DNA from: Protofrankia sp. CiT1
Lineage (GTDB): Bacteria > Actinomycetota > Actinomycetes > Frankiales > Frankiaceae
Direction: 5' to 3'
DNA: 64,000 nt
Assembly (NCBI RefSeq): GCF_917627385.1
Contig: NZ_CAKJTL010000073.1
Coordinates: 1-64,000, forward strand
The stretch's first letter is position 1. Each line of letters opens with the position of its first letter. Both the position numbers and the translations under genes were made by a program. Positions 1-64,000 of the stretch are shown in pieces. The notes below the pieces were generated by a model. It had not been told where the DNA came from, made no database searches, and saw only the letters and a list, made by a program, of their open reading frames with translations.

Positions 1-1605
1 ACCCGCCGCCGGGTCGTGGTCGGTGCCGCCGCGAGTGGTCTCGGTGCCCTCGCGGCTACGGGCCTGGCAAAACTACTGGGTGGGCCACGGCCGGCCACTC
101 CGTCCGACGCGCTCGTGTTGTTCGGCGCGCCCGGCAGCTTCGGGGACCGTGCCGGAGACACCCAGCTTGCGACAGTCGGTGTTGCGGGCTGGGGCTTTGG
201 TCCCGGCCAGGCCGCCTATATGTCCACGGTCACATCCGATGGGACGGTGTTCACCGCTACCACGCCCTTCTCGGACAACCAGGCACAGCCGACCGGGACG
301 GGCATGGAGCTCGCGGTGTTCGAGCCGGCTTCGGTGAGTTTCACCCGGCTGGTCATACCGTCGAGCACTGGGCGGACGGAGCTGCCGCGGGCCGAAACGA
401 GGTTCCGCGGCGTTGGCGGAGCCGACGTGGCCGACGTGGCCGTGATCGGTGCGGGTCCGGACGAACGGGTGATGTTCGTATCGGCCATGCCTTATTTCGG
501 GTGGGACACGGCTGTCTACGGGGAGCTGCCCACGCTCGGGCAGATCCGCCGCCCGGCGCGGGGCGGATCGTGGCGTTACGACCCGGCCCATTCGTGGACG
601 ACGGACCAGCTGGCCGCGACCGCGCCGCCGGAAACGTCGGGAAGGGCCTTTCCGCGTGAGGCCAGGGGCGAACCGCGATCGCCCCGTGGCCCGGCGGCAA
701 TCAGCAAGCTGCCGGCCAGCGGTCATCTGGTGATCGCGCAGTACTTCGGCGCTGGGAGCCTCGGCACGGAGCAAGGCGCGTTGCTGGTCGTCGACACCGC
801 GGGCCGGGTACGCGCCAGCTGGCAGTACCCCGAGACCCACGTCTTCGGTATACCGGTGGTGGTGAGCCCCCGCGAGGTTGTCGCTGATCCTACCAGCAGG
901 GCCGGCGATGAACGGTTTGTGCTGATCAGCGATTGCCGGACAGCGGACAACCGGGTCGTTTCGTTTCCCATCCAGGAGTTCTCCTACGCCGCGGGCACCG
1001 GGAGCCGGGCAGCCGGGAGAATCACTCCGCGCAGCCTCCCGATACGTGCCGCGGTGGACAACTCCCGGATGGAGACCGCCTGCTTCGACGGGAACGGCAC
1101 CCTGTACGTTGCCCGTACCAGGGCGGACGGACTGCGTGCCGCCACCCTCGCGGTCTATCCCAAGATCGGCAGTGAGCGCGGCCTGGTCAGCCGCACGCCG
1201 ACGGTCGACGGCTGGCCGGCGCAAAGCTGGGGAGCGCTGAACCCGCCCGAGTACTTCGTCGCGGGCACCGGCGAGGGCGGCCTCATCCGCAGCATCGTCT
1301 TCGATCCGGCCAGCGGGGCGGTTGTGCTCGCCGGGCTCGACGGTACGGTGCAGGTCATCCGGCCGTCGGGCCAGGGACGGCACATGACCTTCGTGGTGGG
1401 CCGGCCGGTGGATATCGGCCTGCGCGGCCTGCGCGGCCCCTCCACCCGCTACATCGGTGTCCGGCGAGGCGCTGTCGACGCGCACCGCGGAGTGATGTGG
1501 CTCCCCGTCAACCAGCTGGTGCTCGACGCCATCCCCTGGCCGTATCCACCGTTCAAGCTCGACCAGTGGCTGATGCGTGTCGACCTGCGTGCCGTACTGC
1601 CCTGA
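1..1605 (+). CDS. Tat-exported protein of unknown function (5' end outside window)
   Basis: The frame is already open at base 1 and reads T-R-R-R-V-V-V-G-A-A-A-S-G before a long hydrophobic stretch. This looks like a twin-arginine (Tat) signal, so the true start lies just upstream of the window and the GTG at 16 is probably not the start. About 530 residues follow. They contain no enzyme motif I recognise; the many short strand-like blocks rich in G, D and W resemble a beta-propeller, which is inference only. It is probably secreted or periplasm-facing. It converges with the ABC permease gene at 1839, and the spacer between them is almost filled by a repeat element. Coding is secure; function is unknown. 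Confidence 0.7.
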   Translation, partial: TRRRVVVGAAASGLGALAATGLAKLLGGPRPATPSDALVLFGAPGSFGDRAGDTQLATVGVAGWGFGPGQAAYMSTVTSDGTVFTATTPFSDNQAQPTGTGMELAVFEPASVSFTRLVIPSSTGRTELPRAETRFRGVGGADVADVAVIGAGPDERVMFVSAMPYFGWDTAVYGELPTLGQIRRPARGGSWRYDPAHSWTTDQLAATAPPETSGRAFPREARGEPRSPRGPAAISKLPASGHLVIAQYFGAGSLGTEQGALLVVDTAGRVRASWQYPETHVFGIPVVVSPREVVADPTSRAGDERFVLISDCRTADNRVVSFPIQEFSYAAGTGSRAAGRITPRSLPIRAAVDNSRMETACFDGNGTLYVARTRADGLRAATLAVYPKIGSERGLVSRTPTVDGWPAQSWGALNPPEYFVAGTGEGGLIRSIVFDPASGAVVLAGLDGTVQVIRPSGQGRHMTFVVGRPVDIGLRGLRGPSTRYIGVRRGAVDAHRGVMWLPVNQLVLDAIPWPYPPFKLDQWLMRVDLRAVLP

Positions 1606-1631
1606 GAGCGACCTGCCGGAGCCTCTCACAG

Positions 1632-1830
1632 GCTCCGGCAATAGGGCGTTCGATCAGGAAGCGGCGCCCGGGTGGATGGATCGCGAGGCGGCGGAGGGAG
1701 CCACCGGAGGTGGTGGGTGGCGACCGACGAGCCGGGGTACCCGTGCATCGCGCGGCGATGGACGGGGAGCGATGACGCGAGATGCCTGCCCTGGCCCCGC
1801 GAGGGCGCGTCCCCTATTGCCGGTCGCTCC
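1632..1830. mobile_element. ~200 bp MITE-like element, copy 1
   Basis: The left end carries CCGGCAATAGGG (about 1635-1646) and the right end carries CCCCTATTGCCGG (about 1811-1823), forming terminal inverted repeats around a non-coding body. A core of about 85 bp (about 1689-1773) is nearly identical to the reverse complement of 17270-17345. Both copies contain the short palindrome CATCGC-GCG-GCGATG. The element fills the gap between two convergent genes and stops 8 bp from the permease stop codon. No transposase is encoded, so mobility in trans is inference. Confidence 0.65.
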
Positions 1831-1838
1831 AAACCTGG

Positions 1839-2624
1839 TCAGGACGTGATGTCACGGTGCCTGAACAGCCCGGCGGCGACCACCACGGCCGCCGCGCAGA
1901 AGAGGAGAATCCGGCCGCCGGCCGCGGCGTAGGTGATGTGATACCCGTGCGCGCCCGCGGCGAAGGTGTCCATGAGCCGCGCGGGCAACCAGGTCGCCGC
2001 CGGGCTCCAGATGCGCGATACCAGCATCTCCAGCGGCAGGGCGTAGGCAAGGCCCACCGACACCGCCGCGGCGGGGGAACGGAACACGACCCCCGCCAGG
2101 ACGCCGATGGTCGCGTATCCCAGGGATGCCATGAGCACGTTCAGGTATCCCTTGCCGATTTCGACCAGACCAGCGCTGCTGTGCCAGGCCGCGGTACTCA
2201 CGCCCGTCGCGGGCGCGATCGCGAACGACATGGCGGCGGCCACCGCCATCGCCGCGGTGACCATCACAGCGACGAAAGCCGCCAGCGCAAGGCATTTGCC
2301 CGCGAGCAGGCGAAGCCGGTGGGGATAGGCTATGAGCTGATTACGCAGCGTCCCATGGGTGAAGTCGGAGCCGATCACGGCGGCGGTGACCGCGAGGGCC
2401 ATCACCCCGAGCAGGATGCTGACGGCCTCCAGCCCCTGCATGACCCCGTCCGCAGCGGCCAGCGCGGTTGCCGTGACGGGCACGCCGTCGTAATCGCTGT
2501 GCCCGACCGACAGCATGGTCAATACCGCGCCGAGCGCTGCCACGGCGGCGATGGCCGCGAGCGTGCCGAAGAAGAATCGAGGGCGGCCGATCTTGACCCA
2601 CTCGGCTCGGAACATCGGCGTCAT
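1839..2624 (-). CDS. ABC-2 type transporter permease
   Basis: This 261-residue, very hydrophobic protein has about six membrane segments. It begins with a short cytosolic stretch (MTPMFRAEWVKIGRPRFFFG), the usual start of ABC-2 permeases of drug or lantibiotic exporters. Its start codon overlaps the stop of the ATPase gene by 4 bp (ATGA), so the two are translationally coupled and form one exporter: two permeases plus two ATPases. The substrate cannot be told from sequence; antibiotic, peptide or lipid export are all possible. Confidence 0.88.
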   Translation of the reverse strand: MTPMFRAEWVKIGRPRFFFGTLAAIAAVAALGAVLTMLSVGHSDYDGVPVTATALAAADGVMQGLEAVSILLGVMALAVTAAVIGSDFTHGTLRNQLIAYPHRLRLLAGKCLALAAFVAVMVTAAMAVAAAMSFAIAPATGVSTAAWHSSAGLVEIGKGYLNVLMASLGYATIGVLAGVVFRSPAAAVSVGLAYALPLEMLVSRIWSPAATWLPARLMDTFAAGAHGYHITYAAAGGRILLFCAAAVVVAAGLFRHRDITS

Positions 2625-3715
2625 GAAACACGTCCAGGGATGTCCTGGGCCGGCACGCGGGGTGAGTGGAAGCCGACCGAGGCATCCGGTGAACTGCGGC
2701 TACGCGGGATCAGATCCCCGTCGACCCCGCCGGTCGCCACCAGAAAGGTCTCCTCCAGCGTGGGCCGGTACGCGGTCAGCGCGCGCAGCGTGATCCCCGC
2801 TTTCATAGCGATCTTATTGAGGTTCGCGGCCACCGCCTCGGGGGCGTGCACGCTCACTGACTCGGTCGAGGGCTCCGGCGGATCCACCCGCAGGCCGTGG
2901 TCGCGCAGCAGAGCGGCGAGGCGTTCGGTGTCTCCCGCATGCTCAGGCGTCAGCACGAGCCGTGGATCCTCGGCGGCCAACAGGTCGGTCACATGCCCCT
3001 GGAAGAGCAGCCGGCCGGTTCGGATCATGACCAGATGGTCACAGATCTGCTCGACCTCTGACAGCAGGTGGCTGGAAACGAAAACCGTCATCCGTGCCCC
3101 GGCGAGGTCCTTCAGCAGGCTTCTGATCTCACGGATGCCCGCTGGGTCCAGCCCGTTGGTCGGTTCGTCGAGGATCAGGAGCTCGGGGCCGGGCAACAGC
3201 GCGGCGGCAATTCCCAGTCGCTGTTTCATGCCCAGCGAGTAGAGGGAGAACCGGTCGTCGGCCCGGCTGGTCAGGCCGACCGTGTCCAACGTCTCGGCGA
3301 CCCGTTCCGGGCCGAGCCGGCGCAGGCGGGCCAGCAGCAGCAGATTGGCGCGCCCGGTGAGCCCGGGGTGGAAGGTCGGCCCCTCGATCATCGCGCCGAC
3401 CCGGGACAGATAGCCCGCGGGGCTGCCGACAGGGTGCCCGAGCACGAAACCGTGGCCGCCAGTGGGGCGGATCAGCCCGAGCAGCATCCGCAGCGTGGTC
3501 GTCTTACCGGCTCCGTTCGGCCCGACGAAGCCCGACAACGCCCCGGTGGGAACATGCAGGTTGATCCGGTCCACGGAGCGCCGGGTGCCGTACTGCCTGG
3601 TGAGCCCCTGGCTCCAGATGGCGGCGTCGGCCGGTGGCTGCGGCAGGTCCGTGCGAGCCTGCCGTCGTGATTTTGTTCGCACCCGCGGTGGCCTCGCCGG
3701 AGTCTCCGCCGTCAT
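2621..3715 (-). CDS. ABC transporter ATP-binding protein (drug-export type)
   Basis: The frame extends upstream to 4156, but the start is placed at the ATG at 3715 because GAGGAGG sits just upstream and the ATPase fold begins about 40 residues later. The product is 364 residues. It has Walker A GPNGAGKTT, the signature LYSLGMKQRLGIA, Walker B LLILDEPTNGLDP and an H-loop (SSHLLSE). A C-terminal domain of about 90 residues after the ATPase is typical of the CcmA/DrrA-like class with ABC-2 permeases. The first 40 residues (R, P and Q rich) are an unusual extension. It is co-transcribed with the permease gene at 1839-2624. Confidence 0.9.
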   Translation of the reverse strand: MTAETPARPPRVRTKSRRQARTDLPQPPADAAIWSQGLTRQYGTRRSVDRINLHVPTGALSGFVGPNGAGKTTTLRMLLGLIRPTGGHGFVLGHPVGSPAGYLSRVGAMIEGPTFHPGLTGRANLLLLARLRRLGPERVAETLDTVGLTSRADDRFSLYSLGMKQRLGIAAALLPGPELLILDEPTNGLDPAGIREIRSLLKDLAGARMTVFVSSHLLSEVEQICDHLVMIRTGRLLFQGHVTDLLAAEDPRLVLTPEHAGDTERLAALLRDHGLRVDPPEPSTESVSVHAPEAVAANLNKIAMKAGITLRALTAYRPTLEETFLVATGGVDGDLIPRSRSSPDASVGFHSPRVPAQDIPGRVS

Positions 3716-4088
3716 TACGTGATTGCCTCCTCGCTTCCCCGCGCTGGTTGCTTCCCCACACTGGTTGGCTGCCGACGCTGGCTGGCCGCCGGGGCTGGCT
3801 GCCGGTGTCGGATTCGTGTGGCATCGCCTCCCAGCTGGTAAGCGTTGACCAGGCAGAGCGTAACGGATGGAGAAGTGTTGTGAACAACGGCGATCATTAA
3901 CTCTCCCTGAGGAAGGCGCCGCCCAGCCCGCCCTGGGCACGACCGGTGGGCGGCCGGCCCGTCCAGTGGGAGGTTCGTCACCCGTCAGGAGCGTCCGGCT
4001 GCGCGCGGCGCCGTCATCGTGCTGGGCGAGAATGCTTCGAGCCCGGCATCCAGGTGGCGAGGGTTCCGAGGGAGCGAAAGGAGTCACC
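3716..4088. other. Divergent intergenic region
   Basis: This 373 bp spacer between the ABC ATPase gene (minus strand) and the phosphatase gene (plus strand) must carry both promoters. It holds short imperfect repeats of GCTGGCTGCCG around 3765-3805, plus a relatively AT-rich patch around 3862-3905. The open frames running through it have no family resemblance and are taken as extensions of the flanking frames. No clear -35/-10 pair was assigned. Confidence 0.45.
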
Positions 4089-5921
4089 GTGGCCGAGGTC
4101 GCGGGTCTGCGCCGGGGTATCCGGATGATGGTGGCCCTGGCCCTGGTCGTAGGCATCGCGACACTCGGGGTTGCGGTCTACTCAGCGGTGCGGGCCGACC
4201 ACGCCACGGCCGAGCGGGGCAACCGGTTGGACCCCGCCGCGACCACCGCGGCCATGCTCCTCGCCGACTACGTCGACCAGGAGAGCAGCGTTCGCGGCTA
4301 TCTGATCACCGAGGACCGCTCCTTCCTCGACTCCTTCGACGAGGCCGGCAAGCTGATCCCGGTGCACTATGCGCGGCTGGAAGCGCTGCTGGGTGACTGG
4401 GCTACGCTGATCATCCAGTTGCACAAGGTCACTCGAGCACATGAGGCATGGCTTTCGGAGGTGGCGCGGCCGGAGCTGGCGGCTATGAGCGGCGGCGCTG
4501 TGGTGGCTGCCCGTGATGTCGAGAAGTCCGTGATGGCTCGGACTCGGCTGAGCGCGCTGCGCACCGACGTGACCAATCTGGAGATCATGATTTCCCGGGA
4601 GCAGATATCCACCGTTGGCCGGGTTGCCGGTGCTCAGGATCTGCTGCTCAGCTCACTGGGCACCGCGGTGTTCCTGGTTGCGGTGATCGTGGTCACGCTG
4701 AGCGTTGTGGTGCGTCGCTGGCTGCTGCGGCCGATCGCCTCGTTGCGCCGCGCGGTCAACGCGGTCGCCGCGGGACGTTACGACACCCGCGTTCCCGCGG
4801 TCGGCCCCAAGGAGCTTGTCGAGCTCGCCGGCAACGTGGACGCGATGCGGGCACAGCTGGTGCGCCTTGTCCGGCAGAACGACCGGCTCTGGGAGGCGCT
4901 TGCCCAGGAGGGGCCCGCTGTAGTCGCCCTGCGTGACGCCCTTACCCCGTCCACCCTGCACGCGTCCGGGCTGATCGTGCGCGGGCGGGTTGATCCGGCT
5001 GAGGGGGAGCTGGCGGGTGACTGGTTCGATTCGGTCGACCTGCCCGGCGGCCGGGTCGGTGTGGTCGTCGGCGATGTCTCCGGTCACGGGTCGGCGGCTG
5101 GTGTGTACGCGTTGCGGCTCAAACAGCTGCTGGGCGCGGCGCTGACCGGAGGGGTGTCCGACCCCGGCGCGGCCATCGAATGGGTCGTGGACAATCTGGG
5201 CGAGACAGACGAGGTCTTCGCCACTGCCGTGGTCGCTGTGGTCGACCCGGCGAGCGGGACGGTCGAATATGCCAACGCCGGCCATCCGCAGGGGCTGCTG
5301 CTGCGCCGCTCGGGCCCCTCGCCAGAGCGGTTCGCCGCCGCCGGGGTTCCGGCCGCATCGGCGCAACCGAGCGGGGAGGCCCGCGCGGAGTCACCGGAGC
5401 CCCGGCCCGATGCGGGCTGCCCGCCGGACCGGCAAGGCCGGACCGGCCGACCCGTTGCTCGCCCCGGCAGATCCGGGGAGCTCTGGTCGGCTCCGTCGAC
5501 CGCGGAACCGGCCGCGGAACCGACCGCGGCTGTCGTCGCGCTCACCGCCACCGGGCCACTGGTATCCAGCCTGTTGGCCGCTCCTGGCGCCTGGGCGACC
5601 GCGACCCTGCGGCTGCGGCCCGGCGACGCCTTGTTCATCTACACCGATGGCCTGACCGAAGCCCGCAACGCAAGCGGTGAGCAGTTCGGTGAGGACAGGC
5701 TTGTCGCGGAGATCCTGCGGGCCCGGTCACGACGTCCTCACGAGTTATTGGACGCGGTTTTCGAAGCGGTTCGCGCGCATGCGCCTGGGCGTCCGAGTGA
5801 CGACCGTACCGCGATCATTCTGGCGCGGACGGACACGAGCCGGTCCAGCGACGGCCAGGGCCTCGTCCCCATCGCTCGGTCGCGGTCCGAGCGCTCCGGG
5901 CCGATCGGGACCGCTCCGTGA
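4089..5921 (+). CDS. CHASE3-HAMP sensor with PP2C (SpoIIE-type) phosphatase domain
   Basis: The GTG at 4089 follows AAAGGAG and gives 610 residues; the open frame before it is not needed by any domain. In order: TM1 (about 13-34), a CHASE3-like extracytoplasmic helical sensor (about 38-165), TM2 (about 185-206), HAMP (about 207-258), and a PPM/SpoIIE serine phosphatase (about 290-605) with metal-binding GDVSGHG and the late motif YTDGLTEARN. This is the architecture of RsbU/RsbP-like regulators that dephosphorylate anti-sigma-factor antagonists. About 80 residues rich in P, A and R (about 405-485) interrupt the phosphatase domain. No RsbV/RsbW or sigma-factor gene lies nearby, so the partner is unknown. 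Confidence 0.88.
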   Translation: MAEVAGLRRGIRMMVALALVVGIATLGVAVYSAVRADHATAERGNRLDPAATTAAMLLADYVDQESSVRGYLITEDRSFLDSFDEAGKLIPVHYARLEALLGDWATLIIQLHKVTRAHEAWLSEVARPELAAMSGGAVVAARDVEKSVMARTRLSALRTDVTNLEIMISREQISTVGRVAGAQDLLLSSLGTAVFLVAVIVVTLSVVVRRWLLRPIASLRRAVNAVAAGRYDTRVPAVGPKELVELAGNVDAMRAQLVRLVRQNDRLWEALAQEGPAVVALRDALTPSTLHASGLIVRGRVDPAEGELAGDWFDSVDLPGGRVGVVVGDVSGHGSAAGVYALRLKQLLGAALTGGVSDPGAAIEWVVDNLGETDEVFATAVVAVVDPASGTVEYANAGHPQGLLLRRSGPSPERFAAAGVPAASAQPSGEARAESPEPRPDAGCPPDRQGRTGRPVARPGRSGELWSAPSTAEPAAEPTAAVVALTATGPLVSSLLAAPGAWATATLRLRPGDALFIYTDGLTEARNASGEQFGEDRLVAEILRARSRRPHELLDAVFEAVRAHAPGRPSDDRTAIILARTDTSRSSDGQGLVPIARSRSERSGPIGTAP

Positions 5922-5928
5922 CCGAGTC

Positions 5929-5967
5929 GCCTCAAGTCCCCTCAAGTCGCCTCAAGTCCCCCCAAGG
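5929..5967. repeat. 10-bp tandem repeat (CTCAAGT) x3-4
   Basis: CTCAAGT recurs exactly every 10 bp at 5931, 5941 and 5951, and a degenerate CCCAAGG follows at 5961, directly downstream of the phosphatase stop codon. The spacing of about one helical turn could suit a DNA-binding protein, but simple slippage explains it equally well. Confidence 0.6.
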
Positions 5968-6074
5968 GCCGCCAGGCGCGGCTGGAGCCGTGATCGTGCA
6001 TCCCCTGGCCGGGTTTGGATCATCGTCCGGCCGTCGGTGCGTGACGATGGGCGTTTCTGGGTACATCAGCGGTC

Positions 6075-6767
6075 ATGAGTGAAAGATCCGGCATTATGTC
6101 CGGTGCCGTCGCGCTGCTGCGGGTCCGCCCGCGTATCACGCGGTTGTTTCTTGTCCTTGTCGGTGCGGTACTGGTGTTCGCTGGAATCGGCTTTGTCAGC
6201 GGCTGGCGGCCGTCGCTGACAAACCCGTTCGGCCGGGAAACGATCGACCGTAGCCCGCCCGCGGTGCTGCGTTCCCTGACCGATCTCAGTGACTACCACG
6301 CGGCCAGCGCCCATTTCGAGGTCGTTGTCGATCTGGCGGACGAGACCAAGTTCATACCAGCCGCTTTGCGGGGCGAGCGGACTTTGTTCGTAGGCGTCGG
6401 CAGCGTCGACGCCGTCGTTGATTTCGGAAAGATCGACAAGAATGCGGTGACAGTCTCCGAAGACCGACGGACGGTGTCCGTCCGGTTGCCGGTACCGACT
6501 CTGTCGGAACCGAAAGTTGATCCGGAACACAGTTATGTCGTCGCCCGGCAGAAAGGCGTGCTGGACCGGATCGGCGGCTTTCTCAGCGGCAGCGCCAGTG
6601 ACGATCGCCAACTTTATGTGATAACCGCGGACAGGATGACTCAGGCGGCGAAGACCGATGGTTCCGTCCTGACCCTGGCCGAACGGAACACCACCGGAAT
6701 GTTGCGGGGCCTGTTCAGCGCGGTGGGCTTCACCACCGTCAATGTCAGTTACGCGGACGCACGATAA
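6075..6767 (+). CDS. DUF4230 membrane-anchored protein
   Basis: This is a 230-residue protein with one N-terminal membrane segment (about 24-43, LFLVLVGAVLVFAGIGFVSG). A DUF4230-like extracytoplasmic domain follows: an LSDYHAASAHFEVVVDL beginning, then a charged beta-rich stretch, then a helical C-terminus. The ATG at 6075 has no strong ribosome-binding site; ATG at 6096 is an alternative. The family occurs in many Actinobacteria without a known biochemical role. It stands alone between the phosphatase and a broken regulator gene. Confidence 0.75.
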   Translation: MSERSGIMSGAVALLRVRPRITRLFLVLVGAVLVFAGIGFVSGWRPSLTNPFGRETIDRSPPAVLRSLTDLSDYHAASAHFEVVVDLADETKFIPAALRGERTLFVGVGSVDAVVDFGKIDKNAVTVSEDRRTVSVRLPVPTLSEPKVDPEHSYVVARQKGVLDRIGGFLSGSASDDRQLYVITADRMTQAAKTDGSVLTLAERNTTGMLRGLFSAVGFTTVNVSYADAR

Positions 6768-6857
6768 CCGCACCGCCGCGCGCCGTTCATCGGTGTCGTC
6801 GACCTGTGCCGTGTCCGGCCGGCCCACCCACCCACGGACGTATCAAGGGGGTGCCTG

Positions 6858-6960
6858 ATGGCCCTTGACCGCGCCACGCGAGGTCGTGGCCTGGCTGACA
6901 GCGGCCTGACCCAGGCCGAGTTCGCCGTCGCGCTCGGGACTTCCTCTTCGCGTTTCTCCA
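6858..6960 (+). pseudogene. Truncated XRE-type helix-turn-helix regulator
   Basis: GGGGG precedes ATG at 6858. The frame reads MALDRATRGRGLADSGLT, then QAEFAVALGTSSSRFST. This matches the helix-turn-helix of small actinobacterial XRE regulators (GLTQxEFAxxxGTSxSRLST). Immediately after the recognition-helix region the match stops at the sequence CACCCCTATTGCCGG, which is the end of the dispersed inverted-repeat element. The frame then runs antisense through the xth gene with no further domain. Only about 34 codons remain, so this is a remnant of a gene cut by an element or by recombination at it. Confidence 0.6.
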
Positions 6961-6975
6961 CACCCCTATTGCCGG
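6961..6975. mobile_element. Remnant terminal repeat of the MITE-like element
   Basis: CACCCCTATTGCCGG is the same terminal sequence as at 1810-1823 and 17377-17390. It lies between the broken regulator and the last codon of xth, whose stop codon begins at 6976. No opposite end was found nearby, so this is a single end left by deletion or by insertion of a partial copy. Confidence 0.5.
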
Positions 6976-7842
6976 TCAGCCGGTCAGCCGGCGGCGCTGC
7001 GCGCGCGGGGAGGGCTGGGAGGGCGGCGGGACCATCGGGCCGATGTCCCCATCCGGTGCCTCGTCAATGTCGACGACCACCGGTGCGTGGTCGGATGCGC
7101 CTGTGCCCTTGCGGGTCTGCCGGTCAACCCAGACCGCTCGCACCCGCTCGGCGACCGGACCGCTGGCAAGAGCGAGGTCGATGCGCATTCCCTTGTTCTT
7201 CGGGAACATCAGCGACCGGTAGTCCCAGTAGGTGAAGATCTGTTCGTCCGGCCACCGTTCACGCGTGACGTCCACTAGGCCGAGGGCGGTGAGCTCCCGC
7301 AGGGCCTGTCGCTCGGCCTCGGTGACGTGGGTGGCGCCGACGAAGTCGGCCGGGTCCCATACGTCGGCGTCGGTGGGAGCGATGTTGAAGTCACCGCAGG
7401 CGAGTACCGGCGTGGTCGTCAGGGCTTTTTCCACGCATACCCGTAGCGCGGCGAGCCAATTGATCTTATAGGTATAGTGCGGATCGTCCACTGCCCGGCC
7501 GTTTGGCACATAAAGCGACCAGACTCGGATGCCGCCGCAGGTCGCGGCCAGCGCCCGCGGTTCTGGCCCGGGAAAGCCGGGAGCGTCGGCGAGTCCCCGC
7601 TCGGTGTCGCCCAGGCCGACTCGCGAGAAGATCGCGACGCCGTTCCATCGGCCCTCCCCGTGATGTGCGACGGTGTAGCCGCGCCGGAAGAGATCTTCAT
7701 CGAAGAGCTCCAGGAAGGCGTCGTCGGAAAGCTTGGTCTCCTGTAGGCAGACCACGTCCGGCTGGACCCGGTCCAACCATTCGATCAGACGCGCCTGCCG
7801 CGCCTTCGCCGAGTTGATATTCCACGTCGCTACTCGCACCAC
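6976..7842 (-). CDS. xth: Exodeoxyribonuclease III (AP endonuclease family)
   Basis: A 288-residue protein of the EEP/ExoIII fold, which cleaves at abasic sites and degrades 3' ends in base-excision repair. Visible motifs: VRVATWNINSAKARQARL at the N-terminus, VVCLQETKLSDD (metal-binding Glu), SLYVPNGR (catalytic Tyr), ACGDFNIAP (Asp and Asn), and SDHAPVVVDID (Asp-His) near the C-terminus. Length matches the family, and the start fits the conserved beginning. A C-terminal tail of about 25 residues (P, S and R rich) is extra. The 3' end abuts an element remnant. Confidence 0.93.
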   Translation of the reverse strand: MVRVATWNINSAKARQARLIEWLDRVQPDVVCLQETKLSDDAFLELFDEDLFRRGYTVAHHGEGRWNGVAIFSRVGLGDTERGLADAPGFPGPEPRALAATCGGIRVWSLYVPNGRAVDDPHYTYKINWLAALRVCVEKALTTTPVLACGDFNIAPTDADVWDPADFVGATHVTEAERQALRELTALGLVDVTRERWPDEQIFTYWDYRSLMFPKNKGMRIDLALASGPVAERVRAVWVDRQTRKGTGASDHAPVVVDIDEAPDGDIGPMVPPPSQPSPRAQRRRLTG

Positions 7843-8008
7843 CCGACGTTAGCCGGCTCGTGCCGCCCTCGGCCGAGGCGGTGTCCTCAACCGGACTGTT
7901 GTGAATCGGCGCGGTCGCGTTGGATGCGGCGCTGCGGGCGGATACCGTCACCGGGATACCGCGGGCGGATGCAGGCGGCGCGCGGAACACCCGGAGAGGG
8001 GGCTGCCC

Positions 8009-8341
8009 GTGGCTCGCGACAGGCTCTTACCGATGCTGCGGCCGGTGGCGACGGTGGCGGTCGCCACCGGGCTCGTCGGGCTTGTCGGGCTCGTCGGTTG
8101 TGGCTCGGTGTCGCAGGAGACGAGGCAGGCTGGTACCAGCGCGGTCTGTGCTCAGATCGACGCGCGGTCCGCCGACATCCGTGCGAGCGCGCAGACGGCC
8201 CGCTTGGCGGCTCTGGTCGTACGTGATCTCGCACCGGACGGGGACATCCGTGATCTTGCTGATCGTGTCTCGCGGAACCCGGGGGAGATCAGCCTGAGAG
8301 GGCGGCTCGCCGACTGGGTCAATGACACATGCGCACGATGA
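8009..8341 (+). CDS. Small lipoprotein of unknown function
   Basis: The frame is open from 7901, but GTG at 8009 has GGAGAGGG at the right distance and leads into a lipoprotein signal: basic VARDRLLPMLRP, a hydrophobic stretch and the lipobox LVGC. The mature part is about 80 residues, mostly helical and charged, with two cysteines after the lipobox. I recognise no family. Expected location is the outer face of the cytoplasmic membrane. Gene call is fairly secure; function unknown. Confidence 0.6.
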   Translation: MARDRLLPMLRPVATVAVATGLVGLVGLVGCGSVSQETRQAGTSAVCAQIDARSADIRASAQTARLAALVVRDLAPDGDIRDLADRVSRNPGEISLRGRLADWVNDTCAR

Positions 8342-8650
8342 CAGGTCCGTAACAAGGACCATATAGCAAAGATTTTCCATACGGGCAAGGGTCCTTCTGA
8401 CAAAGGTCTCACCGATGCAGTTGTCATGCGACTTGCAGATCGTAGCCCTCTTCCTACCGCCGGTACCGCAACGTTGCGCCGGGCGTCCCGCGCGGCGTTC
8501 GTCGGTTCAACGCGATCGGCGGTCACCGTCCCGGCCGGCTGAAACGCGGCCCCGGCCAGCTGAAGCACCGTCCCGGCCGGTTGAGGGCAGGGGTGGTCCG
8601 ACTGGTGGGAATGCCGTTGAAGGAGAGGCGACTCGTGCGACCATCAGGCC
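8342..8650. other. Intergenic region with an AT-rich inverted repeat
   Basis: A 309 bp spacer. AAGGACC (8353-8359) and GGTCCTT (about 8389-8395) are inverted around an AT-rich loop, unusual in this DNA, which could be a terminator for the lipoprotein gene or a regulatory hairpin. A 21 bp tandem repeat follows at 8528. No gene recognised. Confidence 0.4.
8528..8586. repeat. 21-bp tandem repeat, 3 copies
   Basis: Copies begin at 8528, 8549 and 8570 and share G(T/C)CCCGGCC(G/A)G(C/T)TGA. They lie in the spacer upstream of the NADAR gene. Confidence 0.6.
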
Positions 8651-9241
8651 GTGACCACGCCGGCGAACGCCTCCCAGGTCGAGGATCTGGTCCTGCTGGA
8701 ACAGGCCGGGCACGCGCTGGATCTCCTGTTTTTCTGGGGGCACCATCCACCGCGGGGCAGCGGCCGTGGCGTCGGCGTGGGCTGCCTGAGCCAATGGTGG
8801 CCCTCCGCGTTCACTGTGGACGGTCTGCGTTATCCGACGGCTGAGCATTTCATGATGGAGCGCAAGGCCCGGCTGTTCGGCGACATGGCCGCGGCACGGG
8901 CGGTTCTCGCCGCAGCTGATCCGGCAGCCGCGAAAAAGCACGGCCGGCAGGTCCGCGGTTTCGATGAGGCGGTGTGGAGCGAGTGCTCCTTCGACATCGT
9001 GGTCCAGGGCAACGCCGCGAAGTTCGACCAGCATCCGCCGTTGCGTAATTATCTGCTCGGTACCGGCGAGCGGGTACTGGTGGAGGCGAGTCCGCTGGAC
9101 CGGGTGTGGGGGATCGGCTTGGCCGCTGACGACGCCCGTGCGCAGGCTCCGTCAGCCTGGCCGGGACGCAATCTTCTTGGTTTCGCGCTCATGCGGGTCC
9201 GGGCGATGCTGCGCGCGTCCACCTCGAGCGCGTCCGGGTAA
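8651..9241 (+). CDS. NADAR domain protein (YbiA-like)
   Basis: A 196-residue protein with the NADAR fold: LSQWWPSAFTVDGLRYPTAE, HFMMERKARLFGD, AAKKHGRQVRGFDEAVW and the C-terminal VWGIGLAADD, then NLLGFALMRVR. Family members hydrolyse N-glycosidic bonds to ADP-ribose or ribose phosphate; some act in riboflavin-intermediate disposal and some reverse DNA ADP-ribosylation by DarT-type toxins. No DarT-like gene is adjacent, so a housekeeping role is the simpler reading. The GTG start is chosen for length; a ribosome-binding site is not obvious. Confidence 0.85.
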   Translation: MTTPANASQVEDLVLLEQAGHALDLLFFWGHHPPRGSGRGVGVGCLSQWWPSAFTVDGLRYPTAEHFMMERKARLFGDMAAARAVLAAADPAAAKKHGRQVRGFDEAVWSECSFDIVVQGNAAKFDQHPPLRNYLLGTGERVLVEASPLDRVWGIGLAADDARAQAPSAWPGRNLLGFALMRVRAMLRASTSSASG

Positions 9242-9330
9242 CGCGACCACCCTCCTCTCCGGGCAGGGGCCCCCGCCGGAGCCTGACGCCGCGATTGTGA
9301 CCAGTGCCCCGCCGGTGCTTCCGCGTGGCC

Positions 9331-9399
9331 GTGCCAGGCATCCGCCGCCAGACAGCCGTGCCAGGCATCCGCCGCCAGACAGCCGTGCCGGGCAGCCGA
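9331..9399. repeat. 27-bp tandem repeat, 2.5 copies
   Basis: Two identical 27 bp units (9331-9357, 9358-9384; each begins GTGCCAGGCATCCG) are followed by a partial third. They sit in the 274 bp spacer between the NADAR gene and the universal stress protein gene. Confidence 0.7.
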
Positions 9400-9515
9400 G
9401 GCAGGCGTTTCCAGCAGACGTCTGCGCCACTGTGTCCGGATGCTCCCCGCACCCGGGCGCCCTCAGCGTAATGATCAAAGCGAGCGGCGCCCAGAGCGGT
9501 GTGGGGAGGACGGCA

Positions 9516-10415
9516 ATGACAGACGGTAGTATCTTCGTGCGGCCAGGGATCGTTGCCGGGGTGGACGGCTCGCCGGGTTCTGTCGAGGCACTGCGATGGG
9601 CCTGGCATACCGCGGCCATGCATCGGCGCTCTGTGACCGCCGTGCTGGCATGGACCGCGGACGGCCAGCCCAGGACCGTTCACCGGCAAGCGTACGTTAC
9701 TGATCGTGATGGGTTGACCGCGACGGCGGCTGCGGTTCTCGACTCGGCGGTTGCTCGGCTCCCGGCCTGCCAGCCACCTCCCGCGGTAGTCCGGCGGGTG
9801 GTCCACGAGCCCGCGGTGATCGCCTTGCTGGCGGCGTCGAAGCACGCGCCGATGCTGGTCGTGGGCTCGTGCGATCATGGCCTGCTCCATTGCTCTCCCC
9901 GCGGGTCGGTGGGCCAGGCGGTCGTCCAGCACGGCGCGGTTCCGGCCGTCGTCGTGCGGGGGCGGGGCTTCGGTGTGCCCGGCGACCGCCGGCCGGTGGC
10001 TGTCGGTGTGGACGGTTCGCCATCGTCGCTGGCCGCGCTGGCGTGGGCGGCCCGTGCGGCGACATACCGTGACGTACCGCTACGGGTTATACACGCGCTG
10101 GAGGTGGCGTCCACGCCCTATCCGGAGTTTCTCACCTCGTCCGGCCGAGCTCTTGTCGATCAGGCAAACGATGTGCTCGACGATGCGCTCGCCAAGGGGC
10201 TGCGGGACGTTTCACCACGGCTGTGCGTCAGCAGCGAGGTGGTCGTCGACTCGGCCGCCCGTGCCCTGCTGCTGGAGTCCACGACCTCGCAGCTGCTGGT
10301 GACGGGCGCCCGCGGGCACGGGGGCTTCGCTGAGCTTCTCCTCGGCTCCGTGAGCGATCAGTGTGTCCGCTACGCGCTCTGCCCGGTCGCGGTCATCCGC
10401 CCGCCCTACAGCTGA
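9516..10415 (+). CDS. Universal stress protein, two Usp domains in tandem
   Basis: ATG at 9516 follows GGGGAGGA; the frame upstream is non-coding. The 299 residues form two Usp domains (about 8-145 and 152-297). Each starts with a strand plus VDGSP (GVDGSPGS, GVDGSPSS). The second keeps the ATP-binding loop G-x2-G-x9-G-S as GARGHGGFAELLLGSVS; the first has a variant loop (GSCDHGLLHCSPRGSVG). Mycobacterial and streptomycete homologues are induced in dormancy or hypoxia. The 3' end overlaps the convergent helicase gene by 10 bp. Confidence 0.9.
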   Translation: MTDGSIFVRPGIVAGVDGSPGSVEALRWAWHTAAMHRRSVTAVLAWTADGQPRTVHRQAYVTDRDGLTATAAAVLDSAVARLPACQPPPAVVRRVVHEPAVIALLAASKHAPMLVVGSCDHGLLHCSPRGSVGQAVVQHGAVPAVVVRGRGFGVPGDRRPVAVGVDGSPSSLAALAWAARAATYRDVPLRVIHALEVASTPYPEFLTSSGRALVDQANDVLDDALAKGLRDVSPRLCVSSEVVVDSAARALLLESTTSQLLVTGARGHGGFAELLLGSVSDQCVRYALCPVAVIRPPYS

Positions 10416-12907
10416 TCGACGGCGGTGACGTGCAGCACGGCGGCGCCGGCTTCGTCCGAGGCGGCGAGGTCCACCTCGGCGCTGATGCCCCAGTCGTGGT
10501 CGCCGGCCGGATCGTCGAAGATCTGCCGAAGCGTCCAGCGTCCCGGCTCGGTGTTGATGATGAGGAGTCCCGGTCCGCGGGCGTCGGGTCCGGTGCCGAT
10601 CTCGCCGTGCAGGTCGAAGTACGGCTGGAGGGCCTGTGCCCACCGGTCACGGTCCCAGCCCGCGTCGGCGTCGAGCGCGCCGAGATCGTCGTAGCGGCGC
10701 AGCGCGGCCAGCTCCACCCGGCGGAACAGCGCGTTGCGGACGAGGACCCGGAACGCGCGGATGTTGGTTGTCACCGCGGGTGGCCGTTCGTCGATCCGCG
10801 CCGAAGGCGCGTCCGGCGTCGGGTTGCGCAGCTGCTCCCATTCGTCGAACAGGCTCGAGTCGACCTGCCGGACCAGCTCGCCCAGCCATTCGGTCAGATC
10901 GGTGAGCTCCTCGGTCCGGGCGTCCTCGGGCACCGTCTGCCGCAGGGCCTTGAAGGCGTCGGCCAGGTAGCGCAGGAGCAGCCCCTCGGAGCGGGCCAAG
11001 CCGTAGAAGCCGATGTACTCGACGAAGGTCATGGCTCGCTCGTACATGTCCCGGGCCACCGATTTGGGCGCGAGCTCGTGATCGTCAACCCAGGGATGGC
11101 CACGCCGGTATATCGCGAACGCGGCACCGAGGAACTCGTCCAGCGGCTTGGGGTAGGTGACGGCGTCGAGCAGCTCAAGGCGACGCTCGTACTCGACGCC
11201 GTCCGCCTTCATCTGGGCGACGGCTTCACCGCGGGCCTTGAACTGTTGCGCGGAAAGGACCTGGCGTGGATTGTCCAGCGTGGCCTCGATGATCGATAGA
11301 ACATCCAGCGGATAGCTCGGCGAGCCCCGGTCGAGCAGCTCGAGCGAGGCGAGCGCAAAGGGCGACAAGGGCTGATTGAGAGCGAAGTCGAGTTGCAGGT
11401 CGACGGTGATCTGCACAGTGCGTCCCGTCTCGTCCGGGATGGCAAGTTTCTCGACGATGCCAGCGGCGAGCAACGCCCGGTAGATGGCGATGGCCCGGCG
11501 GATGTGGTGGCGTTGCGCCGGACGCTGCTCGTGGTTGTCGGTGAGCAGGTGCCGCATGCCGGCGAAGGCGTCGCCAGGACGGTTGATGACGTTGAGCAGC
11601 ATCGAGTGGCTGACGGTGAAACTCGACGTCAGGGGCTCGGGCTCGGCGGCCACGAGCCGTTCGAACGTCGGTACGCCCCAGGAGACGAACCCCTCCGGCG
11701 GCTTCTTACGGACGATCTTTCGCCGTTTCTTCGGGTCGTCGCCGGCCTTGGCCAGGGCGCGTTCGTTCTCCACTGTGTGCTCGGGCGCCTGCACCACGAC
11801 GGTGCCGACCGTGTCATAACCGGCCCGGCCGGCCCGGCCGGCGATCTGGTGGAACTCCCGGGCGCTCAGGTGGCGGGTCCGGGTTCCGTCGTACTTGGAC
11901 AGCGCGGTGAACACGACCGTGCGGATCGGTACGTTGATCCCCACGCCGAGCGTGTCGGTACCACATATGATCTTCAGTAGCCCGGCCTGGGCGAGCAGCT
12001 CCACCAGCCGCCGGTACTTGGGGAGCATGCCGGCGTGGTGGACACCGATGCCGTGGCGGACCAGGCGGGATAGGGTCTTGCCGAACCCCGCGGTGAACCG
12101 GAACCCGCCGATCATCTCGGCGATGGCGTCCTTCTCCGCCCGGGTGCACACGTTGATGCTCATGAGTGACTGCGCCCGTTCCAGCGCCGACGCCTGGGTG
12201 AAGTGAACGACGTAGACAGGCGCTTGGTGGGTGTTCAGAAGCTCTTCGAGCGTCTCGTGCAGCGGGGTGGTCACGTAGTGGTGGAACAGCGGCACCGGGC
12301 GCACGGCGGAGCGGACGACCGCGGTGGGACGGCCGGTCCGGCGGGTGAGGTCCGTTTCGAACCGGCTTACGTCACCCAGGGTCGCCGACAGGAGGATGAA
12401 CTGCGTGCGGGGCAGCTCCAGCAGCGGCACCTGCCATGCCCAGCCCCGGTCGGGGTCGGCGTAGAAGTGGAACTCGTCCATCACGACCTGGCCGACGTCG
12501 GCGTCGGCACCGTCCCGCAGGGCGATGTTGGCCAGGATCTCGGCGGTGCAGCAGATGACGGGAGCGTCCTCGTTGACAGCGGCGTCCCCGGTCATCATCC
12601 CGACGCGGTCCGTCCCGAGCGTGGCGCACAGCGCGAAGAACTTTTCCGACACCAGCGCTTTGATGGGCGCGGTGTAGAAGCTGCGCTGTTTGCGGGCCAT
12701 CGCGGTGAAATGGGCGCCGGTGGCCACGAGGCTCTTGCCGGACCCGGTCGGGGTGGTCAGGATGACGTTGGAACCGGAGACCACCTCGATGAGCGCCTCG
12801 GACTGCGCGGGGTACAGGGCGAGCCCCTGGCCCTCGGCCCACGCGGTGAACGCGTCGAAGATATCGTCGGGCTCCGGAGTTGCGGGCAGCTGGTCGGCGA
12901 GCGTCAT
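10406..12907 (-). CDS. DEAD/DEAH helicase with C-terminal DUF3516
   Basis: An 833-residue Ski2-like superfamily 2 helicase. Walker A is TPTGSGKS (about 52-59), motif II is DEFH (144-147) in VVMDEFHFYADPDRGWAW, SAT is LLSATLGDV and motif VI is HQIAGRAGRAGYD. The C-terminal half (about 430-833) is the actinobacterial DUF3516 region. The substrate, RNA or DNA, is not established; related archaeal and eukaryotic enzymes unwind RNA or repair intermediates. It converges with the stress-protein gene and lies 72 bp downstream of the ABC-F gene on the same strand, so they may be co-transcribed. Confidence 0.9.
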   Translation of the reverse strand: MTLADQLPATPEPDDIFDAFTAWAEGQGLALYPAQSEALIEVVSGSNVILTTPTGSGKSLVATGAHFTAMARKQRSFYTAPIKALVSEKFFALCATLGTDRVGMMTGDAAVNEDAPVICCTAEILANIALRDGADADVGQVVMDEFHFYADPDRGWAWQVPLLELPRTQFILLSATLGDVSRFETDLTRRTGRPTAVVRSAVRPVPLFHHYVTTPLHETLEELLNTHQAPVYVVHFTQASALERAQSLMSINVCTRAEKDAIAEMIGGFRFTAGFGKTLSRLVRHGIGVHHAGMLPKYRRLVELLAQAGLLKIICGTDTLGVGINVPIRTVVFTALSKYDGTRTRHLSAREFHQIAGRAGRAGYDTVGTVVVQAPEHTVENERALAKAGDDPKKRRKIVRKKPPEGFVSWGVPTFERLVAAEPEPLTSSFTVSHSMLLNVINRPGDAFAGMRHLLTDNHEQRPAQRHHIRRAIAIYRALLAAGIVEKLAIPDETGRTVQITVDLQLDFALNQPLSPFALASLELLDRGSPSYPLDVLSIIEATLDNPRQVLSAQQFKARGEAVAQMKADGVEYERRLELLDAVTYPKPLDEFLGAAFAIYRRGHPWVDDHELAPKSVARDMYERAMTFVEYIGFYGLARSEGLLLRYLADAFKALRQTVPEDARTEELTDLTEWLGELVRQVDSSLFDEWEQLRNPTPDAPSARIDERPPAVTTNIRAFRVLVRNALFRRVELAALRRYDDLGALDADAGWDRDRWAQALQPYFDLHGEIGTGPDARGPGLLIINTEPGRWTLRQIFDDPAGDHDWGISAEVDLAASDEAGAAVLHVTAVDQL

Positions 12908-12979
12908 GGTAAATCCGATGGTGCCTGACGGATCGCGGACCCGGGGCCGCGACGGCCGGCGTTTTCAGGGCCGGCGCCT

Positions 12980-14620
12980 TCAGCTCCCCTCGATGACCTG
13001 ACCAGCCGTGACCTGCCACTGACGCGTGGTGTGGACCACCTCGAGCATGCGGCGGTCGTGGGTCACCAGGAGCAGGGTGCCGGTGTAGTCGGCCAAGGCC
13101 GCTTCCAGCTGCTCGATCGCGGGGAGGTCGAGATGGTTCGTCGGCTCGTCCAGCACCAACAGATTGACCCCGCGTGCCTGCAGCAGCGCGAGCGCCGCGC
13201 GGGTGCGCTCGCCGGGTGACAGGGTCGTGGCCGCCCGTTTCATATGATCCGCTCGCAGGCCGAACTTGGCCAGCAGAGTCCGCAGGTCGGCGGTGACCAG
13301 CTCGGGCAACAACCGGGCGAGGACGTCGAGAACCGGGGCGTCGACGGTGAACAGCGCTCGAGCCTGGTCGACCTCGCCGACCAGCACCCCGGAACCGAGC
13401 GACGCCCGGCCAGCGTCGACCGGCAGGTGACCGAGGATCGCTGCCAGCAGCGTCGACTTCCCGGCTCCGTTGGGCCCGGTGATGGCCACCCGGTCGCCCC
13501 AGTCCAGCCGCGCGGTCACCGGTCCCAGGGTGAAGCTGCCGCGACGTAGGACCGCGTCGGTCAGCACGGCGACCACGGCACCGGAGCGCGGGGCCGCCGC
13601 GATCCGCAGCCGCAGCTCCCATTCCTTGCGCGGTTCAGGGACGACTTCCATGCGTTCGATCAGGCGTTCGGTCTGCCGGACCTTGGCGGCCTGCTTCTCC
13701 GACGTCTCAGCGCGCAGGTTTCGCCCGATCTTGTCGTTGTCGGTGGACTTGCGGCGGGCGTTTCGCACGCCCTTGTCCATCCAGGTCCGTTGGGTCTGGG
13801 CGCGTTCGGTCAGCGCGCCGCGGCGGTCGGCGTACTGCTCATAGGCCTCCCGGGCGTGCCGCCGGGCCACCTCCCGTTCGTCGAGGTAGGCCTGGTAGCC
13901 GCCGCCGAAGAAGCTGACCTGTTGCTGGGCGAGATCCAGCTCCAGCACCGCGGTGACGGTACGGGCGAGAAATTCCCGATCATGGCTGACGACCGCCACC
14001 GCGGCCCGTAGCCCCGTGACGAACGTCTCCAGCCGGGCCAGCCCGTCGAGGTCGAGGTCGTTGGTCGGTTCGTCGAGCAGGAAGACGTCAAATCTGCTGA
14101 GCAGCAGAGCGGCGAGCCCCGCGCGGGCCGCCTGGCCCCCGGACAACGCCGTCATCGGCACGTTCAGGTCGATCGTGAGCCCGATGTCGGCCGCCACCAC
14201 CGCCGCGCGTTCGTCGAAGTCGGCGGCCCCCAGCGCGAGCCAGCGGTCCAGCGCTGTCGAGTAGGCGTCGTCCGAACCGGGCTCCTGACGGGACAGGGCC
14301 GCGACCGCGTCATCCAACCGGCGCCGGGCGTCGGTCACGTCAGCGCGCCGGGCGAGGAAGCCATGCACGGTCTCGCGGGGACGGCGATCGGGCTCCTGCG
14401 CGAGGTAGCCGACCGAGGCCGTCGACGGGGTGCGTACCACTGTGCCGTGCTCGGGGCTGGCCAAGCCCGCGAGCATGCGCAGCAGGGTGGACTTGCCCGC
14501 GCCGTTCGCCCCGACCACTCCGATCACATCGCCTGGGCCGAGCACCAGATCGACCTGGCTGAACAGCGCTCGCCCGCCGTATCCGGCAGCCAGGCCCTGG
14601 GCGACGAGGGTGGCGTTCAC
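12980..14620 (-). CDS. ABC-F family ATPase
   Basis: A 546-residue protein with two ABC ATPase domains and no membrane segments. The first has GANGAGKS (37-44), LSGGQ and VFLLDEPTNDLD; the second has GPNGAGKS, LSPGERTRAALALL and LLVLDEPTNHLD. The charged linker between them (about 230-330, many R, E and Q) is the ABC-F interdomain linker that reaches into the ribosomal E site. Members either aid translation or protect the ribosome from antibiotics; which applies here cannot be decided. GTG start at 14620. Confidence 0.92.
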   Translation of the reverse strand: MNATLVAQGLAAGYGGRALFSQVDLVLGPGDVIGVVGANGAGKSTLLRMLAGLASPEHGTVVRTPSTASVGYLAQEPDRRPRETVHGFLARRADVTDARRRLDDAVAALSRQEPGSDDAYSTALDRWLALGAADFDERAAVVAADIGLTIDLNVPMTALSGGQAARAGLAALLLSRFDVFLLDEPTNDLDLDGLARLETFVTGLRAAVAVVSHDREFLARTVTAVLELDLAQQQVSFFGGGYQAYLDEREVARRHAREAYEQYADRRGALTERAQTQRTWMDKGVRNARRKSTDNDKIGRNLRAETSEKQAAKVRQTERLIERMEVVPEPRKEWELRLRIAAAPRSGAVVAVLTDAVLRRGSFTLGPVTARLDWGDRVAITGPNGAGKSTLLAAILGHLPVDAGRASLGSGVLVGEVDQARALFTVDAPVLDVLARLLPELVTADLRTLLAKFGLRADHMKRAATTLSPGERTRAALALLQARGVNLLVLDEPTNHLDLPAIEQLEAALADYTGTLLLVTHDRRMLEVVHTTRQWQVTAGQVIEGS

Positions 14621-14695
14621 ACCCAGACGTTACCGGCACCGCCGAGCGAAGCCCTCCGGAACGTCTCGCCTCTGGCCGGGGCCATCGGGGGCTGG

Positions 14696-14732
14696 CCATC
14701 CGGGCCATCCGCCATCCGCCATCCGCCATCCG
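14696..14732. repeat. 7-bp tandem repeat CCATCCG x5
   Basis: CCATCCG occurs at 14696, 14705, 14712, 14719 and 14726, the last four contiguous, in the spacer upstream of the ABC-F gene. This is probably slippage. Confidence 0.6.
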
Positions 14733-14862
14733 CCTTGGGCGTTGCCTGTCAGCAGCTGACGTTGCTGACGTTATCGTTGGTACGCCTGTCATACGGGATG
14801 TGTCAGCGGCTGCAAGCAGTGCCGGCCAGCTGCTGATGATCAATTGGTGGGGAGCGCAAGCG

Positions 14863-15237
14863 GTGGTTGGTGTTGCACGCCTGGCGGCGATCTCGTTCGA
14901 CTGCTCCGAGCCTCATGCGTTGGCTCGGTTCTACGCGGAGCTGACCGGTGGCGCGATCGCTTTCAGCAGTGAGGACTTCGTCGCGGTCAAGGGCCCGGCT
15001 GTCTGGATCACAGCGCAACGGGTCCCGGACCATCGGCCCCCGACGTGGCCCACGGGCGCTACCCCGCAGCAGGCGCACATGGAGTTCGCAGTCGAGGATC
15101 TTGAAGCGGCGCAGGCTCAGGCGATTGCCCTCGGCGCACGGCCTGCCGACGAGCAGCCATCCCCGGACCGGTGGCGTGTGCTCCTCGACCCGGCGGGTCA
15201 CCCGTTCTGCCTGACGACTCTCGTGCCCACAGACTGA
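14863..15237 (+). CDS. VOC (glyoxalase/bleomycin-resistance fold) protein
   Basis: GTG at 14863 preceded by TGGGGAG gives 124 residues; an earlier GTG at 14800 lacks a binding site and adds unrelated sequence. The fold is seen as LAAISFDCSEPHALARFYAE, a mid-protein HMEFAVEDLEAAQAQAIALG and a C-terminal LLDPAGHPFCLTTL. This matches small actinobacterial VOC proteins that often act as dioxygenase-like or binding proteins. Substrate unknown. It stands alone before the tRNA pair. Confidence 0.8.
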   Translation: MVGVARLAAISFDCSEPHALARFYAELTGGAIAFSSEDFVAVKGPAVWITAQRVPDHRPPTWPTGATPQQAHMEFAVEDLEAAQAQAIALGARPADEQPSPDRWRVLLDPAGHPFCLTTLVPTD

Positions 15238-15339
15238 CGGCTGACGCGGCGTGGGTGGGGGACGTGGGGGTTCGGCCCCCCCGGGCTGGTATGGCGGAAC
15301 GATCTGGTTCGGCGTGGGCGGGACACGCCTCACCCGGAG

Positions 15340-15413
15340 TGGAGCGGGTGACCGGGATCGAACCGGCATGGCCAGCTTGGAAGGCTGGGGCTCTGCCATT
15401 GAGCTACACCCGC
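15340..15413 (-). tRNA. tRNA-Gly (anticodon TCC)
   Basis: On the minus strand the gene starts GCGGGTG and ends CACCCGC-TCCA, a perfect 7 bp acceptor stem with encoded CCA. The D arm begins TAGCTCAATGG. The anticodon loop CTTCCAA gives TCC. The T loop is TTCGATC, closed by GCCGG/CCGGT. Confidence 0.95.
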
Positions 15414-15456
15414 GGAGCGTCGCTTACACTACCCGTAGGATACTGAAGCAACGCCT

Positions 15457-15529
15457 CGGGGCGTAGCGTAGTGGCTAGCGCGCCTGCTTTGGGTGCAGGA
15501 GATCGGGAGTTCGAGTCTCCCCGCCCCGA
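15457..15529 (+). tRNA. tRNA-Pro (anticodon TGG)
   Basis: The acceptor stem CGGGGCG pairs with CGCCCCG. The D arm is GCGTAGTGGCTAGCGC. The anticodon stem CCTGC/GCAGG encloses TTTGGGT, anticodon TGG. The T arm is GGGAG-TTCGAGT-CTCCC. The bases after the discriminator A are CCG, so the terminal CCA is not fully encoded. It lies 43 bp from, and is divergent to, tRNA-Gly. Confidence 0.95.
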
Positions 15530-15585
15530 CCGGTAATCTCGGCGCGTCCATCCGATCCACTGCCGCATCAGGAGTTAGCCGCGCC

Positions 15586-17013
15586 GTGAAGGCCACCAAG
15601 GAGACCCTAAGTCCCACCCGGGTCAAGCTGACCGTCGAGGTGCCCTTCGACGAGCTCAAGCCGTCCGTTGACGCCGCCTACCGCAAACTCGCACGGGAAG
15701 TCCGGGTTTCCGGCTTCCGGCCGGGCAAGGTGCCTCCGCGTATCCTTGACCAGCGTCTTGGCCGGGGAGTGATCCTCGAGGAGGCCATCCAGAACGCCTT
15801 GCCGCGCTTCTACACCGATGCCGTGCAGCAGGAGGACGTAGACGTTCTGTCCCGTCCCGAGGTCGGCATCAGTTCGTTCGAGGACGGTGCCCCGCTGGTT
15901 TTCACAGCGGAGGTGGACGTCCGGCCGGACATCGTTCTTCCCGACTATGACAGCCTTGAGGTCATCGTTGACGCGCTCGAGGTGACTGACGAGCAGATCG
16001 ATTCACAACTGACGACCATGCGTGAGCGCTTCGCCGTGCTCAAGCCGGTCGAACGCCCGGTGCAGACCGGCGACTTCATCTCCCTCGACCTTTCCGCGAC
16101 CGTGGACGGCGAGGTCGTCGAGGGTGCCGAGGCTGCCGGTATGTCCTACGAGGTCGGTAGCGACACCTTGATCGACGGTCTGGACGCGGCGGTCATCGGT
16201 GCCGACGAAGGAGAGAGCCGTACCTTTGTGACCGAACTGCTCGCCGGTGAGTTCGCCGGCAACTCGGCCGAGGTCACGGCCACCGTCCGGGGCGTCAAGG
16301 AGCGTGAGCTCCCCGAGCTTGACGATGACTTTGCCACCACCGCCAGCGAGTTCGACTCGCTGGCGGAGCTGCTTGCGGACATCCGGGAGCGTCTTGTCCG
16401 TGAGGCCGAGCGCGACCAGCTCGGGCAGGCGCGTGAGCGTGTTCTCGACGCTCTGATCGAGCGTGTTGACGTGCCGTTGCCGGTCTCGGTCCTCGATGGC
16501 GAGGTCGAGGCTCGCGAGCATCGTTTCGTTCATGATCTTGAACGGATGGGCGTTGACCGTGAGGCCTACCTCAAAACACTTGGCCGGACCGACGAGGAGC
16601 GCCTCGACGATGTGCGGCGACTCGTCGAGAGGACACTGAAGTCGCAGTTCATCCTGGACGCTGTGATTGATGCCGAGCAGTTCGGTATAGATCAGGGCGA
16701 GCTGATGGAGCAGGTGATCGGTCGGGCGCAGCGCATGGGCATGAGTCCCGAGGCCTTCGCTCAGCAGCTCGCCCAGGGGGATGGCCTTTCGGCGATCATG
16801 ATTGACGCGCTGCGGAGCAAGGCGCTCGCCTTCCTGCTGCGACAGGTGAAGGTCGTTGACACGGCCGGAAGCGAGGTGGTGCCACCTGATCAGGCGGCAC
16901 CGATCGTCCCGCCAGGCGAGGACATCGAAGACGTTGATCCTGATGTCGATGCCGCCACGGACACCGATGCGGAGGATGCGGGCGGGTCGACCGATCCCGC
17001 GCCCAGCGGCTGA
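15586..17013 (+). CDS. tig: Trigger factor
   Basis: The GTG at 15586 (GGAG 11 bp upstream) gives 475 residues beginning VKATKETLSPTRVKLTVEVP, the usual trigger-factor N-terminus. The frame extends back through the tRNA gene but cannot be coding there. It has the ribosome-docking domain with the signature GFRPGKVPP (about 45), an FKBP-like peptidyl-prolyl isomerase domain (about 155-240), and a long helical chaperone domain. It ends with an acidic tail of about 40 residues (many D, plus A, T and G). It binds nascent chains at the ribosome exit. It is followed by the Clp genes, as usual in Actinobacteria. Confidence 0.97.
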   Translation: MKATKETLSPTRVKLTVEVPFDELKPSVDAAYRKLAREVRVSGFRPGKVPPRILDQRLGRGVILEEAIQNALPRFYTDAVQQEDVDVLSRPEVGISSFEDGAPLVFTAEVDVRPDIVLPDYDSLEVIVDALEVTDEQIDSQLTTMRERFAVLKPVERPVQTGDFISLDLSATVDGEVVEGAEAAGMSYEVGSDTLIDGLDAAVIGADEGESRTFVTELLAGEFAGNSAEVTATVRGVKERELPELDDDFATTASEFDSLAELLADIRERLVREAERDQLGQARERVLDALIERVDVPLPVSVLDGEVEAREHRFVHDLERMGVDREAYLKTLGRTDEERLDDVRRLVERTLKSQFILDAVIDAEQFGIDQGELMEQVIGRAQRMGMSPEAFAQQLAQGDGLSAIMIDALRSKALAFLLRQVKVVDTAGSEVVPPDQAAPIVPPGEDIEDVDPDVDAATDTDAEDAGGSTDPAPSG

Positions 17014-17190
17014 GCCGCCCTGGTCCGTCCGCGGCCGGGTGAACGGTTGTCAGTGGCCCCCGGATATCCCGTCCGGGGGCCGCCGCGCGTTCTGTCCGGC
17101 TGCGCGTTCCGTACGGCCGGAGCGCCCGGTGGCCTGGGCCTGCGGCTGGTCAGCCGCGCGGTTGGGGCGTTGTGATGCCGCCCCACGCTG

Positions 17191-17397
17191 GAGTGCCCGG
17201 CAACAGGGGACGCGGCGTCGCGGGCTTGGGCCCACCCACCTCGTCGCATCGCTCCCCGTCCATCGCCGCGCGATGCACGGGTACCCCGGCTCGTCAGTCG
17301 CCACCCAACACCTCCGGTGGCTCCCTCCGCCGCCGCGCGATGCACGCAGCACCCCAGCCCCACTCCTTGATCCACACCCCTATTGCCGGGCGCTCCA
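17191..17397. mobile_element. ~200 bp MITE-like element, copy 2 (inverted relative to copy 1)
   Basis: The ends are GAGTGCCCGGCAACAGGGG (from 17191) and CCCCTATTGCCGGGCGCTCC (to 17397), nearly perfect terminal inverted repeats of about 19 bp. The interior matches the reverse complement of 1632-1830 with an almost identical core. It lies in the 549 bp tig-clpP1 spacer. No coding function is claimed, although the translated core looks similar in both copies simply because the DNA is conserved. Confidence 0.7.
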
Positions 17398-17452
17398 GGG
17401 AGTCGATTGCCCGCAATGCCCGGATTAATCGCCGCTGGGCCAGCCCGCCCTC

Positions 17453-17467
17453 ACGCCCAGCGCGAAC
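17453..17467. promoter_or_regulatory. Candidate ClgR operator upstream of clpP1
   Basis: ACGCCCAGCGCGAAC contains CGC-N5-GCG followed by AA, close to the ClgR consensus CGC-Y-N-A-N-R-GCG, with one consensus mismatch at R. ClgR is the known activator of clpP operons in Streptomyces, Corynebacterium and Mycobacterium. It is 96 bp upstream of the clpP1 start. The prediction rests on one half-matching palindrome. Confidence 0.35.
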
Positions 17468-17562
17468 ATCGAGGGTGAAGTCCCGGAACTAGCGCGGGTC
17501 ACAGATAGTGTCGAGACGGTCAGATCAGCCGTCGTCAGCGCGAGGAAACCGAGGAGCTAACC

Positions 17563-18198
17563 GTGGGTAATATCGCAGCCCCGAGCCTGGTCGCCCCACA
17601 GCTGCGTTCGCCGGGGCAGGGTGGGGTCGGTTTCGACGAACAGGTCTTCAACCGGCTGCTCCGCGAGCGGATCATTTTCCTGGGTTCGGTGGTCGAGGAT
17701 CAGATCGCCAACGCGATCTGTGCCCAGTTGTTGCTGCTCAACGCCGAGGACCCGAGCCGGGATATTTTCCTCTACATCAACTCTCCCGGTGGATCCGTCA
17801 GCGCTGGTATGGCGATCTATGACACGATGCAGTACGTGGAGAACGACGTGGCGACGGTTGCGCTTGGGCTCGCCGCGTCCATGGGACAGTTCCTGCTGTG
17901 CGCGGGCGCGTCCGGCAAGCGGTATTCGCTTCCGCATGCGAAGATCATGATGCATCAGCCGTCCGGCGGCATCGGTGGTACCGCCTCCGACATCGCCATC
18001 CAGGCCGAGCAGATGCTCTACACCAAGCGGATGATGCAGGAACGGATCGCATTCCACACCGGCCAGCCGATCGAGCAGATCGAGCGGGATTCCGACCGCG
18101 ACCGCTGGTTCACGGCCGAGGAGGCCAAGGACTACGGGTTCGTCGATCACGTCGTGGCCCAGGCCCGCCAGGTTCCCAGCGAGCGCTCGGTCAGCTAG
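17563..18198 (+). CDS. clpP1: ATP-dependent Clp protease proteolytic subunit 1
   Basis: A 211-residue serine peptidase of family S14. The catalytic triad is Ser106 (AASMGQF), His131 (MMHQPSGG) and Asp180, at the exact spacing of other ClpPs. The GTG start follows GAGGAGCTAACC. It assembles with ClpP2 into the mixed 14-mer that actinobacteria use for regulated protein degradation with ClpX or ClpC. It lies 78 bp before clpP2 and is probably co-transcribed. Confidence 0.97.
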   Translation: MGNIAAPSLVAPQLRSPGQGGVGFDEQVFNRLLRERIIFLGSVVEDQIANAICAQLLLLNAEDPSRDIFLYINSPGGSVSAGMAIYDTMQYVENDVATVALGLAASMGQFLLCAGASGKRYSLPHAKIMMHQPSGGIGGTASDIAIQAEQMLYTKRMMQERIAFHTGQPIEQIERDSDRDRWFTAEEAKDYGFVDHVVAQARQVPSERSVS

Positions 18199-18276
18199 CC
18201 GCGTCCCGCGGACACTCGGCCGACACCGTCGACATCCGGTAACCGACCACCACCCGCCGTCGCGGAGGCACCCACC

Positions 18277-18948
18277 ATGTACCAACCGATCATCGGCCAG
18301 AGCTCGAGCGACGCGCTGCCCGTCAGCCATTACGGGATCCCGCGTGTCATCGAGAAGACCAGCCGTGGTGATCTTTACCTTAATCCTTATGAGAAGCTGC
18401 TGCGGGAACGTATCGTTTTCCTCGGTATCCCGATCGATGACCTTTCCGCGAACGACGTGATGGCGCAGCTGCTTTTCCTGGAGTCCGAGGACCCCGACCG
18501 GGATATTTCGATCTATATAAACTCACCGGGTGGATCGTTCACCTCGTTGACCGCTATTTACGACACGATGCAGTTTGTCCGCCCGGACATCCAGACGATC
18601 TGCATGGGCCAGGCGGCATCCGCGGCCGCGGTGCTGCTCACAGCGGGGACACCGGGGAAGCGTTTCGCGCTGGAGAACAGCCGTATCCTGCTGCACCAGC
18701 CCTCTGGGCAGGGCGAGGGACAGTCCAGCGACATCGAGATTCAGGCCAGGGAGATCCTGCGGATGCGCTCCCTGCTGGAGCGGATGCTCGCCAGGCACAC
18801 CAGGCACACCGAGGAAGAGATCCGTCGGGACATCGAGCGGGACAAGATTTTCAGCGCGGCCGAGGCGCAGGAGTACGGGTTGATCGACGAGGTCATCCGG
18901 ACCCGCAAGTCGTCGCAGCTGTTGGCGGCGCCGGCAGCGGGCCGTTAG
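18277..18948 (+). CDS. clpP2: ATP-dependent Clp protease proteolytic subunit 2
   Basis: 223 residues with catalytic Ser115 ([11 protein letters not shown]), His140 (LLHQPSG) and Asp189 (RRDIERD). The N-terminal extension of about 30 residues relative to E. coli ClpP is common in the second actinobacterial paralogue and is processed in others. The ATG start is preceded by GCGGAGGCACCC. It is the second subunit of the ClpP1P2 peptidase. The gene is followed by a 715 bp spacer filled largely by tandem hairpin repeats. Confidence 0.97.
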
Positions 18949-18971
18949 CAGCGGGAACTGGGGGGTCCGGT

Positions 18972-19302
18972 GGCCAAAGGCGGCGCGATGCTGGTTTTTC
19001 GCGTCGCCGGAGGCCTGGGTTGGGCTGGCTGGGCCAAAGGCGACGCGATGATGGTTTTTCGCGTCGCCGGAGGCCTGAAGGCTGGCTGGGCCAAAGGCGG
19101 CGCGATGATGGTTCCGCGTCGCCGGAGGCCTGAAGGCTGGCTGGGCCAAAGGCGGCGCGATGCTGCTTTTTCGCGTCGCCGGAGGCCTGGGTTGGGCTGG
19201 CTGGGCCAAAGGCGGCGCGATGATGGTTTTTCGCGTCGCCGGAGGCCTGAAGGCTGGCTGGGCCAAAGGCGGCGCGATGATGGTTCCGCGTCGCCGGAGG
19301 CC
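18972..19302. repeat. Tandem hairpin repeat array, six units in two 172-bp super-units
   Basis: Units start with GGCCAAAGG at 18972, 19032, 19089, 19144, 19204 and 19261 and are 60, 57, 55, 60, 57 and about 42 bp. Units 1-3 and 4-6 are almost identical blocks (one difference each between 1/4 and 2/5), so the triplet was recently duplicated. Each unit holds an inverted repeat GGCG(G/A)CGCGA ... TCGCGTCGCC. In the 55 bp unit two loop bases are missing but the stem is kept. It lies between clpP2 and clpX and could affect clpX expression or RNA ends. Confidence 0.8.
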
Positions 19303-19460
19303 GGGCCGGGTGCCCCGTCAGCGTTGTGCAAAGGCCCTGTCCGGACGGCACGGACGCGTGATGATCTGCCCGATGACCGTGACTGACCTACACGAGCCGC
19401 ACGATAGGGCTCTCACTGGACGGCTTCAGGGGGTACGGTCCCCACGGGGAGGCGGACAGC

Positions 19461-19550
19461 CAGCTCAAAGCCGTCGGCGTCAGGGCACAGCCATCGGTGG
19501 CGGGTAGACGCGGATGCGGATACACAGCCCAAAGCCGCTGGCGTCATGGC
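19461..19550. repeat. Imperfect direct repeat in clpX leader
   Basis: CAGCTCAAAGCCGTCGGCGT (19461-19480) recurs as CAGCCCAAAGCCGCTGGCGT (19525-19544), each followed by CA(G/T)GGC, in the 280 bp before clpX. Origin unknown. Confidence 0.5.
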
Positions 19551-19663
19551 GCGGCCGCTGCCGGCGGAGGGCAGGATAGTAACAGACAGGCGACGACCGG
19601 GCGGCTTAGCCGCCCCTGACCTGCAGGCGACACCATCGTCTGGACGAAGGGACTGAGTCCTCG

Positions 19664-20953
19664 GTGGCACGCATAGGTGACGGCGGTGATCTGCTCAAGT
19701 GCTCGTTCTGCGGCAAGTCCCAGAAGCAGGTGAAGAAGCTCATCGCCGGGCCCGGCGTCTACATCTGCGACGAGTGCATCGATCTCTGTAACGAGATCAT
19801 TGAAGAGGAGCTGTCGGAGTCCTCGGATCTCAAGTGGGACGAGCTGCCGAAGCCGCGCGAGATCTACGAGTTCCTGGACGGCTACGTGGTTGGTCAGGAA
19901 CAGGCCAAGAAGACCCTGTCGGTTGCTGTCTACAACCATTACAAGCGAGTCCAGGTGGGTGGTGGCGCGGGTAGCGACGCCAAGGGCGATGTTGAACTGG
20001 CGAAGAGCAACATCCTTCTGCTGGGCCCCACCGGATGCGGCAAGACGCTGCTGGCGCAGACCTTGGCCCGGATGCTCAACGTCCCGTTCGCGATCGCCGA
20101 CGCGACCGCGCTCACCGAGGCCGGTTATGTCGGTGAAGACGTTGAGAACATTCTGCTCAAACTCATCCAGGCCGCCGACTATGATGTCAAAAAAGCCGAG
20201 ACCGGCATCATTTATATTGATGAGGTCGACAAGATCGCGCGTAAGTCGGAGAATCCGAGTATCACCCGGGATGTCTCTGGCGAGGGTGTCCAGCAGGCGC
20301 TGTTGAAGATACTGGAGGGAACGACCGCGAGCGTTCCGCCGCAGGGCGGCCGCAAGCATCCGCATCAGGAGTTCATCCAGATCGATACTACGAACGTCCT
20401 GTTCATCGTCGGTGGGGCTTTTGCCGGGCTTGATCGGATAATCGATTCACGGATCGGTAAGAAATCGCTTGGATTCCGCGCGGTCCTGCACGGCAAGGAT
20501 GATCCGGATATTCCCAACGTCTTCACCGACGTCATGCCCGAGGATCTGCTCAAGTACGGCATGATTCCCGAGTTCATCGGTCGGCTGCCAGTGATCACCA
20601 GTGTGTCCAGCCTCGATCGGGAGGCGCTCATCCGCATCCTCACCGAGCCGAAGAACGCCTTGGTCCGGCAGTACAAGAAGTTGTTTGAGCTGGATAATGT
20701 TGATCTTGATTTTACGGGTGACGCCCTGGATGCGATCGCGGACCAGGCGATACTGCGGGGAACCGGCGCCCGTGGGCTGCGGGCGATCATGGAGGAAGTC
20801 CTGCTGTCGGTCATGTACGACATACCGAGCCGCAAGGACGTCGCCCGGGCGGTGGTGACCCGCGAGGTCGTTCTTGAGCACGTCAACCCGACGCTCGTGC
20901 CGCGTGACGTCGCCGCATCCAAGCGGAGTCCCCGCCAGGAGAAGTCGGCCTGA
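19664..20953 (+). CDS. clpX: ATP-dependent Clp protease ATP-binding subunit ClpX
   Basis: 429 residues. The N-terminal zinc-binding domain has Cys13, Cys16, Cys35 and Cys38 (CSFC ... CDEC). The AAA+ domain has Walker A GPTGCGKT (121-128), Walker [11 protein letters not shown], a sensor-II region ([13 protein letters not shown]) and the ClpP-binding IGF-like loop region. ClpX unfolds tagged substrates and feeds them to ClpP. GTG start. Its stop codon overlaps the folC start by one base (TGATG), so the two are coupled; in many Actinobacteria valS lies between them. Confidence 0.97.
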
Positions 20954-22308
20954 TGAGCAGCCGGCCTGGCATCCCGGCGGACGCCGACGCCGACACAGCC
21001 GGGCTCGCCCGGGTGGAGAAGGCGCTGACCGAACGCTTCCCGCACCGGATGCTGCCCGATCTGGACCGTATGCGCGATCTCGTCGATCTGCTGGGCCAGC
21101 CACAGCGTGCCTACCCCTCGATCCACCTGACGGGGACCAACGGCAAGACCTCCACCGCCCGCATGGTGGATTCGTTGCTGTGCGCCTTCGGGATCAGACC
21201 TGGCCGTTATACCTCCCCGCATCTGGAGAGCGTGACCGAACGTATCTGCCTGGCCGGTCGCCCCGCGCCCGCAGCCACCTTCACCCAGGCGTACGACGAC
21301 GTCATCCCCTACGTTGAGCTCGTTGACAGCAGGCATCCCGAACGGGTCACCTTCTTCGAGCTGCTGACCGCGATGGCGTTCGCCGCCTTCGCCGACGCGC
21401 CGGTCGATGTCGGTGTCATCGAGGTTGGTATGGGCGGGAGCTGGGACGCGACCAACGTCCTGGATGCCGGGGTGGCAGTGGTGACCCCGATCTCCCTCGA
21501 CCATCGGGAGCTCGGTGCCACGCCTGGCGCGGTCGCGGGGGAGAAGGCCGGCATCATTCACGCCGGTGCGCTCGTCGTGCTTGCCCAGCAGCCGTTGGAA
21601 GCGGCGGAGGTGCTGTTGCGCCGAGCCGGTGAGGTCGGCGCGACGGTGGCACGCGAGGGACTGGAATTCGGGGTCCTCGACCGTGATATCGCCGTTGGTG
21701 GCCAGTTGGTTGCCATCCGTGGGCTCGGCGGTGTCTATGAGGACCTGTTGCTGCCCCTGCACGGCGCGCATCAGGCTCACAACGCCGCATGCGCGCTCGC
21801 GGCGGTTGAGGGGTTCCTCGGCGGCGGCCGTGAGATTCTCGACATCGACGCCGTACGCGCTGGGTTTGCGCAGGCTGACTCGCCGGGCCGGCTGGAAGTC
21901 GTCCGGCGCTCGCCAACGGTCCTGCTCGACGGCGCGCACAACGTCGCGGGCGCGCATGCGCTCGTCGCCGCGCTGGAGGAGGCCTTCAGCTTCGATCATC
22001 TGGTCGGTGTCGTGGGGATACTCGCGGACAAGGACGCCGCCGGCATTCTGGCCGCGCTGGAGCCGGTGTTGCACGCCGTGGTCATCACTCAGAGTGGGTC
22101 GTCGCGGGCAATGCCGTTGGATGACCTTGCCGCGATCGCCGTGGATCTGTTCGGTGCCGACCGGGTGGAGGTTGCCTCGCGTCTCGATGACGCTCTCGAC
22201 GCGGGTGTCCGGCTGGCGGAGGAGGACTCGCACCTCGCCGGTACCGCGGTGTTGGTGACCGGTTCACTTGTGACGGTGGGAGAGGCTCGCCGCCTTCTGC
22301 GTCGCTGA
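20953..22308 (+). CDS. folC: Folylpolyglutamate synthase / dihydrofolate synthase
   Basis: A 451-residue Mur-ligase-like enzyme. It has the ATP loop GTNGKTST (61-68), YTSPHLESVTERI, the VGVIEVGMGGSWDATN metal and substrate region, the LDHRELGAT motif and DGAHNVAGA. It adds glutamates to folates and, in bifunctional forms, makes dihydrofolate from dihydropteroate. Length and motifs agree with the family. Its translation is coupled to clpX. Confidence 0.95.
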   Translation: MSSRPGIPADADADTAGLARVEKALTERFPHRMLPDLDRMRDLVDLLGQPQRAYPSIHLTGTNGKTSTARMVDSLLCAFGIRPGRYTSPHLESVTERICLAGRPAPAATFTQAYDDVIPYVELVDSRHPERVTFFELLTAMAFAAFADAPVDVGVIEVGMGGSWDATNVLDAGVAVVTPISLDHRELGATPGAVAGEKAGIIHAGALVVLAQQPLEAAEVLLRRAGEVGATVAREGLEFGVLDRDIAVGGQLVAIRGLGGVYEDLLLPLHGAHQAHNAACALAAVEGFLGGGREILDIDAVRAGFAQADSPGRLEVVRRSPTVLLDGAHNVAGAHALVAALEEAFSFDHLVGVVGILADKDAAGILAALEPVLHAVVITQSGSSRAMPLDDLAAIAVDLFGADRVEVASRLDDALDAGVRLAEEDSHLAGTAVLVTGSLVTVGEARRLLRR

Positions 22309-22325
22309 CGGGTAGGTTGCAACTG

Positions 22326-22490
22326 TGCCAAAGGCCGCGTGATCGTGTCCTTTCGCGCTGTCGGAGGCGTGAGGGCTGTGTGACTGTGCCAACGGTGGCT
22401 CGATCATGGTTTTTTCGTGCAGCCGAGGGGCATGAAGATCGTGTAACCGGGTCAACGGCGGTGCGATCGTTCCTCCCGTGCCGCCCGCGG
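22326..22490. repeat. Decayed three-unit version of the hairpin repeat
   Basis: Units begin GTGCCAAAGG (22326), GTGCCAACGG (22387) and GGTCAACGG (22450), with unit lengths of about 61 and 63 bp. They keep the layout of the 18972 array: CAAAGG, then CGATCATGGTTTTTTCG, then GCCGAGGGGCATGAAG. The inverted-repeat stems are mostly broken. They fill the folC-ndk spacer and appear to be an older relic of the same repeat family. Confidence 0.6.
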
Positions 22491-22542
22491 CTGCATGGCT
22501 CTGGTCCCACACCTGCCCATCTGAGTGAGTAGAAGGAGTTCC

Positions 22543-22956
22543 GTGTCAGTCGAACGCACACTCGTGCTGGTCAAGCCCGACGGCGTGAGCCGTGGCCTCG
22601 TCGGTGAGGTCGTTGGTCGGCTGGAGCGCAAGGGTCTGGCCTTGGTCGCGCTTGAGCTGCGCAGGCTGGAGCGCTCGGTGGCCGAGGTCCACTACGCCGA
22701 GCACGCGGCCAAGCCGTTTTTTGGCGAGCTGGTCGACTTCATCGTTTCCAGCCCGTTGGTCGCGTTGGTTGTCCAGGGGCCGCGGGCGATCGAGGCGGTG
22801 CGCGGCCTGATCGGCGCCACCGACCCGGTCAAGGCGGCTCCGGGATCCCTGCGTGGCGACCATGCTCTGGAGATCGGACAGAACCTCGTCCATGGTTCCG
22901 ACTCGCCGGAGTCCGCCAAGCGTGAGATCGACTTGTTTTTCCCCGGGTTGATCTGA
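22543..22956 (+). CDS. ndk: Nucleoside diphosphate kinase
   Basis: GTG at 22543 with AAGGAG 5 bp upstream gives 137 residues, the normal Ndk length. The frame opens with [20 protein letters not shown] and contains the active-site histidine His117 in [12 protein letters not shown]. The enzyme transfers phosphate from ATP to other NDPs through phospho-His. A long hairpin follows the stop codon, so the gene probably ends a transcript. Confidence 0.96.
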
Positions 22957-22968
22957 TTATTTCTGACT

Positions 22969-23021
22969 GGTCCGGCATCGAAGGCCAGGGCGGCTCGCCC
23001 TATGGCCGACGGTGCCGGACC
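22969..23021 (+). terminator. Hairpin downstream of ndk
   Basis: GGTCCGGCA (22969-22977) pairs with TGCCGGACC (23013-23021). Inside, GGCCAGGGCG pairs with CGCCCTATGGCC with a bulge. This gives a long two-part stem starting 13 bp after the ndk stop codon. There is no T tract, as is common for actinobacterial terminators. Confidence 0.6.
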
Positions 23022-23383
23022 GTTTGCCCGGATGGTCGAATTCGCCAGTCCAGGCGGCATCTCCAGTCGCCTCGGGTAGCATGCTTGTGACTCCGGGTGT
23101 TAGAACTGGTTGTACGGGTTGAGGTTGGCCGGCAGGTTGACCCGGCCTGGCGTGCGGACCGTCGCGCGTCATGGATCTCCTACCGGGACGGCAGGCTCGG
23201 TTGGCCCGGATTAGGCTTTTGTCGTCTGTTGGAGCGGCTTCTACTGGATTGCCGGACTACCTGGATGGAGCTCATCGGAGAAGCAGTGGATACGCCCTCG
23301 TTACGGACACCGCCTGCCCTACAACTCCAGCACGCCCAGCGTGCGCACCCAGACCGCACACCCGGGAAGGCCGGCATCCGACG
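23022..23383. other. mreB upstream region
   Basis: A 362 bp spacer with no supported gene. Frames running into mreB here lack family similarity. The mreB promoter should lie here; GTTAGAACTGGTTGTACGGG around 23098-23117 is the most AT-rich part, but no confident -35/-10 pair is assigned. Confidence 0.4.
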
Positions 23384-24415
23384 ATGTCCAGTTCGTTGTC
23401 GTTCCTAGGCCGTGACATGGCCGTCGACCTTGGCACCGCCAACACGCTCGTCTACGTGCGTGGTCGCGGGATCGTGCTGAACGAGCCCAGCGTGGTAGCG
23501 ATCAATACCACCACCACGGGGATCCTCGCGGTCGGCACCGAGGCGAAACGGATGATCGGCCGTACTCCCGGCAATGTCGTCGCGATCCGCCCGCTCAAGG
23601 ACGGCGTGATCGCCGACTTCGACACGACTGAGCGCATGCTGCGCTATTTTATTCAAAAGGTTCACCGACGGCGGCACTTCGCCAAACCGCGGCTGGTCGT
23701 GTGTGTCCCCTCTGGGATCACCGGGGTCGAGCAGCGGGCTGTGAAGGACGCCGGTTATCAGGCTGGTGCCCGAAAGGTCTATATCATCGAGGAGCCGATG
23801 GCGGCGGCCATCGGAGCCGGGCTGCCCGTCCACGAACCCACCGGGAATATGGTGGTCGACATCGGCGGTGGAACCACCGAGGTGGCGGTCATCTCCTTGG
23901 GTGGGATCGTGACGAGCCAGTCCATCCGGACGGCCGGGGATGAGCTTGACACTGCGATCATCTCCTACGTCAAGAAGGAGTACTCGCTCATGCTCGGGGA
24001 GCGGACCGCGGAAGAGATCAAAATGGCGATCGGCTCCGCGCACAAGATGTCAGACGAGCCCAGCGCGGAGATCCGCGGCCGAGATCTGGTCTCCGGCCTG
24101 CCCAAGACCATCGTCGTTACCGCCGAGGAGATCCGTAAAGCCATCGAGGAGCCGGTGAACGCGGTGATCGACGCGGTCAAGGTCACCCTTGACAAGTGCC
24201 CACCGGAGTTGTCCGGTGACATCATGGACCGCGGCATCGTGCTGACCGGTGGGGGAGCGCTGCTGCGCGGTCTGGACGAGCGCCTCCGCCATGAGACCGG
24301 GATGCCGATCCATATCGCGGACAACCCGTTGCACTCGGTCGCGATGGGTTCTGGTAAGTGCGTCGAGGAGTTCGAAGCGTTGCAGCAGGTGCTTATATCC
24401 GAGCCCCGCCGCTGA
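23384..24415 (+). CDS. mreB: Rod shape-determining protein MreB
   Basis: ATG at 23384 gives 343 residues beginning [20 protein letters not shown], the normal MreB start; the frame upstream is not coding. Actin-fold motifs are phosphate 1 [14 protein letters not shown], phosphate 2 [13 protein letters not shown] and the adenosine motif [16 protein letters not shown]. It polymerises at the membrane and guides wall synthesis with MreC, MreD, PBP2 and RodA, whose genes follow. In streptomycetes MreB matters mainly for spore walls. Confidence 0.97.
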
Positions 24416-24586
24416 TCTGATCGTGCCGAATGGGATGTCGATCGCTGGGGATACGGGCCGACGGCTCGCTCACCTCGTGAACTGACGACGTTTCGGGCTG
24501 GCGCCGCCGGGCACCGCGGTACCCGTACCGGCCGCCGTGGATGGGCATCGTCGTGACTGGGCGTTGCCAGGTATGGGAGGCCGGCG

Positions 24587-25543
24587 GTGGGACGCGAAAA
24601 CCGGCGCTCCCGCATGGTCGTCATTGGCCTGCTGATCACGGCGTTCATCCTGATCACAGTCGATTACCGCTCGAGCGGCAGTTCGGCCGGCCCGCGGGGC
24701 GCGTTGCGGGGCGTGTTCGCGACCCTTGAGGGCGGTGTGAGCGCCGTCGCCCGTCCCATCGGACGGACGGCGTCCTCGTTGACGCACCCCAATCGTTACC
24801 AGCGGCGCGCGGACACACTCGCGGCGGAGAACGCCGAGCTCAAACGCCAGTTGGCGGATGACGCCGAGGTGCGGCGGCAGGCCGCCGCCCTGGGTAACCT
24901 GCGCCTGCTCGCGGACCGGGGACAATACACGATCATTGCGGCAAGGGTGATTGCGATCGGCGACATCACCGGGACGGACTGGTCCGTGACGGTCAACGCC
25001 GGCAGCGCGGACGGCGTGGTGCCGGACAGGCTGGTGCTCGACAGCGACGGGCTCGTCGGGACGGTGCTGTCCTCGACCGCCCACACGGCGGTCGTCCGTC
25101 TTGCCTGCGATCCAGCAAGTCACATCGGCGCTCGTCTGGAGGGCACCCGGCTGCTCGGCGCGGTTGCCGGCGCGGGTAGCCCGGACGCCCTGACATTCAC
25201 CCTCTATGACGCCACGCGCCAGGTGAAGGTGGGTGACCGCCTGGTTTCCTTCGGCAGCGCCGACTACGTCGGCGGGGTACCGATCGGCATGGTCACAAAG
25301 GTTCTCGACGCGAGTGAGGGGCTCTCGCGCGCGGCCGAGGTGACCACCTTCGCGGCCATGGGGTCGCTCGACCTGGTCGGGATCGTGGTGGGGAAGCTCC
25401 CGGCGGACGCCGGTGACCGGGTGCTGCTCCCGCGGCCCCCGCCCACACCGGCCCCGGCGCCCGCGGCACCGGCCGCGGCACCGGCCAGCACGATCCCGAC
25501 GACATCGGCGCTCGCCCCCGCGGCCACCGCCCCGGTCGGCTGA
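24587..25543 (+). CDS. mreC: Rod shape-determining protein MreC
   Basis: 318 residues: a short basic N-terminus, one membrane segment (about 9-27), a coiled coil (about 70-105) and the two-lobed beta domain with the family motif NAGSADGVVPDRLVLDSDGL. The C-terminal 35 residues are a P/A-rich tail. It is extracytoplasmic and links MreB to PBP2. The GTG start fits the membrane segment. It is separated from mreB by 171 bp and followed 8 bp later by mreD. Confidence 0.93.
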   Translation: MGRENRRSRMVVIGLLITAFILITVDYRSSGSSAGPRGALRGVFATLEGGVSAVARPIGRTASSLTHPNRYQRRADTLAAENAELKRQLADDAEVRRQAAALGNLRLLADRGQYTIIAARVIAIGDITGTDWSVTVNAGSADGVVPDRLVLDSDGLVGTVLSSTAHTAVVRLACDPASHIGARLEGTRLLGAVAGAGSPDALTFTLYDATRQVKVGDRLVSFGSADYVGGVPIGMVTKVLDASEGLSRAAEVTTFAAMGSLDLVGIVVGKLPADAGDRVLLPRPPPTPAPAPAAPAAAPASTIPTTSALAPAATAPVG

Positions 25544-25551
25544 GGCTCGCG

Positions 25552-26082
25552 GTGTGGGACATGGGTGCACGTGACGTCGAGGTCCGGGGCAGGGCCGTCG
25601 CGGCCACCGTAGCCGCGCTGGTCCTTTTGATCATTGTGCAGCTGTCGGTCATAGCCCCGCTCGATCTGCCGTTGGGAAGCCCCGATGTGGTGCTGATCGT
25701 GCTGGCCTTCGTCGCGCTCGCGCGGGGGCCGCTGTTCGGCGCAATCATCGGGTTCGTGGTCGGGCTGATCGCGGACCTGCTCTCGACGCACGTCCTCGGC
25801 CAGACCACGATGATTTTTTGCCTGATCGGCTACGGTGTGGGGCTCACCCATGACGAAGCCGGCCGGACGGTGTACCTCCCGATGATCGCGGCGGCGGCCG
25901 CCTCCGCGCTGGGCACGGCCGGCCAGACGGGGCTGGCCGGCATTCTGGGCAACGCCAGCCTCACCGGCGGCCAGGTGTTCCTGCGTTCGGTCGGTGCCGT
26001 GCTCTACGCGCTGGTCCTGACCCCGCTGCTGTTCCCGTTGGTGACGGCGGGGATGCGGCGCCTGTACAGGGATGATTCATGA
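25552..26082 (+). CDS. mreD: Rod shape-determining protein MreD
   Basis: A 176-residue integral membrane protein with about five hydrophobic segments and the family pattern SPDVVLIVLAFVALARGPLFG, IIGFVVGLIADLLSTHVLGQ. GTG at 25552 or ATG at 25561 are possible starts. It overlaps mrdA by 11 bp, so the two are coupled. It is the membrane partner of MreC in the elongasome. Confidence 0.9.
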   Translation: MWDMGARDVEVRGRAVAATVAALVLLIIVQLSVIAPLDLPLGSPDVVLIVLAFVALARGPLFGAIIGFVVGLIADLLSTHVLGQTTMIFCLIGYGVGLTHDEAGRTVYLPMIAAAAASALGTAGQTGLAGILGNASLTGGQVFLRSVGAVLYALVLTPLLFPLVTAGMRRLYRDDS

Positions 26083-28447
26083 CCGGACGGCGGGTATGAG
26101 AGCGCCGTGGCCTGGGGACAGGTCGCTGGACGATCGTGTCGGTCTCAGGCTGCTCGTTCTGCGTGTGCTGGTCATATCACTGTTGGTTACCTTGGGTGCC
26201 CGGCTGTGGGCGTTGCAGGTCCTCAACGGGGAGCACTACCGGCAGGTCGCGGAGACCAACCGGGTACGCGATGTGGTCACCCCCGCACCCCGTGGCCTGA
26301 TCGTGGATGACCAGGGGCGTGCCCTCGTCCGCAACCGCACGTCGCTGGTCATCTCGGTGAACCGGTCGGTGACCGACCGGCAGAAGGATTCCGGCAGAGC
26401 CGTGCTGGAGCGGTTGTCAGGCGTGATCGGTGTGCCCCCCGCCGATGTCACCAGGCGCATCCAGTACTGCTCGGCTTCGGTGAAGCCACCGTGCTGGAAC
26501 GGCTCGCCCTACCAGCCGGTGCCGGTGGCCAAGGACGTCACCCCGACCCAGGCGCTGGCGGTCATCGAACATCCTGACCGGTTTCCCGGCGTGTCGGCGG
26601 AACTGCAGGCCGTCCGCGAGTACCCTTACACCTTCTTGGCCGCACACGAACTCGGCTATCTCAGCCCTGTCACGCAGGAGCAGCTCGACTCCGACGGTGG
26701 CCGGCACGGCTACCACAACAACAGCCTGGTCGGTGTCGCCGGGCTGGAATACACCTATGACACGGCACTGCGCGGCTCCGACGGCGTGCAGCGGCTTGAG
26801 GTCGATCGGTTCGGGCGGGTCGTGGGCACGGCCTCGTCCACCGCGCCACGCAGCGGCGACAACCTGGTCCTCTCGATCGATGTCGGTGTCCAGCAGGCGG
26901 TCGAGCAGACGCTCAGGAAAACCCTGGACTCCCTCGGCGGGCGTGCCCGCACCGCGTCCGGGGTGGTGCTTGATGTGCGAACAGGCCATGTCATCGCCAT
27001 GGCCAGTCTGCCCTCGTACGATCCGTCGGTCTTTGTGGGCGGTGTCTCCGAAGCGGACTACCAGGCGCTGTCGGACCCCGCCAACGGCATCCCGTTGCTG
27101 TCACGGGCCTACCAGGGCTCAGGCGCGCCCGGTTCGACCTTCAAGGCGGTGTCCACCATCACCGCGCTGACCAACCTGGGCGCGTCGACGGCCGGCAACT
27201 ACGACTGCGGGCCGTCGTTGCAGATCGGCTCCCAGACGTTTCACAACTTCGAGGGGTCATCGGCCGGGCCGATCACGCTGCACCAGGCGCTGGTGATCTC
27301 CTGCGACGTCATCTTCGACAAGTTCGCCTACGACGCCTGGCTCGCCGACGGCGGGCTTCGCAATGGCCGCGGCCCCTATCCCACGGCCAACGAGTACTTC
27401 GTGAAGATGGCTCGGGCCATGGGCTTCGGCAGCAGGACAGGCGTCGACCTGCCGGGAGAGACCAGCGGCTCGGTCGTCGGGCGCGACGGCGCGAAGGCGA
27501 TCTGGACGCAGCTGAAGGACTCCTACTGCCGCCGGGCGCAGAACGGCTACCCGGAGGTCACCGACCCGGCCAAGGCCGAGCGGTTCCGCCAGTACGCGGC
27601 CGAGGCATGCGTGGACGGCTACCTGTACAACGGAGGCGCGTCGACCCAGTTCGCGATCGGCCAGGGCCAGTACCTGTCGGTCAGTCCGCTGCAGCTCGCG
27701 GTTGCCTACGCCGCGCTCGCCAACGGGGGGACGGTCTACCAGCCAACGCTCGCCAAGGCGGTGATCTCGCCGGACGGCAGGGTGGTGACGCCTGTCACGC
27801 CCAAGGTCGCGGGACGGGTGCCGGCCGCGCCCGAGACGCTTGCCTACATCAGGGCCGCCCTGCATGGCGTGACGAGCGAAACCGGCGGTACCGCCACCGG
27901 TGTGTTCGCGGACTGGCCGAACGACACCATCCCGATCGCGGGCAAGACTGGAACCGCCGAGGTCGAAGGGGCTGGGGATACGTCGTGGTTCGCGTCGTTC
28001 GCGCCCGCCAACGATCCGCAGTTCGTCGTGGTCGTCACCATCCCCGATTCCGGCACCGGCGCCGAGTACGCGGCTCCGGCGGTGAAAGCCATCTACCAGA
28101 GCATCTACGGCGTCGGGCACGACGCGGCGCTGCCTGGCGGTACGCCCCCGGCGGCGCTGCCGAAGATGACGCGGGACGGGATGTTCGCACCGACTGCCCT
28201 GTCCGAGCGGTCTGTCGTCCCGTCCGGTATGCCGTCAGCGGGCGTTTCCGCCACCGGTGATGCCACGACGCGGGCGCTCGCCGTGACCGATGTGACCGAT
28301 GTGACCGATGTGGCGGACGTGTCCCTGCTCACCGAGTGGCGCCTACCGGGCGCCGGATCGCGCGGTGAGCCCGCGGCAGCCGACTCCGGCCGTTGCCCCA
28401 CCCAGATCAGTCGGTGTCCCGCCGCTGTCGGGCGCGGGCCACCGTGA
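26072..28447 (+). CDS. mrdA: Penicillin-binding protein 2 (elongation transpeptidase)
   Basis: 791 residues. One membrane segment (about 25-47), a PBP dimerisation domain (about 60-260) and a transpeptidase domain with catalytic Ser355 in STFK, SCD at 410-412 (in place of the usual SxN) and KTGTAEV with Lys625. It crosslinks peptidoglycan in the periplasm together with RodA. After the transpeptidase domain a tail of about 110 residues is low-complexity and includes three VTD/VAD repeats, which is unusual. ATG at 26096 is an alternative start. Confidence 0.95.
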   Translation: MIHDRTAGMRAPWPGDRSLDDRVGLRLLVLRVLVISLLVTLGARLWALQVLNGEHYRQVAETNRVRDVVTPAPRGLIVDDQGRALVRNRTSLVISVNRSVTDRQKDSGRAVLERLSGVIGVPPADVTRRIQYCSASVKPPCWNGSPYQPVPVAKDVTPTQALAVIEHPDRFPGVSAELQAVREYPYTFLAAHELGYLSPVTQEQLDSDGGRHGYHNNSLVGVAGLEYTYDTALRGSDGVQRLEVDRFGRVVGTASSTAPRSGDNLVLSIDVGVQQAVEQTLRKTLDSLGGRARTASGVVLDVRTGHVIAMASLPSYDPSVFVGGVSEADYQALSDPANGIPLLSRAYQGSGAPGSTFKAVSTITALTNLGASTAGNYDCGPSLQIGSQTFHNFEGSSAGPITLHQALVISCDVIFDKFAYDAWLADGGLRNGRGPYPTANEYFVKMARAMGFGSRTGVDLPGETSGSVVGRDGAKAIWTQLKDSYCRRAQNGYPEVTDPAKAERFRQYAAEACVDGYLYNGGASTQFAIGQGQYLSVSPLQLAVAYAALANGGTVYQPTLAKAVISPDGRVVTPVTPKVAGRVPAAPETLAYIRAALHGVTSETGGTATGVFADWPNDTIPIAGKTGTAEVEGAGDTSWFASFAPANDPQFVVVVTIPDSGTGAEYAAPAVKAIYQSIYGVGHDAALPGGTPPAALPKMTRDGMFAPTALSERSVVPSGMPSAGVSATGDATTRALAVTDVTDVTDVADVSLLTEWRLPGAGSRGEPAAADSGRCPTQISRCPAAVGRGPP

Positions 28448-28546
28448 TTGCCCGCCCCGGCGCTTCGCCAGCAGCGGGGCGCGGGCCCGCGCGGCTCGCG
28501 ACGTCTTTCGGGCAGAGCCCCCGCATCGACCATGGAGGGAGTGCGC

Positions 28547-29770
28547 ATGACGAGTCCGACGGCCTTGCGGTCCTCCCCGGTCCCGCCGCGTGGCCGGATC
28601 GGGCAGCTGCGCGACCGGGCATCAGGACGGCATTCCCCCTTGCGCCGGCTGGACTGGCCACTGCAGATAGCCGTGATCGCTCTGTCCATCCTCGGTGGGT
28701 TGCTGGTCTGGTCCGCCACCCGGCATCGCGAGGCCGAAAGCGGCGGCGACCCGCAGCTGTTTCTCAAGCGCCATCTGCTGAACCTGGCCATCGGGCTCGT
28801 TCTCGCGGGTGCCGCGACCGTGGTGGACTACCGGATCCTGCGCGCGTACGCCCCATTCGTCTACCTGGGCTCTCTCCTTGGCCTGGCCGCGGTCCTGCTG
28901 GTGGGAAGCACGATCAACGGCGCACATTCCTGGATCGTGCTGCCGGCCGGTTTTCAGCTACAGCCGTCAGAGTTCGCCAAGGTCGCCCTCATTGTCGGGG
29001 TAGCGATGATCCTCGGGGAGAAGCACGACGACCGGGACACCGGGATCCGCCTCAATCCCGGTCACTGGGACGTGCTGCTGGTGTTGGGGCTGGCTGCCGT
29101 GCCGATGATGTTGATCATGATGCAGCCGGATTTCGGCACGGTCATGGTCTTCGTGTTCGTCATTCTCGGCATGCTCGCGGTCAGCGGCGCACCGAGCCGG
29201 TGGGTGATCGGCCTCATCCTGTCCGGTGTCCTGTTCGGCGGGGCGATCCTGCAGTTCCACCTGCTCAAGCCCTATCAGGAGGCACGCCTGACCGAATTCG
29301 TCCAAAGCAACCAGAACACCTCCTCCACCGGGTACAACGTCGACCAGGCGATGACGGCGATCGCCAATGGCGGCGTCGCCGGCCGCGGCCTGTTCCACGG
29401 CACGCAGACCCAGGGCCAGTTTGTGCCCGAGCAGCAGACCGACTTTGTTTTCACGGTGGCCGGGGAGGAACTGGGCTTTCTCGGCGCTGGCGGTGTCCTG
29501 CTGCTCCTGGGCCTGGTGCTGTGGCGGGCACTGGCCACGGCCGTCGACTCAGCCGACTCCTTCGGAACGATGATCGCAACTGGGGTGGTGTGCTGGTTTG
29601 CCTTCCAGATGTTCGTCAATATCGGAATGACGTTGGGGATCATGCCGGTCACGGGCCTGCCGCTGCCGTTCCTCTCCTACGGCGGATCGTCGATGTTCGC
29701 GAACCTGCTGGCGGTGGGCCTGTTGCAGAATGTCCACCTGCGGGCACGCTCCGATCCGTACGCCTTGTGA
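28547..29770 (+). CDS. rodA: RodA peptidoglycan glycosyltransferase (SEDS family)
   Basis: ATG at 28547 preceded by GGAGGG gives 407 residues with about ten membrane segments. SEDS hallmarks: GAHSWIVLPAGFQLQPSEFAK, then FVPEQQTDFVFTVAGEELGF, and LPLPFLSYGGSSMFANL near the end. It polymerises glycan strands with PBP2. Two other long frames overlap it; their hydropathy and codon third positions do not fit. It is the last gene of the mre-mrdA-rodA cluster. Confidence 0.96.
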   Translation: MTSPTALRSSPVPPRGRIGQLRDRASGRHSPLRRLDWPLQIAVIALSILGGLLVWSATRHREAESGGDPQLFLKRHLLNLAIGLVLAGAATVVDYRILRAYAPFVYLGSLLGLAAVLLVGSTINGAHSWIVLPAGFQLQPSEFAKVALIVGVAMILGEKHDDRDTGIRLNPGHWDVLLVLGLAAVPMMLIMMQPDFGTVMVFVFVILGMLAVSGAPSRWVIGLILSGVLFGGAILQFHLLKPYQEARLTEFVQSNQNTSSTGYNVDQAMTAIANGGVAGRGLFHGTQTQGQFVPEQQTDFVFTVAGEELGFLGAGGVLLLLGLVLWRALATAVDSADSFGTMIATGVVCWFAFQMFVNIGMTLGIMPVTGLPLPFLSYGGSSMFANLLAVGLLQNVHLRARSDPYAL

Positions 29771-29811
29771 CGCCGCTCGGCGGACCGTGAATGTGCCGTA
29801 GGCTCGCGGGC

Positions 29812-31758
29812 ATGTCCGGACAGTCGTTGTTCCCCCGTCTGGAACCGTTGCTGCCGCGGGTTCGTAAGCCCGTGCGCTACCTCGGCGGCGAAGGGAATTC
29901 CCAGTGCAAGCCCTGGGCGGACGCGATCGTCCGCTGGTGTCTGATGTATCCGGACGCCTACGAGGTAGGCCTGCCCAACCAGGGTGTCCAGATCCTGTAC
30001 GAGATCCTCAACGAGCAGCCGGACGTCCTGGCCGAGCGTACCTACTCGGTCTGGCCGGATCTGGAGGAGCTGCTGCGTGAGCACGGTGTCCCGCAGTTCA
30101 CCGTGGACGGCCACCGCGCGGTCGGCGACTTCGACCTGCTGGGCGTCAGCTTTTCCACCGAGCTGGGGTACACCAACCTGCTGACCGCGCTCGATCTCGC
30201 GGGCATCCCGCTGCATACCGTGGATCGGACTGATGACCACCCGATCGTGATCGTCGGCGGGCATGCCGCGTTCAATCCCGAACCGGTCGCGCCGTTCATC
30301 GACGCGGTCGTGCTCGGGGATGGCGAGCAGGCGGTCCTTGCGATCACCGATGTGGTCCGTGCCTTCCGGGCCGCGGGCTCTCCCGGCGGGCGGGACGAGT
30401 TGCTCATGCGGCTGGCCCGGCGCGGCCTCGCGTATGTGCCGTCCTTCTACGACGTGGGCTACCGGCCTGACGGCCGCATCCACGCGGTCACCCCGAACCG
30501 TCCCGGGGTACCGGCACGCCCCGCCAAACACACCGTCAGTGATCTGGATGCCTGGCCCTATCCGAAGGCGCCGCTGGTGCCGCTGGCGGAGACCGTCCAC
30601 GAGCGGATGAGCGTGGAGATTTTCCGCGGCTGTACCCGCGGCTGCCGGTTCTGCCAGGCTGGCATGATCACTCGGCCGGTCCGGGAGCGGACCATCACCA
30701 CGATCGGCGACATGGTGGCCCGGGGCCTGGACGCGTCCGGGTTCACCGAGGTCGGCCTGCTGTCGTTGTCCAGCGCGGACCACAGCGAGATAGGGGAGAT
30801 CGCCAAGGGGCTGGCGGACCGGTACGAAGGCACGCACACCTCACTCAGCCTGCCCTCGACCCGGGTGGACGCGTTCAACGTCACACTCGCCAACGAGTTC
30901 TCCCGCAACGGCCGGCGCAGCGGGCTCACGTTCGCGCCCGAGGGCGGCTCCGAACGCCTGCGGAAGGTCATCAACAAGATGGTCAGCGAAGATGACCTGA
31001 TCCGCACGGTCAGCACGGCCTACGCCCAGGGCTGGCGGCAGGTCAAGCTGTACTTCATGTGCGGCCTGCCCACCGAGACCGACGAGGACGTGCTCGCCAT
31101 CGCGGATCTCGCCCGGGAGGTGATCAGGGCGGGGCGTCTGGCCAGCGGTCACCGCGACATCCGTGTCACAGTCTCGATCGGCGGTTTCGTCCCCAAGCCG
31201 CACACGCCGTTCCAGTGGGTCGGGCAGGCCTCGCACGAGGTCACCGACCACAGGCTGCAGCTGTTGCGTAACGCCATCCGCGGTGATCGGGAGGTCGGGC
31301 GGGCGATCGGTTTTCGCTACCACGACGGACGTCCAGGCATCATCGAGGGCCTGCTCGCCCGCGGTGACCGCCGGGTCGGCGCGGTGATCGAACAGGTGTG
31401 GCGTGCCGGCGCCCGTTTCGACGGCTGGAACGAGCATTTCTCCTTCGAGCGTTGGGCGGCGGCCTGCGCACGTGTGCTGGAACCGCTCGGGGTGTCCCTG
31501 GACTGGTTCACCACCCGGGAGCGCGACGAACGCGAGGTGCTGCCCTGGGACCATCTGGATGCCGGGCTGGACCGTGACTGGCTGTGGTCGGACTGGCAGG
31601 AAGCGCTGCGTGCGACGGAGCTGGACGACTGCCGCTGGACCCCCTGCTACGACTGCGGGGTCTGTCCGACCATGGGGACCGAAAACCAGATCGGCCCGAC
31701 CGGCCGGACCCTGCTCCCCCTGACGCCGACGGGATCCGGCCGTGCCCCGGCGTCCTGA
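29812..31758 (+). CDS. TIGR03960-type B12-binding-like radical SAM protein
   Basis: ATG at 29812 gives 648 residues starting MSGQSLFPRLEPLLPRVRKP, matching the family. It has a cobalamin-binding-like N-terminal domain (PDAYEVGLPNQGVQILYEIL) and a radical SAM core with cysteines 274, 278 and 281 in GCTRGCRFC. A C-terminal region has more cysteines (CYDCGVC). Family members sit next to DUF2344 and RNase E genes in Actinobacteria and are thought to modify RNA or a ribosomal component; the reaction is not established. It overlaps the next gene by 17 bp. Confidence 0.9.
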   Translation: MSGQSLFPRLEPLLPRVRKPVRYLGGEGNSQCKPWADAIVRWCLMYPDAYEVGLPNQGVQILYEILNEQPDVLAERTYSVWPDLEELLREHGVPQFTVDGHRAVGDFDLLGVSFSTELGYTNLLTALDLAGIPLHTVDRTDDHPIVIVGGHAAFNPEPVAPFIDAVVLGDGEQAVLAITDVVRAFRAAGSPGGRDELLMRLARRGLAYVPSFYDVGYRPDGRIHAVTPNRPGVPARPAKHTVSDLDAWPYPKAPLVPLAETVHERMSVEIFRGCTRGCRFCQAGMITRPVRERTITTIGDMVARGLDASGFTEVGLLSLSSADHSEIGEIAKGLADRYEGTHTSLSLPSTRVDAFNVTLANEFSRNGRRSGLTFAPEGGSERLRKVINKMVSEDDLIRTVSTAYAQGWRQVKLYFMCGLPTETDEDVLAIADLAREVIRAGRLASGHRDIRVTVSIGGFVPKPHTPFQWVGQASHEVTDHRLQLLRNAIRGDREVGRAIGFRYHDGRPGIIEGLLARGDRRVGAVIEQVWRAGARFDGWNEHFSFERWAAACARVLEPLGVSLDWFTTRERDEREVLPWDHLDAGLDRDWLWSDWQEALRATELDDCRWTPCYDCGVCPTMGTENQIGPTGRTLLPLTPTGSGRAPAS

Positions 31759-32503
31759 GGGCCCGCCTCCACCACCGGTGGTCGCGCGGGTGCGGGTGCG
31801 TTTCGCGAAACGCGGCCGGCTGCGTTTTATGTCTCACCGTGACATCGCGAGGACCTTTGAGCGGGCGCTGCGGCGCGCGGCTGTCCCCATGGCGTACTCG
31901 GCCGGCTTCAGCCCGCATCCGCGCATCTCGTGGCTTGGCGCGGCGCCGACGGGTGCCGCCAGCGAGGCCGAGTACGTGGAGCTTGCGCTGGCCGAGCATT
32001 GTGATCCGCATGCGTTGCGGCTGGCGTTGGACGCGGCGCTGCCATCCGGTCTGGACGTTCTCGCATGCGCGCCCGCCACCGCTGCCTCACTGGCGGAACT
32101 GGTGGACGCGTCGCGGTGGCGGTTACGGCTGCCAGCGGTCGCTCGCGATGAGCTGACCAGCGCCGTGGCCGCGCTCCTGGCCCGTGACCGGGTCGAGGTG
32201 GAGCGGGTGACCAAGGACGGACATCGCCGGTTCGACGTTCGTCAGGCAGTGGTCTCGATGGTTTGCCATGCGGAGAACGACACCTGTGCGATACTGGATG
32301 TGGTTGTGCGGCACACGACGCCCGCCGTGCGACCCGACGACGTGCTGACCGCCCTTTGCGTGGTCGCCGTTCTTCGGTTGCCTGTACCACCCGAGCCGCT
32401 CCGGCTCGGTCAAGGTCGGCTGCTGGAAGACGGCACCGTGGCGGATCCGCTCATGCCGGACCGCGACGATGCAGGCCGGCTGGTCGGTCGACTCGATGCG
32501 TGA
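31742..32503 (+). CDS. DUF2344 (TIGR03936) protein
   Basis: 253 residues with the family start RVRVRFAKRGRLRFMSHRDI and SAGFSPHPRISWLGAAP. In some clades this domain is fused to the radical SAM protein, which here overlaps it by 17 bp, so they very likely act together. Biochemical role unknown; an RNA-modification helper is a guess based on position next to rne and rplU. Confidence 0.88.
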   Translation: MPRRPEGPPPPPVVARVRVRFAKRGRLRFMSHRDIARTFERALRRAAVPMAYSAGFSPHPRISWLGAAPTGAASEAEYVELALAEHCDPHALRLALDAALPSGLDVLACAPATAASLAELVDASRWRLRLPAVARDELTSAVAALLARDRVEVERVTKDGHRRFDVRQAVVSMVCHAENDTCAILDVVVRHTTPAVRPDDVLTALCVVAVLRLPVPPEPLRLGQGRLLEDGTVADPLMPDRDDAGRLVGRLDA

Positions 32504-32617
32504 TGCAGGGCGTCGCAGGATTCGCCGACGGTACCCCGTCGGACCGACGACAGTGGTTCCTGAGCGGTCGCGACTGCGAGAGCAGCGCGCCCGGGGACCC
32601 GAGAGGTTTCGTAACCC

Positions 32618-35503
32618 GTGCCCGATGACATCGTGACAGACTCCGATGAGACACCGACCACTCGTTCCGCCCCGCGGCGGCGGCGTGCCGCCGGACGGTC
32701 CGCGGGACCTCCGCCGGACGTCTCGACCGGGTCCTCGCCGGAGGCTCCGCAGGTGAGCGACCCCGTTGCTGACAGCGTTGCCCCAGGTGGCGTTACCCCG
32801 GGCACGGACGTTCATCCGCCGGAACCACCCCCGCGATCCGTGGTCGGTATCGAGCCGCCGCCGGTCCCGTTCCTAGCTGATCTTACCGGTGTTCCACCGG
32901 GGGCCGTTGCCATGCCCACGAGCGGGGATGGCAGTCCACCGGCACGGCCGGAGACGCGGCTGCGCCGTGGGCGGGCGGTCACCATGGTGACCTTCCAGGC
33001 GCCCGACACCGCGGCTCTTGACCTTGTGTCTCGCCGCCGGCGGCGCGGCGTCTCGCCGTTCGACACCGACACGGCTGTCGCGGGCGCCGCCGGCAGGTCG
33101 TCCGACACCGGATTCGGGCCGGCCAGTACGGATCGGGGGAACCAGCGGCCAGGGTTCGGGATCGTGCTCGACGCCGGTGACGAGCACGATCCCGAACCCG
33201 GCACCGCCATGGCCTATGCCGACAGCGACGAGGATGAGATCTCCAGCGCCGCCGTGCCCGACGACGGCGACTGCGACGGGAGCTCGACGCGGCGCCGTCG
33301 CAGAGGCCGCCGGGGCAGGGGGCGTGCGCGTGTCGACGAGGAGGCCGAGGGCGCTGACGATACGTACCCGGTTGCCTTCGAGCGGTCCGGCGCGCGCTCG
33401 GATGGGTTCGACGAGAGCGACAGCCCCGGTCGCCCGGACCGGGCCGAGACCGACGATCCCCACGACTCCGGTGATGCCGATGCCGCCGGGCTGGTGGCAG
33501 CGGGCGGCGCGGACGGGTACGACGACGAGCAGCCGCAGGGAAGTTCCCGGCGGCGCCGGCGCCGGCGCCGCCGGGACGGTGCCGCGATCGTGGACGACGC
33601 GGCCCCGGACGACCCGCCGGCCACGGTCGTTCATGTCCGCGAAAGCCGTGTCCGGGACGACGAGGTGCGCGGGGTCAGCGGCTCGACGCGGTTGGAGGCG
33701 AAGCGCCAGCGCCGCAAGGAGGGCAGGGACAGCGGCCGCCGCCGGCCGCCGATCGTTACCGAAGCGGAGTTCCTGGCCCGGCGCGAAGCGGTTGAACGGC
33801 GCATGGTCGTGCGCAACGCCGGTGACCGCACCCAGATCGCGGTGCTTGAGGACGGGGTGCTTGTCGAGCATTTCGTGACGAGGGCGAGCTCCTGGTCGTA
33901 TGCGGGGAACGTGTATCTCGGCCGGGTGCAGAACGTGCTCGCCAGCATGGAGGCGGCATTCGTTGACGTCGGCAAGGGGCGCAACGCCGTCCTGTACGCC
34001 GGAGAGGTCAACTACGACGCCTCCGGGCTCGACGGGCGGCCTCGTAAGATCGAGCAGGTGCTGAAGTCAGGCCAGTCGATCGTCGTCCAGGTTTCCAAGG
34101 ACCCGATGGGGCACAAGGGCGCCCGTCTGACCAGCCAGGTGAGCCTGCCAGGCCGCTATCTGGTCTATGTGCCGGACGGGCAGAACGCGGGGATCAGCCG
34201 GAAGCTTCCGGATACCGAACGCGCCCGCCTGAAGACGATCCTGAAGAAGATCACTCCGGAGAACGGCGGCGTGATCGTTCGGACCGCGGCCGAGGGCGCC
34301 AGCGAGCAGGAGCTCGCCCGTGACGTCGCCCGGCTGTCGGCCCAGTGGGAGGACATCCGCCGGAAGGCAGCGAAGGCCAGCGCTCCCGCGCTGCTCTACG
34401 GCGAGCCCGATCTCGTGATCAGGGTGATTCGGGACATCTTCAACGAGGATTTCGCCGAGCTGGTCGTCCAGGGAGACGAGGAAGCCGCGATGATCGAGGA
34501 CTACGTCGACATGGTGGCGCCGGACCTGCGCGATCGGGTCCGGCGACAGACCGGCACGGCCGACGTGTTCGACACGTACCGCGTCGACGAGCAGCTTGCC
34601 AAGGCCCTCGACCGCAAGGTGTGGCTGCCCTCGGGCGGGTCGCTTGTGATCGATCGTACCGAGGCGATGACCGTTATCGATGTGAACACCGGCAAGTTCA
34701 CCGGCAAGGGCGGCAACCTCGAGGAGACGGTCACCAAGAACAACCTGGAGGCCGCCGAAGAGATCGTCCGCCAGCTCCGGCTCCGCGACATCGGCGGGAT
34801 CATCGTCATCGACTTCATCGACATGGTCTTGGAGAGCAACCGCGAACTTGTGCTGCGGCGCCTGACCGAATGCCTCGGCCGGGACCGTACCCGGCATCAG
34901 GTCGCGGAGGTCACGAGCCTCGGGCTGGTGCAGATGACCCGCAAGCGGGTGGGCCAAGGGCTGCTCGAGGCCTACAGCGAGCCCTGTGCTCACTGTGGCG
35001 GGCGTGGTGTCATCGTGCATCTGGACGGTCAGGCCGCACCGCCCGCGCGAAGCTCCGGGGCGTCCAGCCCCGCGGTACCGGGGCCGCCGGCGGCAGGCAC
35101 GGCGGCCGAGGCCGGCCCGAGCGGCGAGGCCCCAGACGCCACTGTCGTGGAGGCGGGCTCCGTGACCACGGATACGGGCTTCTCCCGTACCAGACCGGTT
35201 GAGGCGACCGTGCCCGGGGACGCGGCCAGCCCCAGCCCAACGGACAACGCCGCGATGAGCAACGCCACAACAAGCAATGAAGCGACGGACAACGCCGCAA
35301 CGGACAACGCCACGACGGACAACGCCACGACGAGCAATGGCGCGACGAGCAACGGCACGAAGGACGACGGCGGGCCGATCAGTTCGGCGCAGCCGTCATC
35401 GAACGCTGCCCGATCCACCGGGGCTCGCGCGACCGGTCGCCGGCGGGCGTCGCGCGCGGTCGCGGCACCGCAGGAGAGCGGTGAGGCCGCCCACACCGGG
35501 TAG
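32618..35503 (+). CDS. rne: Ribonuclease E/G family protein
   Basis: 961 residues. The N-terminal third (about 1-380) is acidic and basic low-complexity sequence with runs such as GSSRRRRRRRR. From about 395 comes the catalytic part: the S1 domain (NVYLGRVQNVLASMEAAFVD), an RNase H-like and 5'-sensor region, the catalytic DVNTGKFTGKGG and DFIDM aspartates (about 686-735) and the zinc link CAHCGG (about 789). The C-terminal tail carries a TDNAT-type pentapeptide repeat. It processes rRNA and mRNA. The core order matches other actinobacterial RNase E proteins. Confidence 0.94.
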   Translation: MPDDIVTDSDETPTTRSAPRRRRAAGRSAGPPPDVSTGSSPEAPQVSDPVADSVAPGGVTPGTDVHPPEPPPRSVVGIEPPPVPFLADLTGVPPGAVAMPTSGDGSPPARPETRLRRGRAVTMVTFQAPDTAALDLVSRRRRRGVSPFDTDTAVAGAAGRSSDTGFGPASTDRGNQRPGFGIVLDAGDEHDPEPGTAMAYADSDEDEISSAAVPDDGDCDGSSTRRRRRGRRGRGRARVDEEAEGADDTYPVAFERSGARSDGFDESDSPGRPDRAETDDPHDSGDADAAGLVAAGGADGYDDEQPQGSSRRRRRRRRRDGAAIVDDAAPDDPPATVVHVRESRVRDDEVRGVSGSTRLEAKRQRRKEGRDSGRRRPPIVTEAEFLARREAVERRMVVRNAGDRTQIAVLEDGVLVEHFVTRASSWSYAGNVYLGRVQNVLASMEAAFVDVGKGRNAVLYAGEVNYDASGLDGRPRKIEQVLKSGQSIVVQVSKDPMGHKGARLTSQVSLPGRYLVYVPDGQNAGISRKLPDTERARLKTILKKITPENGGVIVRTAAEGASEQELARDVARLSAQWEDIRRKAAKASAPALLYGEPDLVIRVIRDIFNEDFAELVVQGDEEAAMIEDYVDMVAPDLRDRVRRQTGTADVFDTYRVDEQLAKALDRKVWLPSGGSLVIDRTEAMTVIDVNTGKFTGKGGNLEETVTKNNLEAAEEIVRQLRLRDIGGIIVIDFIDMVLESNRELVLRRLTECLGRDRTRHQVAEVTSLGLVQMTRKRVGQGLLEAYSEPCAHCGGRGVIVHLDGQAAPPARSSGASSPAVPGPPAAGTAAEAGPSGEAPDATVVEAGSVTTDTGFSRTRPVEATVPGDAASPSPTDNAAMSNATTSNEATDNAATDNATTDNATTSNGATSNGTKDDGGPISSAQPSSNAARSTGARATGRRRASRAVAAPQESGEAAHTG
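35240..35359 (+). repeat. 15-bp tandem repeat inside rne, 8 copies
   Basis: Eight in-frame 15 bp units, of the type ACGGACAACGCCACG, encode T-(D/S)-N-x-(A/T) pentapeptides in the disordered C-terminal tail of RNase E. The length is likely variable between strains. Confidence 0.75.
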
Positions 35504-35548
35504 GTGTCCTTGTGTTGATGCGTGTGCTGACGCATGCGCGCTGACAGC

Positions 35549-35579
35549 GGCCTGGTCCAGCGCCGTGCTGGACCAGGCC
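35549..35579 (+). terminator. Strong intrinsic hairpin after rne
   Basis: GGCCTGGTCCAGC (35549-35561) and GCTGGACCAGGCC (35567-35579) form a perfect 13 bp stem with a GCCGT loop, 45 bp after the rne stop codon. It lacks a T tract but is very stable and probably ends the radical SAM-DUF2344-rne transcript. It may also end the minus-strand membrane gene at 35678. Confidence 0.8.
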
Positions 35580-35677
35580 TCCTGATCGGCCGCGGGCGCT
35601 GACATCGCCGAATCCGGCCGGACGCCGCTCCCCTGATCGAACGACGGCTCCCGGAACACGCCGTAGCCTCTGGCTGG

Positions 35678-36217
35678 TCAGGCTTCGCCGGTGGCCCAGT
35701 GCTGCGCCGCTTCCCGGCGGATGAGGTCGCGTTGGTCGTGCTCGCGCACGAGCGCGTCCAGCCGCGCGCGGGACCGTCGCAACGCGCCGTCAACCGCCGC
35801 GCTGGCACGGCTGTTGTCGCCCATTTGCAGGGCGTACGAGGCGACGACCAGAGCCTGGACGACGTCGTCCTGGGCAGAGAGCGCATCGCTGTGGGCATCG
35901 CTGCCCGCGGCGGCGGCCTGAGGCCGGCCACGGAAGGCGCAGCCGTCCCTGGAAAGCTCGCGGGCACGCACCGCGAGCCAGCAGGCCGCGTAGGCCGTAC
36001 TGAGCGCCCACGTCGCGCGTACTCCGACTGGCAGGCCCACCAGCCCGTTGAGAGCGACCCCGAGCACCGTTGTGACGACCACCGCGGATGCCGCGATGGT
36101 CACGGACCGCCGCCGGGGGTCCGTTGTCCGGGCTGAGGACACCAGCGGCCAGCCGGCGGTCAGGACAGCGGCGGCCGTGGTGGCACCGGCCACCCAGATC
36201 ACAATCTGCCAGCCCAT
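35678..36217 (-). CDS. Small membrane protein of unknown function
   Basis: The frame is open far upstream, but that part is antisense to rplU. ATG at 36217 begins MGWQIVIWVAGATTAAAVLT. The 179 residues have three likely membrane segments (about 4-25, 36-60, 66-82) and a helical cytosolic C-terminus rich in R, A, D and E. Codon third positions are strongly G/C, supporting this strand. I recognise no family. It sits between two conserved transcripts as a divergent insert. Confidence 0.55.
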   Translation of the reverse strand: MGWQIVIWVAGATTAAAVLTAGWPLVSSARTTDPRRRSVTIAASAVVVTTVLGVALNGLVGLPVGVRATWALSTAYAACWLAVRARELSRDGCAFRGRPQAAAAGSDAHSDALSAQDDVVQALVVASYALQMGDNSRASAAVDGALRRSRARLDALVREHDQRDLIRREAAQHWATGEA

Positions 36218-36568
36218 CGTGGCCCAACCCCCACCCAGGCCGCGGACGATGCGCGAGGCTCGCGTCGCGCTGTCGGCGGCCACCCGTTGCCTGTTGGCTC
36301 TGCTCGGGCACTGGCCGCCAGCCGGGAGCGCAGTGCCCGTGCCGAGCCCGTGCCGAGCCCGTTCCGATGGTTGCGCGCTGGTCGGCGGCACGCCATGGTT
36401 CATCGGTGCCATGGCCGGATACGCCCTGTGGCCCGGGTCGCGGCGCGGGGGCGGGGCCGCCGGTGTCAGGTTGGCGCATGCGCCTGTTAAGGTAGTGCAA
36501 TCAGGGCCGGGCACGGCTGTGTTTCCGCCGTGTGAGAGATGCCCGTCCGACTTCAGCAAGGAGAACCG
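36218..36568. other. rplU upstream region
   Basis: A 351 bp divergent spacer that must hold the promoter of the ribosomal rplU-rpmA unit. An 11 bp direct repeat GTGCCGAGCCC occurs at 36339 and 36350. TAAGGT at 36488 is a possible -10, without a convincing -35. An L21-type leader was looked for but not recognised. Confidence 0.35.
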
Positions 36569-36886
36569 GTGTACGCGGTCGTGGCCAGCGGCGGCAAGCA
36601 GCACAAGGTCGCCGTCGGCGATGTCGTTGACGTCGAGCTCGTCAAGGGCGAGCCGGGCGCGACCGTCAACCTGTCGGCGCTCCTGCTTGTCGACGGCGAC
36701 GTGGTGACCCACGACAGGGACGCGCTCGCGTCTGTCGAGGTGACAGCGGAGGTCGTCGAGATTGTCAAGGGTCCTAAGATCAGAATTCACAAATTCAAGA
36801 ACAAGACCGGTTATCACAAGCGGCAGGGCCACCGCCAGAAGTTCACTCGCCTGCGGGTGACCGGTATCGAGACCGGGAAGGCCTGA
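36569..36886 (+). CDS. rplU: 50S ribosomal protein L21
   Basis: GTG at 36569, preceded by AAGGAG, gives 105 residues beginning [18 protein letters not shown], the L21 start. The C-terminus has [19 protein letters not shown]. It binds 23S rRNA in the large subunit. It is 5 bp from rpmA, with the usual L21-L27-Obg order. Confidence 0.97.
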
Positions 36887-36891
36887 GCGAC

Positions 36892-37161
36892 ATGGCACAC
36901 AAGAAGGGCGCGAGCTCCTCGCGCAACGGTCGTGACTCCAACGCCCAGCGGCTGGGCGTGAAGCGTTTCGGTGGCCAGTACGTCAACTCAGGTGAGATCA
37001 TCGTTCGCCAGCGGGGCACGCACTTCCACCCCGGTTCCCAGGTAGGCCGTGGCAGCGATGACACACTCTTCGCGCTGGTCGCCGGGCATGTCCAGTTCGG
37101 CAACCGCCGGGGCCGCCGGGTTATCAACATCATTCCCGTTGAGGGGGCGCGGGCTGCCTGA
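36892..37161 (+). CDS. rpmA: 50S ribosomal protein L27
   Basis: 89 residues, [20 protein letters not shown] then [11 protein letters not shown] and [19 protein letters not shown], all typical of L27. The N-terminus reaches the peptidyl-transferase centre. No cleavable N-terminal extension is seen. It sits between rplU and obgE. Confidence 0.97.
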
Positions 37162-37258
37162 GGCAGCCGGCTCGCAGCTCAACAGGGCCGGTGCCGCTGT
37201 CCGCGTGGGCGAGCTGTCTCGGCGACCGCTAAGCCAACGACGATGAGGAGAGGCAGCG

Positions 37259-38782
37259 GTGCCCACCTTCGTCGACCGGGTCGTCCTCCACGTCATCGCG
37301 GGGGACGGCGGGCCTGGCTGCGCGTCGGTTCACCGGGAGAAGTTCAAACCACTCGGTGGCCCTGACGGCGGTAACGGCGGGCGTGGCGGGGACGTCGTTC
37401 TTCGGGCTGACCCGAGTGTGACGACCCTGCTCGAGTTCCACTTCCACCCCCATCAGCGAGCCTCTGGCGGCCGTCCGGGCCAGGGCTCCAACCGGCACGG
37501 CGCGGATGGTGTCGATCTTGTGCTGCCAGTGCCGGACGGCACGGTCGTCCTACGGCCGGACGGCGAGCAGGTCGCGGACCTTGTCGGCGCCGGGAGCGAG
37601 CTGGTCATCGCCCGCGGTGGCCGCGGTGGCCGGGGCAACGCGGCTCTTGCCTCCGCTCGGCGCAAGGCCCCGGGGTTCGCGGAGCTCGGCGAGCCGGGGG
37701 AGCGGCTGGACGCCGTCCTGGAGCTCAAGACCGTCGCGGACGTGGCGCTGGTGGGCTTTCCCAGCGCGGGCAAGTCCTCGCTGGTCTCGGTGCTCAGCGC
37801 GGCCAAGCCCAAAATCGCGGACTACCCCTTCACCACCCTCGTACCGAACCTCGGCGTGGCGCTGGCCGGTGACCTTCCGCCGTACACGGTGGCCGATGTC
37901 CCAGGCCTGATCCCCGGAGCCAGTTCCGGACGAGGCCTGGGGCTTGAGTTCCTGCGCCATATCGAGCGCTGCTCGGTCATCGTGCACGTGCTGGACTGCG
38001 CCACCCTCGAGCCCGGCCGTGATCCCGTCAGCGACCTCGATGTCATCGAGGCCGAACTGGCCGCGTACTCCGCGGACCTGTCGGACCGGCCGCGGGTGGT
38101 CGTCCTCAACAAGATTGACGTACCGGATGGCCGCGACCTGGCAGACCTGGTCACGGCCGAGATCGCCGCTCGTGGGCTGGCCGTGTTCGCCGTGAGCAGC
38201 GCCACCCGGGAGGGCGTCCGTACGCTCTCGCTCGCCCTGGCTGAACGGGTCGCCGAACATCGGGCGCTACAGCCGGCGCGGACCTCCCAGCGGGTCGTTC
38301 TCCGCCCCCGCGCGGTTGATGAGCCTGATTTCGCCGTCCGCGCACACGATGACGGGTTCGTGGTGACCGGTGCCAAACCCCTGCGATGGGTCCGGCAGAC
38401 CGACTTCGGTAACGATGAGGCGGTCGGCTTCCTCGCCGATCGGCTGGCTCGTCTCGGCCTGGAGGCTGAGCTCGTTCGGCTGGGGGCGGAACCTGGTGTC
38501 GCGGTGACCATCGGCGATGTCACCTTTGACTGGGAGCCGCACCTGAGCGGGCGTGGTGGGCGTGGGGGCCGGCGTGACGCTCTGCCTGCCGGCTCGGCCG
38601 CTGGTGGATCCACGGCCACCGGCTCAGGGGGAGCTGAGGCGCTCTCGGTGGGATCCACGCTCGGCCCTCGTGGCAGTGACGACAGGCTCCGCACCACCAC
38701 CCGGTTGACCAGGGCTCAACGCTTCGCTCGCCGGGCAGCTGATCATGCCAGTGGCGCTGGGGAGGACGAGGGCGACTCGTGA
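37259..38782 (+). CDS. obgE: GTPase Obg
   Basis: 507 residues. The glycine-rich Obg domain (about 1-158) with [11 protein letters not shown] and [14 protein letters not shown] is followed by the G domain with G1 GFPSAGKSS (166-174), G3 DVPG and G4 NKID. A C-terminal OCT domain is followed by an extra tail of about 70 residues, G, R and S rich. Obg acts in late 50S assembly and stress control. GTG start with GAGGAGAGG. It is followed 12 bp later by proB. Confidence 0.96.
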
Positions 38783-38794
38783 CAGGGCTGATGT

Positions 38795-39913
38795 GTGACT
38801 GTTCGTGACTTTGTGACACGGGCCAACCGGATTGTGGTGAAGGTCGGTTCGTCGTCCTTGACGACCGCGAGCGGCGGTATCGACGGTGATCGCGTCGATG
38901 CGCTGGTGCGGGCACTGCTGGCGCGTGCGGGTCGGTTGGTGCTGGTCTCGTCGGGCGCCATCGCCGCGGGCCTCGCGCCGCTGGGGCTGACCCGGCGGCC
39001 TCGAGATCTCGCGACCCTGCAGGCCGCGGCGAGCGTCGGTCAGAGCATGCTCGTGCACCGTTACGCCACCGAGTTCGGGACGGCCGGGTACCGGGTCGGC
39101 CAGGTGCTGCTCACCGCTACCGATGTGATCCGGCGCACTCACTACCGTAACGCCCGGACCACCCTGGACCGGCTGCTGGAACTCGGCGTCGTTCCCATTG
39201 TCAACGAGAACGACGCCGTTGCCACCCAGGAGATCCGGGTCGGGGACAACGATCGTCTCGCGGCGATCGTCGCGCATCTCGTCTCCGCGGATCTGCTGCT
39301 CCTGCTCTCCGACGTGGACGGTGTCTATGACGCCAACCCGCGGCGCGGCCCGGCCACCATGATCCGTGAGGTCCGGGCGGACGCGGATCTCGATGGGGTC
39401 GGCACCCGCGGCACCGGCAGCGCCGGGGTCGGGATCGGTGGTATGGCAACGAAGATCGAGGCGGCTCGGATGGCCGCCTCGGGCGGGGTCGTGACAATCA
39501 TCACGTCGGCGGGGAACGCGGCCGCCGCTCTTGCCGGCGCCGACGTGGGCACGGTGTTCCACCCGACCGGCCCGCGCCGGGCGTCCCGCCTGCTGTGGCT
39601 GGAACACGCGACGATCCCGCAGGGCAGGCTGTTTCTCGACAGCGGTGCGGTGGCCGCGGTGGTCGACCGCCGGGTGTCGCTGTTACCTGCCGGGGTCACC
39701 AAGGTTGACGGTGACTTCTCCGCCGGTGACCCGGTTGACCTGGTCAGCCCGGCGGGCCTGTCGGTCGCCCGGGGGCTGGTCGCCTACGACGCGGCGGAGC
39801 TGCCGGGGATGCTGGGTCGTTCAACATCCGATCTTGCGGCTGAGTTTGGCTCGTTCTACGAGCGCGAGATCGTCCATCGTGACGACCTCGTTCTCCTCCA
39901 GCCGCGCCGCTGA
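38795..39913 (+). CDS. proB: Glutamate 5-kinase
   Basis: 372 residues with an amino-acid-kinase domain (KVGSSSLTT, LVSSGAIAAGL, IVNENDAVATQEI, GTGGM-like VGIGGMATKI) and a C-terminal PUA domain (about 285-370), the normal length. It catalyses the first step of proline synthesis. proA, usually next to it, is about 5.3 kb downstream beyond sbcCD. Confidence 0.96.
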   Translation: MTVRDFVTRANRIVVKVGSSSLTTASGGIDGDRVDALVRALLARAGRLVLVSSGAIAAGLAPLGLTRRPRDLATLQAAASVGQSMLVHRYATEFGTAGYRVGQVLLTATDVIRRTHYRNARTTLDRLLELGVVPIVNENDAVATQEIRVGDNDRLAAIVAHLVSADLLLLLSDVDGVYDANPRRGPATMIREVRADADLDGVGTRGTGSAGVGIGGMATKIEAARMAASGGVVTIITSAGNAAAALAGADVGTVFHPTGPRRASRLLWLEHATIPQGRLFLDSGAVAAVVDRRVSLLPAGVTKVDGDFSAGDPVDLVSPAGLSVARGLVAYDAAELPGMLGRSTSDLAAEFGSFYEREIVHRDDLVLLQPRR

Positions 39914-40100
39914 CGCCGAGCCAGGCGCCAGCCGACGTCGGCTGGCGCCTGGCCAGTGTGCTCATGGGCGCCGGTCTGGACGGTCGTGCCAGCGCTGGCC
40001 GCTGGCCGCTGGCTCCAGCGTCGTCGGCCGCGCGGGCCTTGTCGGCCGTACGGAGCCTGAAGGAGCACAGCGCGGCCGGCGTCCCGGGCCATCCCGCCGG

Positions 40101-43100
40101 TCAGGTGAGGCTGGTCCGGACATGGCTGCCACGGGCGCTCTTGACGACGGTGACCTGGGTGGGGATGCGCTGGCGCAGATCGGCGACGTGGCTGACGATA
40201 CCGACCAGCCGGCCGCCGGAGCGCAGGTCGTCCAGGACGTTCATGACCTCCTCCAGGCTGTCGGGGTCGAGGCTGCCGAAGCCCTCGTCGATGAACAGCG
40301 CGTCCATGGCCTGACCGCCGGACTCGGCGGTGACCACGTCCGCGAGTCCCAGCGCCAGGGAGAGCGCGGCCTGGAAGGTCTCCCCACCGGACAGGGTGGC
40401 GGTGTCACGCCGCCGGCCCGTCCAGGCATCCTCGACGAGCAGCCCGAGACCGGCCCGGCGCCGCCGGTCGCGGCGTTCACCGACATCGTGGACCAGGGTG
40501 AACCGGCCGCCGCTCATCGCCGACAACCGCCCGCTCGCCGCGGTCGCGACCTCCTCGAGCCGGGCGGCGAGGACAAAGCTCGACAGGGGCATGCCCTGGC
40601 GGTTGTTACCGCGTCCCGCGGCCACGTCGGCGAGGCCGCGTATGTGCTGGGCTGCCTCGCGCAGCGGTGCCACCGCCGCGAACGCCTCGGCGAAGACGGC
40701 GACCAGGCCGGACAGGCGCCTGAGCCGGTCGCCCGCCCGCGCCGCCGCGGCGAGCGCCGCTTCGTGCGCCTCCCGGGCGGCCAGCGCGGCTGCCTCCCGG
40801 TCGGCCAGCGGTACCGGCGCCTGCGGGTCGACGGCCAGCTGAGGGCTGGCCAACCGGGATCGCACCCCGACCAGATCGTCCCGGTGGGCGTCCAGCCGCG
40901 TCTGTGTCACGGCGAGCCAGCTGTCCTCCCGGCAGGCGGCTCGGGCGGTGGCCGTGTCCGGGAAGCCCGCGGCGCGGGCGTCACCATCGGCCGCGGCTGA
41001 CGCCCGGCGATGTTCCTCCTCCGCCGAGACCGCCGCCGCGGCGGCGGCGTGGCACTCGGTGTACGCGTCCGCGAACTGTGCGATCTCGCGCTGACGTGTC
41101 GCCAGCTGGTCGGGGTCCCGCAGTTCCGGTGGAATGCCCGAACGCTGCCGGGCGGCCCGTACCCGGTATTCCTCCGCATGGGTGCGGGCGAGCTGCTCGG
41201 CCGACCCGTGACCGGCCAGCTCCGCGGCGGCTCGTGTCTCCTCCTCGCGGAGCAGGGCAAGCGCCTGCTCGGCGGCTGGGAGATCGGCGGCGGTGGCGGC
41301 AAGCATGTCGGCGTGGCTGGCGAGGTCCGCCGCGGTCCGCTCGAACCCCTCGGCGGTTGGCTCAGGAGCAACCGGTAGATCCCGGCGCCGCGGGTCGGCG
41401 GCACCGCCGTCGCTGTTGCCGCCACTGTTGCCGTCGCCGCTGCCGCGGTGAACGTCATGGCTGTCCGTGGCATCGCCGCCCACATCGGTGCCGCCCGCGC
41501 CGTGCGGGGCCGAGTCGATGACTCCGACCACGGTGACCGTCGCGAACGACTCGACCGCACGGGACGGTGGTTGGCCGTCCGCACGTGCCGATCCTGTTTC
41601 CGGCGTGCTCCAGGCGGGCTCCACCCGGTTGGCGAGTTCACCCAGCAGAGTGCGAATGCGCTCATCGAGCCGGTCGGCATCGCGGCGCGCGTCGGTTGCC
41701 ACCGCCGTGAGCCGGCTGGCCTCGGCTTCGGCGGCCAGCTCGTCGTCCTTGTCGACATGATCCGCCCGGACCTCGGCGGGGTCGGGGTGGGCGAGCGATC
41801 CGCAGACCGGGCAGGGGGAGTCGTCGACCAGAGCGGCGGCCAGTTCGGCGGTGATCGCGTCGAACCGCTGGCGGCGGATGTCGCTGGCCCGGATGCGGGC
41901 GTCGCGGGCGGTCCGCTCAGCCTCGTCGGCACGGGTCATGGATTCGTGATGTTGCCGTACGGTGCCGGCCAGCTCCGCTGCCACCCGGGCCTGTTCCCGC
42001 GCTCCGGGGAGCGCCGCGGCGCTGGCTCGGGCCCGGTTCAGCCGCTCCTCGAGGACGTGCCGCCGCTGCGGCAGCTCGGTCCGCAGATACTCGGTGAGCG
42101 CGGTGAGCGCTGCCGCGTGGCTCTCGGCGTCGGACTCGGCCGCCGCCGCCGCCGCGTCGTCGGCCTCCGCTGCGGCCAGGACATGGGACAGCTGCTCCAG
42201 ACGTCCCACATCCGTGTGGGTGAGACGGGACAGCCGCGCCAACTCGTCGACGGACGCGTCGTGGCGGGCACCCAGCAGCCGCAGCCTGTCACGTCCGGCC
42301 TCCTGGGCACAACGCGCCCGCTCGAGGCTGTCCGCGCGGTCCCACACATGTTCCAGCGCCCGGCGTACCGGGCCGGCGCGCCGGGCCGCGTCGAGTTCGG
42401 CGGCCATCGTCTCCACCGCGGGGAGCTCCGCTTCCAGCGCCGCAAGCTGTGTCAGCAGGTCGCGGCGTTCGGACTGGCGCTCGGCGAGCGCGCGAGCCTG
42501 CTCCAGGGAGTCCTCAGCGTGCCGGCGGGTGTCTGCCGCCACCGCGGCCCGATCGTCTGCCGCGGTGGTGGCGGCCGCCGCGGCGGCGGCGAGGTCGGCG
42601 ACCCACTCCGGGTCGGCCTCGGGGTCAGCGGGTTCCGCCGTCTCCGCGGCTTCGGCCGCGCGTGCCAGCACCCGGACAAGTTCCCCGCGCGCGTTCGCCG
42701 CTCTCTCATCCGCGATCTTTGCCTGGTCGGCGAGCCACTGCTCGGCGTGCTCGAACCGGTTGACCCTGAACAGCCGCTTGAGCAGCCGCTCCCGGGCATC
42801 GTGGTCCGCCTGCAGGAAATCGGCGAAGTGCCCCTGCGGCAACATGATCACCTGGAAGAACTGTTCGGCGGTCATCCCCAGCAGCCGGCCGATCTCCAGG
42901 CCCACGTCATCGTTGCGCTGGGCCACCACCTCCCAACCGGGGCCGGCCCACCGCTCGAGCAGCGCGGTCGGGTTCACCCGGACACTGCCCTCGCCGCCAC
43001 GTTTCGGTCGCTCCCAGAGCGCGGTGCGTGCGATCCGGAACCGCCGACCGGACAGGCTGAACTCCAGCCGCACCCACGGCGCCGTGCTGGCGTCGGCGTG

Positions 43101-43307
43101 ATGCGAGCGCAGGTCGCGGGCGCGGGCGCGCAGCCCCGGGACAGTGCCGTACAGGGCGAACCCGAGCGCGTCGAGCAGGGTGCTCTTCCCTCCGCCGGTC
43201 TCGCCGCACAGCAGCACCAGACCGCCTGCCCTGAGCTGGTCGAAGTCCAGTTCGACGCTGTTCGGGAACGCCCCGAAGGCGGTGAGCTCCAGCCGGTGGG
43301 GACGCAT
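40101..43307 (-). CDS. sbcC: Exonuclease SbcC (Rad50-like ATPase)
   Basis: 1068 residues. Walker A GETGGGKST (35-43), a long A/R/E-rich coiled coil, a zinc-hook CPVCG (about 497-501), the second coil, signature LSGGETFQAAL and Walker B DALFIDEGFGSLD. It pairs with SbcD to cleave hairpins and blocked DNA ends. After the hook a G/D/S-rich stretch of about 60 residues (about 590-650) breaks the coil, which is unusual. The ATG overlaps the sbcD stop (TGATG). Confidence 0.94.
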   Translation of the reverse strand: MRPHRLELTAFGAFPNSVELDFDQLRAGGLVLLCGETGGGKSTLLDALGFALYGTVPGLRARARDLRSHHADASTAPWVRLEFSLSGRRFRIARTALWERPKRGGEGSVRVNPTALLERWAGPGWEVVAQRNDDVGLEIGRLLGMTAEQFFQVIMLPQGHFADFLQADHDARERLLKRLFRVNRFEHAEQWLADQAKIADERAANARGELVRVLARAAEAAETAEPADPEADPEWVADLAAAAAAATTAADDRAAVAADTRRHAEDSLEQARALAERQSERRDLLTQLAALEAELPAVETMAAELDAARRAGPVRRALEHVWDRADSLERARCAQEAGRDRLRLLGARHDASVDELARLSRLTHTDVGRLEQLSHVLAAAEADDAAAAAAESDAESHAAALTALTEYLRTELPQRRHVLEERLNRARASAAALPGAREQARVAAELAGTVRQHHESMTRADEAERTARDARIRASDIRRQRFDAITAELAAALVDDSPCPVCGSLAHPDPAEVRADHVDKDDELAAEAEASRLTAVATDARRDADRLDERIRTLLGELANRVEPAWSTPETGSARADGQPPSRAVESFATVTVVGVIDSAPHGAGGTDVGGDATDSHDVHRGSGDGNSGGNSDGGAADPRRRDLPVAPEPTAEGFERTAADLASHADMLAATAADLPAAEQALALLREEETRAAAELAGHGSAEQLARTHAEEYRVRAARQRSGIPPELRDPDQLATRQREIAQFADAYTECHAAAAAAVSAEEEHRRASAAADGDARAAGFPDTATARAACREDSWLAVTQTRLDAHRDDLVGVRSRLASPQLAVDPQAPVPLADREAAALAAREAHEAALAAAARAGDRLRRLSGLVAVFAEAFAAVAPLREAAQHIRGLADVAAGRGNNRQGMPLSSFVLAARLEEVATAASGRLSAMSGGRFTLVHDVGERRDRRRRAGLGLLVEDAWTGRRRDTATLSGGETFQAALSLALGLADVVTAESGGQAMDALFIDEGFGSLDPDSLEEVMNVLDDLRSGGRLVGIVSHVADLRQRIPTQVTVVKSARGSHVRTSLT

Positions 43308-44623
43308 CAGGCGGCGTCCTCGGACAGCCGGGCGTCATCCAGCGCCGCCCGCAGCAACGACCGTTCGCGCTCGTCGGGTTCGGCCCGCACATGGGTGAGG
43401 AACGCCTCGGCGACGGCCAGATCGGTGCGCCCGCGAATACGCTGCCGGTAGTTGAGCCCGTCCGCGGCCCCGCCAGCAACCGGCTCATGGCTCAGGGTGA
43501 GCGCATGGGGGAACCGGCGTTGCAGGGTCGTCATCGCGTCCATCGGGCGGACCGGGTCGGTGAGCACGACTGACACGAAGTCACCGGTATGCGCTTCGTA
43601 GACAGCCGAGGTCATGAGATCCGCCAGGGTGCCCCGCAGCCGGGCGAGGCTGCGGTACAGCGGCACCGGGATCTCCTCGACACCGGCCAGGCCGGTCGCG
43701 TCCAGCTCGACCAGCAGGGAGGACTTGGCATCCGCCGCTTCCGAGAACGAGTAGGCGAGCGGTGAGCCGCTGTAGCGTAGGTCATCGCGCAGGGCCTGCG
43801 GCTTGTGGAGATGGCCGAGGGCGGTGTAGGTGATCCCGGTGAACAGGTCCGCGGGGACCGCCGCCAGCCCACCGACGCTGATGTCGCGCTCACTGTCGCT
43901 GCCCTTGCCCCCGTGCACCCACGCGTGGGCGCAGACGATGCTGCGCCCACCGTGGCGAGCGCGCGCGGCGTGGACGGCACGCATCGCCTGCCGCATGATC
44001 GACGCATGGGTTGCCGCGGTACCGGCCGGCACGGTCCGGGCCACCCCGGCGCCCCCGGTGGCGGTATCGGCCGCAAGGGTGCCGGCGGCGGCATCCGTGC
44101 CGGCGGTGTCGCTCGCGGCACTGTCTGCGGCGGCACTGCCTGCGGCGGCACTGTCTGTGGTGACGCCGTCTGTGGTGACGCCGTCGCTGGCGGCGGTGTC
44201 CGCCAGGGCCGCAGCCACCGCGGCCGGCTCGAGGTAGGGGATGGCGTAGACGTGGACCGGGCCGTGGGAGTCCTCGACAGTCACGGGATCGGCGACGGCA
44301 GCCACCTCCGTGCGGATGCGGACCCGGGGATCAAGCAGCCCGGCCTTGTCACCAAGGCGCGCGGGGGCGTCGTGATTACCGCTGATCACCACAACCCGCG
44401 CGCCGGCATCGCGCATCCGGGAGAGCGCTTCGTCGAACAGCCGCATGGCCGCGACCGGTGGGATGGCCCGGTCGTGCACGTCCCCAGCGACGACAACGAG
44501 GTCGACCTGCTCGACACGGACAACCTCGACGAGGTGGTCGACGAACGCGGCCTGGGCCGCCGACAGATCGAACCCGTGCAGGGCGCGGCCGAGATGCCAG
44601 TCGGATGTGTGCAGCGTGAGCAT
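43307..44623 (-). CDS. sbcD: Exonuclease SbcD (Mre11-like nuclease)
   Basis: ATG at 44623 gives 438 residues starting MLTLHTSDWHLGRALHG; the frame upstream runs into a dispersed repeat and is not part of the gene. Metallophosphoesterase motifs: DWH (8-10), AGDVHDR, SGNHD, CAHAW and GHLH. Between the second and third motif pairs lies an insert of about 60 residues (about 140-200) rich in A, T, D, S and G, including two identical DGVTT pentapeptides, absent from standard SbcD. It forms the nuclease with SbcC. Confidence 0.93.
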   Translation of the reverse strand: MLTLHTSDWHLGRALHGFDLSAAQAAFVDHLVEVVRVEQVDLVVVAGDVHDRAIPPVAAMRLFDEALSRMRDAGARVVVISGNHDAPARLGDKAGLLDPRVRIRTEVAAVADPVTVEDSHGPVHVYAIPYLEPAAVAAALADTAASDGVTTDGVTTDSAAAGSAAADSAASDTAGTDAAAGTLAADTATGGAGVARTVPAGTAATHASIMRQAMRAVHAARARHGGRSIVCAHAWVHGGKGSDSERDISVGGLAAVPADLFTGITYTALGHLHKPQALRDDLRYSGSPLAYSFSEAADAKSSLLVELDATGLAGVEEIPVPLYRSLARLRGTLADLMTSAVYEAHTGDFVSVVLTDPVRPMDAMTTLQRRFPHALTLSHEPVAGGAADGLNYRQRIRGRTDLAVAEAFLTHVRAEPDERERSLLRAALDDARLSEDAA

Positions 44624-44726
44624 GCCATGCACGGTAAGGCGCGCCTCCGGCGGTTCCACACGCGGGTCCCGGACGGCGGCCCGCCCGTCCCGGCAGCGGC
44701 CGGTTCGGCACCGCGTCGAGGGCGAA

Positions 44727-44776
44727 GAGCGCCCGGCGATAGGGGTGTGGATCAATGAGCGGGGTTGGGGTGCGTG
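44727..44776. mobile_element. Partial copy of the MITE-like element
   Basis: GAGCGCCCGGCGATAGGGGT starts about 50 bp that match the reverse complement of 17344-17396, including the inner GTGTGGATCAA stretch; similarity then ends. It lies 104 bp upstream of the sbcD start codon. Only one end is present. Confidence 0.6.
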
Positions 44777-45181
44777 CGGCGCAAGGCGGAAGGCGGAAGC
44801 GATACCGGATGAGTTGTATCGGTGTGGCCGACAACGCGGCCAGGGTGCGCCTGGGCGCGGTGAGCCGGAATGACGATCTCAAACGCGCTCTGAGCGGTCG
44901 GCGCTGGCAGTCCTTCAAGGGGTTGTCGGATGCCAGGTGGATGCGTCGCGAGGCGGCCCAGGCCCCGGTAGCGGTGTGCTGCCGGGGCTGGTGACAACGA
45001 CGCGAGGCGCCGCCTGGCGCTGGCAGACCCTGGATGAACGTCCAGCGCCGACCACTGAGGCCGGTAACCTCTGTAGTGAACCGGGGACATCAACCTCCAG
45101 CGGCGCGGAACATACCCGTTTCTGGCCCTTGAGCGGTGGGGCGCGTTCCGGTGGCAGGCGTCGGGTCGGAAGGAACTGATC
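44777..45181. other. sbcD-proA divergent spacer
   Basis: A 405 bp region without a supported gene. GGCGCTGG (45016-45023) and CCAGCGCC (45042-45049) form an inverted repeat. Short frames here lack any family pattern. Promoters for sbcD and proA are expected but not assigned. Confidence 0.35.
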
Positions 45182-46441
45182 ATGAACACCATTGCCGAGG
45201 ACGTCCGCCAGACCGCGGTCCGGGCCCGCGCGGCCGCGGCCACGCTCGCGCCGCTGTCGCGCGCGGACAAGGACCGTGCCCTGTACGCGATGGCGGACGC
45301 CATCCTGGCCGCTGGCCAGCCAGTTCTCCAGGCCAACGCCGAGGATGTCGCGATGGCCCGCGACGCGGGCACCGGTACGGCCATGGTTGACCGGTTGACC
45401 CTCACCACGGACCGCCTCGTCGCCATTGCCGGCGGTCTGCGCAAGGTGGCGGCCCTCGACGACCCGGTCGGCGAGGTAGTCCGTGGTCGGCGGCTTCCCA
45501 ACGGAATAGAGCTGCGCCAGGTCAGGGTGCCCCTCGGTGTGGTCGGGATCATCTACGAGGCGCGTCCGAACGTGACGGTGGACGCGGCTGGGCTGTGCCT
45601 CAAGAGTGGTAACGCTGTGTTGCTGCGCGGCAGCGCGTCGGCTGCGCGTACCAATGCTGCGCTGGTCGCGGTGCTGCGGGAGGCCGCGGCCGGAGCTGGG
45701 CTGCCCGCCGACGCGGTCGCGCTCGTGCCCGGTGCCGACCACGAGTCCGTCAAGCAGCTCATGCGGCTGCGCGGTCTTGTGGATGTGCTGATCCCGCGGG
45801 GCGGGGCTGGTCTGATTCGGGCGGTGGTGGCGGAGTCCACCGTGCCTGTGATCGAGACCGGGGTCGGCAACTGCCATGTATACGTCGACGTTGACGCGGA
45901 TCTCGACCAGGCGCTGGCGATCGTCCTCAACGCCAAGACCCAGCGGGTGTCGGTGTGCAACGCGGCCGAGACACTGCTGGTCCACGCGGGTGTCGCCGAC
46001 GCCTTCCTGCCCCGGGTCCTCACCGCGCTCCGCCAGGCCGGGGTGACGATCCACGGCGACGACGCGGTCCGCGCGCACGACCCGTCCGCGCTGCCCGCGA
46101 CGGAGCAGGACTGGGCCACCGAGTACCTCTCGCTGGACATGGCGGTCCGGGTGGTGGGCTCCCTGGCCGAGGCCGTGGCCCATATCCGGCAATGGGGCAG
46201 TGGGCACACCGAGGCGATCATCACGCGCTCGCTGGAGGCGTCCCGCCGGTTCGTCGCAACCTGCGACAGCGCTGCGGTCATGGTCAATGCCTCTACCCGT
46301 TTCACCGACGGTGAACGATTCGGCTTCGGTGCGGAGATCGGTATCTCCACGCAGAAACTGCACGCTCGCGGGCCGATGGGCCCCGGCGAGCTCACGTCGA
46401 CGACCTGGGTCGGCGTCGGCGACGGCCATCTGGTGATCTGA
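45182..46441 (+). CDS. proA: Gamma-glutamyl phosphate reductase
   Basis: 419 residues, with an AAGGAA site before ATG. ALDH-fold motifs: [50 protein letters not shown] and the catalytic Cys in [14 protein letters not shown]; the C-terminus has [20 protein letters not shown]. It reduces gamma-glutamyl phosphate in proline synthesis, using the ProB product. It is separated from proB by sbcCD, transcribed the other way. Confidence 0.96.
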
Positions 46442-46636
46442 GAACCGCCGTGCCGGCGCCGCCAGGAGGCGCGCGGGGCGGGCCGGGGCGTCCGGATGTA
46501 CCTCTTGGCCCGTAACGGACAGGTCCAGACATCTTGTCACTGGTTGCGAACGTGATCATGAGAAGTCCGGACGTGGTTGTGCGATACCAGGTACCCATTG
46601 GGTTGATGTGGTTGTGCCGGTGTCGAAGGGGGCAGC

Positions 46637-47176
46637 TTGTCGATTCGCGAATCGGACGGCTCACCCGCGGGCCTTGAGTACGTAGCCAGGTTCCCATCCG
46701 CGGATTTGATCATTGTGGGATGCGGTGCCGCGGGGATGGCCGCGGCGGTGGGGACGCTCCTGCCATGGGCGGGCGCGACCCTGTCCGACCGCGGGGCGGT
46801 CCTGCTTGCGGTCAGCCGTACCGGGCTGGAGCTGTCGGCCAACGGTGCGGTCGTGCTGCTGCTGGGGGTTGTCTGCGCAGTGTCCTGCCTGTTGCCGCCG
46901 GACGGGCGGCGTGCGCGTCCACTGTCCCTCGCGCTGGCGTCGGCTGGTCTTGTGATCACCGTCCTCGCCGCCGCCGAGATCGATGCGGGGGATCCCCTGG
47001 CCGCGAAACTCCTCCAGCTACGGATCGGTACCTTCCAGACGGACCATCCCGTGGCCAGTACACACGTGGGCCTGGGCCTGTGGCTCAGCCTCGCGGCCGG
47101 CGTCACGCTCAGCGTGGGCGGGGCCGGGTGGCAACTGGTCGGCCGCTTCACCCGGGTAGTGGGTGACCCGGCCTGA
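46637..47176 (+). CDS. Four-helix membrane protein of unknown function
   Basis: 179 residues if started at TTG 46637 (AAGGGGG upstream); ATG at 46736 is an alternative. About four hydrophobic segments separated by short loops, with AAGMAAAVGTLLPWAGATLS first and LGLWLSLAAGVTLSVGGAGW last. This resembles small actinobacterial DUF membrane proteins, but I cannot name the family. It is the gene just before cslA on the same strand and might belong to the polysaccharide unit, by position only. Confidence 0.5.
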   Translation: MSIRESDGSPAGLEYVARFPSADLIIVGCGAAGMAAAVGTLLPWAGATLSDRGAVLLAVSRTGLELSANGAVVLLLGVVCAVSCLLPPDGRRARPLSLALASAGLVITVLAAAEIDAGDPLAAKLLQLRIGTFQTDHPVASTHVGLGLWLSLAAGVTLSVGGAGWQLVGRFTRVVGDPA

Positions 47177-47301
47177 TGACGAGCGCGGGCGGCGCCGAGG
47201 CACGTGGGCGCCCCCGCCTTTCTGGTGATCGGATCGCAGCCGGCGAACAGGTCGAGAACGGACCGATTTCGGTGGCTTTCCCCTGTCGGTGGCACGAGCC
47301 C

Positions 47302-47330
47302 TTGGAACAAAATTGGCCTACGATTACATA
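47302..47330 (+). promoter_or_regulatory. Candidate promoter of cslA-glxA-cslZ
   Basis: TTGGAA (47302-47307), a 17 bp spacer and TACATA (47325-47330) lie in an AT-rich stretch unlike nearby coding DNA, 75 bp before ATG 47406. This fits a sigma-70-type promoter. It falls inside the open frame that could otherwise start cslA at 47289, which argues for the later start. Confidence 0.4.
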
Positions 47331-47405
47331 TCTTTTTCGAGCCTTGCGGGTCCGCTTACCCTGCCGGCCACGAGCGGGAGATACCGGGTCGCCTATCGCC
47401 GGGTC

Positions 47406-49523
47406 ATGGTTGGCCGCGAGCTGTGGATGGTGCTGCCGCTGCTGGTGGCCACCGTTGGGTTATCGTCGTTGTTCTTTGTCTGGCTGATCCAGCCGGATCA
47501 TTTTCCCCGGGGCGCGTACCTGCCGGCCCCGGTCCGTCTCGGCAATGCCGTCATGTTCCTGCTGATCGTCATTTCCGAGGGAATTCGGTTGCTTAACTCG
47601 ATCACGCTCTGCTGGTCCGCGTTTATCATGCGCGATCCGGTGCCGGTGCGGCCGGCGGACGGCCTGCGGATCGCCTTCACGACGACGATCGTGCCCGCAA
47701 AGGAACCGATCGATGTCGTGCGTGACACCCTGATCGCGGCCCGGCGGATCCACTATGGCACGCCGATCGACATCTGGTTACTCGACGAGGGGAATGATCC
47801 GGGAGTCCGGGCGGTGTGTGCGGACATCGGGGTCCATCATTTCTCCCGCAACGGGGTCGAACGGTGGAACGAGCCGAAAGGGCGTTTTCGCACCCGCACC
47901 AAGCACGGCAACCACAACTCATGGCTGGCCGCCCACGGCGCGTCCTACGACATCGTCATGTCGGTCGATCCCGACCACATCCCGTTACCGAACTTCGCCG
48001 CGCGCATGCTCGGCTACTTCCGGGATCCCGAGGTCGCCTTCGTCGTGGGACCGCAGGTCTACGGAAACTTCCAGAAGTTTCTCACCCGCGGTGCCGAAGC
48101 CCAGAACTACATGTTCCATTCAGTGATCCAGCGCGCCGCGAACCGGTTCAACTGCGGAATGTTCGTCGGGACGAACCACGCCTACCGTGTCGCGGCATGG
48201 GAGCAGATCGGTGGGTTCCAGGATTCGATCACCGAGGATCTGGCCACCTCCTTCGCCGTGCACGGGGCGCGCCACCCGGAAACCGGCCGGCGGTGGAAAT
48301 CGGTGTACACACCCGATGTTGTCGCTGTCGGCGAGGGGCCGGCGACGTGGACCGACTTCTTCAGCCAACAGCTGCGATGGGCACGCGGCTCCAACGAGGT
48401 CATGGTGACCGAGTCGGTGCGCCGGCTGCGGAAACTGTCGTGGGGAGGCCGCCTGCACTACCTGATCTTGATGTTGCACTATCCGACGGTCGCCCTCACC
48501 TGGCTGATGGGGATGCTGCTCACCGTCAGCTATATGGCGCTGGGCTCCAGCGGGGTCACAGTGCGCATATCGTCCTGGTTGGCCCTCTACATCGATGTCG
48601 CGGTGGCGAGGCTTCTCCTCTACATCTGGCTGCGGCGTTTCAATATCAGCCCGCATGAGGAGAAGGGAACCGCCGGAATCTCCGGAATCTTCGTCTCGAT
48701 GTTGTGTACCCCCTTTTACTCGACCGCCTTTGTCGGCGCGTTACTGCGGCGTCCGCTCGGTTTCGTCGTCACTCCCAAGGGGCGTAGCGCCAGCCCCGAT
48801 CGGCTCCTGACCTTCCGAAAACACCTCTTCTGGGCGATGCTCTCCACGGGTTCCATCACCGTCGCGGCAGCCTGCGGCAACGTGTACCCGGCCAACATGG
48901 TCTGGGCGGTGCTGTCGCTGCTCAGCTGCCTGGCACCCGTTGCCATGTGGGCGGTGTCCACGGTTGCCGGCCAGCGGCTCGCTCGAGGCGGTGGCTCAGC
49001 GGCGGCCCCGCCGCCGGCTGTCGTGCATGTCCGGCCCGCGGACCAGGTGTCCGTGGGCCTGCTGAAGGAACTCGACGGGATGCGTGCGCGGCCCGCGCCG
49101 CGGCCCGCGGCCCGGCCGGTCGTGCTGGTGGCCGCTCCGATCGGGTGGCGCGGGGAGGCCGTTGAGGACATGGTCATGCTGGCCATGCCATCCACAGTGC
49201 TACCTACAGTGCCACCAGCAGTGGCGCGCGCGAGGGCCTACAGCGAGCAGACCACTCGGTGGCTGGCCCGCCCGGCGCCCACATCGCCGCCGGGAGATCC
49301 GGCTCGGCCCGTTGCGGCGACCAGGCAGAAAGTGATCAGAGCGGCGGCCGCCGTCCAACGGCCGACCGGGATGGGGCGGGCGACCGGGCGGCCGGTGCTC
49401 GGCGGTTTTTCGGCCTCCAGCGGTTACTCGGCGGCTGGCGGCCACCTGGAGGACGTCACTATGAAGCTCCGGCCGCGGCGTCGGCGGGTGTCCCGCGACG
49501 GCCTGCTTGAGGAGCTGACCTGA
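47406..49523 (+). CDS. cslA: Cellulose synthase-like glycosyltransferase (GT2, CslA type)
   Basis: 705 residues from ATG 47406; GTG 47289 would add 39 residues of untypical codon use (AAA, ATA, TCT, TTT). Two N-terminal membrane segments, a cytosolic GT-A domain with LLDEGND, the DxD SVDPDHIP, ITEDLATSF and QQLRWARG (QxxRW), then about four more membrane segments and a long disordered tail. It polymerises a beta-linked glucan across the membrane. In streptomycetes CslA acts at hyphal tips with GlxA, whose gene overlaps by one base. Confidence 0.92.
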   Translation: MVGRELWMVLPLLVATVGLSSLFFVWLIQPDHFPRGAYLPAPVRLGNAVMFLLIVISEGIRLLNSITLCWSAFIMRDPVPVRPADGLRIAFTTTIVPAKEPIDVVRDTLIAARRIHYGTPIDIWLLDEGNDPGVRAVCADIGVHHFSRNGVERWNEPKGRFRTRTKHGNHNSWLAAHGASYDIVMSVDPDHIPLPNFAARMLGYFRDPEVAFVVGPQVYGNFQKFLTRGAEAQNYMFHSVIQRAANRFNCGMFVGTNHAYRVAAWEQIGGFQDSITEDLATSFAVHGARHPETGRRWKSVYTPDVVAVGEGPATWTDFFSQQLRWARGSNEVMVTESVRRLRKLSWGGRLHYLILMLHYPTVALTWLMGMLLTVSYMALGSSGVTVRISSWLALYIDVAVARLLLYIWLRRFNISPHEEKGTAGISGIFVSMLCTPFYSTAFVGALLRRPLGFVVTPKGRSASPDRLLTFRKHLFWAMLSTGSITVAAACGNVYPANMVWAVLSLLSCLAPVAMWAVSTVAGQRLARGGGSAAAPPPAVVHVRPADQVSVGLLKELDGMRARPAPRPAARPVVLVAAPIGWRGEAVEDMVMLAMPSTVLPTVPPAVARARAYSEQTTRWLARPAPTSPPGDPARPVAATRQKVIRAAAAVQRPTGMGRATGRPVLGGFSASSGYSAAGGHLEDVTMKLRPRRRRVSRDGLLEELT

Positions 49524-51130
49524 TGGCCGTGCTGCCGGCCTCGCCCGGCCGGGCCAACCGGCTGCGCAGGTGGCGCATGCTGCGGTTCGGTGCCTTTCTT
49601 CTCGTCATTCTCGTGGGCAACGGCCCGTTCGCCGTCTCGTGGACCGCGGCGCGTTACGAACGGTGGCGGTCCCACCGGCCGGACTACATGCGCAGCCATG
49701 GACGCTGGGACGTTGTCGCGGACAGCGGCACGCGGTCGATCCACGCGGCGATGCTGCATACCGGGAAGGTCCTGCTCATGGCCGGCTCCGGTAACGACCA
49801 GGGCAGTTTTGACGCGAAGAAGTTCAGGACCGTGCTGTGGGATCCGATCGCGAACACCTTTACCGATGTCCACACGCCCTGGGATGTCTTCTGCGCCGGG
49901 CACGCCTTTCTCCCGAATGGTGATCTGTTGATAGCGGGGGGCACCAAGAAATACGAGCTTCTTGCACCGGCCTCCCCGGACGGTAAGAAGCACGAGTACC
50001 AGGGGCTCAAGGACTCCTACCTTTTCAATCCGGTGACCGAGCGATATGAGAAGACCGGTGAGCTGAACCATGCCCGGTGGTATCCGACGTTGGTGACCCT
50101 GGCCAGCGGCCTGGTGGTGGCGGTTTCCGGGCTCGACGGCAACGGCGACATCGACCAGGGCAATACCGAGTTGTTCAGCTCAGCCAGCGGGACATGGGAC
50201 GACCAGCAGGATCTCCGGAAGGTTTTTCCCACCTATCCAGCTCTGCTACTCGCCGGTGACGGCAGGCTGTTCTTCTCCGGCGCCAACGCGGGCTACGGCC
50301 CGGCGAGTGTCGCGGAGCGCCAGCCAGGCCTGTGGAACCTGACGAACAACGCCTTCCAGCCGGTCGACGGGCTGCCCGAGCCGGAACTCAACGAGACGGC
50401 AGGGACGATCATGCTCGCTCCGGCTCAGGAGCAGAAGGTGATGTTCATTGCCGGTGGCGGGGTCGGCGACACCCAGGTGGCGACTGCCCGGACCGCGATC
50501 GTAGATCTTGATTCGCCTGCCCCGCGTTACCAGCGTGGCCCCGACATGTCGAGGGTCAGGCGGTACCCCGGCGCGGTGATCCTTCCTGACGACACCGTGC
50601 TCGTCTCCGGTGGTTCCACCGGCTACCGGGCCAGGGACTCCCGGGTCGCCGAGATCTACCATCCGGATACGAGCTCCTTCACCGCGGCGGCGGACCCACA
50701 CGTCGGCCGTGACTACCACTCCGAATACCTGCTGCTCCCGGACGGGCGGGTGGCTGTCTTCGGTTCGAATCCGTTGAGCGACGACAACACGTTCGAGACC
50801 CGGGTCGAGGTCTATTCGCCCAGCTACCTTTACCGGGGCGACCGTCCGAAAGTCATCTCGGCGCCGCCGCGGATAACTCGTGGATCGATGATCACTGTGG
50901 CATCGTCGCAGCCGGTGACAAAGGTGCGTTTGATCCGCCCGGGTGCCTACACCCATGTCACCGACACCGAGCAGCGTTCCGTGGCGTTACCGATCGTTCA
51001 ACAGACAGCTGGCAACCTCACACTGGAGGTGCCCCAGAATCCCAATCTTCTTCCGTCAGACTGGTACATGCTTTTCGTGACCAACGGTGCGGGCGTCCCA
51101 TCCGTCGCCAGCTGGGTTCAAGTGGGATGA
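49523..51130 (+). CDS. glxA: GlxA-like copper radical oxidase
   Basis: 535 residues with an N-terminal membrane anchor (about 23-42) and a seven-bladed propeller of the galactose/glyoxal oxidase type, then a C-terminal beta domain. Likely cofactor residues: Cys124 (VFCAGHAF) crosslinked to Tyr187 (HARWYPT), and copper ligands Tyr398-His399 (RDYHSEY) and His478 (THVTDTEQ). These are inferred by motif match. GlxA is needed with CslA for glucan deposition in Streptomyces, and it needs copper delivery. Overlaps: 1 bp with cslA, 4 bp with cslZ. Confidence 0.93.
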   Translation: MAVLPASPGRANRLRRWRMLRFGAFLLVILVGNGPFAVSWTAARYERWRSHRPDYMRSHGRWDVVADSGTRSIHAAMLHTGKVLLMAGSGNDQGSFDAKKFRTVLWDPIANTFTDVHTPWDVFCAGHAFLPNGDLLIAGGTKKYELLAPASPDGKKHEYQGLKDSYLFNPVTERYEKTGELNHARWYPTLVTLASGLVVAVSGLDGNGDIDQGNTELFSSASGTWDDQQDLRKVFPTYPALLLAGDGRLFFSGANAGYGPASVAERQPGLWNLTNNAFQPVDGLPEPELNETAGTIMLAPAQEQKVMFIAGGGVGDTQVATARTAIVDLDSPAPRYQRGPDMSRVRRYPGAVILPDDTVLVSGGSTGYRARDSRVAEIYHPDTSSFTAAADPHVGRDYHSEYLLLPDGRVAVFGSNPLSDDNTFETRVEVYSPSYLYRGDRPKVISAPPRITRGSMITVASSQPVTKVRLIRPGAYTHVTDTEQRSVALPIVQQTAGNLTLEVPQNPNLLPSDWYMLFVTNGAGVPSVASWVQVG

Positions 51131-52275
51131 CAGTGATTGTATCGATCTCCGGGTTGGTGCGGCGTATCGATGTCGTCCGGCGCCGGGCGGGCCACCGCCG
51201 GACGCGAGCCGTCGGTCTGGCGGCAGCCGCGGCCCTCGCCGCCATGCTGGCTGCCAGTGGGTGTGGCGCGGGAAGGTCGACCCGGAGCGCCAGCACGGCG
51301 GCGAACGGCGCCGGGCCACTTCACGCGGTCGGCGCGCAGTGCCCCGCGGGTGACCCGGCCGGTCGTGGCGCCGTGGCGGGCGCCGGACCGTACGGCCCGG
51401 CGCCCCGCGCGCCCTTTCTCGTCGATCCGAACAGCCAACCAGCCATAGCCGCACGTCAGGACGCCGCCAATGGGGCGAGCGCGGCGGCGATCGCGGCCAA
51501 GCCGATCGCCTTCTCAGTGGGGGACTGGCTGCGTGACGGTGTTCAAGCTGAGGTGGCGGCGCGTAGCGCGCAGGCGGAACGAGCTGGTGCCACAGCGGTC
51601 TTCATGGTCTATGCGATTCCGCACCGTGATGTCGGTGCCGGGTTCTCCGCCGGGGGAGAACCCGACGCTGCCGCCTACCGGACGTTCACCCGGCAGGTGG
51701 CAGCGGGAATCGGTGCCCGTGCCGCCGTTGTCATCCTGGAGCCGGATTCGCTCGCGCAGATGGACAGCCTGCCCGCGGCCCAGCAGCGGGAGCGTTATCA
51801 GTTGCTGAACGACGCCGTCGACGTCTACGGCGGGCTGCCCCGTACCAGCGTCTACCTTGACGGTGCCAACTGTGGATGGACGGCGGCTCCGGTTATCGCG
51901 GACCGGCTGCGCCAGGCCGGGGTGCGGCGGACCCGTGGCTTCGCGGTCAACGTGTCGAACTACTACCGGACCGGGGACGAGATAGCCCGCGCCGAAGTGA
52001 TCGCGGCGCTGATCGGCGGTGCGCATTTCGTCGTCGACACCTCGCGCAATGGACGAGGCCCGACCGACGGCAATATCAGAGATCCCTGGTGCAACCCACC
52101 TGGCCGAGGGCTCGGGGCCGCGCCAACCACCGACACCGCCAGCCCGCGGGCGGACGCGTTGCTCTGGATCAAAGTTCCAGGGGCGAGCGACGGGGAGTGC
52201 GGCCGGGAGAACCCCCCGGCTGGCGTCTGGTGGCCGGCTGAGGCCGACGAACTCGTCCGTAACGCGGAATCCTGA
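51127..52275 (+). CDS. cslZ: Glycoside hydrolase family 6 lipoprotein (CslZ-like)
   Basis: 382 residues. A basic N-terminus and hydrophobic stretch end in the lipobox LAASGC, so the enzyme is anchored outside the membrane. GH6 marks: VVILEPDSLAQM (catalytic Asp), YLDGANCGW, GFAVNVSNYY, FVVDTSRNGRG, WCNPPGRGLG and LLWIKVPGASDGEC. It cleaves beta-1,4-glucan. Coupled to glxA by a 4 bp overlap (ATGA), it probably trims or releases the CslA product. Confidence 0.92.
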   Translation: MTVIVSISGLVRRIDVVRRRAGHRRTRAVGLAAAAALAAMLAASGCGAGRSTRSASTAANGAGPLHAVGAQCPAGDPAGRGAVAGAGPYGPAPRAPFLVDPNSQPAIAARQDAANGASAAAIAAKPIAFSVGDWLRDGVQAEVAARSAQAERAGATAVFMVYAIPHRDVGAGFSAGGEPDAAAYRTFTRQVAAGIGARAAVVILEPDSLAQMDSLPAAQQRERYQLLNDAVDVYGGLPRTSVYLDGANCGWTAAPVIADRLRQAGVRRTRGFAVNVSNYYRTGDEIARAEVIAALIGGAHFVVDTSRNGRGPTDGNIRDPWCNPPGRGLGAAPTTDTASPRADALLWIKVPGASDGECGRENPPAGVWWPAEADELVRNAES

Positions 52276-52396
52276 CCGTCTGTCCCGGTCTCTGTCCATC
52301 TCCTCTGTTTATGGCCTCTGTCCATGTGCATGGACAGAGGCCGGGATATGGGCCGCGGCGAGGCCGCTGCTCCTTCCCCGTGCGCCGGGGATGGGC

Positions 52397-52882
52397 TCAG
52401 CTCTGGTCGTCCGCCGCGCCGCCCATGACCTCGGCCGCGCGGCGGGCCAGCTCCTCGGCCGGGACGTCTTCAACATGGGTCGCCACGGACCACCGGTGAC
52501 CGAACGGGTCCTCGAACTGCCCGGAGCGGTCGCCGTAGAACTGCTTCTCGACTGGGCGCAGGCTTTTGGCGCCGGCCTTGACCGCGCGGTCATGGGCCGC
52601 GTCGGCGTCCGTCACATACACGTGGATGCTGACTGGCGTTCCGCCTACGGTCCGCGGGCCCGCCGCGTCCATCTCGGGGAACTCGTCCGACAACATGATC
52701 ATAGATGTGCCGATCACGAGCTCCGCATGGCCGATCTTTCCTCCCGGGGCGCCGATACGCATCCGTTCGGTTGCCCCGAGGACCTGGGTGTAGAAATCGA
52801 TGGCGTCGGCCGCGCCGTCGACGTGCAGGTATGGGGTGATCACGGGGTAGTCGGTGGGGATCGGCTCGACTGCTGTCGTCAT
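52397..52882 (-). CDS. VOC family protein (PhnB/glyoxalase-like)
   Basis: ATG at 52882 with AAGGAGAAGG upstream gives 161 residues; the open frame before it is not used. Two beta-alpha-beta-beta-beta modules: VITPYLHVDGAADAIDFYTQ, GTSMIMLSDEFPEMD, VSIHVYVTDADAAHDRAV and YGDRSGQFEDPFGHRWSVAT. This fits the PhnB-like subgroup of the glyoxalase fold; substrate unknown. A helical tail of about 20 residues ends the protein. Confidence 0.85.
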   Translation of the reverse strand: MTTAVEPIPTDYPVITPYLHVDGAADAIDFYTQVLGATERMRIGAPGGKIGHAELVIGTSMIMLSDEFPEMDAAGPRTVGGTPVSIHVYVTDADAAHDRAVKAGAKSLRPVEKQFYGDRSGQFEDPFGHRWSVATHVEDVPAEELARRAAEVMGGAADDQS

Positions 52883-53019
52883 GGTTCCTTCTCCTTGGTC
52901 GGCTGACGCTGTGGGATTCGGTAGCTCGGGGGGTTGGCTCGGGGTTTGGCGATGTGCCCGGTCCGCCAGGCGGCGTGTGCTCGACGATAGCACATATGTT
53001 CGAATGAAGGTGGCCGCCG

Positions 53020-53868
53020 TCACCTTGCGGGCCACCAGGGGACGAACTGGTCATGTGCCGGGTCTTCCCAGACGGCCCACGGCCGGACACCGGAGCTCCA
53101 CAGCTTCTCCAGGATGAGACGGTCCTTGGCCGTGTCCATGGCGCGCCAGAACCCGCGGTACCGGTAGCCGCCCAGCCGGCCGGCCCGGACCAGCCGGCCG
53201 AACGGCGCGTCGACCAGATCCTCGCCCGGATGGAGGATGTCAAAGATCGCTGGCCGTAGCACGAAGAATCCCGCGTTCACCCACACGTCCTGTTCCGCCA
53301 TGGGAGCGATTTCGCTGATCGTGGTTGACCGAGGCTGGAAGTCGACGGTGTGGATGCTCTCGGGCGGCCGTACGGCGAGCAGCGTGGCGACGGCGCCGGA
53401 CCGGTGCGCCTCGTCGATCATTTGCGGCAGCGGGACGTCGGACAGGCCGTCCGCGTAGTTCGCGAGGAACAGGTCTTCGCTGTCAACCAGGCGCCGCACC
53501 GCCCGGAGGCGTTGCCCCACCGGCGCGCTGAGCCCGCTGTCGACGATCGTGACCGACCACCCGGCGGCCTCACCGTCGAGCAGATGATGTCGCGGCACGC
53601 CCGGCAGCGCCGTCGGCTCGTCGGCACGCTTGCTGGCGAGATTCCCAACCCAGGCGCGGACGAACTCGCCCCGGAAGCCCACGCAGAGCACGAAGTCGGT
53701 GTGCCCGTATGTCGCATACCATTTCATGAGGTGCCAGAGAATGGGTTTTCCACCCACCAGGTGCATCGGCTTCGGCGCGTCCGTGGCACGTTTCGGCACA
53801 AATACCTGGTCCGCGCCCGTTCCCAGCAGACGCTGTCCCTGGCCGCCGCAGAACAGAACAACCTTCAT
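53020..53868 (-). CDS. Sugar-phosphate nucleotidyltransferase (RfbF-like)
   Basis: ATG at 53868 gives 282 residues. [14 protein letters not shown] is the nucleotide loop. [20 protein letters not shown] and [16 protein letters not shown] match glucose-1-phosphate cytidylyltransferase (RfbF) and related enzymes. About 12 residues ([12 protein letters not shown]) are inserted between loop and PKPM. It would make an NDP-sugar for surface glycans; the sugar and base are not certain. No dehydratase gene follows. The frame upstream is antisense to malate synthase and was discarded. Confidence 0.85.
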
Positions 53869-54222
53869 GCCGGACTCTTTTCCCGCGTACGCACACGGCA
53901 GGCGGGCCCACACCGGTATTCGCCCCGCCGGTGCGTCCGGTGGTGCACGTGTCCGGGTTTGTCCTACGGCGTGTTCCGGGAGTCGTCGTTCGAGCGGGAA
54001 GCCGCGTCCAGGTGGCTGCTGGCAAGGCCGCGGGCCACACCGATACCGGCTGAGCCGATCGCTTCGGCGCCCACCGCCCGCATCCTGGCCGACCAGCCGG
54101 TAGCTTCGCTTCCGCCGATACCCGGCTGCGTGCCGTGGACGGTTCGTCGAGTGGGCTTCGTGGATCGGGCTCCGTCGAGCGGGGTTCGTGGACCGGAGTT
54201 CGTGGAGCAGGGAGGGGACGTG
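53869..54222. other. Divergent spacer before malate synthase
   Basis: 354 bp without a supported gene. From about 54135 the segment TTCGTGGA recurs in short imperfect repeats, ending at the GGAGGG binding site of aceB. The frame that continues upstream from aceB is not coding. Confidence 0.35.
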
Positions 54223-55887
54223 ATGGGTGCCGACGGGCCGGCCGACGGAACAGCTGCCGGAGCTGCGCAAGGTGCTGCCGGAGCTGCGCAAGGTGTGGAG
54301 GTGGACCGGGTGGTCAGCGGGCTCGCTCCCGCTGACGCCGCGGCGGTGCTGACCGATGAGGCGCTCGCCTTCGTCGCCGCCCTTCAGCGCGCTTTTTCTG
54401 GCCGCCGCGCTGAGCTGCTGGAGCGGCGGCGTGAGCGCCAGCGGTCCGTCGCCGCTGGAGCGGGCCTGGACTTCCTGGCCGAGACCACGGACATCCGCGG
54501 CGGCGACTGGGTCGTCGCCCCGCCCGCGCCAGGCCTGGCCGATCGCAGGTGCGAGATAACCGGGCCGACCGACGCGAAGATGGTCATCAACGCGCTCAAC
54601 AGCGGGGCACGGGTCTTCATGGCCGACTTCGAAGATGCCAACGTGCCCACCTGGGCAAATATGATCTCCGGGCAGCGTAATCTGACCGACGCGATTATGC
54701 GGGTACTGATGTTCACGGGCGCGGACGGCCGAACCTACGCCCTGGGCGAGAAGCTTGCGACCCTGCTCGTGCGCCCGCGCGGCTGGCACCTGCCGGAACG
54801 GCATGTTCTGGTCGACGGCGAACCGGTCAGCGGTGCGCTTTTCGATTTCGGGATGTATGTGTTCCGTAACGCCCATGCGCTGGTTTCGAGTGGCGTCGGG
54901 CCATATTTCTATCTACCGAAACTGGAAAGTCACCTTGAGGCGCGGCTGTGGAATGATGTTTTCACCATGGCCGAGGACGCCCTCGGGCTCACCCGCGGGA
55001 CGATTCGGGCGACTGTCCTCATCGAGACGCTGCCGGCGGCCTTTGAAATGGAGGAGATCCTCTACGAGCTGCGGGAGCACTCCGCGGGGCTGAACGCCGG
55101 CCGGTGGGACTACATGTTCTCCACCGTGAAGACGTTCCGCGCCCGCGGTGCTGATTTCGTGCTGCCCGACCGCGGCGCCGTCACGATGACCGTGCCGTTC
55201 CTGCGCGCCTACACTGAGCTGCTGGTGGCCACCTGCCACCGCCGTGGTGCGCATGCCATCGGCGGGATGGCCGCCTTCATCCCGAGCCGTCGTGATCCAG
55301 CCATCAACGCACATGCGCTGGCAAAGGTCCGCGAGGACAAGGAGCGGGAGTCCCATGACGGTTTCGACGGCAGCTGGGTCGCCCACCCGGATCTGGTGCC
55401 GGTCTGCACCGAGGTGTTCGACGCCGTGCTTGGCGGGCGCCCGAATCAGATCGACCGGCGGCGTGACGATGTCGCGGTGACCGCCCGGCAGCTGCTCGCG
55501 ATCCGCGACACCCCGGGCTCGATCACCGAAGCGGGCCTGCGGAACAACATCAACGTGGCCATCCGTTACCTGGAGAGCTGGTTGCGGGGAACCGGCGCGG
55601 TTGGCATCGACAACCTCATGGAGGATGCGGCCACCGCTGAGATCTCGCGTTCGCAGATCTGGCAGTGGATCGCCGTACGGACCCGGCTGGCTGACGGCCG
55701 GCCGGTGACCGCGGATCTCGTCCGAGACATCGAGGCCGAGGAACTGGCCGCGATCCGGTCCTCGGCCGGCGCGCGCGCGTTCGACGCCGGGCGCTACGCC
55801 GATGCCGCGGCTCTGTTCGAGCGGGTGACATTGGTCGACGAGTTCGTCGAGTTCCTGACCGTCCTCGCCTATGAGCAGGTGGAGTGA
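54223..55887 (+). CDS. aceB: Malate synthase A
   Basis: ATG at 54223 (GGAGGG 6 bp upstream; GTG 54220 also possible) gives 554 residues. Motifs of the AceB isoform: [69 protein letters not shown] and the late [14 protein letters not shown]. It condenses glyoxylate with acetyl-CoA. The first 30 residues include a duplicated AAGAAQG heptapeptide. No isocitrate lyase gene lies nearby. The codon bias is native. Confidence 0.95.
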
Positions 55888-55968
55888 TCTGGTCGCGGTG
55901 ATGTCGCCCGCGCGCACCTGTCACTGGCACTATGGAAACGGTTCTCAAGTCGTACACGAGAGGTGTAT

Positions 55969-56847
55969 ATGCCGCTACAGGAGCATGCCTTCGCCGATGT
56001 GGCGGATGTCCGCGGACGCCTGGAGGCGGCTGGTTACCTTGCGGACCATGCGATCGCCACGACCGTCTTCCTGGCCGACCGGTTGCGCAAGCCGCTGCTC
56101 GTGGAAGGGCCGGCCGGGGTGGGCAAGACGGAGCTCGCCAAGGCGCTGGCTGCCGCGACCGGCGCCGAACTGATCCGTCTCCAGTGCTACGAGGGCTTGG
56201 ACGAGGCTCGGGCGCTGTATGAGTGGAACTACAAGAAGCAGCTTTTGCGCATCCAGGCCGGGCGTAATGACGAGGCGTGGGACGAGGCCCATGACGACAT
56301 CTTCAGCGACGAGTTCCTGTTGCCCCGGCCGTTGCTGACCGCCATCCGGCGCAACGACCCGGCCGTGCTGCTTATCGACGAGACGGACAAGGCCGACGTC
56401 GAGGTCGAGGGGCTCCTGCTGGAAGTGCTCTCGGATTTTCAGGTGACGATTCCCGAGCTCGGCACGATTGTGGCCAGCCGCCGTCCGTTCGTGGTGCTGA
56501 CCAGCAACGCGACGCGGGAGCTCTCCGAGGCGCTCAAACGTCGCTGCCTGTACCTGTACCTGGACTACCCGTCGGCGGCGCGCGAGAAGGAGATCGTCCT
56601 CGCTCGTGTCCCGGAGCTGCCCGAACGGCTTGCCGAAGCCATCGTCCGGACCATCCGGGCGCTGCGGGCGATGGAGCTGAAGAAGGCGCCGTCGATCGCC
56701 GAGACGATCGACTGGGCGCAGACCGTGCTGGCGCTGGGTATCGACACCCTGGACGAAGAGGCGGTGTCGTCCACGCTGGGTGTTGTTCTCAAGCATGCCA
56801 GTGACCAGGCGCGGGCGGCTGGCCAGCTCAAGCTCGGTCGGAACTGA
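55969..56847 (+). CDS. MoxR-type AAA+ ATPase
   Basis: GTG 55963 or ATG 55969 (GAGAGG upstream) gives about 292 residues. Walker A GPAGVGKTE, Walker B LLIDETDKAD, sensor LTSNATRELSEALKRRC. MoxR proteins are chaperones that help insert or activate metal enzymes together with VWA-domain partners, and the next gene encodes one. In CO dehydrogenase systems CoxD/CoxE are the equivalents, but no such dehydrogenase is in this window. Confidence 0.92.
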   Translation: MPLQEHAFADVADVRGRLEAAGYLADHAIATTVFLADRLRKPLLVEGPAGVGKTELAKALAAATGAELIRLQCYEGLDEARALYEWNYKKQLLRIQAGRNDEAWDEAHDDIFSDEFLLPRPLLTAIRRNDPAVLLIDETDKADVEVEGLLLEVLSDFQVTIPELGTIVASRRPFVVLTSNATRELSEALKRRCLYLYLDYPSAAREKEIVLARVPELPERLAEAIVRTIRALRAMELKKAPSIAETIDWAQTVLALGIDTLDEEAVSSTLGVVLKHASDQARAAGQLKLGRN

Positions 56848-56936
56848 CCTGACCTGAACTGACCTGAACTGGCACATGACCTGATGTGATTCCTGATCTG
56901 ACCCCCGATGTGCCCTGAGGCGATGGGACGGCCGAG

Positions 56937-58361
56937 ATGAGCGTGCTGGACCGCACGGTGGCGTTTACCGCCGCGCTGCGCACGGCGGGCGTGCCGGTGA
57001 GCAGCGCTGAGACCGTGGACGCGGCCCGCGCGGCCGGCGCGGTCGGGCTGCTTGACCGCGGCGCGCTGCACGCGGCCTTCGCGGCCACGATGTGCAAGCG
57101 CCCGGCCCATCGGGTCACCTTTGACATGTTGTTCGACCTCTACTTCCCGCCGCGGATCGGTGCTGGTCTGTCCGTCGAGGGTTTCGGCGAGGGCGGTGCG
57201 GACTCAGGCGAGGACAACGACGCTCACCAGCGTGGCGGCCACGCGGAGCTGGATCCGGACATGCTGCGCGAGGCTATGCGCGCTGACCTGCTGCGGGCAC
57301 TGCTCGACGAGGACGATGAGACACTGCGCCGCCTCGCCAGAGATGCCGTGACCGCGCTCGGAGCGGCCCCTGTCGGGGCGGGGCAGCGCTCCTGGTTCAT
57401 GTACCGGGTCATGCGGGCGCTCTCACCGGACTCCCTGGTCGCGGACCTGCTGGCCGCGATGCTCGACGGGGCCGCAACCGGGGGCCTCGCCGAGCGGGTC
57501 GCCCGGCAGACGATCACCGAGCGGATCCGTTCGTTCGAGGAGATGGTCGCCGCCGAGGTTCGGCGCAGGCTTGCCGAGGAACGCGGGGTGGACGCGGTGG
57601 CGACGACCGCGGTCAAGCCCCTGGCGGACCAGGTCGACTTTCTCCGGGCGTCCCAGCGTGATCTCGTCGAGTTGCGCCAGCAGGTCTATCCGCTGGCCCG
57701 CCGGCTCGCGACCAGGCTGACCGCTCGCCGCCAGCTGGGGCGCTCCGGCCGGCTGGACTTCCGCCGCACCGTGCGGGCTTCGCTCGCCACCGGCGGCGTG
57801 CCGTTGCGGACCCACCACCGTCCGCACAAACCGCACAAGCCCGAGCTCGTTGTCCTGTGCGACGTCTCCGGCTCGGTGGCGTCGTTCGCGCACTTCACCC
57901 TGTTGCTGACGCACGCGCTGCGGGAGCAGTTCACCCGGGTCCGGGCGTTCGCGTTCATCGACACCACCGACGAGGTCACCCGGTTTCTGCGGGGCTGCGA
58001 CGTCGGCGACATGATGGCGCGGATCGCGAGCGAGGCCGATCTGATCTGGTTCGACGGGCACAGCGACTACGGGCATGCCTTCGAGGTGTTCGCACGGCGC
58101 TACCCTGACGCCGTCAGCCCGAAAACCTCCCTGCTCGTGCTGGGCGACGCCCGTAACAACTACCGGGCGAACGCCGCCGGAGTGCTGCGGACGCTGTGTG
58201 CTCAGGCCAGGCACTCCTACTGGCTGAATCCTGAGCCGCGCACCTACTGGGGCTCGGGCGACTCGGCCACCCGCGCCTATGCCGACCTGGTTGACGAGAT
58301 GGTCGAGTGCCGCAACGTCGAGCAGCTCCAGGCATTCATCGAACGCATCCTCCCGGCATAG
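56937..58361 (+). CDS. VWA domain (CoxE-like) protein
   Basis: 474 residues. A helical N-terminal part is followed by a von Willebrand A domain with the metal site DVSGS (in LVVLCDVSGSVASFAHFTLL), a second Asp region FIDTTDEVTRF and a third in WFDGHSDYGH. It is the usual partner of MoxR, 89 bp downstream. The target enzyme is unknown. Between the two genes are short ACCTGAACTG repeats (about 56847-56885). Confidence 0.9.
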   Translation: MSVLDRTVAFTAALRTAGVPVSSAETVDAARAAGAVGLLDRGALHAAFAATMCKRPAHRVTFDMLFDLYFPPRIGAGLSVEGFGEGGADSGEDNDAHQRGGHAELDPDMLREAMRADLLRALLDEDDETLRRLARDAVTALGAAPVGAGQRSWFMYRVMRALSPDSLVADLLAAMLDGAATGGLAERVARQTITERIRSFEEMVAAEVRRRLAEERGVDAVATTAVKPLADQVDFLRASQRDLVELRQQVYPLARRLATRLTARRQLGRSGRLDFRRTVRASLATGGVPLRTHHRPHKPHKPELVVLCDVSGSVASFAHFTLLLTHALREQFTRVRAFAFIDTTDEVTRFLRGCDVGDMMARIASEADLIWFDGHSDYGHAFEVFARRYPDAVSPKTSLLVLGDARNNYRANAAGVLRTLCAQARHSYWLNPEPRTYWGSGDSATRAYADLVDEMVECRNVEQLQAFIERILPA

Positions 58362-58501
58362 GCTCCGCGGCCGGGGTCTGGTGCCCGGGTCTGGTGCCCG
58401 GGGCCTGGATCTCGCCGGGCTGAAATCGGGGTGAACCGAACGGGCGAGGCGTGCGTCCAACCTTCCGACAACTGATCGTTGATGGGAGGACGGCCGCGGT
58501 G

Positions 58502-59701
58502 ATGGCTATGACAGGCTCGGAGACAGGGGCGGACACTCAGGAGCCCGACAGCCCGGAACGGACACGGCCGGCCGGGCTGGGCAGGGCTCCGATAAGTGAT
58601 CGTTTCGTCGGGGGCGCCCCCGGCAGGCGCCGGATCTTTCGCTATGCCTTCGCCATCGGGCTTGTTGTGATTGCCGCTGCTGCCTTCCTGCTCGGTGGCG
58701 TGCACTCGGACGGGGGATCCGCACCGGCGGTGCTGCCCGTCGCGCCCGGCATCGCTCCAGGCGCCGCCGCTTCGAGCAGCGGCGCTGGTGCGAACGGCGG
58801 CGCTGATATGAACGGCGGCGCCGGCGTGAACGGCAGCGCTGGCGTGGACACCGAGGCTGGTTCTGACGTGGTCGGCGCACCAGCGCCGGGGCGGGCCAGC
58901 CTGCCCGGATCCCAACCGGATGGAACGGGTGACCAGGCCCGGCCGGCCGGGGCGGAGGTGCGGATCGTGCGTACCGGTTCTGTTGCACTGTGGGTGCGCC
59001 CCGGCGGGGTGGACGCGGCGGTCACCGCCATCGAGACCGCGGCGAAGGGGCTTGGGGGCTATCTGTCCGCGCTGGACAGCAGCGGTTCGGCGTCGGCCAC
59101 CGATAGCGGTGGCGAGCGTGCCAACGTCACCCTGAGGGTCCCGAGCGGTTCGTTCGAGCCGCTGCGCGACCAGGTCGGGAAGATCGGCGAGGTTCGCGCT
59201 TCGACCGTTTCCACCCGGGACGTGACCGGCCAGTACGTAGATCTCCAGTCCCGGCTGAAGGCGTTGCGGAGCTCCCAGGACAGCTATCTGGCGCTCCTGG
59301 CCAAGGCCGGGACGATCGGGGAGGTCCTCGCCGTCCGCCAGCAGATCGACAACGTGCAGTTGCGGATTGAACAGCTTGAGGGCCAGCGCCAGGTGCTGGC
59401 TGGCTCCAGTGATCTTGCCACCCTCACCGTCGGGATCAGTGAGCGGGGCGCGGCGGCCGGCGGCGCTCCGGACGGCACCGGCCGGGGTCTTGGCCGGGCC
59501 GTCCGGCTGTCCTGGGATCGCTTCGCCGGTGGTCTGACGGAGATCGTCGCGTTGATCGGGCCGATCATCCTGATCCTGCTGTCCGCCGCGACGGTGTACA
59601 TGGGCTACCGGCTGGCCCGGCGGGCCCGCCGCCGAACCAGCCGACCGGCCTCGCCAGCCCCGCCAGCCCCTTCCGCCCCTTCCGCCGATTCGGCCAGTTA
59701 G
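58502..59701 (+). CDS. DUF4349 membrane protein
   Basis: ATG at 58502 (GGGAGG upstream; GTG 58499 also possible) gives 399 residues. One membrane segment near the N-terminus, an A/G-rich linker with NGGA repeats, a DUF4349 domain ([14 protein letters not shown] ... [20 protein letters not shown]) with a coiled coil (about 255-300), a second membrane segment and a basic P/A-rich tail. The family is widespread and of unknown function, possibly an envelope sensor. It overlaps the 3' end of pgm by 4 bp (tail to tail). Confidence 0.85.
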
Positions 59702-61347
59702 CGGGCGAGGGCGGCGTCCACGACGGACTGCGCCTCGGCGAGGACGGTGTCCAGGTGCTCGGGTCCGCGGAAACTCTCCGCGTAGATCTTGTACACGTCC
59801 TCGGTGCCGGACGGGCGCGCCGCGAACCAGGCGTTCTCGGTGATGACCTTGATCCCGCCGATCGCTGCTCCGTTCCCGGGAGCATGGGACAGCGCGGTGA
59901 TCACCGGCTCGCCCGCGAGCATGGAGGCGTCCAGGTCAGCCGGGGTCAGGGAGGTCAGGACCTCCTTCTGCGCGGGGGAGGCCGGCGCATCCACCCGGCG
60001 GTACGCGGGCGCGCCGTACCTGTCGGTGAGTGCCGCGTAGTGCTGACCGGGGTCCTTCCCGGTCACAGCCGTGATCTCAGCGGCGAGCAGGCAGGCGATC
60101 AGACCGTCCTTGTCGGTGGTCCAGACCCGGCCGTCGCGGCGCAGGAACGACGCGCCCGCGCTCTCCTCCCCGCCGAATCCGAGGGAGGCGTCGATCAGCC
60201 CGTCCACGAACCACTTGAAACCGACCGGAACCTCGACGATCTCACGTCCGAGCCCGGCGGCGACCCGGTCAATCATGCTCGAACTGACCAGGGTCTTGCC
60301 GATCGAGGCAGCGCCGGGCCAGCCGTCGCGATGCGCGAACAGATAGGAGATCGCGGCTGACAGGTAGTGGTTGGGGTTGAGCAGGCCCTCGCCCGGCGTC
60401 ACGATGCCGTGCCGGTCGGCGTCGGCGTCGTTGGCCAGCGCCACGTCGAAGGAATCCTTCAGACGCAGCAGCGACGCCATCGCGTATGGCGAGGAGGGGT
60501 CCATCCGGATCTTGCCGTCCCAGTCGACGGTCATGAATCCGAACCGTGGATCGACCGTGGTGTTGACCACGTCGAGGTCGAGCTTGAAACGCTCGGCGAT
60601 GGCCTGCCAGTAGGCCACGCTCGCGCCCCCGAGCGGGTCGACGCCGATCCTGACGCCCGCGCCGCGGATCGCGTCGAGGTCGATCACGGCTGCCAGGTCG
60701 TCGACGTAGGCCGTGACGTAGTCGTGCACGGCCGCACTCGTGCGGGCACGCGCGGGCGGGACCCGTGAGACCCCCCGCAGCCCGTCCGCGAGCAGTGCGT
60801 TCGCGCGGTTCTGGATCCAGGTGGTCAGGCCGGTGTCCGCCGGCCCCCCGGTCGGTGGGTTGTACTTGAATCCGCCATCCGCGGGTGGGTTGTGTGACGG
60901 CGTGATCACGATACCGTCGGCGAGACCATGAGCCTGCCCGGCCGCGCGGCGGGCATTGTGCGTGAGGATCGCGTGCGAGATCACGGGGGTGGGAGTGGCC
61001 TCGCCAGCCGGGGCGATCCGGGTATGCGTCTCGTGCGCGGCCAGTACTTCCAGCGCGCTGGTGAGCGCGGGCGCGGACAGGGCGTGGGTGTCCACACCGA
61101 TGAACAGCGGTCCGTCCACGTGGTGGGCGGCCCTGTGTTCGCATATCGCCTGCGTGATCGCGACGATGTGATCGGCGTTGAAGGAGCGGCGCAGTGACGA
61201 CCCGCGGTGCCCGGATGTCCCGAACGAGACCCGTTGGGATGCCTCGCCGGGGTCGGGCCGCTCGTCGTGGTATGCGGCCAGCAGCGCGTCCACGTCGATG
61301 AGAATGTCAGGCTGCGCGGGCTGGCCCGCGAGCGGACTCACCGGCAT
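59698..61347 (-). CDS. pgm: Phosphoglucomutase (alpha-D-glucose phosphate-specific)
   Basis: 549 residues, family length. [14 protein letters not shown] near the start, the phospho-serine loop [19 protein letters not shown], the magnesium loop [12 protein letters not shown] and [12 protein letters not shown] for sugar specificity. It interconverts glucose 1- and 6-phosphate, feeding the NDP-sugars needed by the glycan genes upstream. GAGGAGG precedes ATG 61347. Confidence 0.95.
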
Positions 61348-61580
61348 CAGGTAGCCTCCTCGAGTCGGGATTAACAGAATAAGAACAGCGTAAGAACAGA
61401 ATAGAAACGGATAGGGGAAACGGGAACTGGACGAGAATGAGGAGCAACCGGCAACAGGGATGTGAGCATGAGCTGATCTGGGCGGGGCGCGGGCGTCGAT
61501 GCCGGATCATGGCGACGGCGAGCCCCGGCGAGTACGTGGTCAGCCTACGGCGATGGCCGGTGGCCCTGGCCCGGCGGGAC
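61348..61580. other. pgm promoter region, AT-rich
   Basis: A divergent spacer. 61370-61420 is the most AT-rich stretch of the window; TAAGAACAG occurs twice, 11 bp apart (61380, 61391), and likely contains the pgm promoter on the minus strand. No gene. Confidence 0.45.
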
Positions 61581-61664
61581 GCGGCGTTCCTCGCGGCGTT
61601 CCTTGCGGCGTTCCTTGCGGCGTTCCTTGCGGCGTTCCTTGCGGCGTTCCTTGCGGCGTTCCTC
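61581..61664. repeat. 12-bp tandem repeat, 7 copies, upstream of nadD
   Basis: Seven copies of GCGGCGTTCCT(T/C), each exactly 12 bp, from 61581 to 61664. In the frame that continues into nadD each unit reads A-A-F-L, a hydrophobic helix. Translation is not shown, because nadD has a good start at 61791. Confidence 0.75.
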
Positions 61665-61790
61665 GTGGCCGGTGGCTACAGGCTGGATTTCCGCCGCTAT
61701 GCCCGGTGCGCTCGGTCCGGGCCGTTGGGCGCGGATGTGATACTTCCCGGAGAAGTCGAAATCACGGTGTGCTCCCGTTACGGTCCGTCC

Positions 61791-62399
61791 GTGAGGCTCG
61801 GGGTGATGGGCGGGACCTTTGATCCGGTACATAACGGTCATCTGGTCGCCGCCAGTGAGGTCGCGGCACTGTTCGATCTGGACGAGGTGGTCTTTGTGCC
61901 GAGCGGGCGTCCGTGGCAGAAGGCGGACAGAGAGGTGTCGCCAGCCGAGGACAGGTATCTGATGACCTTCCTTGCGACGGCGGGCAATCCACAGTTCACC
62001 GTCAGCCGGATTGACATCGACCGGAGCGGCCCAACCTACACCATTGACACCCTGCGGGACCTGCGCCTCGTGCGGCCGCGGGCCAAACTGTTCTTCATCA
62101 CCGGGGCGGACGCGCTGGCACAGATCCTCAGCTGGCGCAACGTCCGGGAGCTGTTCGGGCTGGCTCATTTCGTCGGGGTCACCCGGCCCGGCTACCAACT
62201 GGAGCTCGACGCGAGCCTACCGGGTGACGCGGTCAGCCTCCTGGAGGTTCCGGCGTTGACGATCTCCTCTTCCGACATCCGTGCCCGGGTGAGCCGCGGG
62301 GCGCCCATCTGGTACCTCACCCCGGACGGGGTGGTGCGCTTTATTGCCAAAAGCGGGCTGTACCGACCGCGCGACCCAGCGGCGACGCCCGTCCCATGA
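61791..62399 (+). CDS. nadD: Nicotinate-nucleotide adenylyltransferase
   Basis: GTG at 61791 gives 202 residues, normal for NadD, reading [18 protein letters not shown] (nucleotidyl-transferase HxGH loop) and [10 protein letters not shown] (second substrate motif). It makes deamido-NAD in NAD synthesis. No clear ribosome-binding site is seen. The frame is open back to 61437 and includes the 12 bp repeats, so a longer form cannot be excluded. proA, usually its neighbour, is about 15 kb upstream. Confidence 0.93.
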
Positions 62400-62622
62400 T
62401 CTTGTCGCCTGCCCGCATGGCGTGGCCAGGGTACCGGTACGGGTCACAATCAGGCACGTGAAAGCGTTGGGTATGTCAGGCTGGATGGGCGGTACGCAAA
62501 CCGCTCCGGCGCATACGATCGTTAACCGTAGTCGACGGGCATGCCCCGCCGCCAGCGGCTGCGCGATCATGTTTTTGACGCGCAGCCGGAAGCCCGGTGA
62601 CCCAGTCAGGAGAGATGTATTC

Positions 62623-63030
62623 GTGACCGCATCCCCGCGAGCCGTCGAACTCGCCCTCGAAGCCGCGCAGGCCGCGGCGGACAAGCTCGCCAGCGACATC
62701 GTCGTGCTGGACGTCAGCGAGCGTCTTGCTATCACGGACTGCTTCGTGGTCGTGTCCGCCGACACTGAACGGCAGGTCAAGGCCGTGGTTGATGGCGTCG
62801 AGGAGCAACTGCGCAGGCTCGGGGCCAAGCCGTTGCGCCGCGAGGGTGAACGCGAGGGACGCTGGGTGCTGCTCGACTTCTCCGATGTTGTGGTGCACGT
62901 ACAGCACGGTGAGGAGCGGACCTACTACGGACTCGAACGGCTCTGGAAGGACTGCCCGCGGATCGCCTTCGTCGACCGTGATCTTTCCCGGCATGTCGAA
63001 GCCGCTGGACCCGGTGTTGGTCGCTGGTGA
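62623..63030 (+). CDS. rsfS: Ribosome silencing factor
   Basis: GTG at 62623 with AGGAGAG upstream gives 135 residues: VTASPRAVELALEAAQAAAD, SDIVVLDVSERLAITDCFVV, RRLGAKPLRREGEREGRWVL and VHVQHGEERTYYGLERLW, the RsfS fold. It binds L14 and stops subunit joining in starvation. It is coupled to the next gene by a 4 bp overlap. Confidence 0.95.
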   Translation: MTASPRAVELALEAAQAAADKLASDIVVLDVSERLAITDCFVVVSADTERQVKAVVDGVEEQLRRLGAKPLRREGEREGRWVLLDFSDVVVHVQHGEERTYYGLERLWKDCPRIAFVDRDLSRHVEAAGPGVGRW

Positions 63031-63725
63031 GGATCCTGCTGTGGCGGCACGGCCGCACCGCCTGGAACGATGTCGGCAGGTTCCAGGGGCACGCGGATCC
63101 TCCGTTGGACGAGACCGGCCGGGCGCAGGCGCGGCTGGTCGCACCCGCGGTCCGCGCGCTTGCCCCTGACGTTGTCATCTCCTCGGACCTGCTGCGCTGC
63201 CGGGCGACCGCGGCTGAGCTCGGCATTCCGGTTCGGATGGACGCCAGGCTGCGGGAGATCTCGCTGGGGGAGTGGTCGGGGCTGACGGCCGCGCAGGCGG
63301 CCCTCCGTTTCCCCGCGGAGGACGCGGCGTGGCGTCGTGGCGAGGACGTGCGCCGTGGCGGTGGTGAGACCTACGTGGAGGTCGGCGCCAGAGCGGTTGG
63401 CGTCATTGACGACCTTGTCGCTGAAGGGCTCCCCGGTGAGGATGGGCTTGCCGTCCTGGTGCTGCACGGCGGCACCGCCAGGGCCCTGATCGGACGGCTG
63501 CTGGAGATACCGTCATCGGTCTGGTGGCGGTTCGGGCCGCTGAGAAACTGCTGCTGGACGCTGCTGCGTGGTGACGGCGGACGGTTCCGGCTGGTCGAGC
63601 ACAACGGCGGCCCGTTGGCGCTCACCGGGGTTCCCGCTCCCGGCACGTCCGAAGCGGGCCTGCCCCCGCAGATGCCCGCGGCCGCTCCGGACATCGAACC
63701 GGTACACTCACCGAGTGCCCCCTGA
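63027..63725 (+). CDS. Histidine phosphatase family protein
   Basis: 232 residues. RILLWRHGRTAWNDVGRFQG holds the RHG catalytic motif. VISSDLLRCRATA, LREISLGEWSG (Glu) and LVLHGGTARALIG (second His) follow. It is part of the phosphoglycerate-mutase-like superfamily; in Actinobacteria this gene after rsfS is often annotated as a phosphatase of glucosyl-3-phosphoglycerate or of other small phosphate esters. Substrate not certain. The tail of about 30 residues is P/A-rich. Confidence 0.9.
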   Translation: MRILLWRHGRTAWNDVGRFQGHADPPLDETGRAQARLVAPAVRALAPDVVISSDLLRCRATAAELGIPVRMDARLREISLGEWSGLTAAQAALRFPAEDAAWRRGEDVRRGGGETYVEVGARAVGVIDDLVAEGLPGEDGLAVLVLHGGTARALIGRLLEIPSSVWWRFGPLRNCCWTLLRGDGGRFRLVEHNGGPLALTGVPAPGTSEAGLPPQMPAAAPDIEPVHSPSAP

Positions 63726-63795
63726 CGGGGTGCTCGGCGGAACCTGTAGGGTGTGAACGGTACGAACGAACGGCAAGGGTGACGAAAGCACGTCT

Positions 63796-63872
<77 letters not shown>

Positions 63873-63941
63873 TCACGGCCTTACTCGAACACTCGTCCTC
63901 CAGGACAGTGCTCAGCGAGGCGGTGGTAGTGAACCCCAGCG

Positions 63942-63973
63942 AAGCGGCGTCACCCGACAGGGAGGCGCCGCTT
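63942..63973. terminator. Hairpin after tRNA-Ala
   Basis: AAGCGGCG (63942-63949) and CGCCGCTT (63966-63973) form an 8 bp perfect stem with a 16 bp loop, about 70 bp after the tRNA. A possible terminator; there is no T tract beyond the stem. Confidence 0.4.
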
Positions 63974-64000
63974 TCGCGTGCAGGGGCCACGCGCGTAGCG

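Follow-up and report, generated by a model that had tools for sequence, protein, structure and literature searches.

A probable mobile, REP-like hairpin element of Frankiaceae, present in six head-to-tail copies between clpP2 and clpX of Protofrankia sp. CiT1

Several classes of short repeats and structured transcript ends are known from bacterial intergenic regions. Mycobacterial interspersed repetitive units (MIRUs) are actinobacterial, intergenic, tandem repeats which lie on the same strand and are aligned with transcription. To our knowledge, MIRUs are not known as covarying hairpins. MITEs are small non-autonomous insertions. REPs, with REPINs and BIMEs, are short dispersed palindromes of more than 100 copies, mostly located downstream of genes and clustered. 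REPs carry the tags GTAG and CGTC and form dimers mostly of opposite orientation, head-to-tail dimers being rare (PMC3733652). They are placed after genes, their ends supply TAG stop codons, and they occur in several phyla, Actinobacteria not among them (PMC3733652). A different kind of hairpin is found where transcripts end: a U-tract is lacking at 353 of 535 structured transcript ends of Streptomyces clavuligerus (PMC8269248). In this study, we report an array of hairpins between clpP2 and clpX of Protofrankia sp. CiT1. We consider it probable (about 0.72) that the array consists of a mobile, dispersed, REP-like element of Frankiaceae in six copies arranged head to tail. This element would insert at CYRG motifs and stop codons, grow in tandem and have a role at mRNA 3' ends.

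The window, i.e. the whole stretch of DNA analysed, comprises 64,000 nt. On its plus strand clpP2 (18277-18948; Clp protease, Pfam PF00574, E 4e-77) ends 24 nt before six hairpin units (18972-19302, plus strand), which are followed after 362 nt by clpX (19664-20953, plus strand; Pfam zf-C4_ClpX and AAA_2). The units start at 18972, 19032, 19089, 19144, 19204 and 19261, spaced by 60, 57, 55, 60 and 57 nt, with 42 nt for the last copy. In TRF, the short unit scores 510 and is repeated 5.8 times, and a 172-bp unit is repeated 1.9 times with 98% matches. Unit 1 (18972-19015, 44 nt), unit 2 (19032-19075, 44 nt) and the shortened unit 3 (19089-19130, 42 nt) are recognised by their fold and by a covariance model (67.4, 67.9 and 61.7 bits). 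Their duplicates, recognised by the model, are unit 4 (19144-19187, 65.5 bits) and unit 5 (19204-19247, 68.6 bits), each with one change, and unit 6 (19261-19302, 42 nt, 61.7 bits). The two triplets of the 172-bp super-unit (18972-19130 and 19144-19302, both plus strand, repeat family D2) are 99% identical, differing at 2 positions in 159 nt. Unit number and spacing, the inverted repeat in each unit and a recent duplication of several units at once, all claimed in the initial annotation, are confirmed by the repeat search, TRF and folding.

In each unit a stem of 10 bp, or of 9 bp in the 42-nt units 3 and 6, carries a 10-nt T-rich loop, with folding energies of -25 to -29 kcal/mol. Beyond a conserved 3x3 internal loop (AAA/GGA), each hairpin is closed by an outer GGCC/GGCC helix, which had escaped the annotation. 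The 372-nt array region folds with z = -7.7, and a pattern allowing 3 mismatches matched 4 times in the window versus 0.00 times in 100 shuffles. Chance origin of the array is excluded. The annotation had further noted one shortened unit which kept its stem, and had seen in it a hint of selection on structure. The shortening is real, though it affects two units, one of which was copied from the other. Since the short unit was duplicated along with its triplet, it is weak evidence for selection; what does argue for selection on structure is the genome-wide family.

Outside the array, alignment shows a block 5' of clpX (19391-19446, plus strand, core GGGGTACGGTCCCCAC) which all five congeners keep and a Frankia alni MAG shares in part. 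This block is probably the clpX promoter or operator region. Because of this promoter-like block between array and gene, clpX may be independent of read-through.

Units of the Clp type are not restricted to this spacer. Across the 5.02-Mb genome as a whole, a DNA search revealed 13 places related to the Clp units, whose stem sequence differs from that of the window yet is self-complementary within each copy. The covariance search suggested by the annotation was done with a model built from 18 units and gave at least 122 hits in this genome, more than 100 of them with E <= 0.1; genome counts by this model are lower bounds, 150 of about 9,000 candidates having been scored. In the window, three diverged copies are found in the folC-ndk spacer (22326-22369, 22387-22431 and 22450-22492; 54.6, 46.9 and 38.9 bits) and a single copy (62550-62594, 46.9 bits) between a nadD-like gene (61509-62399) and rsfS (62623-63030), all on the plus strand. 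Hits numbered 62 to 149 in four genomes of the same genus and 0 to 75 elsewhere in the family, and were nearly absent from other families; with some of the compared genomes incomplete, the 44-nt hairpin element is essentially confined to Frankiaceae. The pattern of its 5' half alone had 157 hits in five genomes and, when reversed, none. The nearest named FolC relative belongs to a Frankia alni MAG (76% identical), whose clpP2-ndk region contains no element. Rfam models matched nowhere in 18200-23000 (E <= 1) or in six other loci (E <= 0.1), a plasmid search had no match, and no prior description of the element was found in Frankia papers; in the Dg1 genome paper, palindromes were merely counted by software. 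The element thus appears to be undescribed.

At L170:2038-2208 (C103:26937-27107 of this genome), three 63-bp copies lie in frame inside a gene (L170:1381-2370) and add a 21-residue repeat (GQRRRDNDPPASPEAPETEPY) to a protein without Pfam match. A longer form of the element occurs in the congener G001 at L342 (about 1500-1720 from the minus strand start), L345, L358, L359, L369, L372 and L265; its 5' half is kept and about 40-90 nt (TCCGGAAGCCGATCTGGGAGGTCCGG and variants) separate the CGCGCT arm from the tail. Possibly this form is ancestral and more complete, or else a composite. The window also contains two repeats of other kinds: inside the nadD-like gene (61581-61663) an almost perfect 12-bp tandem repeat with 6.9 copies of GCGGCGTTCCTT, in multiples of three, and at 35238-35369 degenerate nested tandem repeats of 15/30/45/60 bp (CAACGCCGCGACGAG), which possibly code for a repetitive protein segment.

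The initial annotation had assigned the array a role specific to Clp, namely adjusting the ratio of ClpP to ClpX mRNA or binding a protein. The position of the array directly after clpP2 and ahead of clpX, as well as its strong fold, would suit such a function. However, the same element is present at more than 60 other loci of this genome. Moreover, the array is absent from the clpP2-clpX spacer of the congener G004, and in G001-G003 this place is taken by other sequence, in G001 with one copy on the opposite strand. Every unit being a single copy of a 44-nt element dispersed over the genome, the array is not a Clp feature and a Clp-specific role is very improbable. An effect of the array on local mRNA is possible.

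Matched spacers of the congeners show how such arrays arise. In the uspA-cydA spacer, G004 is empty (ATCCG-CTGAAAGG) and G001 has a 65-bp insertion at the same point, made up of CTAGAC, the hairpin and a 15-nt tail, by which the stop codon of the upstream gene changes from TGA to TAG. L231, compared with G002 and G003, is a similar, less clean case, so the empty-site argument comprises one clean and one less clean example. In the folC-ndk spacer, the three diverged copies present here correspond to remnants only in G001 and, in G004, to two copies which are identical to each other and differ in stem from those here. These species differences show that arrays grow and become uniform locally, and the doubled triplet at Clp is, from its sequence, one instance of local array growth. 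The clean 65-bp empty site and the lineage-specific arrays show insertion and local tandem duplication. The folC-ndk spacers of G002 and G003 (L168, L169) carry a different short repeat of about 15-20 bp, GTTGGCCGACAGATG-like, seemingly unrelated to the hairpin family.

Among the fetched loci, 174 of 195 sites are intergenic and 21 lie inside called genes, the calls coming from a simple hexamer-based caller which gave clpP1, clpP2, clpX and folC as in the list of open reading frames and placed the starts of tig and ndk slightly further downstream. Between codirectional genes the element is found 80 times in sense and 42 times, about a third, in antisense orientation (p = 7e-4; p-values are indicative, since related copies are not independent). 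Thirty sense sites start within 10 nt after a stop codon, where random positions within the same spacers gave an expectation of 5.8 and a maximum of 14 in 2000 trials. The hairpin is commonly preceded, at a distance of 2 nt, by a CYRG motif (CCAG, CTAG, CTGG, CCGG), and the near-stop sites use TAG in 19 of 27 cases versus 165 of 602 stops (27%) in the same loci. By its sequence, the CYRG motif can supply the TAG stop. A setting of orientation by the replication strand was rejected informally, both strands being used along single long G001 contigs.

In many respects the element resembles REPs. It is a high-copy intergenic short palindrome placed after genes and clustered, with stem subfamilies in which other complementary bases or G-T pairs are used, a tetranucleotide close to its foot, and ends that supply TAG stops, features in keeping with REPs as described (PMC3733652). 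It could accordingly be a true REP, mobilised by a RAYT (Y1 transposase) that was lost or went unrecognised. Unlike REPs, it carries CYRG 2 nt off the hairpin instead of GTAG or CGTC, and its 34 multi-copy arrays are all head-to-tail, none of mixed strand, whereas REPs favour opposite orientation. The host belongs to Actinobacteria, a phylum with none in the REP survey (PMC3733652). Furthermore, Y1_Tnp (PF01797) is absent from this genome (G000) and from the element-rich G007, G013 and G022; G005 has two Y1_Tnp genes and no detected element, and the Y1 genes of G001, G002 and G004 are not flanked by the element. A Y1/RAYT driver, absent or unlinked, was therefore rejected, and a true REP is unlikely. 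Because tag, orientation and transposase (GTAG class) disagree, we file the element as a REP-like variant and not as a REP.

The other repeat classes fit in part. Like MITEs, the element is a small non-autonomous insertion, but no partner transposon was found and no general target-site duplication is apparent: the flank match was 4.53 versus 4.04 when shuffled, and matches of at least 6 nt occurred at 10 sites versus 4.3 (maximum 11). Several of the long direct repeats resemble remnants of tandem copies. With MIRUs, compared by description, the element shares its actinobacterial host, intergenic position and tandem, same-strand arrangement.

The stems of the family have been rewritten while remaining paired. 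In an alignment of 69 sites (A4), 94.7% of stem cells pair, and there are 58 double-sided stem changes, versus 14.0 when shuffled and 2-3 when slid as a control. Between the ribosomal protein genes rpsQ and rplN, one or two paired hairpins with partly different stems exist in all five species. In the inner stem, G-U pairs outnumber A-C pairs by 46 to 5. Selection of sites by the covariance model was examined as the cause of this bias: choosing sites without structure, by the 5' half alone and with the 3' arm located via its end motif, reduced the bias and did not remove it (52 versus 21, p = 4e-4, in a set dominated by G001). Deamination of the sense strand was likewise rejected, as unpaired positions show C-to-T in 1 of 78 and G-to-A in 6 of 208 cases, small numbers as these are. 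Given this G·U excess on one strand, it is apparently this strand that is read as RNA. The sequences suggest that selection sees a single sense strand, most likely RNA, with single-stranded DNA of the same strand as the alternative, and that the folded RNA form of the element appears to be preserved by selection.

A contrasting explanation is that the element is selfish DNA only, without RNA effect, its palindrome being kept by template switching or by the need of a DNA enzyme. Its mobility and its very uneven distribution between congeners agree with this, and the G-T bias would also be compatible with a single-stranded DNA intermediate of the same strand. In addition, the third array unit at L174:2182-2225 is a perfect palindrome (GGTCAAAGG...CCTTTGACC) with a healed internal loop, which looks like template-switch correction; its neighbours keep the mismatch. 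The AAA/GGA loop is, however, unpaired in most copies, and template switching is unlikely to be the sole cause, because it would not maintain this conserved mismatch. The one-strand G-U excess, the sense bias and the lack of a C-to-T excess at unpaired positions also stand against purely selfish DNA, which we regard as a lesser possibility than a REP-like element with a role at mRNA 3' ends.

Such a role would differ from that of a canonical intrinsic terminator, which was rejected for want of a U-tract: one weak site was found versus a chance level of 0.8, and the Ts are in the loop, none 3' of the stem. A stable GC hairpin just after the stop codon without U-tract is what U-lacking (I-shaped) ends of high-GC actinobacteria also present, though these are neither a repeated sequence family nor mobile (PMC8269248). 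As most structured ends in S. clavuligerus lack a U-tract, hairpins with the stability of the Clp units are plausible 3'-end blocks or terminators. Could they be intrinsic terminators dedicated to operon ends and conserved as such? Their energy lies within the range of U-lacking terminators and they stand at operon junctions, that between rpsQ and rplN being an example shared by all five species. Against this, their presence at Clp and L176 is lineage-specific, the U-tract is missing, and the conserved loop and internal loop are not needed by a terminator; we consider dedicated terminators decidedly unlikely.

For a mobile REP-like element we propose the following working. The element would insert beside a CYRG-type motif, frequently in sense and frequently at a stop codon or immediately behind one, and would then multiply through local tandem duplication, as in the triplet recently doubled at Clp. 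Upon transcription from the upstream gene, each copy would fold as a stable hairpin just past the coding region. The most likely effect of the hairpins would be to protect the mRNA 3' end from exonucleases, to end transcription without a U-tract, or both, and the six Clp hairpins in a row would mainly separate clpP2 mRNA from clpX.

These findings point to an abundant REP-like hairpin family in Frankiaceae, which are plant symbionts, within a phylum without REPs in the main REP survey (PMC3733652). Matched sites in five species show elements inserting at stop codons, arrays growing in tandem and stems which change in sequence yet stay paired. Since corresponding junctions of related species carry arrays of 0 to 6 copies, it can be measured directly how copy number affects mRNA ends. 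Tentatively, and with considerable doubt, the element may be a transposable 3'-UTR module which inserts in sense at stop codons, moves by other means than a Y1 transposase and is under selection as the folded RNA of the sense strand. If true, such a module would rebuild mRNA ends genome-wide, through a mobilising mechanism other than Y1.
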